This document shows positions 1 to 37,758 of a stretch of DNA of 37,758 nt, one piece after another. Origin of the DNA: Oscillospiraceae bacterium (GTDB lineage: Bacteria; Bacillota; Clostridia; Oscillospirales; JAAYXM01); NCBI GenBank assembly GCA_017559985.1, contig JAFYPW010000015.1, positions 1 to 37,758 on the forward strand, written 5' to 3'. The notes under the pieces were generated by a model that was given only the letters and a program-made list of their open reading frames with translations, had not been told where the DNA came from and ran no database searches. Position numbers and translations under genes: made by a program. Position 1 is the first letter of the stretch, and every line of letters starts with the position of its first letter.

Positions 1-73
1 AGTTAGCTATGTTTATATTTTATTTTAAAGGTTTCTTTGTGTCAAGAAAAAAAGGTAGCAGGAGGTGCGGTAA

Positions 74-835
74 ATGGGTGAGGAGAAGAAAGTCTCTCCG
101 CTTTTTAAATTTGTTAAATGGTTAATATGGCTGTTTTACATTAAAATGGAAGTTGTCGGAAGAGAAAATCTTCCGGAAGGAGAATGCGTTATAGTAGGTA
201 ACCATACACAGATGAACGGCCCCATAGCCTGTGAACTGTATTTTCCGGAAAACCGATACACCTGGTGTGCGGGACAGATGATGAATATAAAAGAAGCACC
301 TGCCTATGCTTACACCGATTTCTGGTCGCAAAAACCCGTGTATGCCCGCCCCTTCTACAAGCTCCTTTCTTATGTGATTGCGCCGATAGCATCGTTTCTC
401 TTCAACAACGCAAACACAATTCCCGTCTACCATGACAGCCGCGTCTTCACGACATTCCGCGAAAGCGTGAGGAAGCTGGAAAGAGGGGCAGGAATAGTTA
501 TTTTTCCCGAATATGATAAAAAGTTCAATAACATTATCTACGACTTTCAGATAAACTTTGTAGATGTTGCGAGGTTTTATTATAAAAAGAGCGGAAAAGC
601 GATAAAGTTTGTTCCGCTCTACATCGCGCCGAAGCTTAAAACAATGTATCTCGGAAAGCCGGTTGAGTTTTCGCCCGATGCTCCGATTGAAGATGAGCGC
701 CGCCGTATAGCGGATTATCTGATGAAGGAGATAACACATATTGCCCGCGCTCTGCCGTGCCATACGGTAGTGCCTTACCGAAATATCAAGAAGAAAGAGT
801 ATCCGAAGAACAAAGCAGTGGAGGATGAAAAATGA
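74..835 (+). CDS. PlsC-like lysophospholipid acyltransferase family protein
   Basis: Probable membrane-associated acyltransferase that transfers an acyl chain to a lysophospholipid or glycerol phosphate. The 253-residue protein has a hydrophobic N-terminal segment (about residues 10-23). A block-I motif follows as NHTQMNGP around His44, and a block-III-like FPEY lies at 144-147, before VPLYIAP near 195. The classical block I is NHxxxxD. His44 is kept, but the aspartate position holds Gly after Asn, so this is an atypical subfamily or a changed active site. The ATG at 74 is supported by an AGGAGGTG ribosome site 7-13 bases upstream. The next gene, a PAP2 phosphatase, overlaps by ATGA, which points to coupled translation and a joint role in phosphatidate or lyso-lipid turnover. 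Family assignment is good; the substrate is unknown. Only 73 bases lie upstream and no promoter was recognised there. Confidence 0.8.
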   Translation: MGEEKKVSPLFKFVKWLIWLFYIKMEVVGRENLPEGECVIVGNHTQMNGPIACELYFPENRYTWCAGQMMNIKEAPAYAYTDFWSQKPVYARPFYKLLSYVIAPIASFLFNNANTIPVYHDSRVFTTFRESVRKLERGAGIVIFPEYDKKFNNIIYDFQINFVDVARFYYKKSGKAIKFVPLYIAPKLKTMYLGKPVEFSPDAPIEDERRRIADYLMKEITHIARALPCHTVVPYRNIKKKEYPKNKAVEDEK

Positions 836-1488
836 AGACCCCCGTGGTAAACTATAAAAATTTCAGGCTTTCAAAGATTAACACGCCTGAGTTTTTTCAC
901 TTAAAGCTTCTCCTTGGATGGGTGGCTTATTTCGTGCTTTATTTTCTTACGGAAAATTTAATCCCGCAGGAAATGTGCCACATTATCCACTCTCCGCTTG
1001 ACGATATCATACCGTTTTGCGAATTGTTTTTAATTCCGTATGTATTCTGGTATTTTCTCATAGTAATATCGCTTCTTTTCTTTCTGTTCTATAATGTGCA
1101 GAACTTCAAAAGATTGCAGACTTATATAATGATAACACAGGTTGTTGCAATGGCGGTTTATATAATTTATCCGAACTGCCAGAATCTGCGCCCCGAAGTT
1201 TTCCCGCGTGACAATTTTCTGACTGACGTTATGGGCTTCATTTATTCCATCGACACAAACACGGGCGTATGTCCATCGCTTCACTGCGCATATTCCATCG
1301 CAATGGCTTCCGTGTGGATGAGAGAGGAAAGAGTATCAAAAATGCTTCGCGCACTAATAGCCCTCGTGGCAGTTGTCATCTGTCTTTCAACAGTGTTTGT
1401 AAAGCAACATTCCGTGGTGGATTTTTTTGCTGCAATCCCTGTCTGCATACTCGCGGAAATAATAGTTTTCAAGGTGTTGAAATTATAG
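832..1488 (+). CDS. PAP2-family phosphatase, integral membrane
   Basis: Membrane lipid phosphatase or phosphotransferase of the PAP2 superfamily (phosphatidate, undecaprenyl-diphosphate or inositol-phosphoryl-ceramide-synthase-like). There are about six hydrophobic segments, near residues 25-42, 64-88, 97-114, 150-162, 172-190 and 196-214. The C2 motif reads CPSLHCAYS with His151. The C3 motif reads S-x-x-F-V-K-Q-H-S-V-V-D with nucleophile His193 and Asp197. The first PAP2 motif (KxxxxxxRP) is not obvious. That fits the shorter PAP2_3-like branch, where it is replaced by a segment such as NLRPE near 118-122. The start ATG overlaps the stop of the acyltransferase gene, and a GGAGG lies just before it. 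The 218-residue length is normal. The gene ends at a strong bidirectional hairpin. The exact lipid substrate cannot be read from the sequence. Confidence 0.85.
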   Translation: MKTPVVNYKNFRLSKINTPEFFHLKLLLGWVAYFVLYFLTENLIPQEMCHIIHSPLDDIIPFCELFLIPYVFWYFLIVISLLFFLFYNVQNFKRLQTYIMITQVVAMAVYIIYPNCQNLRPEVFPRDNFLTDVMGFIYSIDTNTGVCPSLHCAYSIAMASVWMREERVSKMLRALIALVAVVICLSTVFVKQHSVVDFFAAIPVCILAEIIVFKVLKL

Positions 1489-1529
1489 AAAAAACATCGG
1501 CGGTTCAAATTGAACCGCCGATGTTTTTT
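1489..1529. terminator. Bidirectional intrinsic terminator
   Basis: A perfect inverted repeat with arms AACATCGGCGGTTCAA and its complement is separated by a single A and flanked by A-run and T-run on the two sides. It works in both directions between the convergent PAP2 gene (+) and the NodB-like gene (-), whose stop codon lies only a few bases further on. Confidence 0.9.
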
Positions 1530-1531
1530 GC

Positions 1532-2638
1532 TTACCGTTTTTCGGATATCTGATTTACCGGTGTGTCAAGAATGTTTATTGAAACCATACCGATTCCGTT
1601 GTCTGACATATGGCGGAGAATTCTCGAAAGTGCACTTGTTGAAGCATCCGAATCCGTCAGCGTGAACACGGCGTAGTTTGAAGCGCTTTTAAGCTGTGTC
1701 ACTGCGGAGTTGTATATGCGTGAGGAAGTTGTGCCCGAGGGGGTATATGTCTGGTCCCAGAGACGGAGACCCCCGGCAATCAGTGCCTCAACATTTTCCT
1801 TTGTCATGCTTCGTGTTCCTTCGGGCGGGCGGACGAGACGTGTTTTCGTTTTCGCAACGTCGAACAGATGTTCGTTTGCAGAGTCAATATCCTCACGCGA
1901 GGAAGATAAAATGCCTATTGTATGTCCGCCGGAAACCGCGCGGCGAAGCTCGTTTTCACAGTTCGCGATTGCTGAAGGAGAAACGAAGAAAGTTGCCCAC
2001 TTGCCGAAGCGCGAGAGATTGTCCAGAATCTGTTTTAAGTTTTTACCGTTTGAAATGTTAAAGGTGAGCCGTATGTTCTTTTTTGAGGCGGAATTCTGGA
2101 TATCCTGCCCGTCTTTTTCGTTGTTTTTCTGTGCGTTATATGCCTGCAACAGATCAGGAATTGCATTCTTTGCAATATACTGGAACATATTATCGGGGAT
2201 ATCTGACACCCTCTTTATTCGTATGAGCGGAATGTCGGAGATGAAGGAGTATTCAAGACCGAGCATCTGTGCCGTAAACTGAACGGGGACATAAACCGTT
2301 CCGCCTGAGGAGAAGGACACTGCCTTGTAAGGTATTTTTTCTGCGGAGGTATATGCGGTTGTTGAGTTTAAGTCAAAAATAAGAGTGGTATCCCATGTGT
2401 AGAGAACGAGAATTCTTTCAGCGGAGTTATAGGAACTGCTGACGTTTACAGTTCCCTTGGTAAAGCACTGATAGTCGATGTACCATACTCCGTTTGATTT
2501 GATGGGCATAGCATTTGTGAGGGGAAGAACGGTGTTACCCGCCGCAACGAAAACCTCGCCCTCGGCACCTGACGGAAGAGCGAAAAGCAAAACCGAAAAG
2601 CACAGAACGAGAATGAGAGATATAATCTTTTTCTTCAA
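1532..2638 (-). CDS. Exported protein: amine-oxidase-N-like domain plus degenerate NodB (polysaccharide deacetylase-like) fold
   Basis: Secreted or membrane-tethered protein of 368 residues. Residues 1-26 form a signal peptide (KKK, then a long hydrophobic stretch, then ALPSGAEG). Residues about 35-145 resemble the copper amine oxidase N-terminal domain common in clostridial envelope proteins (YVPVQFTAQMLGL). Residues about 188-360 have the NodB layout: RLTFNISN, ATFFVSP, GHTIGILSS and RPPEGTRS. The catalytic TFDDG is replaced by TFNIS, and the HxxxH metal ligands are lost (GHTIGILSS has no second His). Deacetylase activity is therefore unlikely, and a binding role on peptidoglycan or glycan is inferred. 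A GTG at 2647 sits inside the AGGAGG-TG ribosome site. The TTG at 2638, 8 bases after GGAGG, is the better start. Confidence 0.8.
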   Translation of the reverse strand: MKKKIISLILVLCFSVLLFALPSGAEGEVFVAAGNTVLPLTNAMPIKSNGVWYIDYQCFTKGTVNVSSSYNSAERILVLYTWDTTLIFDLNSTTAYTSAEKIPYKAVSFSSGGTVYVPVQFTAQMLGLEYSFISDIPLIRIKRVSDIPDNMFQYIAKNAIPDLLQAYNAQKNNEKDGQDIQNSASKKNIRLTFNISNGKNLKQILDNLSRFGKWATFFVSPSAIANCENELRRAVSGGHTIGILSSSREDIDSANEHLFDVAKTKTRLVRPPEGTRSMTKENVEALIAGGLRLWDQTYTPSGTTSSRIYNSAVTQLKSASNYAVFTLTDSDASTSALSRILRHMSDNGIGMVSINILDTPVNQISEKR

Positions 2639-2664
2639 GCGGAACACCTCCTTTTGTAAAACTA

Positions 2665-2693
2665 ATTATACATTTTTATAATATTTTTTGCAA
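2665..2693 (-). promoter_or_regulatory. Promoter of the NodB-like gene
   Basis: Read on the minus strand: TTGCAA, a 17-base spacer, then TATAAT, placed 27 bases upstream of the TTG start. The -10 is a full consensus hexamer and the spacing is optimal. Confidence 0.65.
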
Positions 2694-2760
2694 GGCTCTC
2701 TTCTGTAATATTTCCTTCGTGTTTAACATATTCTGCCATATGAATTACGGGAGGTGGAAA

Positions 2761-4083
2761 ATGGAGAAGCTCATATCGGCAATTTCAGAGACAGTGTGGG
2801 GTTTTCCCATGCTTGTTCTTGTTCTGGGGTGTGGAATATATTATACATTCCGTCTTCGGTTTTTGCAGATAACGAGGTTTCGCGAATGGACGAAGGAAAC
2901 TTTCGGGACATTCTGCGGCAAGAAAAACGCTGCTCCAAAAGAGGGAGTATCGCCGTGGAAAGCAGTCTGCACTGCGCTCGCCTCGTCTATCGGCACGGGC
3001 AATATAGCAGGTGTTGCAACTGCGATAGTGTCAGGCGGAGCGGGCGCGGTCTTCTGGATGTGGGTTGCTGCGTTTTTCGGTATGGCGGTGAAGTACGCAG
3101 AGATTTTTCTTGCGGTAAAATTCCGCTCTTCCGGTCAGGACGGCTTCTACGGCGGCCCGATGTATTATATCGAAAAGGGAATCGGGAAAAGCTACCGCCC
3201 CCTTGGTGCAGTGTTTTCCGTGGCGGGCGCATTTGCCTGTATCGGTATGGGTGCTATGAGTCAGGCAAACTCAATATCATCTGTTGTTTGCGCGCAAAAC
3301 GGTATACCTGTTTACGTGGTGGGAGTTGTGATAGCTTCAATAGCGGCGGTTTCACTTGCGGGCGGAATAAAAAAGACAGCACAGATTTCAAGTGTCCTGG
3401 TCCCTTTTATGGCAGGGGCGTATATTCTGGGCGGTGTGGTCGTAATTGTTTTCAATCCCGCACGCGCAATTTATGCGTTTTCTGAAATATTGGGCGCCGC
3501 GCTCACCCCGAAAGCCGTATACGGCGCCGCTGCGGGGGAAATGTTCGGCAGGGCTGTAAGATACGGTGTTTCCCGAGGTGTATTTTCGAACGAAGCAGGG
3601 CTTGGCAGCGCACCGATAATTCACGCCGCGGCAAATGCAAGAAGCCCTGAAAAACAGGGCTTCTGGGGAGTATTTGAAGTTTTTGTCGACACCATTTTAG
3701 TGTGTTCGGTAACTGCCGTCGTTCTGATTATGTCCGGCGTTGACAGAGGCGCGGCGGACGGGGCAGGGCTCGTAAGCCTTGCTTTTTCGGAGTTTTTCGG
3801 TCCTTTCGGCGGCGTGTTTGTCGGCTTTGCAACGGTTATGTTTGCAATCTCCACAATCCTCGGCTGGTCATATTACGGGGAAATGTGCGTTTCATATCTT
3901 ACGGGGCAGAGGAGAGTCGCAAGAAAGCTTTACCGGATAATTTTTGTTCTGAGCACATTTGTCGGTGCAATAACGTGTGCAACGCAGGTCTGGGAAATTG
4001 CAGATATGTTCAACGGAATAATGATGATTCCGAATCTCATCGCGCTTATCCTTCTTTCCGGTGTCGTGACAAAAAAACTATAA
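2761..4083 (+). CDS. AGCS-family amino acid:cation (Na+ or H+) symporter
   Basis: Integral membrane importer of small neutral amino acids (alanine or glycine, occasionally glutamine) driven by sodium or protons. The 440-residue protein shows family signatures: SIGTGNIAGVATAIVSGG at about 76-93, KYAEIFLAVKFR at 111-122, GGPMYYIEKGIG at 131-142, and the diagnostic GVFSNEAGLGSAP at 273-285. About ten or eleven hydrophobic helices are visible. The start is set at ATG 2761, after GGGAGGTGGAAA; an upstream in-frame ATG at 2719 has no ribosome site. The protein stops right after the last helix (LLSGVVTKKL), lacking the short hydrophilic tail that many relatives carry. Its last 6 bases overlap the end of the convergent HAD gene, and there is no hairpin between them. 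Substrate specificity is not readable. Confidence 0.92.
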   Translation: MEKLISAISETVWGFPMLVLVLGCGIYYTFRLRFLQITRFREWTKETFGTFCGKKNAAPKEGVSPWKAVCTALASSIGTGNIAGVATAIVSGGAGAVFWMWVAAFFGMAVKYAEIFLAVKFRSSGQDGFYGGPMYYIEKGIGKSYRPLGAVFSVAGAFACIGMGAMSQANSISSVVCAQNGIPVYVVGVVIASIAAVSLAGGIKKTAQISSVLVPFMAGAYILGGVVVIVFNPARAIYAFSEILGAALTPKAVYGAAAGEMFGRAVRYGVSRGVFSNEAGLGSAPIIHAAANARSPEKQGFWGVFEVFVDTILVCSVTAVVLIMSGVDRGAADGAGLVSLAFSEFFGPFGGVFVGFATVMFAISTILGWSYYGEMCVSYLTGQRRVARKLYRIIFVLSTFVGAITCATQVWEIADMFNGIMMIPNLIALILLSGVVTKKL

Positions 4084-4755
4084 GAGCTGTTTTAAATTTT
4101 CTATTTCGTATGTCGGGGAGAAATCAAATGTGTTTTTCTGTCTTTTGGGATTATACCAGCAGGTGTCGATGCCGCAGTTTACTCCGCCGAGGATGTCGGA
4201 GGTGAGTGAGTCGCCGATAATTATCACGCGGCTTTTTTCGGGATTTCCGATTTTTTCAAAAACACGGCGGAAAAACTCCTCCTTCGGCTTTTGCACACCT
4301 ATCCCGGCAGCAGTAAAAATGCCGGAAAAGAACGGACGGAGCGGGCTTCTTTCATATCTTTTAAGCTGAACGCTTTCGGTTCCGTTTGTGATTATATAAA
4401 GCGTGTGCTTTTTTGAAAGTGTCCGGCAAACCTCGGAAGATTCGGCAAACGGCGAGCATTGGTCTGAGAGTGCTTCAATGTAAAGCGAGTTTATCCGCTC
4501 GGGGGAAAGCTCAATGTCGGAAGCGGCTGAAAATCTCATAAATCTCTCAATGAGCGGGCCGTGCGCGTGTGTGATACCGCGCTCAAACTCTCGCCACACA
4601 TCAGAGTTTATGTTGCGGTAGAGCAGGTAGTTTTCCTCGTCAATGCACACGCCGTATGCTTTAAAAGCTTCAAAAAGAGCACATTTTTCGTGGTTGTCGT
4701 GGGAGTATAGGGTGTTATCCGAATCAAAAAGGATAATGTCGTATTTTGAGAGCAT
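4078..4755 (-). CDS. HAD hydrolase, YjjG/YfnB-like 5'-nucleotidase
   Basis: Cytosolic haloacid-dehalogenase phosphatase, closest in layout to the YjjG/YfnB noncanonical (pyrimidine) 5'-nucleotidases. Motif I is FDSDNT, with nucleophile Asp11 and acid/base Asp13. Motif II is ITNGT near Thr123. Motif III is Lys156 in QKPKEEFF. Motif IV is GDSLTSD, with Asp182 and Asp187. The helical cap lies at about 20-95. The 225-residue length is usual. The ATG at 4755 follows AGGAGG, 10 bases after the rodA stop, so the two genes form one transcription unit. A role in clearing damaged or unwanted nucleotides is known for the family; the substrate here is inferred. The 3' end overlaps the AGCS gene tail to tail. 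Confidence 0.85.
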   Translation of the reverse strand: MLSKYDIILFDSDNTLYSHDNHEKCALFEAFKAYGVCIDEENYLLYRNINSDVWREFERGITHAHGPLIERFMRFSAASDIELSPERINSLYIEALSDQCSPFAESSEVCRTLSKKHTLYIITNGTESVQLKRYERSPLRPFFSGIFTAAGIGVQKPKEEFFRRVFEKIGNPEKSRVIIIGDSLTSDILGGVNCGIDTCWYNPKRQKNTFDFSPTYEIENLKQLL

Positions 4756-4765
4756 AAGCCTCCTC

Positions 4766-5893
4766 CTATCTGGAAAGTCGCGGCGGAAGTGCGCGCATTC
4801 GCGCAGAGCTTATAAGCCCGAGTGCCATATAAACGGCAAGGACGCTTGACCCGCCGTATGAAAACAACGGCAGGGTAAGTCCGATAACGGGCATAAGCCC
4901 TATGCACATGCCTATGTTTTCGATTGTTTGAGCAATAAGCATTGCCGAAACGCCGGCGCAAATCAGATATGACGAGAATGAGGACGAGCGCATTGAAATA
5001 TTGAGCGCGCGGGCTATGATCAGTGAAAGAAGAACGATTATTACAAGACAGCCCAGAAGCCCGAGCTCCTCGCCGGCAACGGAGAAGATGAAGTCGGTCT
5101 GTTTTGCGGGGAGATATCCGAGCTGAGTCTGCGTACCTTCGCCGAGCCCGCGGCCGAACAACTGGCCTGAGCCTATTGCGATTTTACTCTGTATTGCGTG
5201 ATATCCGCGGCCGAGAGGGTCAAGCTCCGGGTTAAAAACAACAAGCACACGCATTTTTTGGTCGGGGCGCAGAACGAATTTCCATATGAGCGGAGACATT
5301 GCGGCAAGAGCGGCAAATGCGCCCGCAAACCAACGCAGCTTAATTCCCGCACAGAACATCATAACGACGAAGATTACAAGATAAACAAGAACACTTCCGA
5401 GGTCTGATGAAATTACATATAAAAGAGCAATCGGAACGAGCGCAGAAGCGGCGAGTCCAATAATGCTGAGCGGAGAATTCAGCCTGTCTTCGAGTGAGTT
5501 TATCTGCCCTGCAAAGGCGACAATGAAGAGGATTTTTCCAAGCTCTGCCGGCTGGATACCGATTGAGCCGAAGCGTATCCAGGCACGGTTTCCCGTCTCT
5601 TCACTTCCCGTTCCGAACGGGATGAGAATGAGAACAAGAACGAGGTTTAAAATATAGACATATTTCCACCACGAGCTTACGGAGTCAAGGTCAAGCCAGG
5701 AGATGAGAAGGTACAGCGCGATGCCGAGAAAGGTTGTGATAAGCTGAACTTTTATAAAACTTCCGCTTCCCATACTCTGTGTTGCACTGTATATGAGAAT
5801 CATACCAAAGGCAGATGCAAAGAGAGCAACGCAAAGAAGCTTTGCATCTATCTGTCTGAAAAAGTTTTTCAGATGTTTGATGAAATCTGACAA
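4766..5893 (-). CDS. rodA: SEDS-family peptidoglycan glycosyltransferase RodA (FtsW/RodA/SpoVE)
   Basis: Polytopic membrane enzyme that polymerises lipid II into glycan strands, usually with a class B penicillin-binding protein. About ten helices are visible. The conserved stretch QSKIAIGSG...GRGLGEGTQTQLGYLP is followed by the catalytic-type Asp in KQTDFIFSVAGEE (Asp267). Near the C-terminus comes LPLFSYGGSS. Other signatures are NRAWIRFGSIGIQPAELGK and ISSDLGS. The protein has 375 residues, normal for RodA. A GTG at 5902 overlaps the GGGAGG ribosome site, so the TTG at 5893, 8 bases after GGAGG, is chosen as start. RodA (elongation) is preferred over FtsW because of the GSIGIQPAELGK and TDFIFSVAGEELG forms, but SpoVE- or FtsW-like use cannot be excluded. 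It heads a two-gene unit with the HAD phosphatase. Confidence 0.88.
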   Translation of the reverse strand: MSDFIKHLKNFFRQIDAKLLCVALFASAFGMILIYSATQSMGSGSFIKVQLITTFLGIALYLLISWLDLDSVSSWWKYVYILNLVLVLILIPFGTGSEETGNRAWIRFGSIGIQPAELGKILFIVAFAGQINSLEDRLNSPLSIIGLAASALVPIALLYVISSDLGSVLVYLVIFVVMMFCAGIKLRWFAGAFAALAAMSPLIWKFVLRPDQKMRVLVVFNPELDPLGRGYHAIQSKIAIGSGQLFGRGLGEGTQTQLGYLPAKQTDFIFSVAGEELGLLGCLVIIVLLSLIIARALNISMRSSSFSSYLICAGVSAMLIAQTIENIGMCIGLMPVIGLTLPLFSYGGSSVLAVYMALGLISSARMRALPPRLSR

Positions 5894-5923
5894 GAAATAC
5901 ACCTCCCGGTTTCAGATAATTAT

Positions 5924-5952
5924 ATATTACCACCTATCAGCAAAAAGGTCAA
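5924..5952 (-). promoter_or_regulatory. Promoter of rodA
   Basis: Minus-strand TTGACC, 17-base spacer and TAATAT, with a TGG extended -10 directly before the hexamer. It is divergent from the gdpP promoter. Confidence 0.65.
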
Positions 5953-5982
5953 AAGTTTTATATATAAAATATACATATTAAA

Positions 5983-6011
5983 TGGACAACGTAAAAACTT
6001 TGTGCTATACT
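5983..6011 (+). promoter_or_regulatory. Promoter of the gdpP-rplI-dnaB-tilS-hpt-ftsH operon
   Basis: TGGACA, 17-base spacer and TATACT, with TGC immediately before the -10 (extended -10). Transcription would begin near 6018, giving a leader of about 40 bases to the GTG start. Confidence 0.7.
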
Positions 6012-6057
6012 ATAATATAAATTATTATAGACATTTTTACAGAGAGGGAGATTTGCC

Positions 6058-8040
6058 GTGGATAACCGTTACGGAAAAAACAGCGAGCCGAGATATACTT
6101 TATGCTTCGTTGCAATGTTTTTGTTTGCTGTTATGGCGTTTTTGTCCGCAGACATAAAGGTTGCGGTTTTTGAGCTTTCGCTTTCCATCGCGGTGCTTCT
6201 CATTTTTATATTTACCGAAACTGTCCGCAGCAATAAGATGAAAAAGTATATAGAGCGCACGATGGAAGAGATAAACTGCGCAAATAAAGATGCGGCAACA
6301 AGCTTCCCTACACCGGCGGCAGCCATAAAGCTTGATTCGAACGAAATAATCTGGGCAAATTCCGCCTTCGGGACTATGGTGGGGGATACAGACCATGTTT
6401 TCGGAGAGCGCTTGTTTGACCTTGTGCCGGAGTTTGACATTGTCTGGGCGGCAGAAGGAAAGAACGAATGTCCCGCGGCGATTGACATAAACGGTAAGAC
6501 CTACCGTATTTACGGAAGCATTTTCCGCGGCGATGATGATGAGCCAAATGGTGCGGTGCTCACGCTCTGGTGGCTTGATGTTTCGGAATATACCAACAGC
6601 ATAGATGAATTCAACAAATCAATGCAGACCGTTTCTGTCATTGTCATAGATAACTACGAAGAGCTTATAAACGGATTAAACGACTCTGAACGCTCGCTTA
6701 TGATCGCGCGCGTTGACAAGAGGCTCAATGAATGGGTTTCTTCATCGGGCGGCATATTCGTAAAATACGAGCGCGATAAATATCTCTATATTTTCGAAAA
6801 CAGATATCTCGGAGAATATATTGCTCAGAAATTCTCGATTCTTGATTCCGTGCGCGAGATAGAGAGCAAGAACGGAATTAAAGTGACACTCAGTATAGGC
6901 ATCGGTAAGGATGGACAGAGCTTCAAGGAAAACCACCATCAGGCACGCCTTGCGATAGATATGGCACTCTCGCGCGGCGGTGACCAGGCGGTAATCCGCA
7001 ATAAGTTCAATTTTGAATTTTTCGGCGGTGGTTCACAGGGAGTGGAAAAGCGGACAAAGGTAAAATCCCGCGTTATGGCAAATGCACTTGCAGAGCTTAT
7101 CCGCGACAGCTCCGGTGTTATGGTAATGGGGCATAAAGGCGCAGATAACGACAGTATAGGTGCGGCGGTGGGCATCGCGTGTATCGCAAGAAAGATCGGC
7201 AAACCCATATCTGTTGTCGTTGGCGCAAAAACAAGCGCAGACAGTCTTGTCAAGAGATTGAAGGCGGAAGAAAAATACGGCGGTGTCTTCATAAGTGCCG
7301 AGGATGCGCTTATTGAAGCTGACAGCGGAACTCTTCTTGTGGTTGTTGACACCAACAGGAAGTCCGTTGTTGAATCCGAAGCACTTCTGGAATCTGCCAA
7401 TAAAGTGGCGATCATAGACCACCACAGGCGCGGCACGGACTATATAGAAGGCGCGGTACTGAATCTTCACGAGCCGTATGCATCAAGCACCTGCGAGCTT
7501 GTTTCCGAGCTTTTGCAATATATAGTTGAAACAAAGGATATATCGGCTTATGAGGCTGAGGCTATACTCTCCGGAATAGTTATAGACACCAAGAAATTCA
7601 CAATGAAAACAGGTGTAAGAACGTTTGAAGCAGCCGCATATTTAAGACGTGCGGGCGCTGACACGACGGAGCTTAAACGCGTGCTTCAGGACGATATTGA
7701 AACATATGTAAAGCGTGCAGAGATGGTCAAGCTTGCGAGAATGTATCACGAAAATGTTGCGATAGTAAGCTATAACGGGCCGAGCACGAGAAAGATTGCC
7801 GCACAGGCGGCAGACGAGCTTTTGTCTATCCGCGGAGTGAAGGCATCGTTTGTGCTTTTTGAGGAGCACGACGAGATAAATATTTCCGCCCGCTCTCTCG
7901 GAGAGATAAATGTTCAGATAATTTTAGAAAAGCTTGGTGGCGGAGGCCATTTTGACACCGCAGGTGCACAGCTTAAAGACAAGACGCTCGATGAGGCGAC
8001 GGAAGAGCTTATGAGCGTTATCGACGATATACTCGGTTAA
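6058..8040 (+). CDS. gdpP: Cyclic-di-AMP phosphodiesterase GdpP (DHH/DHHA1)
   Basis: Membrane-bound enzyme that hydrolyses c-di-AMP and so sets the level of this messenger in cell-wall and osmotic control. The 660 residues show the full architecture. Two N-terminal membrane helices lie at about 13-31 and 34-53. A PAS-like domain spans about 75-180. A degenerate GGDEF domain spans about 190-315, where YERDKYLYIF replaces the active loop. The DHH domain has GHKGADNDSIGAA (His359, Asp363, Asp365), VVVDTNR and IIDHHRRG (Asp454, His455, His456). The DHHA1 domain has GGGGHFDTAGA at 627-637. All catalytic metal ligands appear present. The start is GTG, 6 bases after GAGGGAG. It is the first gene of a six-gene operon; gdpP-rplI-dnaB order is conserved in Firmicutes. 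Confidence 0.95.
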   Translation: MDNRYGKNSEPRYTLCFVAMFLFAVMAFLSADIKVAVFELSLSIAVLLIFIFTETVRSNKMKKYIERTMEEINCANKDAATSFPTPAAAIKLDSNEIIWANSAFGTMVGDTDHVFGERLFDLVPEFDIVWAAEGKNECPAAIDINGKTYRIYGSIFRGDDDEPNGAVLTLWWLDVSEYTNSIDEFNKSMQTVSVIVIDNYEELINGLNDSERSLMIARVDKRLNEWVSSSGGIFVKYERDKYLYIFENRYLGEYIAQKFSILDSVREIESKNGIKVTLSIGIGKDGQSFKENHHQARLAIDMALSRGGDQAVIRNKFNFEFFGGGSQGVEKRTKVKSRVMANALAELIRDSSGVMVMGHKGADNDSIGAAVGIACIARKIGKPISVVVGAKTSADSLVKRLKAEEKYGGVFISAEDALIEADSGTLLVVVDTNRKSVVESEALLESANKVAIIDHHRRGTDYIEGAVLNLHEPYASSTCELVSELLQYIVETKDISAYEAEAILSGIVIDTKKFTMKTGVRTFEAAAYLRRAGADTTELKRVLQDDIETYVKRAEMVKLARMYHENVAIVSYNGPSTRKIAAQAADELLSIRGVKASFVLFEEHDEINISARSLGEINVQIILEKLGGGGHFDTAGAQLKDKTLDEATEELMSVIDDILG

Positions 8041-8052
8041 GGAGGCCAAAAA

Positions 8053-8499
8053 ATGAAGGTAATTTTGAATGCAGATGTAAAAGGTCAGGGAAAGAAAGGG
8101 CAGATTGTCAATGTGTCCGACGGATATGCAAGAAACTTCCTCTTCCCGAAGAACCTTGCAAAGGAAGCAACAGCAGATAATCTGAATGCGGCAAAAATAA
8201 AGGAAGAGGCAGACCTTGCGCGTATCGCACGCGAAAAGGAAGCGGCAAAACAGCTTGCCGCAAAGCTTAAAACACTTAAAGTTGAAGTCTCTGCAAAAGC
8301 GGGCGCGGGCGGAAGGCTTTTCGGTTCGGTAACAGCAAGCGACATTGCAGACGCGCTCAAAACACAGCACAAGATAGAGATTGACAGACACAAGATTGTT
8401 CTTGAAGACAATATCAAGCAGTTCGGAACATACACGGTAAAGGTTAAGCTTTATAACGAAGTCAGCGGCGAAATGAGCGTCGTTGTAAAAGAAGCCTAA
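8053..8499 (+). CDS. rplI: 50S ribosomal protein bL9
   Basis: Large-subunit ribosomal protein at the base of the L1 stalk. The 148 residues match the usual length. The N-terminal domain begins [16 protein letters not shown] and continues with the signature [15 protein letters not shown] long charged connecting helix (about 45-75) leads to the C-terminal RNA-binding domain with [14 protein letters not shown] precedes the ATG by 6 bases. The gene lies 12 bases after gdpP and 31 before dnaB, within the same operon. Confidence 0.97.
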
Positions 8500-8530
8500 A
8501 AAGTTTAAAAGTCAGGGGAGAGGATACACG

Positions 8531-9844
8531 ATGGACGAGCTTATCGGGGCAAGGCTTCCGCATAATGTTGAGGCGGAGCAGTCGGTGCTCGGCTCAATGC
8601 TTTTAGACCCGCACTGCGTTCCTGAGGTTGTTGAACACCTGCGGGCAGAGGATTTTTATATATCACAGAACAGGGCAATATTTGAGGCGATTCAGAGTAT
8701 GTTTACGCTCAATGAAACGATTGACCCGGTAACTGTCATAAACAAGCTCACCGTGCGCGGCACACTCGAAGCTGCGGGCGGGCGTTCGTATATTCTCAAA
8801 TTGCTTGACATCACGCCTACTGCCGCAAATGTGGCACAGTATATAAAGATTGTGCGCGACAAGGCGCTTTTGCGCGTGCTTGACGAAACGACGGCGGAAA
8901 TCCACGATGTTATAATTTCCGGCGAGGGCGAGGCAGACGAGGTCGTCGAGCTTGCAGAGCAGAAAATCTATGAGATAAGAAGTGAAAAGAAAAGCAAGGG
9001 AATATCGCCCATCCGCGATGTTCTTGAAAATACATACGCCCATCTCGGAACACTTGCGAAAAATCGCGGAAAACTTCCCGGAACGCCGACGGGCTTTTCA
9101 ACCGTTGACTCTTTCCTCACGGGGCTTAATGATTCCGACCTTTGTATATTAGCAGCAAACACCGGCGTCGGTAAGACGAGCTTTGCTCTCAATATCTGCA
9201 CGAATGCTGCCAAGATGAGCGGGAAAGCGGTCGTCGTATTCTCGCTTGAAATGTCAAACGAGCAGCTCGCTCTCCGCCTTATTTCGGGTGAGGCGCTCGT
9301 AGACTCAAAAAAACTGCGCACAGGGCTTCTCAGTGATGAGGAGTGGGTAGCGATTGCACACGCATCCGAAACCCTTGCAAAGACGAAGATATACCTTGCC
9401 GACGCTACGGGAATAACCGTAAGTGAGATGAAGGCAAAATGCAGAAGACTTGGCGAGGATATAGGGCTTGTAATAATAGACTATCTCCAGCTTGTTTCTT
9501 CGGGCGTTCGCTCAGACAGCCGCGCAAACGAGGTTGCGGCAATTTCGCGCGCTCTTAAAATTATGGCAAAGGATCTGAACGTTCCGATACTCTGCCTTTC
9601 ACAGCTTTCGCGAAACAGCGATAAGCAGGAGCGCCGCCCGCGTCTCTCAGACCTTCGCGAATCGGGTGCTATTGAGCAGGATGCAGACGTGGTAATGATA
9701 CTTTATCGCGAAAATCCGGAAACACCGGAAACCGTAAAGTTGTTGATAGAAAAGAACCGTCACGGCAGCACGGGCGACATTGATCTGCACTGGGACGGCA
9801 AGTACACGAAGTTTACTTCGATTGATAATTCGTATGCTTACTAA
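8531..9844 (+). CDS. dnaB: Replicative DNA helicase DnaB
   Basis: Hexameric helicase (named DnaC in Bacillus subtilis) that unwinds the replication fork. Residues 1-105 form the N-terminal domain (LPHNVEAEQSVLGSMLLD). A linker helix covers about 110-155. The RecA-like ATPase has Walker A AANTGVGKTS at 208-217, Walker B LVIIDYLQL near 315, and the C-terminal SDLRESGAIEQDADVV with the arginine-finger region after it. The P-loop reads NTGVGKT instead of the common RPGMGKT, a small variation that keeps the essential GKT. The 437-residue length is normal. The start is ATG, with a GGGGAGAGG ribosome site. Its last 11 bases overlap the tilS start. Confidence 0.96.
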   Translation: MDELIGARLPHNVEAEQSVLGSMLLDPHCVPEVVEHLRAEDFYISQNRAIFEAIQSMFTLNETIDPVTVINKLTVRGTLEAAGGRSYILKLLDITPTAANVAQYIKIVRDKALLRVLDETTAEIHDVIISGEGEADEVVELAEQKIYEIRSEKKSKGISPIRDVLENTYAHLGTLAKNRGKLPGTPTGFSTVDSFLTGLNDSDLCILAANTGVGKTSFALNICTNAAKMSGKAVVVFSLEMSNEQLALRLISGEALVDSKKLRTGLLSDEEWVAIAHASETLAKTKIYLADATGITVSEMKAKCRRLGEDIGLVIIDYLQLVSSGVRSDSRANEVAAISRALKIMAKDLNVPILCLSQLSRNSDKQERRPRLSDLRESGAIEQDADVVMILYRENPETPETVKLLIEKNRHGSTGDIDLHWDGKYTKFTSIDNSYAY

Positions 9845-11186
9845 AATTTCAGAGAATATAAAACAGAATAATTTGATAGAGCCGGGAGAGCGCGTGCTTT
9901 GTGCGTTTTCCGGAGGCGTTGATTCCTCGGTTATGCTTGATATGATGGTGAAGCTTTCCGGAGAGCTTGGAATAACCGTTTGCGCGGCACACCTAAACCA
10001 TATGCTCCGCGGGAAAGATGCCGACCGCGACGAGGAGTTTGCAAGAAGGCGCTGTGAGGAATACGGAATAGAGTTTATCTCCGGGCGACGCGATGTCGCC
10101 GCTTATGCAAAGGAAAAAGGAGAGTCGACAGAGCTTGCGGCAAGAAATGTGCGCTATGATTTTCTGGAAAGTGCCGCAAGAACACTTTTCGCAACAAAGA
10201 TTGCGACGGCACACAATGCAAACGATAACCTTGAAACAATCCTTATGAATCTTGCGCGCGGAACCGGTATTGACGGTCTTTGCGGAATCCCGCACCGTCG
10301 CGGGAACATAATACGCCCGATACTTTCGCTTTCGCGTGAGGAGATAGAAAAATACGCGGAAGAAAACAACATAGAATACTGTCTTGACAAAACAAACGAG
10401 GATACGGCGTATTCAAGAAACAGACTGCGCCGCGACGCGATTCCTGCGCTGATTGCCACGAATCCTGCGGCGGTTGAGAATGCCTACCGTGCATCGCGTC
10501 ATCTGCGACATACGGCGTATATTTCAAAACGTGCGGCATATTTCCGCGCAAAGGATTTAGAGCTTCCGGAAAATGCGTGTCAGAGAGAAGGTCTTTCCGA
10601 TACTTCTCCGGCACTTATGGCGGAGGTGTGCGAATATTTTGCAAAAAACGCGATGGAGGACGTGAGATACTCCCTCTCTTCGCGGCATATTGATGCAATC
10701 GCAGAACTTGCAAAAAGCAACAGGGCATCGGGAGAGGTATCTCTTCCGCACGGGCTTATCTGCCGCTGTGAGTACGACAGAATCGTTTTCGAAAAAAGAG
10801 GAGAAGTTCACAAGCCTTCCGAAAAGAAGCTTTCAATCGGAGAAAACTTCTGGGGTACATACAGAATAATTATTACAAAATTTGAAGAAAACGGAAAAAT
10901 TAATAATTCATTCAATACTTTCCTTGTTCCGTGTGATAAAATAGAAAGTGGTCTTACGGTCAGAAGCCGTATGACGGGCGATTCCATAAAGCTTTCGAAG
11001 AGACCGGGAAAGACACTCAAAAAGCTTTTTGTCGACGAAAAGATACCGAAAGGTGAGCGCGATACGCTCCCGGTTTTTTCCGACGGTGAAAACGTCCTCT
11101 TTGTCTACGGCTTTGGTGCTGACGAGGAAAACTGCAGGATTGATGATTTGGAGAATACATTAAAGATAGAAATAATAAGAATTTGA
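9834..11186 (+). CDS. tilS: tRNA(Ile)-lysidine synthetase TilS
   Basis: Cytosolic ATP-dependent enzyme that converts C34 of the CAU-anticodon tRNA-Ile to lysidine, which switches its charging and decoding to isoleucine/AUA. The PP-loop motif is CAFSGGVDSS (SGGVDS at 26-31). Further signatures are HLNHMLRG, LAARNVRYDFL, HNANDNLETILMNLARGTG and DKTNEDTAYSRNRLRRDAIP. A C-terminal TilS substrate-binding domain occupies about the last 80 residues (MTGDSIKL..GKTLKKLFVDEKIP). The ATG at 9834 inside the dnaB end is chosen because homology starts there; an in-frame upstream start at 9780 would lie deep inside dnaB. No clear ribosome site precedes it, so translation is probably coupled to dnaB termination. 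The protein has 450 residues. Confidence 0.93.
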   Translation: MLTKISENIKQNNLIEPGERVLCAFSGGVDSSVMLDMMVKLSGELGITVCAAHLNHMLRGKDADRDEEFARRRCEEYGIEFISGRRDVAAYAKEKGESTELAARNVRYDFLESAARTLFATKIATAHNANDNLETILMNLARGTGIDGLCGIPHRRGNIIRPILSLSREEIEKYAEENNIEYCLDKTNEDTAYSRNRLRRDAIPALIATNPAAVENAYRASRHLRHTAYISKRAAYFRAKDLELPENACQREGLSDTSPALMAEVCEYFAKNAMEDVRYSLSSRHIDAIAELAKSNRASGEVSLPHGLICRCEYDRIVFEKRGEVHKPSEKKLSIGENFWGTYRIIITKFEENGKINNSFNTFLVPCDKIESGLTVRSRMTGDSIKLSKRPGKTLKKLFVDEKIPKGERDTLPVFSDGENVLFVYGFGADEENCRIDDLENTLKIEIIRI

Positions 11187-11198
11187 GGTGCGGGGATT

Positions 11199-11738
11199 AT
11201 GAAAAACGATGTAGAGCGTATTTTGCTTACAAAAGAACAAATTGACGAAAAAGTGAAATCTTTGGCAAAAGAGATCAAGGGTGCATACAAGGACAAAAAT
11301 CCGCTTATATTATGTATATTGAAAGGCTCGTTCATTTTCACGTCTGACCTTGTGCGCGCGCTTGATTTTCCGTGCGAGGTTGATTTTATGCAGGTTTCAA
11401 GCTATGGCTCGGGTGCAGTAACGACGGGTGAGCTTGTAATAAAGAAAGACTGCTCAACTCCGCTTTTTGGCCGTGATGTTATCGTTGTTGAAGATATTCT
11501 CGATACGGGAGTAACTCTTTCAAAGCTTATGCCGACGTTGATTGAGCGCGGCGCAAATTCCGTTGCGCTGTGTGTTCTGCTCAACAAACCGGAACGCCGC
11601 ACAGTTGAGGTAAATGCAGACTATATCGGCTTTGACATAGAAAACGAGTTTGTCGTAGGCTACGGTCTTGATTATGCTGAAAAATACAGAAACCTTCCGT
11701 ATGTAGGTATCTTAAAACGCGAAATTTACGAAAAATAA
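11199..11738 (+). CDS. hpt: Hypoxanthine-guanine phosphoribosyltransferase
   Basis: Cytosolic purine salvage enzyme joining hypoxanthine or guanine to PRPP. The 179 residues carry the PRPP-binding signature VVEDILDTGVTLSKL (about 97-110), the flexible-loop region SSYGSGAVTTGE (about 67-78), and the purine-contact segment YIGFDIENEFVVGYGLDYAEKYR. Both length and order (tilS-hpt-ftsH) match the conserved Firmicutes arrangement. The gap to tilS is 12 bases, with GAGGTGCGGGG before the ATG. Confidence 0.96.
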   Translation: MKNDVERILLTKEQIDEKVKSLAKEIKGAYKDKNPLILCILKGSFIFTSDLVRALDFPCEVDFMQVSSYGSGAVTTGELVIKKDCSTPLFGRDVIVVEDILDTGVTLSKLMPTLIERGANSVALCVLLNKPERRTVEVNADYIGFDIENEFVVGYGLDYAEKYRNLPYVGILKREIYEK

Positions 11739-11756
11739 GTTAAGGAAGTGACATCT

Positions 11757-13655
11757 TTGAAGAAAAACAACACGCGCGATATTTTGCTGTTTCTTCTCAT
11801 AATAGTAATACTTATATCGCTTGCATCTGTCTTGTTTGAGGGAGATGCGGAAAAGAAAGTGACATATGCCGAGGTTGTCCGCCATATAGAGGCGGAGAAC
11901 GTTGAACGGTACGTAATAGACGGCGGAATACTGACGATGCAGCTTAAACGCCCGAATGAGAACGGCAAGGAGATTATCACGTTTGACCTTACCGACCCTC
12001 AGGTCCGTGCTGATTTTAGGCTTGATGTCGGAGAGCTTCTGCGCGAACAGCGCTCACGCGGCATAATTACGGATGATGACAGAATGCCCGAGGCGGGAAC
12101 TCCGTGGTGGATGGTAATTCTTCCGTACGTTCTCGTGTTTGTCGTGATCGGCGCGATGTGGTTCTTCCTTTACAGCAAGGCGGACGGCGGCGCAAGCAAG
12201 ACGATGCGCTTCGGAAAGGCAAGAACAAAGCTTGGGAGCGACGAGAAGAAGAAGGTAACCTTTGCCGATGTTGCAGGTGCAGAGGAGGAAAAGCTTGAGC
12301 TCCTTGAAATCGTCGATTTCTTAAAAGACCCGAAAAAGTTTACCGATATAGGCGCGAGAATCCCGAAAGGCGTCCTCCTCGTCGGACCTCCGGGAACAGG
12401 TAAAACATATATCGCAAAGGCTGTTGCGGGCGAGGCGGGAGTGCCGTTTCTCTCAATCTCCGGCTCTGATTTCGTAGAGCTTTATGTCGGTGTCGGTGCA
12501 TCACGCGTGCGCGACCTTTTCGAGCAGGCGAAGAAGGTTGCCCCGGCAATCATCTTTATAGACGAAATTGATGCCGTCGGCCGTCACCGCGGCGCAGGCT
12601 ATGGCGGCGGACACGATGAGCGCGAGCAGACATTAAACCAGCTCCTCGTCGAGATGGACGGTTTTGGAAACAACGAAGGCGTAATCATTATTGCAGCTAC
12701 AAACCGCCCGGATATCCTTGACCCGGCGCTTATGCGCCCCGGCCGCTTTGACCGTCAGGTCTATGTCGGGCTTCCCGATATGCGTGACCGCGAAAAGGTT
12801 CTTGAAATCCACGCGCGAAAGAAGAAACTTGCAGCTGATGTAAGCCTTCGCACAGTCGCAAAATCCACAAGCGGATTTACTCCGGCAGACCTTGAAAATC
12901 TTCTTAACGAGGCGGCACTTCTTGCTGCCCGCAGGGGCGAGAAGTGCCTTACACAGGAAGATATTGAAAAGTCAATGCTCAAAATAATTGCAGGCCCGGC
13001 AAAGAATAACCGCGTAAGAAACGAGCACGAAAACAAGCTTGTCGCATACCACGAGGCAGGCCACGCTCTTGCGATGAAGTTCTTGCCGACACAGGACCCC
13101 GTACACCATATATCAATCATACCTCGCGGTATGGCAAACGGATATACAATCTCGCTTCCGCGTGAGGATGTATACACAAAGTCCAAAACCGCGATGAACG
13201 AAGAGATTGTATCTCTGCTTGGCGGACGCGTTGCCGAGAAGCTTGTGCTTGACGACATTTCAACAGGTGCTTCAAACGACATTCAGCGCGCATCGCATAT
13301 TGCACGCGATATGGTTACAAAGTACGGTATGAGCGACCGCCTCGGCCCGATAAGCTATGCTTCTGAGAACGAAGAGGTGTTCCTTGGTCGCGATTTTGCT
13401 TCAAAGCGCGCATATTCCGAAGAAATAGCGGGAGTTATCGACGAAGAGGTCCGCAGCATCATTGACGGCGCATACAAAAAGTGTGAGAAGATCTTAAACG
13501 ATAATATGGATAAGCTTCACGAGGTTGCAAACTTCCTCCTTGAAAAGGAGACGATGGAAGCAGAAGACTTCTACGCTCTGTTCGGTGAAACGGTCCCAGA
13601 ACGCGAGGAAAAAAAGGAAGAAGCTGAAAAGCCGGAAGAAAAAAACGAAGAATAA
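11757..13655 (+). CDS. ftsH: ATP-dependent zinc metalloprotease FtsH
   Basis: Membrane-anchored hexameric AAA+ protease for quality control of membrane and regulatory proteins. Membrane helix 1 covers about residues 8-26 and helix 2 about 117-139, with the external loop between them. The AAA domain has Walker A GPPGTGKT near 210-217, Walker B IIFIDEID and the second region of homology [21 protein letters not shown]. The zinc site is HEAGH at about 432-436, with the third ligand expected in [11 protein letters not shown]. The tail is strongly charged (many Glu and Lys). A GTG at 11748 overlaps the AAGGAAG ribosome site, so the TTG at 11757, 8 bases after it, is the better start (632 residues). 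It is the last gene of the operon, followed by a hairpin. Confidence 0.96.
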
Positions 13656-13659
13656 AAAT

Positions 13660-13696
13660 AAAAACACACATCTGAAATTTTAAGATGTGTGTTTTT
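13660..13696. terminator. Bidirectional terminator between ftsH and uvrA
   Basis: Arms AAAAACACACATCT and AGATGTGTGTTTTT form a 14-bp stem with a 9-base loop, with A- and T-rich edges. It ends the ftsH operon on the plus strand and can also serve uvrA on the minus strand, whose stop is at 13700. Confidence 0.85.
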
Positions 13697-13699
13697 TAT

Positions 13700-16525
13700 T
13701 TAAAGTATTTTTCTGAGGTACTGCCCGGTATATGAGTTTTCGCACTTTGCGACCTCTTCCGGCGTTCCTTCGCAGACAATCATGCCGCCGGCGTCGCCGC
13801 CCTCCGGACCGAGGTCAATGACGTGGTCTGCCGTTTTTATAACATCAAGATTGTGCTCAATAACAACAACAGTATTTCCTGCATCAGTGAGGAGAGAAAG
13901 CATCTCAATAAGCTTGTGAACGTCTGCAATGTGAAGTCCTGTTGTCGGCTCGTCGAGAATATAAATCGTCTTTCCCGTGCTCCTGCGCGAAAGCTCCGTT
14001 GCAAGTTTTACGCGCTGTGCCTCGCCGCCCGAGAGCGTAGTTGAAGCCTGACCGAGCTTTATATAGCCAAGGCCTACATCGTTTAATGTTTTTATCTTGT
14101 TTGCAATTTTAGGGATATGACGGAAGAATTCATATGCTTCTTCGCAGGTCATATCAAGAACATCAAAAATGTTTTTCCCCTTGTATTTAACTTCGAGAGT
14201 CTCGCGGTTATAGCGCATACCGTGGCACACATCGCAGGTTACATAGATGTCCGGCAGAAAGTGCATTTCAATCTTGTTAACACCGTCACCGGCACACGCT
14301 TCGCACCTGCCGCCCTTTACGTTAAAGGAAAAACGGCCTGCGGTATATCCGCGCATCTTCGCGTCGGGGCTCATGGCAAAGAGCGTTCTGATGTCGTTGA
14401 ATACGCCCGTGTATGTCGCGGGGTTTGACCGCGGCGTGCGCCCGATGGGCGACTGGTCGATGTCTATAATCTTGTCGAGATGCTCAATACCGCGGAATTC
14501 GTCAAACTTTCCGGGGTGTGTTTTTGCACCGTTAAGAGTTGATGCGAGGTATTTATACAATATCTCGTTTGTGAGCGAGCTTTTGCCCGAGCCGGAAACG
14601 CCTGTTATGCAGGTGAACTTTCCGAGCGGGATTTTAACATCAATATTTTTGAGGTTGTTCTCCCTTGCACCGCGTATTTCAATAAACTTTCCGTTTCCCT
14701 CCCGCCTTTTTTGCGGAACGGGGATTTTCTTTTTCCCGGAGAGGTATTGCCCGGTTATGGAGCGCGGCTCGGCTGTTATGTCAGAGACTGTTCCGCATGC
14801 GACAATCTCTCCGCCGTGTACTCCCGCGCCGGGGCCGACATCAATTATGTGGTCAGCTTCGCGCATAGTGTCCTCGTCGTGCTCGACGACGATAAGAGTG
14901 TTTCCGAGGTCACGAAGCTTTTTGAGCGTTGCAAGAAGCTTTGAGTTGTCCCTCTGATGAAGACCTATGGACGGCTCATCGAGAATGTAGAGAACGCCCA
15001 TGAGAGATGAGCCTATCTGTGTGGCAAGGCGGATTCTCTGGCTTTCTCCGCCCGAGAGCGTGCCCGCGCTTCGGGAGAGCGTGAGATAAGAAAGGCCGAC
15101 ACTCTGCAAAAAGCCGAGGCGCGCTTTTATCTCACGGAGAATAAGCTCCGCAATCTTTTGCTCGCGCTCAGAAAGCTCATTTTCAACATTGTTTATAAAG
15201 CTAAGCGCATCGCCTACCGACATATCGCACATCTCGGCGATGTTTATCCCACCGACCGTAACTGCAAGTGCCTCACGGCGAAGTCTTTTGCCACCGCAGG
15301 CTTCACACGGAGTGTTTATCATACACTCCTCAATCTCCGCCTTTGAATATTCGCTTGCAGTTTCGTGGTATCTGCGCTCTAAGTTTGCAACAAGACCTTC
15401 CCACGCTTGAGTATAATCTCCGCGTCCGTAGGACTTTTCGTAATGCAGCGGAATTTTTTCTTTTCCCGTGCCGTATAAAAGCGCGTTATACGCAGTTTCG
15501 GGAATGTCGCGGACGGGTGTGTTGAGGTCAAAGCCGTAATGCTTTGCAAGTCCGTCATAATACATTCTTGAAATTGAGCCGGGGACAGGGTTTCCCCAGC
15601 CTGAGGCGTGTATCGCACCGTCGAGGATTGACTTTGTCTTGTCCGGAATAATCGAGTCGGGGTCAACCCTTAAAAGCATACCGAGACCTGAACAGTCCGG
15701 GCATGCGCCGTGCGGGTTATTAAACGAGAACATTCGCGGCGTAAGCTCCTCGATGCTTATTCCGCAGTCATCACAGGCATAGTTCTGCGAAAAGGTAAGC
15801 TCTTCTGCGCCGATAACATCAATTACAACAAGCCCGCCCGAGAGCTTCGTTGCAGTTTCAACAGAGTCTGCAAGTCGCATCTGTATTCCGTCCTTTATGA
15901 CAAGGCGGTCAATAATGATTTCGATATTGTGCTTCTTGTTCTTTTCAAGTTTTATATCTTCTGAAAGGTCGTAGATATTGCCGTCAACCCTTGCGCGGAC
16001 ATAACCTGATTTCTTTGCGCTTTCAAGAACCTTTTCGTGTTCACCCTTGCGCCCGCGGACAACAGGAGAGAGAACCTGAAACTTTGTTCCGTGAGAAAGC
16101 TCCATAACCCTGTCGCATATCTGGTCTATTGTCTGCTGCCTGATAACCTTACCGCAGACGGGGCAATGGGGTGTGCCGACGCGCGCCCAGAGAAGACGGA
16201 GATAGTCGTAAATCTCGGTTACCGTACCTACGGTTGAGCGCGGGTTTTTCGAAGTCGTCTTCTGATCGATGGATATGGCGGGGGAAAGTCCCTCGATATA
16301 GTCAACATCCGGCTTTTCCATACGCCCTAAAAACATTCGTGCATATGATGAGAGCGACTCGACATATCTCCTCTGGCCCTCAGCGTAGATTGTATCAAAG
16401 GCGAGGCTTGATTTTCCCGAGCCGGAAAGCCCTGTAACGACAACGAGGCTGTCGCGGGGGATTTCGACATCAATATTTTTTAAGTTGTGCTCTCTTGCAC
16501 CTTTGATGTAAATTGATTTACTCAT
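13700..16525 (-). CDS. uvrA: Excinuclease ABC subunit A (UvrA)
   Basis: Damage-recognition ATPase of nucleotide excision repair, working as a dimer that loads UvrB. The 941 residues contain two ABC modules. The first Walker A is GLSGSGKSS (about 33-41) with [16 protein letters not shown]. The second is GVSGSGKSS with [15 protein letters not shown] and [10 protein letters not shown]. Zinc-finger cysteine pairs are visible: CPVC near 120, CDDC...CPDC, and CEAC...CDVC in the second half. Nothing is missing compared with typical UvrA. The ATG at 16525 follows a weak AGAGATGATGAT site, 14 bases after uvrB, so the two form an operon with uvrB first. Confidence 0.97.
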
Positions 16526-16539
16526 ATCATCATCTCTTT

Positions 16540-18501
16540 TTAACGTTCGTTTTGTCCGCGAAGCTCTATTATCCTGTCGCGGAGCATTGCGGCATACTCA
16601 AATTCAAGTAGCTTTGAAGCCTCGCGCATATCGCGCTCAAGCTTCTTTATCATTTCCTCGCGTTCTTTTCGCGAAAGCTTTTCGGTTCTGTTAGCGTTTG
16701 CATCCTTTGAAATTTCAAGAAGCGCGGCAACTTCTTTTTTGATAGTCTTCGGAACGATTCCGTGCTCCTTGTTGTATGCTTCCTGCAAGGTGCGGCGGCG
16801 GCGCGTTTCATCTATTGCGCGTTGCATTGAGCCGGTCACAGAGTCGGCATACATAATAACCGTTCCGTTTTCGTTTCGTGCCGCGCGGCCCATCGTCTGT
16901 ATAAGCGACGTCTCGCTTCGGAGAAAACCCTCCTTGTCCGCGTCAAGTATCGCGACAAGCGAGACTTCGGGAATATCAAGACCTTCGCGCAGAAGGTTTA
17001 TTCCGACGAGGACATCAAACACACCCAGACGGAGATCGCGTATTATCTCCATACGCTCAATGGTTTCGACGTTGTGGTGAAGATATTTCACTTTTATACC
17101 CGCGCGTTCAAGATATGCAGTGAGGTCCTCTGCCATCTTCTTTGTGAGCGTCGTCACAAGCACACGCTCTTTCTTGTCGACCCGCGCGTTTATCTCGCCG
17201 ATAAGGTCGTCAATCTGACCCTCTACCGGGCGGATTGAAACCTCGGGGTCTAAAAGTCCCGTCGGGCGGATGAGCTGCTCTGCAATCTGCGCGGAGCGCG
17301 TCCTCTCATATTCACCCGGAGTTGCGGAGACATATATGACCTGATTTATGTGGTCCTCAAATTCAGTAAAGTTTAGCGGGCGGTTGTCAAACGCGCTCGG
17401 CAGGCGGAAACCGTATTTAACGAGAGTTTCCTTTCTTGCGCGGTCACCTGCATACATACCGCGCACCTGCGGCAGTGTAACATGCGACTCGTCGACGATA
17501 AGAAGGAAATCGTCGGGGAAGTAGTCCATAAGAGTAAACGGAGCGCTGCCCGGCTCTCTGCCGCTTATAATGCGGGAGTAGTTTTCAATGCCCGTGCAAT
17601 ATCCGAGCTCCTGCATCATCTCAACATCATATTCCGTGCGCTGACGAAGCCTCTGCGCCTCTAAAAGGTTTCCGTTTTCTTCAAACTTTTTTACACAATG
17701 CTCCATCTCATCTATGATTTCATTACACGCCCGCGCCATCTTTTCGGGAGTTGAAACGTAGTGTGAGGCGGGGTAAATGGCAACATGCGAAAGCTCGCGC
17801 CGTGTCGCACCCGTAACAATGTTGATTTCCGAAATTCTGTCGACTTCGTCACCGAAGAACTCAACGCGTATGCCCGTGTCGTTTGAGTAGACCGGGAAAA
17901 TTTCAACCGTGTCCCCGCGCACACGGAACTTGTTTCGCTCAAAGGCGATGTCGTTTCGCTCATAGCGTATCTCAATAAGCTTTCGTATAACCTCGTCGCG
18001 CTCACGCGTCATACCCGGTCGGAGTGAGATTACCATACTCGAATAGTCAATGGGGTCGCCGAGACCGTAGATACACGAAACGCTGGCAACGATGATAACA
18101 TCGCGCCGTTCGCCGAGAGAAGCCGTCGCGCTGTGGCGCAGGCGGTCAATCTCCTCGTTTGTCGAGGAGTCTTTTTCTATATAAGTATCAGTGTGAGGAA
18201 TGTATGCCTCAGGCTGGTAATAGTCAAAATAGGAGACAAAATATTCAACCGCGTTTTCAGGGAAGAACGCTTTAAGCTCTGCACAGAGCTGTGCTGCAAG
18301 CGTTTTGTTGTGAGCAAGAACAAGCGTGGGCTTTTGCACACGCTCAATAATGTTTGCCATTGTAAAGGTTTTTCCCGAGCCCGTAACGCCGAGGAGCGTC
18401 TGCTCTGAAAGACCGAGCCCGACTCCGCGGGAGAGGGCATCAATCGCGGCAGGCTGGTCACCCGTCGGGCAATACTCGGAATGGATAACAAATTTGTTCA
18501 T
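16540..18501 (-). CDS. uvrB: Excinuclease ABC subunit B (UvrB)
   Basis: Helicase-like subunit of nucleotide excision repair that verifies damage and recruits UvrC. In its 653 residues are Walker A GVTGSGKT (38-45), the DNA-clamping beta-hairpin region with [12 protein letters not shown] and [25 protein letters not shown] as motif II, and the helicase C-terminal motifs [14 protein letters not shown] and QTMGRAARN. The C-terminal UVR motif is [21 protein letters not shown]. The ATG follows TTTGGAGT. It is transcribed before uvrA with 14 bases between, from its own promoter. No SOS (LexA) box of the Bacillus GAAC-N4-GTTC type was seen upstream. Confidence 0.97.
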
Positions 18502-18531
18502 TTTTTACTCCAAAACGGTTGTATTACGGAT

Positions 18532-18560
18532 ATTTTATCACAAAAGGCGCGAAGTGTAAA
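18532..18560 (-). promoter_or_regulatory. Promoter of uvrBA
   Basis: Minus-strand TTTACA, 17-base spacer and TAAAAT, with an extended -10 TGA directly upstream. It lies in the 62-base gap behind the transporter gene. Confidence 0.65.
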
Positions 18561-18563
18561 TCG

Positions 18564-19700
18564 CTATTGTATAATAAACATAAATCCCGTAAGGATAAAA
18601 AGAAAGGCAAAATTAAATGCGGAAAACTTCACTATATATTCTTTAATTTTTCCCGGATTGTGCTTTATGTATTCGCGGAAGGTTATAAGGCTTGCAAGGG
18701 ATGAGATGAGTGTGCCCACACCGCCGATGTTCACGCCGACAAGGAGATTTGCCCAGTCGTTTGTAAACTGTGAGAGGAGAATTGCGGAGGGTACGTTGCT
18801 TATAACCTGGCAGGAGAGAACACTGAAAAGAAGTGTGCTCTTTGAAAGAAGCCACGAGAAAATGCGGTTTACCGCGTCAATACGTGCCATATTCCCTGCA
18901 AAAACGAAAAAGAAAACAAAGGTTAAAAGGAGCGGATAGTCCACAGATTTGAGCGCGTCACGGTCTGCGAAGATAAGCACCGCGGGGATGACGACAAGTC
19001 CGAGCTGGTACGGTATCGTTCGGAAAACGATAGCAATGGAGAGTGTGAAAAGCGCAAGATAGAGAATGGCGCGTCCGGGATTGAGCTTTATTTTCTCGTC
19101 TTCGATATCAAGCGGCTCGGGTTTTATGAATATAAAACAGCAGACCGTGATGATAAAAACGGAGAGAAGGAACGGCGGCAACATAACCGAGCAAAACTCA
19201 CCTGTGGGTATGTTAAACTTCGTGTAGAGATAAAGGTTTTGCGGGTTCCCGAAAGGCGTGAGCATTCCGCCGAGGTTTGCCGCGATGTTCTGCATAATGA
19301 ACGTAAATGCCATATACTTTTCCTTTTTCGCGCCGGAGAGAACGAAGTATCCGAGCGGCAAAAAGGTCAAAAGAGCCATATCGTTTGCAATCAGCATAGA
19401 GCCGATAAAGGTGATATAGACAAGCGCAAGAACGGAGTTTCGCGCCGTCCTGAAAAGAAGCACGACCTTTCTTGCAAGGATGTAGAAAAAGCTTATGTTG
19501 CGAAGGGCACAGACGACGGCAAGTACGCAGAAAAGACAGGTAAGTGTTTTAAAGTCAAAATATCCGAGATACTGCCTGTCGACAGGCACGACAAAGCTCG
19601 TCGCGATTGCGAGAACGAGCGCAATCATCATAACCGCGTTGTCTTTTATAAATGTGTCTATGTGCCGGAGTTTTTTTCGCTTTATTGCAATAGTTGTCAT
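18564..19700 (-). CDS. ArsB/NhaD-like (SLC13/ion transporter superfamily) membrane permease
   Basis: Polytopic inner-membrane transporter of 378 residues with about ten or eleven helices. The family hairpin motif is visible as NLGGMLTPFGNPQNLYLYT (about 142-160; core GNPQN). Its partner lies in the second half as SNVPSAILLSQFTNDW...GVNIGGVGTLIS. These are the paired Asn/Pro/Gly re-entrant motifs of the ArsB, NhaD and SLC13-like carriers (YbiR-like branch). The substrate (anion, dicarboxylate or Na+/H+ exchange) cannot be told, and no arsR or arsenate reductase gene is nearby to support arsenite. It follows the FAD-dehydrogenase gene by 20 bases with a GGTGAG ribosome site, so the two probably share a transcript. 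Confidence 0.8.
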   Translation of the reverse strand: MTTIAIKRKKLRHIDTFIKDNAVMMIALVLAIATSFVVPVDRQYLGYFDFKTLTCLFCVLAVVCALRNISFFYILARKVVLLFRTARNSVLALVYITFIGSMLIANDMALLTFLPLGYFVLSGAKKEKYMAFTFIMQNIAANLGGMLTPFGNPQNLYLYTKFNIPTGEFCSVMLPPFLLSVFIITVCCFIFIKPEPLDIEDEKIKLNPGRAILYLALFTLSIAIVFRTIPYQLGLVVIPAVLIFADRDALKSVDYPLLLTFVFFFVFAGNMARIDAVNRIFSWLLSKSTLLFSVLSCQVISNVPSAILLSQFTNDWANLLVGVNIGGVGTLISSLASLITFREYIKHNPGKIKEYIVKFSAFNFAFLFILTGFMFIIQ

Positions 19701-19720
19701 TTTTCTATCTCACCTTTTGT

Positions 19721-21307
19721 TTAAAGTTTCAATACCGCCTCTGCAACGCGGATGCCGTCGACGGCAGAGGAGAGAATTCCGCCGGCATACCCCGCGCCCT
19801 CGCCGCATGGGTAAAGACCGGGAAGGGAGGAGACCGTTTCTTCATTCCTGCAAATTCGCACAGGGGAGGACGAGCGCGTTTCCGGTGCCGTGAGAACGGC
19901 CTCACCGTCACGGAATTCTGCAATGAGTCTTGAAAAGCCTGCGATGCCTGCGCGGAGAGATTCTGTAATATATTCGGGAAAGAGCGGCGCAATGTCGCAC
20001 TCGCGGACACCCGGTAAAAACGACGGCTTGACGCGACCGAAGCCGCACTTTCTGCCCGAGAGAAAACCTTCGACAGTCTGTGCCGGGGCACACCAGTCAC
20101 CGCCGCCAAGCGAAAATGCCGCGCGCTCTGCCTTTCGCTGCATTTCGACACCTGCAAGCGGGTCGGGTGAGCCGAAGTCCCCGGGCGTGACGTTTACAAG
20201 GAGTGCGCTGTTTGCGTTGTCAAGGTTTCTCGCAAAAAGGCTCATACCGTTCGTGACAAGGCCGCCATCCTCACTTGAAGCATTTATAACCTCGCCACCG
20301 GGGCACATACAGAAGGTGTAGACACATCTTCCGTTTGATAGCTTGTTTGAAAGCTTGTAATCCGCGGCACCGAGCGCCGGATGTCCCGCAAAGTCGCCAT
20401 AGCGGCATCTGTCAATTCCGCTTTGAAGGTGCTCTATGCGAACGCCCATTGAAAACGGCTTTTGTTGGAGTTCTACGCCCATATCCTGCATAAGCGCGAA
20501 AATGTCGCGCGCGGAGTGGCCAACCGCGAGGATGAGGTCGTTCGTTTCAAAGGTGACCTCGCCGTTGTCCGTTTCACAGACCACAGCGCAGACAGCACCG
20601 TTTTTCTGCTCAATACGAGTGAGCTTGTGGCGGAAGAAAACATCACCGCCGAGGCGCTTTATCTCTTCACGGATTCCCGAAACAACGGCGGGAAGCTTGT
20701 CCGAGCCGATGTGCGGGTTCTTTATATACATAATTTCAGCCGGCGCGCCGTGGCTTACGAAGGTGCGGTAGACCTCAAAACGGCGTCTGTCGTGAGTGCC
20801 GGAGTTGAGCTTTCCGTCAGAAAACGCGCCTGCGCCGCCCTCGCCGAACTGAACATTTGATTCTTTGTTGAAAACTTTTTCGTGCCAGAACTTTGAAACT
20901 GATTTTGCGCGGTTTTCAACGCTCTCGCCGCGCTCAATGAGAATCGGACGTGCGCCTGCGCGCGCAAGGGTGAGTGCCGCAAAAAGCCCGGCGGGTCCCG
21001 CTCCTGCAACAACAGGCCGCTTCTTCGGGCAGACGGGTGTCGGCACAGGAAGCTTTTCCTCACGGGGTTTTATCGTGATGTCGCGGCGGCGTGCGCGCGA
21101 AACAACCTTTTCTTCATCACAGGAGAGCGACACCTCAACCGAGAAAACGAAGTGAACATCGCGCTTGTCGCGCGCGTCTACCGCCTTCTTCGTGATTTTA
21201 AGCGATGTTATCTCGCGCGGGGAAATGCCGAGCGCGCGAGCTGCTTTTATATTCAGTTTTTCTTCACTTTCCGAAAGCGGAAGTTTAAGATTTCCTATCT
21301 GTATCAT
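19721..21307 (-). CDS. FAD-dependent dehydrogenase, COG2509-like
   Basis: Cytosolic flavoprotein of 528 residues whose function is not established. An N-terminal alpha/beta domain (about 1-85) begins IQIGNLKLPLSESEEKL. It is followed by the FAD-binding Rossmann motif VVAGAGPAGLFAAL (about 99-112) with a terminal acidic residue in LIERG. Then come a long substrate domain with GEGGAGAFSDGKLNSG and a C-terminal GEGAGYAGGILSSAVDGIRVAEA that closes the FAD site. This layout is that of the conserved, uncharacterised FAD-dependent dehydrogenases of Firmicutes. The ATG follows GAGAGG. It is the first gene of the minus-strand unit that continues into the ArsB/NhaD-like carrier and possibly uvrBA. Confidence 0.85.
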   Translation of the reverse strand: MIQIGNLKLPLSESEEKLNIKAARALGISPREITSLKITKKAVDARDKRDVHFVFSVEVSLSCDEEKVVSRARRRDITIKPREEKLPVPTPVCPKKRPVVAGAGPAGLFAALTLARAGARPILIERGESVENRAKSVSKFWHEKVFNKESNVQFGEGGAGAFSDGKLNSGTHDRRRFEVYRTFVSHGAPAEIMYIKNPHIGSDKLPAVVSGIREEIKRLGGDVFFRHKLTRIEQKNGAVCAVVCETDNGEVTFETNDLILAVGHSARDIFALMQDMGVELQQKPFSMGVRIEHLQSGIDRCRYGDFAGHPALGAADYKLSNKLSNGRCVYTFCMCPGGEVINASSEDGGLVTNGMSLFARNLDNANSALLVNVTPGDFGSPDPLAGVEMQRKAERAAFSLGGGDWCAPAQTVEGFLSGRKCGFGRVKPSFLPGVRECDIAPLFPEYITESLRAGIAGFSRLIAEFRDGEAVLTAPETRSSSPVRICRNEETVSSLPGLYPCGEGAGYAGGILSSAVDGIRVAEAVLKL

Positions 21308-21347
21308 TGGCGTTTCCTCTCAAAAACTGATATTCGCACAATTATTT

Positions 21348-21376
21348 ATTATATCAAATATTGTTTTAATTGTAAA
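21348..21376 (-). promoter_or_regulatory. Promoter of the FAD-dehydrogenase unit
   Basis: Minus-strand TTTACA, 17-base spacer and full-consensus TATAAT, with an extended -10 TGA. The start would be about 35 bases upstream of the ATG. Confidence 0.7.
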
Positions 21377-21392
21377 TATTATGTATTAACCG

Positions 21393-21420
21393 TTGACTAA
21401 ATGTGAGAATTGGTGATAAT
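21393..21420 (+). promoter_or_regulatory. Promoter of the NagD-like gene
   Basis: TTGACT, 16-base spacer and GATAAT, divergent from the FAD-dehydrogenase promoter. A second TATAAT at 21420-21425 is too far from the -35 for normal spacing. Confidence 0.55.
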
Positions 21421-21452
21421 ATAATGACAAGGAAAGTAAAGGAGATAAGATT

Positions 21453-22247
21453 TTGAAACAGATAAATTTCAACGAGAAAAAAGGCTTCATATGCGATATG
21501 GACGGTGTTATCTATCACGGTAACAAAATCCTGCCCGGCGTTGCCGAATTCATAAAGTGGTTAAACGACGAGAAAAAGGAATTCCTTTTTCTCACCAACA
21601 ACAGCGGATATACTCCGCGCGAGCTTCAACAGAAGCTTTTTCGTATGGGTCTGGAAGTCGGTGAGGAGCATTTTTACACAAGCGCTCTTGCAACGGCGAC
21701 CTTCTTAAAGGAACAGTCGCCTGGCTGCTCTGTATATGCAATAGGCGAGGCGGGGCTTATCAAGGCACTGTATGACGCGGGAATTATGATGAACGACATA
21801 AACCCTGACTATGTCGTTGTCGGCGAGGCAAAGTCATACTCCCTTGACACACTCACAAAGGCGACAAACCTGGTTCTTGGCGGCGCAAGGCTTATAGGCG
21901 CAAACTCCGATGTTTCAGGGCCTATCGAAAACGGAATCGCGCCCGCCTGCGGCGCGCTCGTCGCTCCGATTGAGATTGCAACGGGCAAGCGCGCATACTT
22001 CTGCGGCAAACCTAACCCGCTTATGATGAGAACGGGTTTGCGCCTTTTAAACTGCCACTCGGCAGAGGCGGTTATGGTCGGCGACCGTATGGATACCGAC
22101 ATTATCTCGGGTCTTGAAAGCGGTATGTCAACCGTGCTCGTGCTCACGGGCGTCACAACCCCCGAAATTCTTGCAACATATGCTTATCAGCCGTCCGTCG
22201 TGCTCGACGGCATTGGCGATATCGTAAGAATGGCAAAAGGCGAATAA
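21453..22247 (+). CDS. HAD-IIA (NagD/AraL-like) sugar or nucleotide phosphatase
   Basis: Cytosolic phosphatase of the haloacid dehalogenase superfamily, type IIA cap. The 264 residues match the family length. Motif I is ICDMDGVIYHG (nucleophile Asp15, Asp17), motif II is FLTNNSG, motif III is the Lys in CGKPNPLMM, and motif IV is MVGDRMDTDI. The start is TTG at 21453, placed 8 bases after AAAGGAG; no ATG or GTG fits. Family members act on sugar phosphates, nucleoside monophosphates or glycerol phosphate, and the substrate here is unknown. It is a single gene between its own promoter and a terminator. Confidence 0.88.
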   Translation: MKQINFNEKKGFICDMDGVIYHGNKILPGVAEFIKWLNDEKKEFLFLTNNSGYTPRELQQKLFRMGLEVGEEHFYTSALATATFLKEQSPGCSVYAIGEAGLIKALYDAGIMMNDINPDYVVVGEAKSYSLDTLTKATNLVLGGARLIGANSDVSGPIENGIAPACGALVAPIEIATGKRAYFCGKPNPLMMRTGLRLLNCHSAEAVMVGDRMDTDIISGLESGMSTVLVLTGVTTPEILATYAYQPSVVLDGIGDIVRMAKGE

Positions 22248-22253
22248 AAAACG

Positions 22254-22275
22254 AAACCACCCGTGAGGGTGGTTT
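22254..22275. terminator. Bidirectional terminator
   Basis: Stem AAACCACCC / GGGTGGTTT with a GTGA tetraloop, followed by T's on the plus strand and by T's on the minus strand. It separates the NagD-like gene from convergent rubredoxin. Confidence 0.88.
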
Positions 22276-22288
22276 TTGATTTTGTTAC

Positions 22289-22447
22289 TTATGCTTTGGA
22301 GAACATATCTTTTCCTGCGCCGCAAAGGGGGCAGACGAAATCGTCCGGAAGGTCCTCAAACTTTGTGCCGGCTTCAATTCCGTCCTCGGGAATGCCTGCT
22401 GCCTCGTCATATTCCCATCCGCAGATGTCACATACATATTTGCTCAT
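22289..22447 (-). CDS. Rubredoxin
   Basis: Small cytosolic electron carrier with one iron held by four cysteines. The 52 residues contain CxxCG (Cys6, Cys9) and CPLCG (Cys39, Cys42), plus the aromatic core WEYDEAAG and FEDLPDDF. The in-frame open frame reaches back to 22513, but the ATG at 22447, after AGGAGG, gives the standard rubredoxin length. It lies 31 bases after the flavo-diiron protein gene. Rubredoxin is the known electron donor to that enzyme family, so they probably work as a pair. It ends at a bidirectional hairpin. Confidence 0.96.
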
Positions 22448-22478
22448 TGTTCTAATCCTCCTGTAAGTTTTAAATTTA

Positions 22479-23636
22479 TTATACACGGCAGAGCTCGTCG
22501 GCAAGTGCGTCAAGAGCGGCTTCGCTCTCGCTGTTCAGTGCCGAGAGAATTCTTACCGTAGTATCGGTAAAGGTGAGGTTGTTGCTTTTTTCGAGCATTG
22601 TGCGCATAACCTTTGCCGCAGTCGGTGCCCAGCTTCCGTTTTCTATAAGGGCAACCGTGCGGCTCTGGAAATTGCGTTCGGTAAGGCTTGAAATAAACTC
22701 GCGCATATACGGGAAAATCTCTGAATTATAGGTAGTTGTTGCAAGGACGAGCTTTGAGTATCTGAAAGCATCCTCAACCGCTTCTGCCATATCGCTTCTT
22801 GCAAGGTCGCAGACGGAGACGTTTTCATAGCCCCTGTCACGGATTTTCTTTTCAAGCATCTCAACTGCGCGCTTCGTGTTGCCGTAAACCGAGGTATAGG
22901 CGATAAATATGCCTTCCTCCTCCGGACGATAGCTTGACCAGGTGTCGTAAAGCCCGATGTAATAGGAAAGGTTTTCCGAAAGCACTGGGCCGTGGAGCGG
23001 GCAGATAATCTCAATGTCAAGCGTTTCAGCTTTTTTGAGAAGTGTCTGCACCTGAACACCGTATTTTCCGACTATGCCGATGTAGTAACGGCGTGCCTCA
23101 CACGCCCATTCGTCCTCGGCATCAAGTGCGCCGAACTTTCCGAAGCCGTCAGCGGAAAAGAGAACCTTGTCCGCACTGTCGTATGAAACGATAACCTCCG
23201 GCCAGTGCACCATCGGTGCGGTGAAGAAGGTAAGCGTGTGTTGTCCGAGCTCTAATGTTGAGCCTTCGTCAACAACTACGCGGTTGTCTGCAAAATCCGT
23301 TCCGAAGAAGTTTTTCATCATATTGAAAGCCTTCTGTGATGAAACAACCTTTGCGTCGGGGTATTCTCTGATGAAATTTGCGATATTTGCCGAGTGGTCA
23401 GGCTCCATATGGTGAACGACGAGATAGTCGGGCTTTCTCGCACCGAGCACCGAGCGGAGATTTTCAAGCCATTCAGAGAAAAATGCTGCGTCTACCGTGT
23501 CCATAACGGCGATTTTATCATCCATAATCACATATGAGTTATAGGAAATACCGTCAGGGACGATATAGTGACCCTCGAAAAGGTCTATCTTACGGTCGTT
23601 GACACCGACATATTTTATATCTTTTGTAACTGTCAT
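22479..23636 (-). CDS. fprA: Flavo-diiron protein (A-type flavoprotein, FprA/ROO-like)
   Basis: Cytosolic enzyme that reduces O2 to water (or NO to N2O) using electrons from rubredoxin. It protects anaerobes from oxygen. The 385 residues hold an N-terminal metallo-beta-lactamase-like diiron domain with HMEPDH (76-81) as metal ligands, further ligand positions in MVHWPE, SADGFG and CPLHGPV, and then a flavodoxin domain from about 250 ([12 protein letters not shown]). No extra C-terminal rubredoxin or NADH-oxidase domain is fused, so the separate rubredoxin gene downstream fits. The ATG at 23636 after GAGGG is preferred to an in-frame ATG 12 codons upstream. The promoter and a dyad operator lie directly upstream. 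Confidence 0.94.
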
Positions 23637-23661
23637 ATCATAACCCTCAATCCTTGTTTGA

Positions 23662-23679
23662 TTGTATATCATTATACAA
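23662..23679. promoter_or_regulatory. 18-bp dyad operator over the fprA promoter
   Basis: TTGTATA, four bases, TATACAA: perfect 7-bp arms covering the -10 and the expected start of the fprA promoter. The size and outer TTGT/ACAA match the frame of Rex operators (TTGT-N10-ACAA). One half, TATAATGAT on the minus strand, also recalls PerR boxes. The protein bound is not known. Confidence 0.55.
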
Positions 23680-23699
23680 CAGTTTTATAAAAATCTCAA
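23671..23699 (-). promoter_or_regulatory. Promoter of fprA-rubredoxin
   Basis: Minus-strand TTGAGA, 17-base spacer and consensus TATAAT, about 35 bases upstream of the fprA ATG. Confidence 0.75.
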
Positions 23700-23734
23700 T
23701 AGAATTATCTTACAGCGAAAAACGGTAGCAACTA

Positions 23735-23763
23735 TTGACTTTAAAGGATTATTATAGTAAAAT
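23735..23763 (+). promoter_or_regulatory. Promoter of the ZIP transporter gene
   Basis: TTGACT, 17-base spacer and TAAAAT, divergent from fprA, with the start expected near 23770 and a leader of roughly 70 bases to the chosen ATG. Confidence 0.6.
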
Positions 23764-23841
23764 CGCAAACGAAGCAGCAGAATTTATTATATGGAAAATG
23801 GAAAAATTTATTACGGAATTTATAACTTTGGCGGTGATATT

Positions 23842-24603
23842 ATGCAGATGGTTTTACTTACGGCGCTCGGTGTCGGCGGGGCAACGGTTGTTGGCGCGAT
23901 TTTAGGGTTTTTGTTTAAAAATCCCTCACATAAATTCAACGATATTATTCTCTCGTTTGCGGCGGGTGTTATGCTTGCGGCAGCGGTTGTGGGGCTCATT
24001 CTGCCGTCTCTTGAAGCGGGGGAAGGCGTCGGAACTCTTTTTGTCACAATAGTCGGCCTTTTCTGCGGTGCAAGCTGCTTAAACCTCATCGACAAGCTCG
24101 TTCCGCACCTTCACAGGCTCACGGGCGTTGAGATAGAGCCGCACCACGAGGTAAACCGCGAACTCAGCAGGGTTCTGCTTTTTGTCATAGCTATCGGAAT
24201 TCATAACCTGCCGGAAGGTATTGCGGCAGGCGTAAGCTTCGGAAACGGAGATGTTGCACAGGGCATAATCGTTGCAAGCAGCATCGCGCTTCAGAATATC
24301 CCCGAGGGTATGGTAATAATTGCGCCGATGGTCGCGGCCGGGATAAGCCGCCGCCGCACATTCCTTATAGCTCTTGCGACAGGGCTTGTAGAGGTTCTGG
24401 GCACGATGATAGGCTATTTTGCGGTTAGACTCTCAACGGCAATCCTGCCGTTTGCACTTGCCTTTGCAGGCGGAACGATGCTCTATGTCATAAGCGATGA
24501 AATGATTCCCGAAACTCATGCACACGGCGGAGAGATCAGCGCTACATACTCGCTCATCGCCGGATTTGCGCTTATGCTTGTGTTTGATTTTCTTTTGGGG
24601 TAA
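23842..24603 (+). CDS. ZIP-family divalent metal transporter (ZupT-like)
   Basis: Inner-membrane importer of zinc, possibly iron or manganese. The protein has about eight hydrophobic helices. The two metal-site helices are clear: IGIHNLPEGIAAGVSFG and SIALQNIPEGMVIIAPM, with the His/Asn/Glu sets typical of ZIP carriers. The linker holds GVEIEPHHEVN, a short His-containing loop. The in-frame frame opens at an ATG at 23791, but the ATG at 23842, preceded by GGCGGTGAT, gives a usual N-terminus (253 residues); neither has a strong ribosome site. The gene is divergent from fprA and 9 bases before a HAD gene. The metal specificity is not readable. Confidence 0.88.
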   Translation: MQMVLLTALGVGGATVVGAILGFLFKNPSHKFNDIILSFAAGVMLAAAVVGLILPSLEAGEGVGTLFVTIVGLFCGASCLNLIDKLVPHLHRLTGVEIEPHHEVNRELSRVLLFVIAIGIHNLPEGIAAGVSFGNGDVAQGIIVASSIALQNIPEGMVIIAPMVAAGISRRRTFLIALATGLVEVLGTMIGYFAVRLSTAILPFALAFAGGTMLYVISDEMIPETHAHGGEISATYSLIAGFALMLVFDFLLG

Positions 24604-24612
24604 GGAGAAATT

Positions 24613-25320
24613 ATGGCGATAACAACAGTCCTTTTTGACCTTGACGGAACTCTGCTTCCGATGGATCAGGATGAATTTATAAAAGCGTATTTCGGCAGAC
24701 TCACAAGAAAACTCATCCCGCACGGATATGAAGCGGAAAAGCTTGTGTCAACTATATGGGCAGGAACGAAAGCGATGATTTCAAACAACGGAGAGTGCAC
24801 GAACGAAGAGGCCTTCTGGAAGAAGTTCTGCGAGGCGTTCGGCGAAGAAGCAAAAAACGATTTGCCGATATTTGACGAGTTTTATGCAACGGAATTTTCA
24901 AAGGTGCGCGAGGTTTGCGGGTATAACGAAAACGCGAAAAAAGCAATATCGTGCGTCAGAGAAAGAGGCTTTCGCGTAGCTCTTGCGACAAATCCGCTCT
25001 TTCCTGCCGTTGCGACAGAGAACAGAATTTCCTGGGCAGGGCTTAAACCTGCGGATTTTGAGTTTTATACCACCTATGAAAATTCAAGCTACTGTAAGCC
25101 CAATCCCGCATACTACAAGGAAATATTGAAAAAACTGGGGGTCGGGGCAGAGGAATGCCTTATGGTCGGAACCGACGTCGGTGAGGATATGGTAACCGTG
25201 AAGCTCGGAATGAAGGTGTTTCTTCTGACGGATTGCCTTATAAACAAAGAAGGAGAGGATATTTCAAAATATCCCAACGGAGATTTTTCAAAGCTTATTG
25301 AATTTATAGAAAGTCTGTGA
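24613..25320 (+). CDS. HAD-superfamily hydrolase
   Basis: Cytosolic phosphatase of 235 residues. Motif I is FDLDGTLLPMD (Asp10, Asp12). Motif II is the Thr in LATNPLFP, motif III the Lys in YCKPNPAYY, and motif IV GTDVGEDM. A helical cap lies between about 20 and 100. It follows the ZIP gene by 9 bases with AAGGAG before the ATG, so the two are co-transcribed, but no functional link to metal transport is evident. The substrate is unknown. It ends at a probable terminator. Confidence 0.82.
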   Translation: MAITTVLFDLDGTLLPMDQDEFIKAYFGRLTRKLIPHGYEAEKLVSTIWAGTKAMISNNGECTNEEAFWKKFCEAFGEEAKNDLPIFDEFYATEFSKVREVCGYNENAKKAISCVRERGFRVALATNPLFPAVATENRISWAGLKPADFEFYTTYENSSYCKPNPAYYKEILKKLGVGAEECLMVGTDVGEDMVTVKLGMKVFLLTDCLINKEGEDISKYPNGDFSKLIEFIESL

Positions 25321-25323
25321 CTG

Positions 25324-25362
25324 ACACGGCGGCGGAGTGTGAAAACTTTGCGCCGTGTTTTT
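25324..25362 (+). terminator. Probable terminator after the HAD gene
   Basis: ACACGGCG and CGCCGTGT pair across a 19-base loop, followed by a T-run. The loop is longer than usual, which lowers the certainty. Confidence 0.6.
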
Positions 25363-25387
25363 GTGTATAAACAACTTCGAAACACTC

Positions 25388-25416
25388 TTGACAAATTGCC
25401 GAAAATATGGTAACAT
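25388..25416 (+). promoter_or_regulatory. Promoter of the helical-protein/aminotransferase operon
   Basis: Consensus TTGACA, 17-base spacer and TAACAT, with TGG (extended -10) just before the -10. Transcription should start at about 25423, exactly where the palindromic operator begins. Confidence 0.8.
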
Positions 25417-25422
25417 AAAAAC

Positions 25423-25448
25423 CGTTATGCGAAACGTTTCGCATAACG
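25423..25448. promoter_or_regulatory. 26-bp perfect palindromic operator, LacI/GalR type
   Basis: Each half is CGTTATGCGAAAC with its exact complement, centred on AAAC/GTTT with the central CG typical of LacI/GalR-family sites. It starts 6 bases after the -10, so bound repressor would block the transcription start. The LacI-family gene at 28062, just behind the two genes of this operon, is the likely binder. No other copy was noticed in the window. Confidence 0.8.
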
Positions 25449-25501
25449 CGGACTTGATTTTGTAATAAAGTGACCGGTGTTCCGGCAGAAAGGAAAAAGA
25501 T

Positions 25502-26527
25502 ATGGATAGAAATGAATTGAAAGTAAAATTCGAGGCAGGAAGAAAAGCTATCCGCAAAGCTGTTGATTTTCAGCTTGGTTTCCTCAAGGAAGACGGCGGA
25601 TACATCTGGGAGGGTTACGTTCCCGATGCTTTCCACAAGCAGGCATATTCCTGGAACCTTGTAGGCAACAACGAAGAAGCACACAGAATTTTGACCTGGA
25701 TCCGCGATAACAGGCTTCGTGCAAACGGCTCTCTAATTCTCACGGAAGACCCCAACGATACTGTGAACAACGTTGATATTTACAAGCACGCATGGACTTG
25801 CCAGGGTGCACACAGGCTTGGAAGATTTGACGTATCTTACCCGGTTTACAACTTCCTTAAAACTCTTGAAATGCCGTGCGGCGGATTCCCGCTTCATCAC
25901 GGAATGCCCTTTGCACGTATGATGACAACTGCATGGGTTGGTATCACCGCGTTATATTTCAACGATATGGAGCTTGCAGGACGCTGCACAAAGTGGTGTG
26001 TTGATGTTCTTGATGCACAGCCCGACGAAAACAGATTCTACTTCATGACAACTCCGGACGGAAAGCTTGCAACAGAGGAAATGGGCGGAGACTTCATCGA
26101 CAACAAGAAGTTGAAGCAGTGCTACTGGGAGTGCGGCTTTGCCATGATGCTCATGGACAGAATGTACCAGATAACGAAGGACGAGAAATATCTCGGATAC
26201 GCAAAGCGCTTTATGGAGTTCCTCTTCACTTGTGCGGAAGATACATGGAGCTATTGGGGAAGCGGCAAAGCTGCTCTTGGCTGCGCTATGTACTATTCGT
26301 TCACGGGTGATGAGCGTGCTATGGAAGCAGCAGTTAAGTTTATTGACTTTGTTGTTGAAACACAGGTCAAGATTTCAGACAAGGACGGCAAGTATGCAGG
26401 CGGCTTCTGGTATGACGACGAACCTGACATTCTCCTTATTTATGTTGACCACGCCGCCTGCTTCTCCGGATGGGTTCTTGACAGCATTTCCTACATCGAA
26501 AGCAGACTTCGCGCAGAAGGCAAATAA
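25502..26527 (+). CDS. Uncharacterised cytosolic all-alpha protein, glycosidase/terpenoid-cyclase-like helical barrel
   Basis: The 341-residue family is not one I can name with certainty. It has no signal peptide or membrane helix. The sequence is built of amphipathic helix pairs separated by Gly/Trp-rich turns: DGGYIWEGYV (31-40), HAWTCQGAHRLGRFD (96-110), PCGGFPLHHG (125-134), TWSYWGSGKAALG (248-260) and AGGFWYDDEPD (299-309). Such spacing is typical of (alpha/alpha)6 barrels or toroids (six-hairpin glycosidases, C5-epimerases, terpenoid cyclases). Asp and Glu near these turns (Glu37, Asp42, Asp110, Asp305, Asp306, Glu307) are possible catalytic residues. The ATG follows AAAGGAAAAAG. It is the first gene behind the LacI-type operator, with an aminotransferase 21 bases later. 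Many C-ending codons (AAC, TTC, TAC) suggest high expression. A role on a sugar or amino-sugar is inference. Confidence 0.6.
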   Translation: MDRNELKVKFEAGRKAIRKAVDFQLGFLKEDGGYIWEGYVPDAFHKQAYSWNLVGNNEEAHRILTWIRDNRLRANGSLILTEDPNDTVNNVDIYKHAWTCQGAHRLGRFDVSYPVYNFLKTLEMPCGGFPLHHGMPFARMMTTAWVGITALYFNDMELAGRCTKWCVDVLDAQPDENRFYFMTTPDGKLATEEMGGDFIDNKKLKQCYWECGFAMMLMDRMYQITKDEKYLGYAKRFMEFLFTCAEDTWSYWGSGKAALGCAMYYSFTGDERAMEAAVKFIDFVVETQVKISDKDGKYAGGFWYDDEPDILLIYVDHAACFSGWVLDSISYIESRLRAEGK

Positions 26528-26548
26528 AAAGATTTTTCGGAGGTAAAT

Positions 26549-27925
26549 ATGTATACAGAACAGGAAATTAAAGAAATAAAAGAGTATGCCGCAAAACACG
26601 TGTGCACTCATTATGCAGTAAATGCAGACATTGACAAGCATCCGAAGATTTATGACAGAAGTGACGGCGTTTATGTTTATGACATTCACGGAAAACGTTA
26701 CCTTGACACGTTCGGTTCTCTCCTTACAACTATCTGCGGACACAACACACAGGAAATTATGGACGCTATGAACGAGCAGTTCAAGAAGATTGACTTCTTC
26801 CCAAACTTCGGTGATGACTACTGTGTTCCGGCAATTGAGCTCGCAAAGAGACTTGACAAGGTTATGCCGGAAGGTCTTTCAAGCTACTTCTTCGTATCCA
26901 GCGGTTCGGAAGCAAACGATGCAGCTATGAAGATGGCTCGTTCATACCACTTGAACCGCGGCGACACAAAGCGCTACAAAGTTATTTCAAGACAGGGCTC
27001 ATATCACGGAACAACAGTTACCGCGATGTCGGCAACGGGCATTGACTATTTCAGAAAGAATTATGAGCCGATGGTCAATGATTTTGTAATTCGCGCCAAC
27101 GGTGCAAACTGCAAACACTGCCACCTCGGCAAGAAGAAGGCAACCTGCAATATGGATTGCATCGAGTCGCTCAGACAGACAATCATCGATAACGATCCGG
27201 AGACAATCTCCTGCCTTATAATGGATCCGCTTCCGGGTTCAAACTCGGGATATCCCGTGCCGCCCGACGGTTATCTCCAGAAAGTTCGCGAGATGTGCGA
27301 CGAGTACGGAATTCTCCTCATTTTCGACGAAATCCAGGTCGGTATCGTAAAGAGCGGTGCGATGTTCGTTTCAGAGCTCTTCGGAGTAACACCCGATATT
27401 CTCACAACAGCAAAGTCTCTCACAAACGGCATTATGCCGATGGGTGTCTGCGCAATGAAGCAGAAAATTATGGACAGCTTCCGTGAGAAGCCGGGCAATG
27501 AGTTTGTCAGCGGCAACACGTTTGGCGCTCATAACCTTGCTTGTGCTGCGGCCATTGCAACTCTTGACTACATAGAAAAAAACAAGCTTGTTGAGAGATG
27601 TAACGAGCTCAGCGCTTACATCAAAGAGCAGATTGAAGTTCTTATGAAAAAATACAACTTTGTATCCGGATACGAAGGTCTCGGCCTTATGCTTTGCATA
27701 GAGCTTGCATATACAGACGGAGACGAGCTCATTCCGCTGAATCCGGACTATCACGTAGGAACATTCATCAACGACTTCTGCTATGATAACGGACTTATAA
27801 TGAGAAATAACGACGACCTCATCGTTGTAGCACCTCCGATAGTTTTCACAAAAGAAAATGTTGACGAAATGATGGCTACATTCGATAAAGCACTTGCTGC
27901 TGCAAAAGAAAAATTCCACCTGTAA
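26549..27925 (+). CDS. Class III (omega-type) PLP-dependent aminotransferase
   Basis: Cytosolic transaminase of 458 residues, usually acting on an amino group away from the alpha carbon (omega-amino acids, diamines, taurine, amino sugars). Signatures are SSGSEANDAA (117-126), GSYHGTT (150-156), LIFDEIQVGIVKSG with PLP-contacting Asp260, and TTAKSLTNGIMPMG with catalytic Lys289. The usual DEVQTGFGRTG has become DEIQVGIVKSG. An insertion around 188-204 has C-x2-C-x8-C-x3-C, a possible metal knuckle; related Cys-rich insertions occur in some pyruvate-linked transaminases. It follows the helical protein by 21 bases with CGGAGG before the ATG, as part of the operator-controlled pair. The substrate is unknown. 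It ends at a strong terminator. Confidence 0.9.
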   Translation: MYTEQEIKEIKEYAAKHVCTHYAVNADIDKHPKIYDRSDGVYVYDIHGKRYLDTFGSLLTTICGHNTQEIMDAMNEQFKKIDFFPNFGDDYCVPAIELAKRLDKVMPEGLSSYFFVSSGSEANDAAMKMARSYHLNRGDTKRYKVISRQGSYHGTTVTAMSATGIDYFRKNYEPMVNDFVIRANGANCKHCHLGKKKATCNMDCIESLRQTIIDNDPETISCLIMDPLPGSNSGYPVPPDGYLQKVREMCDEYGILLIFDEIQVGIVKSGAMFVSELFGVTPDILTTAKSLTNGIMPMGVCAMKQKIMDSFREKPGNEFVSGNTFGAHNLACAAAIATLDYIEKNKLVERCNELSAYIKEQIEVLMKKYNFVSGYEGLGLMLCIELAYTDGDELIPLNPDYHVGTFINDFCYDNGLIMRNNDDLIVVAPPIVFTKENVDEMMATFDKALAAAKEKFHL

Positions 27926-27929
27926 TTAG

Positions 27930-27966
27930 AAAACCCGCACGGGAGAATATCTTCCGTGTGGGTTTT
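27930..27966 (+). terminator. Intrinsic terminator after the aminotransferase gene
   Basis: AAAACCCGCACGG pairs with CCGTGTGGGTTTT (one G-U pair) across an 11-base loop. It isolates the two-gene operon from the regulator gene. Confidence 0.85.
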
Positions 27967-27990
27967 CTGCTTTTTGAAAATGGAGCAAGA

Positions 27991-28019
27991 TTGACAAAAA
28001 AATGCTTTGAGTATATAAT
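27991..28019 (+). promoter_or_regulatory. Consensus promoter of the LacI-family gene
   Basis: TTGACA, 17-base spacer and TATAAT: both hexamers match the sigma-A consensus fully. No copy of the palindromic operator is seen here, so the regulator seems constitutive and not self-repressed. Confidence 0.85.
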
Positions 28020-28061
28020 CGTATTGCCGTTTGGGTAGGAAAATCAAAAAGGGTGATATGT

Positions 28062-29129
28062 ATGAAGAGAACAACAATAAAAGATGTTGCACGGGAAGCG
28101 GGAGTTTCTCTCTCAACGGTAAACAAAGCGCTTACAGGGAAAAAGGGAATTTCAAAGGAGCTGAAACAAAAGGTTCTTGATACTGTTGAACGGCTTGATT
28201 ATAAAATCAATCGTGTTGCCGGCTCTCTTGCAAGAAGCACAATAAGAATAGGCATAATTATCCCGAGTGACTGGGAGGATTATTATAGTGACATCTGTGA
28301 CGGTATAGCATATGAAATGGACAATATGGTTGATTTAAAGGTCGAAGGTGTAACCCTTAAATACGCAACGAAAGAAAAAGATTCAGAGAAACAGGTTCTT
28401 GATGCGTTCAGGAAAATGGAAAGGGAAAAAATCAGGGCAATCATTTTTTGTCACGACAACTATTCTACATATGAAAGCGCAGTTGAGTTTGCCACCAGAC
28501 AAAACATAACTGTCATATGTATAGGAATAGGGCTTCGGGACAGGTTTGCAAAGTTTTCAACAGTCATTGAGATAGATGCATATAAATGCGGCAGGATTGC
28601 TGCGGAGTATCTGGAAAACTGTCTGCCTGAAAATTCCGGGGTTGCAGTAATGCTCGGAAGCAAAAGTGTTATGCCTCATGCTGAAAAGTTGCGTGGTTTT
28701 TCCGACAGAATCAAAGAAAGCGGAAAGCTCAGACTTTGTGCCACAATCGAAACGGAAGATGATGACAGAGCTTCAGAAAGTCTGACATATGAGCTCATCA
28801 GAAAAAAGAAGCCGGACGGAATTTATGTTGCAACGGGTGCGGTCAGCGGAGTTTGTCGTGCGGTTTCCGAAAGCGGGAAGGCAATGAAAATAATTGCAAC
28901 TGACCTGTCAGCAGATTGCAGAAATTATATCAAAAAAGATATAGTCAGTGCAACGCTGTATCAGAACACCTTCGCTCAGGGAATCGTTGCTGTCGATATG
29001 TTGTACAAGCATTTTTCCACGGAAGCCAGACTACCTGAAAAGCTTTTGGTTGCACCGGTTCTTTTCACGAGGGAATGCCTCCCGGAGGAAGGCAAAAAGG
29101 TGACGCTTACAACAATCGCCGATTTTTAA
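28062..29129 (+). CDS. LacI/GalR-family transcriptional regulator
   Basis: DNA-binding repressor of 355 residues. The N-terminal helix-turn-helix (about 4-24) reads TTIKDVAREAGVSLSTVNKALTG, with a recognition helix (SLSTVNKAL) that differs from the usual TVSRVLN by Asn-Lys. The hinge follows (YKINRVAGSLAR, 47-58), and a type-I periplasmic-binding-protein-like sensor domain occupies the rest (IGIIIPSDW, ATGAVSGVC). An in-frame GTG at 28053 overlaps the ribosome site, so the ATG at 28062 is chosen. It sits directly behind the operon headed by the LacI-type palindrome and is the obvious candidate to bind it. The effector is probably the pathway substrate, a sugar-like compound by family precedent. 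Confidence 0.92.
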   Translation: MKRTTIKDVAREAGVSLSTVNKALTGKKGISKELKQKVLDTVERLDYKINRVAGSLARSTIRIGIIIPSDWEDYYSDICDGIAYEMDNMVDLKVEGVTLKYATKEKDSEKQVLDAFRKMEREKIRAIIFCHDNYSTYESAVEFATRQNITVICIGIGLRDRFAKFSTVIEIDAYKCGRIAAEYLENCLPENSGVAVMLGSKSVMPHAEKLRGFSDRIKESGKLRLCATIETEDDDRASESLTYELIRKKKPDGIYVATGAVSGVCRAVSESGKAMKIIATDLSADCRNYIKKDIVSATLYQNTFAQGIVAVDMLYKHFSTEARLPEKLLVAPVLFTRECLPEEGKKVTLTTIADF

Positions 29130-29174
29130 TTCGCCTTTTGTTCTTCATTGATATATGTTGATTATAAAATAAAA

Positions 29175-29237
29175 AAGCGGCAGTAGAGAGATTTTTCATC
29201 CGGTAGAATGGGGAAAATAAGCTCTACTGCCGCTTCC
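29175..29237 (+). terminator. Terminator of the LacI-family gene, with long loop
   Basis: AAGCGGCAGTAGAG and CTCTACTGCCGCTT form a perfect 14-bp stem enclosing a loop of about 33 bases, followed by CC and a T-run. The size of the loop is odd for a simple terminator. The remainder of the 200-base gap before the DegV gene shows nothing else that I can support. Confidence 0.7.
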
Positions 29238-29329
29238 TTTTTATTATAGAGAATATTGGCAGGTGTAGGTTGAGAAGATATAAGAAGAGGGGATATAATC
29301 AGTTCATCAAAATTTTCAGGAGAAAAAAT

Positions 29330-30166
29330 ATGGAGAAATTCAAAATTATAGCTGATTCCGCTTCCGACCTTCTGTCGCTTGAAAAAACCCCCTTTGCCGT
29401 CGCACCGCTTAAAATCATCACGGCAGAAAGGGAGTTTGAGGATAATGAAAACCTCTGTGTTGAGGAGATGGTAACCTTTCTTGCGTCCTATAAGGGAAAG
29501 TCTTCAAGCTCCTGCCCAAACCCCGAGGACTGGCTCTCTGCATTCGGAGAAGCTGAGAACGTTTTCTGTGTAGCCATAACGGGAACGCTGTCGGGCAGTT
29601 GCAGCGCAGCCCTTGTGGCAAAGGATATGTATGAGAGTGCTTGCCCCGGAAGGAGGGTTTTTGTTATAAATTCACTCTCCGCCGGCCCCGAAATTTCGCT
29701 TATCATAGAAAGGCTTTCGGTGCTTATTCTCGGCGGAAAAGAGTATGAAGAGATTTGTGAAGAAATAACGGAATACACAAAAAGAACAGGGCTTCTTTTT
29801 GTTCTTGAATCGATGAGAAATCTTGCAAACAACGGAAGAGTGAGTCCGATTGCGGCAAAAGCCGCAGGAATTCTCGGAATCCGGGTTGTGGGATGTGCGA
29901 GCGAAAAGGGTGACCTGCAACCGCTTGACAAAGTCCGTGGCGAAGAAAGGGCACTTGACACATTGCTGCGCAGGATGAAGGAAGAGGGATATAACGGCGG
30001 AAAGGTCAATATAGCACATTGCCTCAATGAAGGCGCGGCGAGAACGCTCGAGAAAAAGATTTCTGAAAGTTTTCCCCGGGCAAAAATCAAAGTTTATCAA
30101 TGTCGGGGACTTTGCAGCTTCTATGCCGAGCGCGGTGGGGTTCTTGTGGGATATGAAAAAGAGTAG
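29330..30166 (+). CDS. DegV-family fatty-acid-binding protein
   Basis: Cytosolic fatty-acid carrier of the DegV/FakB type, which presents fatty acids to the kinase FakA. The 278 residues have the family signatures: IIADSASDL at the N-terminus, a ligand-binding AITGTLSGSCSAA, and FVLESMRNLANNGRVSPIAAKAAGILGIRVV in the second half. The fatty-acid-binding role is known for the family, but no fakA gene is visible here. The start is set at ATG 29330, after CAGGAG; an in-frame ATG 20 codons upstream has no ribosome site. The gene is single, between the LacI terminator and its own terminator. Confidence 0.85.
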   Translation: MEKFKIIADSASDLLSLEKTPFAVAPLKIITAEREFEDNENLCVEEMVTFLASYKGKSSSSCPNPEDWLSAFGEAENVFCVAITGTLSGSCSAALVAKDMYESACPGRRVFVINSLSAGPEISLIIERLSVLILGGKEYEEICEEITEYTKRTGLLFVLESMRNLANNGRVSPIAAKAAGILGIRVVGCASEKGDLQPLDKVRGEERALDTLLRRMKEEGYNGGKVNIAHCLNEGAARTLEKKISESFPRAKIKVYQCRGLCSFYAERGGVLVGYEKE

Positions 30167-30202
30167 AAAAAACTCCGAAGTTTTAAAACCTCGGAGTTTT
30201 TT
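30167..30202 (+). terminator. Terminator after the DegV gene
   Basis: AAAAAACTCCGA and TCGGAGTTTTTT form a 12-bp stem with a 12-base loop, beginning right at the DegV stop. Confidence 0.88.
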
Positions 30203-30296
30203 GATTAAATTGGGCGGAAAATACAATGAATTAACAGTGCGGGAAGTTTATAATTAAACCGAATAACACAGTTTGGTGTGAAAAAGGAGAAAGAGT

Positions 30297-31445
30297 ATGG
30301 AAACGGCGGGTTTTGTTGCGGGCATAAAGCAATATGTCGTAGCCAACACACAGGGGATGTATGGTGATTTAAAAGACCTTTGTGCGATTCCGGCACCATC
30401 TCACTTTGAGCATGAACGTGCGGAATATTGCAAAAAGTGGCTCGTTCGGGCGGGAGCAGACGGCGTTTATATCGACGATGCGCTGAATGTGGTTTTTCCT
30501 CTTGGGTGTGACGGCAGCGATGAAATCACCGTTTTTGCGGCGCATACCGACACGGTATTTCCGGACAGAGAGCCGATGCCCTATACCGACGACGGCGAGA
30601 AGATTTATTCTCCCGGAGTCGGCGACAATACGGCAAGCGTAGTTTCGCTTCTCTATATGGCGAAATATTTCATAGAAAACAACATAGTTCCGCCAAAGGG
30701 AATTCTCTTCGTATGCAACTCCTGCGAGGAGGGGCTTGGAAACCTCAAAGGTGTCAGGCAGCTGTTTTCTGACTTTGAAGGTCGCATAAAGCAGTTTGTC
30801 ACATTCGACAATAATTATAACGTCATAGCAAACCATTGCGCGGGCTCACACCGCTATGAGGTTGAGGTCCTGACGCAGGGTGGGCATTCATATCAGGCGT
30901 TCGGCCGTGCCAACGCAAACGCTGTTCTTGCAAAGATGATAGCCGAGATATATAAACTTTCTGTTCCCGAAAAAGAAGGAACGCGCACTACATATAACGT
31001 CGGCATAATTTCGGGCGGAACATCAATCAACACCATTTCGCAGAAGGCAAGTATGCTCTGTGAATACCGCTCAAACGACAGAGAATGTCTTGAATATATG
31101 CGACAAAAATTTGAGGCTATTTTCGACAGTGTTCGTTCGGACGAGGTGAAGGTGAACGTAACAAAAATCGGCGACCGTCCTTGTGAGAATGTCGATCAGG
31201 CGAAGGTGGAAGAACTGGCAGCGAAGGTTGTCGGGGAAATAAACGGTGTAGTTGATGACGAGGTGGTTTTCAGATGCTCGTCAACAGACTGTAACATACC
31301 GCTTTCTCTTGGCATTCCCGCAATCAATATGGGAATCGGAAAGCACTACGGTTCCCACACACGCGAAGAATATCTGATTAAGAATTCACTCATACCGGGG
31401 CTTGAGATTGCAATAAGAACCGGAATAAAACTTATGGAGGAATAG
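30297..31445 (+). CDS. M20-family metallopeptidase
   Basis: Cytosolic zinc peptidase or amidohydrolase of 382 residues. The metal and catalytic residues are in place: AAHTDTVF (His83, catalytic Asp85), GVGDNTAS (Asp110 bridging), NSCEEGLGN (Glu144 catalytic, Glu145), and the C-terminal SHTREEY (His354). The dimerisation or lid domain is at about 190-300, with QGGHSYQ and NVGIISGGTSINTIS. The pattern resembles peptidase T and carboxypeptidase-like members, but the exact substrate (small peptides, N-acyl amino acids, gamma-linked peptides) is open. The ATG follows AAAGGAGAAAGAG. The CapA-like gene starts 3 bases after its stop, which suggests a joint substrate. Confidence 0.88.
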   Translation: METAGFVAGIKQYVVANTQGMYGDLKDLCAIPAPSHFEHERAEYCKKWLVRAGADGVYIDDALNVVFPLGCDGSDEITVFAAHTDTVFPDREPMPYTDDGEKIYSPGVGDNTASVVSLLYMAKYFIENNIVPPKGILFVCNSCEEGLGNLKGVRQLFSDFEGRIKQFVTFDNNYNVIANHCAGSHRYEVEVLTQGGHSYQAFGRANANAVLAKMIAEIYKLSVPEKEGTRTTYNVGIISGGTSINTISQKASMLCEYRSNDRECLEYMRQKFEAIFDSVRSDEVKVNVTKIGDRPCENVDQAKVEELAAKVVGEINGVVDDEVVFRCSSTDCNIPLSLGIPAINMGIGKHYGSHTREEYLIKNSLIPGLEIAIRTGIKLMEE

Positions 31446-31448
31446 AAA

Positions 31449-32741
31449 ATGAAATTTACGGCAGTTGGTGACATCATCATCCAGAAAAGAATTTTTGAGG
31501 GTTATGAAGGCTTTTCAGAGCTTGCTCCGTTTATAAGAGAGGGTGATGCGCGCTTCTTCAACCTCGAAACCACACTCAACCATGAGGGCGAAACCTGCGC
31601 TTCTCAGTTCAGCGGCGGTACATATCTCCGAACAAACCCCGAGGTTCTTGATGACCTCCGCGGTTTTGGATTCAATATGACAAGCTTTAACAACAACCAC
31701 GTTCTCGACTTCTGGTATGACGGTTTCAAGTGCACTCTTGACGCGGTTAAGAAGAGCGGACTTGTCCACAGCGGTGCGGGAATGAACCTTGCCGAAGCTT
31801 CTGCTCCGAAATATCTTGAAACAAAAAACGGCCGTGTTGCGCTCATTTCAGTAAGCACATCGTTTGGAGCATCTGCTATGGCAGGAGAGCAGACGGCCCG
31901 AGTTCCCGGAAGACCCGGTATAAACGGTCTCCGCGTCGGAAGCTATGTTGAACTTCCGCGTGAGGACCTTGACTACATAAAGAAGATTGCAGACAAAACC
32001 AAGATTAATGTTGAAACCGAGATTATCCGCAAGGAAGGTTATTACGCAGAGCTTGCAGACGATGAGGCAGAGTTTGGCAGCATGAAGTTCAAGCTCGGTG
32101 ACACTGCGCGCGTTGTAAAGACAATAAACAAAGAAGATATTGCTCGCGTAGATAAGGCAATTTATGAAGCAAAGCTCCAGGCTGATTATATTATGATTTC
32201 AATCCATTCACATGGTCTTGCCGGCGATGCAAAGGAAAATCCGTCAGAATACCTTATTGATTTTGCTCATCATTGCATCGATGAGGGCGCAAATGCGATT
32301 GTGGGCCATGGTCCGCACCTTCTCCGTCCGATTGAAGTATATAAGGATTGCCCGATTTTCTACTCACTCGGTGACTTTGTGTTGCAGCTTTATGATATTG
32401 AGTTTGCGCCCGAGGATTTCTTTGCAAAACACGGACTCCACGCTCATTCATCAACTGTCCACGAGCTTTTGAAAAAGCGCTCAAAGGACTTCACCGTCGG
32501 TCTTATGACAGACCCGAGAATGTTCCGCGCAGTTATTCCGCTCTGGGAAACAGAGGGCGGAAAGTTGACGAAGCTTACGCTTATGCCGGTTGAAATGTCC
32601 ATGGACGGCAACCGCTCCGAGCAGGGACTTCCCAGACGCAGCAAGAACCCCGAAATTGCAGAATATCTCGCAAAGATGTGCGAGCCGTTTGGTACAAAGA
32701 TAAAGATGAAGAAGGATGGACTCATCACCTGCGAATGGTAA
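31449..32741 (+). CDS. CapA-family (PGA-synthesis-like metallophosphatase fold) protein
   Basis: The 430-residue protein has the CapA/PgsA domain: VGDIIIQ (Asp8), FFNLETTL (Glu40), FNNNHVLD (Asn83, His84), SIHSHG, VGHGPHLLRPIE and SLGDFV. These are the metal-ligand positions of a calcineurin-like phosphoesterase fold. Unlike PgsA of poly-gamma-glutamate synthesis, it has no membrane anchor or signal peptide, so it should act in the cytosol. An insertion (about 180-225) holds acidic and charged helices. It starts 3 bases after the M20 gene, whose end supplies the GGAGG ribosome site. A hydrolytic role on a peptide or glycan fragment together with the M20 enzyme is inference. C-ending codons suggest strong expression. 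Confidence 0.82.
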   Translation: MKFTAVGDIIIQKRIFEGYEGFSELAPFIREGDARFFNLETTLNHEGETCASQFSGGTYLRTNPEVLDDLRGFGFNMTSFNNNHVLDFWYDGFKCTLDAVKKSGLVHSGAGMNLAEASAPKYLETKNGRVALISVSTSFGASAMAGEQTARVPGRPGINGLRVGSYVELPREDLDYIKKIADKTKINVETEIIRKEGYYAELADDEAEFGSMKFKLGDTARVVKTINKEDIARVDKAIYEAKLQADYIMISIHSHGLAGDAKENPSEYLIDFAHHCIDEGANAIVGHGPHLLRPIEVYKDCPIFYSLGDFVLQLYDIEFAPEDFFAKHGLHAHSSTVHELLKKRSKDFTVGLMTDPRMFRAVIPLWETEGGKLTKLTLMPVEMSMDGNRSEQGLPRRSKNPEIAEYLAKMCEPFGTKIKMKKDGLITCEW

Positions 32742-32754
32742 AGAAGATAAAAAC

Positions 32755-32786
32755 CCCGGAAACACATTTGTGTTTCCGGGATTTTT
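32755..32786. terminator. Bidirectional terminator between the CapA-like and SIS genes
   Basis: CCCGGAAACAC and GTGTTTCCGGG with a 4-base loop, followed by ATTTTT on the plus strand and preceded by A's that serve the minus strand. Confidence 0.88.
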
Positions 32787-32794
32787 GTGTAATG

Positions 32795-33541
32795 CTATAT
32801 GTGACGGAGACGCCAGAACCATTTGTCCATATTTTTCTGGTTGAGGCGGTCGCCGTCCGCACCGTTGCCGCTTACCCATACATCGGGCTTGATACCACGC
32901 TCTGCGAGAATTTCGCATACCTTTGCATTTATCGAGTCAACAATGAAAAGATTTATAATTGTCGATGCGGGGCTTGCCTTATATGTGCAACCTTCGATCG
33001 GAACAATAGCCTCGCCGATGGGCGTATAGTCGTTGATGACAACGTCTGCAAGCTCATAAAGGCTCGCGCCTGACGGATGGCGGTTGTGTTGTTTGCGGTC
33101 AACCGTATCCGAGAGCTCGGGGCAGGTGATTGCAATAAGCGGAATGTTGTGCTCACGGCAATAGTTTGCCGTGTCGATGGTAACCGCGTTTATGCCAAAG
33201 GCATTTATTTGAAGCATAACGTCGCCTTCTTTAACGCGGTAATAGCGCATAACCTCGTTTGCATAGCCGACCACGCGCTCATTCCAGCGTGTAGCGCCGT
33301 GCTCACACGAAAGGCCCGGGTCGAGAATCGCATTTGCACAACAGAGATTGCCTGCGCGGTGGCACATTTCTATTGCTGCCATGTTGGAGTGTCCGCCCGA
33401 ACCGAAAATGTGGAACATACCGCCCGCCTGAATGGTATCGGCAATAATCGTTGCGGCTTTTTCAATGTTTTGTGACTGTTCTTTTACAACGCGGTCAAGT
33501 GTTGCGATAACTTCTTTATAAAAAATGAGTGTTGAATCCAT
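32795..33541 (-). CDS. SIS-domain sugar-phosphate-binding protein, COG4821-like (copy B)
   Basis: Cytosolic protein of 248 residues with one sugar isomerase (SIS) domain. FGSGGHSN lies at 46-53, followed by NAILDPG, HGA, QINAFGINAVT, RHPSGASL and PIGEAI. This places it in the COG4821/UPF0309 group, whose reaction is not established; a phosphosugar isomerase or amino-sugar-phosphate-binding role is inferred from the fold. It is a full-length paralogue of the gene directly upstream (33566-34318), sharing GGHSN, NAILDPG, RHPSG and GD-x-LN at equivalent places. It lacks the MurQ etherase signature. The ATG follows CGGAGGAG, and the gene is 24 bases after copy A. Confidence 0.82.
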   Translation of the reverse strand: MDSTLIFYKEVIATLDRVVKEQSQNIEKAATIIADTIQAGGMFHIFGSGGHSNMAAIEMCHRAGNLCCANAILDPGLSCEHGATRWNERVVGYANEVMRYYRVKEGDVMLQINAFGINAVTIDTANYCREHNIPLIAITCPELSDTVDRKQHNRHPSGASLYELADVVINDYTPIGEAIVPIEGCTYKASPASTIINLFIVDSINAKVCEILAERGIKPDVWVSGNGADGDRLNQKNMDKWFWRLRHI

Positions 33542-33565
33542 AATTACTCCTCCGTTTTTTAGGGC

Positions 33566-34318
33566 TTACAGGTGGCGGATTTTAGGCAGAAGCTCATCTT
33601 CATAGCGTTTGTTGAGGCTGTCGCCATCGGGCATATTTGCGCTCTGCCATACGGCGGGGGTGATACCCTGGTCAAGAAGCTCCTGCGCTGTCTGCATCAT
33701 AAGAAGATTTATTGAAAAACAATTTGCATATGTTGAGGTTGAGCCCATCTTCTGCTCCATACCCGGAAGCTTTATAATCGCATCTCCAAGCGGGAGATGG
33801 TTGTCTATATAAACATCAACAAGGTCTGGAAGATTCTGACCTGACGGATGTCGGCTCGGCGCGTCCTTGGGTACGGTGTGGGCAAAGGATGTAGACGTTA
33901 TACCGATTGATTTTATTCCGCGCTCACGGCAGAGAAGCGCAGAGTCAACCGTCATTGAATTGATTCCGTATGCATTGACGATGATAAGGACATCTCCCTC
34001 GGAAAGTCTGTACGAATCAAAAACAGCCCTTGCATAGCCCGGTGTGCGCTCGATGATGTTTGAACGCTTCGCACCGTGGATTACGTTTGTACCCGGGTCG
34101 AGAATTGCGTTTATGTGGACAAGCCCGCCTGCACGCCAGAGCACCTCTTCGACTGCAATGTTGGAGTGTCCGCCGGGACCGATAACGTTTATAAGCCTTC
34201 CGTTTTTGACGGCATCTGCGCAGAGTTTTGCACCGCGCTTTATGTTTTCCTCCTGTGTATCTGCGATGGCCGTAACAAGATTTACAACGCCGTCGCGGTA
34301 TTCGGATGCGATAGACAT
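33566..34318 (-). CDS. SIS-domain sugar-phosphate-binding protein, COG4821-like (copy A)
   Basis: Cytosolic SIS-domain protein of 250 residues and first gene of the minus-strand pair. Motifs are IGPGGHSN at 46-53, NAILDPGTNVIHGA, IVNAYGINSMT, RHPSGQNLPDLVDV, PLGDAI and GDSLN. The sugar-phosphate loop differs from copy B (GPGG against GSGG), and the region after RHPSG also differs, so the two probably have divided roles or form a heteromer. SIS active sites are often made at subunit interfaces. The ATG follows CAGGAGG. The gene is divergent from an AraC regulator across a 162-base gap that holds promoters for both. The substrate is unknown. Confidence 0.82.
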   Translation of the reverse strand: MSIASEYRDGVVNLVTAIADTQEENIKRGAKLCADAVKNGRLINVIGPGGHSNIAVEEVLWRAGGLVHINAILDPGTNVIHGAKRSNIIERTPGYARAVFDSYRLSEGDVLIIVNAYGINSMTVDSALLCRERGIKSIGITSTSFAHTVPKDAPSRHPSGQNLPDLVDVYIDNHLPLGDAIIKLPGMEQKMGSTSTYANCFSINLLMMQTAQELLDQGITPAVWQSANMPDGDSLNKRYEDELLPKIRHL

Positions 34319-34348
34319 AACAAAACCTCCTGCTTTCAGTTTAAATAA

Positions 34349-34377
34349 ATGATATAACTATCCTAAATGGTTTTCAA
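34349..34377 (-). promoter_or_regulatory. Promoter of the SIS gene pair
   Basis: Minus-strand TTGAAA, 17-base spacer and TATCAT, about 31 bases upstream of the ATG of copy A. Confidence 0.5.
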
Positions 34378-34401
34378 AGAGTATACTATTCAATGTTTTG
34401 G

Positions 34402-34427
34402 ATATTCTACGATTTTCATTAGAATAT
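34402..34427. promoter_or_regulatory. Candidate operator in the SIS/araC-type divergent region
   Basis: ATATTCT and AGAATAT form an inverted repeat with 12 bases between arms, set between the two divergent promoters. It may bind the AraC-family protein encoded alongside. The AT-rich context makes this tentative. Confidence 0.35.
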
Positions 34428-34428
34428 A

Positions 34429-34457
34429 TTGTTATTCGGGTTTTACCATTGTATAAT
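34429..34457 (+). promoter_or_regulatory. Promoter of the AraC-family/NamZ-like unit
   Basis: TTGTTA, 17-base spacer and TATAAT, 24 bases before the ATG at 34481. Confidence 0.6.
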
Positions 34458-34480
34458 TACCTTGAAGAGAGGTGACGGGA

Positions 34481-35290
34481 ATGTCTGAAAGCATACCGAA
34501 AAGATGGCATATAGACGAGAACACATACGATGCTTATACAGTGGAAAGTCTTAAAACGGTAGATACGCACTGGCATTCGCATTTTCTCATAAACCTCTTT
34601 ACAGAAGGTCAGGGAATTCAGGAGATAAACGGAAAAAGCTATCCCATCCGCCGCGGAAGCATAATAATAATCTCGCCGCTTGATTTTCACAGAAACATAG
34701 TCAGCGATGAAGAAAAAGTTTCTGTCTGCGCGGTGAAATTTTCTGATAAGTTTTTTTACGATTCTCTTGCTGACCTTTGTTCTCTTGAAGATTTTCCGAT
34801 TGTGACAACACTTTCCGACGAGGACTATGAAACAGCAAAAACACTCTTTGAGCTTCTGCTTTCTCAGCAGGAAAAGAAAACGCTTATTGGTGCGGATAAG
34901 TTTTCGCGAAGCCTTATTGAGCAGCTTGTAATCCTCGCGTTGCGCGCCGTGGGCAAGAAAAAGAGCGAAGGCAATGTAACAAAAATGCGCCGTGCTCTCG
35001 GATATATCCATTACAATTTTCGTAACGGCTTAAAGGTGGAAGACGTTGCAAAGCATATAGGATATTCTCCGAACTATTTCAGTTCGGAGTTCAAGCGGGA
35101 AACGGGAATTGAATTTCAGAAATACCTGCAAGATTTAAGGCTTGATTTCGCAATGAATCTTTTAAGGTTTTCAAAGATTACCATAACAGAGGCGTGTTTT
35201 GAATCCGGTTTTAAAACACTGTCGCATTTCTCACAGACATTCAAGAAAAAATTCGGAACAGCTCCCGGCAAAATAAAAAAGGAGAAATGA
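34481..35290 (+). CDS. AraC-family transcriptional regulator
   Basis: Cytosolic activator of 269 residues. An N-terminal cupin sensor (about 20-130) shows DTHWHSHF, QEINGKSYPIRRGS and ISPLDFH, typical of sugar-sensing members. Two C-terminal helix-turn-helix motifs follow (about 175-265): LKVEDVAKHIGYSPNYFSSEFK, and ITEACFESGFKTLSHFSQTFKKKFG with TAPGKIK. An in-frame GTG at 34472 lies inside GAGAGGTG; the ATG at 34481, spaced for that ribosome site, is chosen. It is divergent from the SIS pair and 9 bases before the NamZ-like gene, so it probably controls both. The effector is unknown. Confidence 0.92.
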   Translation: MSESIPKRWHIDENTYDAYTVESLKTVDTHWHSHFLINLFTEGQGIQEINGKSYPIRRGSIIIISPLDFHRNIVSDEEKVSVCAVKFSDKFFYDSLADLCSLEDFPIVTTLSDEDYETAKTLFELLLSQQEKKTLIGADKFSRSLIEQLVILALRAVGKKKSEGNVTKMRRALGYIHYNFRNGLKVEDVAKHIGYSPNYFSSEFKRETGIEFQKYLQDLRLDFAMNLLRFSKITITEACFESGFKTLSHFSQTFKKKFGTAPGKIKKEK

Positions 35291-35299
35291 GGGGAGAAA

Positions 35300-36475
35300 A
35301 TGAAAAAGTGGAAGAACGGTGCGGTCACCCTTGCATGTGATGAACTTCGCGAGAGGATAAAGGGGAAAAAGATTGCGCTTATGATGAATACAACGGCGCT
35401 GCATAACGACGGCAGGCTTCTTATAGATGTCATCGTAAACGAAAAGTGGGCAGAGGTTGAGTTCTTTTTTGGTATGGAGCACGGCGTGCGAGGAGACCTT
35501 TATGCAAACGACGGTCATCTCTCCGACCGCGATTCCAAGACAGGTATAAAAATCGTCAATCTTTACGACTACCCGCGGCTTTCTCCACCTGTTGAGTGGA
35601 TAAAAGAGGTAGATGCGGTCGTGTTCTCGGCGCAGGATGTCGGAGTTCGCCACTGGACATATACGCCATGGCTTATGTTGCTTATTCAGTCGTGTGCAAC
35701 GGCAGGGCGTGAGGTTATAGTACTCGACCGTCCGAATCCCATCCGCGGTGATATTGTTGAGGGCGCACCCGCTGAGAAAAAGTATGCGGGCGGCGACCTT
35801 CTTTCAGGTTTTGAATATCCGCTTCGCCACGGTATGACGATAGGCGAACTTGCGACAATGTATAACGATATAAAAAATGTCGGTGCAGACCTCACGGTTC
35901 TTAAAATGCAGGGGTGGCGTCGCGATATGTGGTATGACGAAACAGGGCTTGTGTGGGTGCCGGGAAGCCCGAATATGCCCGATATGGACACTCCTTTGTT
36001 CTTTGCAGCAACAGGACTTATGCAGGCATCGTCCTTTTCTCTCGGGATCGGCACAACAACGCCGTTTGAGTTTGTCGGAGACGTCGGCTTTGACGGTCAG
36101 AAGCTTTCAGATACACTCAATGCGCTTGACCTTGCGGGAGTATATTTCATCCCGAAGCACTATATGGCGATGACATACAGAAACCCCGAGGAGGGCACAG
36201 GTCGAAAGCTCACACTTTGCGACGGTGCGTTTATGGTCATAAACGACAGAGACGCATTCCGTCCGGTAGAAACGCAGCTCCATATTATGGAAACCGTGAG
36301 AAATCTTTTCGGCGATAAGGTTGACTTTGAGTTTGACCTTGCGCGCTCACGTATGGGCACGGACAAGATATGCGATGCTCTGAAGGAAGGCAGGAGTCTT
36401 TACCCCATTATTGAAGAGTGGAGAGCGGGCGCGGAAGAGTTTAAAAGAATGCGCGAAAAATATCTTTTGTATTAA
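35300..36475 (+). CDS. DUF1343 protein, NamZ-like exo-beta-N-acetylmuramidase (GH171-like)
   Basis: Probable glycosidase that removes non-reducing N-acetylmuramic acid from peptidoglycan fragments, as shown for Bacillus subtilis NamZ (YbbC). The 391 residues have the family motifs in order: FFGMEHGVRGD (Glu60, His61), VVFSAQDVGVRHWTYTPW, VLDRPNPIRGDIVEGAP, RHGMTIGELATMYN, GLVWVPGSPNMPDMDT and FSLGIGTTTPFEFVG. The common relatives are exported; this one starts MKKWKNGAVTLACDEL with no signal peptide, so it should act in the cytosol. GGGGAG precedes the ATG, 9 bases after the AraC regulator. Activity on muropeptide fragments is inferred, and a related amino sugar is possible. Confidence 0.88.
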   Translation: MKKWKNGAVTLACDELRERIKGKKIALMMNTTALHNDGRLLIDVIVNEKWAEVEFFFGMEHGVRGDLYANDGHLSDRDSKTGIKIVNLYDYPRLSPPVEWIKEVDAVVFSAQDVGVRHWTYTPWLMLLIQSCATAGREVIVLDRPNPIRGDIVEGAPAEKKYAGGDLLSGFEYPLRHGMTIGELATMYNDIKNVGADLTVLKMQGWRRDMWYDETGLVWVPGSPNMPDMDTPLFFAATGLMQASSFSLGIGTTTPFEFVGDVGFDGQKLSDTLNALDLAGVYFIPKHYMAMTYRNPEEGTGRKLTLCDGAFMVINDRDAFRPVETQLHIMETVRNLFGDKVDFEFDLARSRMGTDKICDALKEGRSLYPIIEEWRAGAEEFKRMREKYLLY

Positions 36476-36480
36476 AAACA

Positions 36481-36518
36481 AAAAGAAATCCCCCGGGTAC
36501 CGGGGGGATTTCTTTTTT
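36481..36518. terminator. Bidirectional terminator between NamZ-like and sulfatase genes
   Basis: AAAGAAATCCCCC and GGGGGATTTCTTT form a long stem around GGGTACCG, with A and T runs at both ends. It also touches the stop codon of the sulfatase gene. Confidence 0.88.
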
Positions 36519-37758
36519 TACTGTTTTTTGGGTCTTTCCTGGTGGAAATATACTCCGTAATGAGCTTTGATTTCGCGGTCTCTGCAGAACTCGTTATAGG
36601 TTGCGTCAAGTCCGAGTTTTTCAAGTCTCTCAATGCCGTCCCAGCTGCCTATGGGATAGGCAATGTCGAAATTGTCAAGGAATTTCGGGCTTTTCTTTGC
36701 GATACCCTCGTAAATATCCTTTGTGAGGTCATGTGCTTCGATGCGTACACCTTTACAAATAATCATAAAATCCACAAGATGCATCATGAATTTATATTCA
36801 ATTTCACGATACTCATTTCTGCCGCCGAGGTTGACCTTTTCCTGAGGGTCGTTTATACGGTCGAACAGGCAGGTTTTATTTGTGAAAGGATAATACGTAA
36901 AGGTATAGCGTTTATCCACCAACGTCTTGCTGCTGTCGCAAAATTCGCTCATATTAACTTCTCTCTCGGCAACTTTTCCTGTTGCAAGTCCGATCATCGA
37001 GCGGGAGAGACCGAATGCTTTGTCATCACCTGCTATATCAAGAACGGTAGCTCCTATATCAAGATTTCCGCAAAGGGCGTCACAACGTGTACCCTTTTCG
37101 AGCGCGGGATGATTTGATATAATCATCGGGATAAACAGCTGTGGCTTATATGGCCAGGGACCTTTTGTCATAACGTTATAATCGTTTTCGCAGCTTCCGT
37201 GGTCAGAAGAGAAAATAATAGTTGTGTTTTCATAGATGCCGTTATCTTTTAAGGACTTAACAAGCCTGCCGACGAGAGCATCAACCTCTGCAATCAGTTC
37301 ACAGTATAATACACGTTCTTGCTTTCTCTCTTCATCAGCAATATGAGGGTCGCGAACTACCTCGACGGGGTTTAAGAAAGCTCTGCGGTAAAGCTCAACT
37401 GTCGGAATATCCTCATCGGGGCGTTCCTGAATCAGCACATCGGGAATTTTCTCTTCGTCAACAACGCCCGAAACTTCCTTTGGCGGGGTAAGAGGACCGT
37501 GGGGGGAGTTAAGACTGCAGAAAAGATAGACGGGCGCATTCTCGTTTTCAGGTGTCGCTCCGTTCGGAGCCTGTCCTGTTTTTGAATAGCTTTCTATAAA
37601 TACGATGGCCCTGTCTACCGTCCATCTGTCGTAAAAATCCTCTTCGGGATACGGGGAGTATTGCTTGTCCCTGAAATAATCAAACTTCTCATCGGGATAT
37701 TTGTTGTTGATATACTTTGAGTATGGACACACGTCTGCCATAGAGGGTAAAAGGAAAA
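36518..37758 (-). CDS. Sulfatase family protein, N-terminus outside the window
   Basis: Partial gene: the frame stays open through the right edge (FLLPS precedes the first internal Met at 37741), and the usual sulfatase N-terminus with the CxPxR formylglycine site is missing, so it lies beyond 37758. What remains (about 413 residues) shows CSLNSPHGPL (a substrate-site His region), the metal-site IIFSSDHGSCEND (Asp-His-Gly), TKGPWPYKP with the conserved Lys, and a C-terminal GSWDGIERLEKLGLDATYNEFCRDRE. The alkaline-phosphatase-type fold hydrolyses sulfate or phosphate esters, and some members are phosphonate or phosphoethanolamine hydrolases. The mature location cannot be judged without the N-terminus. 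It is convergent with the NamZ-like gene and probably part of the glycan cluster. Confidence 0.85.
   Translation of the reverse strand, partial: FLLPSMADVCPYSKYINNKYPDEKFDYFRDKQYSPYPEEDFYDRWTVDRAIVFIESYSKTGQAPNGATPENENAPVYLFCSLNSPHGPLTPPKEVSGVVDEEKIPDVLIQERPDEDIPTVELYRRAFLNPVEVVRDPHIADEERKQERVLYCELIAEVDALVGRLVKSLKDNGIYENTTIIFSSDHGSCENDYNVMTKGPWPYKPQLFIPMIISNHPALEKGTRCDALCGNLDIGATVLDIAGDDKAFGLSRSMIGLATGKVAEREVNMSEFCDSSKTLVDKRYTFTYYPFTNKTCLFDRINDPQEKVNLGGRNEYREIEYKFMMHLVDFMIICKGVRIEAHDLTKDIYEGIAKKSPKFLDNFDIAYPIGSWDGIERLEKLGLDATYNEFCRDREIKAHYGVYFHQERPKKQ

Follow-up and report, generated by a model that had tools for sequence, protein, structure and literature searches.

Organization of the Locus

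The window analyzed here is the whole 37,758-nucleotide stretch of contig JAFYPW010000015.1 from an Oscillospiraceae bacterium (GCA_017559985.1). It harbors, at positions 25502-26527 of the forward strand, a gene for an AprG-like (α/α)6-barrel protein of 341 residues, a candidate Schiff-base (trans)aldolase. This gene has an ATG start codon with the ribosome-binding site AGAAAGGAAA 5' of it, and contains no internal stops. Relatives of the encoded protein with 66-87% identity are present in other Clostridia MAGs. Comparison with the related locus L004 yields substitution rates of 0.14, 0.08 and 0.52 at codon positions 1, 2 and 3, respectively. As the substitutions relative to its relatives occur mainly at the third codon position, the open reading frame is a genuine gene under purifying selection.

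The AprG-like gene is followed, 21 bp further 3', by its conserved neighbor and partner, a class-III aminotransferase gene (26549-27925, forward strand; PF00202, 1e-86), and the two form one transcription unit. A sigma-70-type promoter for this two-gene operon, TTGACA-17-TAACAT, is found at 25388-25416 on the forward strand (10/12 in a consensus scan). Just 3' of its -10 element lies a 26-bp perfect palindrome, CGTTATGCGAAACGTTTCGCATAACG (25423-25448), with the AACGTT core that is typical of LacI-family operators. This palindrome is a single-copy element in the genome within 3 mismatches, and is a putative operator at which a LacI protein may bind. The operon ends at an intrinsic terminator with a 20-pair stem and a T tail (27927-27969, forward strand). 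Beyond it, a consensus promoter, TTGACA-17-TATAAT (27991-28019, forward strand; 12/12), precedes the gene for a LacI-family protein with a sugar-binding-type domain (28053-29129, forward strand; PF00356 4e-13, PF13407 9e-26), the probable local regulator of the two-gene operon. No common operator was found across the related loci beyond AAACGTTT-like cores, and the long perfect palindrome occurs in the window only.

A Distant Relative of AprG

By inspection, the N-terminus of the window protein, MDRNELKVKFEAGRKAIRKAV, lacks a signal peptide. The AlphaFold2 model, based on a seven-sequence alignment (pLDDT 83.6, pTM 0.86), consists of helix pairs throughout and almost nothing else, with low confidence for residues 291-312. 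The structural neighbors that fold searches return for this model are without exception α/α toroids. The initial annotation had proposed a cytosolic helical barrel without a signal peptide next to a transaminase. The N-terminus bears out the missing signal peptide, the paired helices of the predicted model and the toroid neighbors confirm the barrel and support a cytosolic one, and the transaminase is the class-III enzyme described above, a neighbor that proved both conserved and informative. That annotation also held that the family was not recognized; on its own terms this is refuted, because sequence and fold searches both match the protein clearly and strongly to the AprG family, whose function is known.

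AprG of Streptoalloteichus tenebrarius, the transaldolase that forms carbon-carbon bonds to construct the octose of the antibiotic apramycin (PDB 9c95, 9c9b, 9lfi, 9lfq and 9lfy), is the closest solved protein by sequence as well as by fold. A phmmer search of PDB sequences with the window protein finds AprG at 4e-16, and the family profile finds it at 6e-20, aligning residues 16-304 at ~22% identity; one relative of the window protein is 26% identical to AprG over 263 aa. In a Foldseek search with the model, 14 AprG chains rank first (5e-15 to 1.6e-13, TM ~0.83), and the next family, the N-acylglucosamine 2-epimerases, follows at 4.5e-6. Likewise, VIA gives AprG a Z of 38.4, at 2.5 Å over 321 residues, and the next family a Z of 25.7. 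The PDB titles describe AprG as a transaldolase and include complexes with GlcNAc and GalNAc. According to PMC11033246, which cites Fan et al. 2023, AprG is the aldolase that makes the apramycin octose core, and 6'-oxolividamine is the intermediate preceding the AprG octose step. The AprG mechanism considered below is drawn from these PDB titles, the modified residue, this one citing paper and general knowledge.

Homology and the predicted structure indicate that the window protein belongs to the AprG family, as a distant relative of AprG itself. The two share full-length homology, the same barrel, an equivalent lysine, a GAHxLGRF motif and a length of ~340 aa. They differ in that identity is only ~22%, with little of the AprG sequence retained outside GAHxLGRF and the lysine region, and in their surroundings: AprG belongs to an actinomycete antibiotic biosynthesis cluster, whereas the window gene, from Clostridia, shares a two-gene operon under LacI/ROK regulation with a class-III aminotransferase gene. 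An aminoglycoside biosynthesis context was not found around the window gene or at the related loci, where the neighbors are an aminotransferase, LacI/ROK regulators and sugar ABC transport. This difference, being one of context and not of mechanism, speaks against orthology with AprG but not against family membership. The window protein is thus not likely an AprG orthologue, and its substrate and acceptor must differ from those of AprG.

A Lysine Conserved across the Family

The sequence of chain 9lfq_B, common to 9lfy, has an X in SCGXAGV where other AprG chains carry K. The X, present in entries that contain a sugar ligand, denotes a modified lysine and does not give the type of modification. 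This AprG lysine, modified in the GlcNAc/GalNAc complexes, aligns with Lys256 (WGSGKAAL) of the window protein, encoded at 26267-26269 of the forward strand. Lys256 is one of 11 invariant columns among eight sequences, three of them remote: AprG and two homologues encoded on plasmids. These three are 19-23% identical to the window protein, the two plasmid-encoded ones at ~19%. When scored with the family profile, the weak toroid matches that cover this column have N, A, C, L, T, H, W, Y, M or V there; the sole K among them, in L020, comes from a low-scoring gapped alignment. There is thus good evidence, short of proof, that Lys256 is the Schiff-base lysine. The acidic, hydrolase-like active site that had been proposed initially is not favored, as the residue kept across the wider family is Lys256. 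Of the acids named at that time, Asp42, Asp110, Asp305 and Glu307 are indeed invariant, in close relatives only, and Glu37 varies between E, D and P.

Conservation of the Gene Pair and its Neighborhood

The AprG-like family is rare: of 391 class genomes, 5 contain a match, either full-length or cut off by a contig end. None were found among 398 phylum genomes besides the window genome itself, and deep-profile searches across the phylum returned only short toroid-protein matches, almost all without the lysine. The AprG-like and aminotransferase genes are adjacent in every complete locus (L002, L003, L004, L005, L006, L007, L010/L012, L029 and L030). Close relatives of the aminotransferase (E up to 1e-100) are found in 4 of 381 class-sample genomes, all four of which also have the AprG-like gene. 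In the fifth carrier, G759, the adjacent aminotransferase is 53% identical and is missing from this list, probably because the genome falls outside the slightly smaller 381-genome sample.

The exception to adjacency is the fragmented genome G642, and the statement that the aminotransferase is always adjacent was consequently rejected. Here, the aminotransferase contig contains no AprG-like gene within 1.4 kb upstream, and two partial AprG-like copies run out at contig ends. In this set of contigs (L008, L009 and L053, from G642 or its near twin), both copies stop at exactly residue 175, which points to a probable duplication of the gene that the assembler failed to join. The G642 aminotransferase, on its separate contig, is flanked by an elongation factor P-like gene and an integrase-like gene. 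Elsewhere, the AprG-like relative at L005:2116-3123 has one in-frame stop in a low-coverage contig, the mark of either a pseudogene or a misassembly.

LacI- or ROK-type regulators adjoin the related loci, where the LacI-type gene is divergent and adjacent. In L029 (the G759 locus), the pair is followed by ABC sugar transport genes, for a solute-binding protein and two permeases, and by Gfo/Idh oxidoreductase, PIG-L deacetylase and NagB-like genes. The same set is present in L006, with the NagB-like gene upstream on the opposite strand. In L004, a separate ABC transporter and a GH88 gene lie downstream. The substrates of PIG-L deacetylases and NagB deaminases are derivatives of N-acetylglucosamine and glucosamine, and such neighbors fit the AprG complexes with GlcNAc. 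These surroundings suggest sugar metabolism, probably that of an N-acetylamino sugar; the window's own locus lacks the deacetylase and NagB-like genes, so that the amino-sugar reading rests on L029 and L006.

The plasmid search with query P0001 gave no matches, and with AprG as the query it gave two remote homologues, both annotated as hypothetical. WP_229581254.1, on a Rhodococcus rhodochrous plasmid (L032:7980-8990), is accompanied by SDR and alpha/beta hydrolase genes, with CoA-ester genes nearby. QXW42399.1, on a Klebsiella grimontii plasmid (L033:7734-8711), has AMP-binding, ATP-grasp and HAD genes alongside, which look like a small biosynthetic cluster. Both proteins keep the lysine and align over most of their length with the window protein but, unlike the window locus, the nearby annotation lists no aminotransferase partner.

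Proposed Chemistry and Alternative Identities

Homology to AprG, together with the candidate catalytic lysine, makes it fairly likely that the window protein works as an aldolase or transaldolase through a Schiff base. In this scheme Lys256, close to where a barrel helix begins, would attack the aldehyde at C1 of a sugar in its open-chain form, probably one that carries a 2-acetamido or 2-amino group. Breakage of the C2-C3 bond would leave a two-carbon enamine on the lysine, which would either be hydrolyzed off, as in an aldolase, or added to a second aldehyde, as in a transaldolase. The class-III aminotransferase could supply an aldehyde from an amine or process the aldehyde product, and a sugar-sensing LacI- or ROK-type regulator would control the two-gene transcription unit. 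Such a regulator acting on one transcription unit suggests that the module probably serves inducible (amino-)sugar metabolism. For the window system, we infer the Schiff-base catalysis, the substrate class and direction, the regulator binding site and the coupling to the aminotransferase; no reaction scheme that joins an AprG-type aldol step to class-III transamination is obvious yet.

Lys256 might instead be used for another Schiff-base reaction, such as isomerization, dehydration or C2 epimerization of an amino aldose, without any C-C bond chemistry. This would be consistent with a conserved lysine in a setting where the acceptor of AprG, an aminoglycoside intermediate, is an unlikely substrate. 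It also fits the epimer of the product that is held in one AprG structure and the quite different clusters in which the divergent Rhodococcus and Klebsiella homologues sit. The sole characterized family member, however, performs aldol chemistry, and we consider a reaction of this other kind unlikely.

Enzymes of the N-acylglucosamine 2-epimerase or cellobiose 2-epimerase type act on sugars using the same (α/α)6 barrel, with paired histidines in place of the lysine. By fold they rank next after AprG (VIA Z 24-25.7), the operon context is one of sugar metabolism, and H45, H61, H96, H104 and H317 are invariant in close relatives of the window protein. Of these, only H104 aligns with an AprG histidine, and no histidine is invariant in the wider family. 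Furthermore, the VIA Z of the epimerases is ~13 below that of AprG (~25 versus 38), and these families give no sequence match to the window protein in the PDB at E up to 1, against 6e-20 for AprG. Nor did the window protein match the N-acylglucosamine 2-epimerase superfamily in Pfam, although absence from the PDB and Pfam matches does not amount to exclusion; an NCBIfam scan of the window protein returned no matches. An epimerase or isomerase of this type appears quite unlikely.

A glycoside hydrolase of an (α/α)6 family (GH127, GH88 or GH76) is highly improbable: PF07944 (GH127) passes its cut-off (26.6 versus 24.9 bits), PF07470 (GH88) matches at 8.5e-5 and a genuine GH88 gene is found at one related locus, but the Pfam matches lie in the helical repeat and span just 85-95 residues, against model lengths of 352-376 positions, the full-length sequence and fold match AprG instead, and the initially named Glu37 is not conserved. 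With GH127 and GH88, the window protein shares only short, local helical-repeat profile matches of partial coverage, and the Pfam assignment was rejected on these grounds. No full-length GH127 catalytic domain was found, the best stretch covering 95 of 376 profile positions, and the GH88 score of 22.1 bits, over 97 of 352 positions, is below the curated cut-off of 26.6. As a repeat match of 85 residues is enough to pass the GH127 cut-off, an automatic pipeline would probably call the window protein a beta-L-arabinofuranosidase in error. Recognizing the relationship to AprG helps to keep such proteins from being labeled GH127 or GH88 hydrolases.

Possible Implications for Amino-Sugar Metabolism

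To our knowledge, almost all Schiff-base aldolases are TIM barrels, AprG being a recent exception that is built on a glycosidase/epimerase-like helical barrel and is known so far only from antibiotic biosynthesis. A compact, regulated and conserved operon that pairs such an aldolase with an aminotransferase in gut-type Clostridia would mean that AprG chemistry is wider, and the present locus suggests that this unusual chemistry also serves ordinary (amino-)sugar metabolism. We tentatively propose that gut and rumen Clostridia may possess a sugar pathway not described before, in which the C2-C3 bond of an N-acetylamino sugar is broken or formed by an AprG-type aldolase with a helical-barrel fold, acting in tandem with a class-III aminotransferase. 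If so, the apramycin octose enzyme was recruited from, or shares an ancestor with, a primary-metabolism aldolase family of unusual fold. The window operon would then offer a tractable two-enzyme system and a possible new amino-sugar route.

Two further features lie downstream in the window. The gene at 31449-32741 encodes a PGA_cap-family protein that also matches the model of the lasso-peptide Trp epimerase MslH, at 203 bits and thus below the cut-off of 700. At 32795-36475, two tandem SIS sugar-isomerase-type genes face genes for an AraC regulator and a NamZ exo-beta-N-acetylmuramidase, probably constituting a separate muropeptide or amino-sugar unit.
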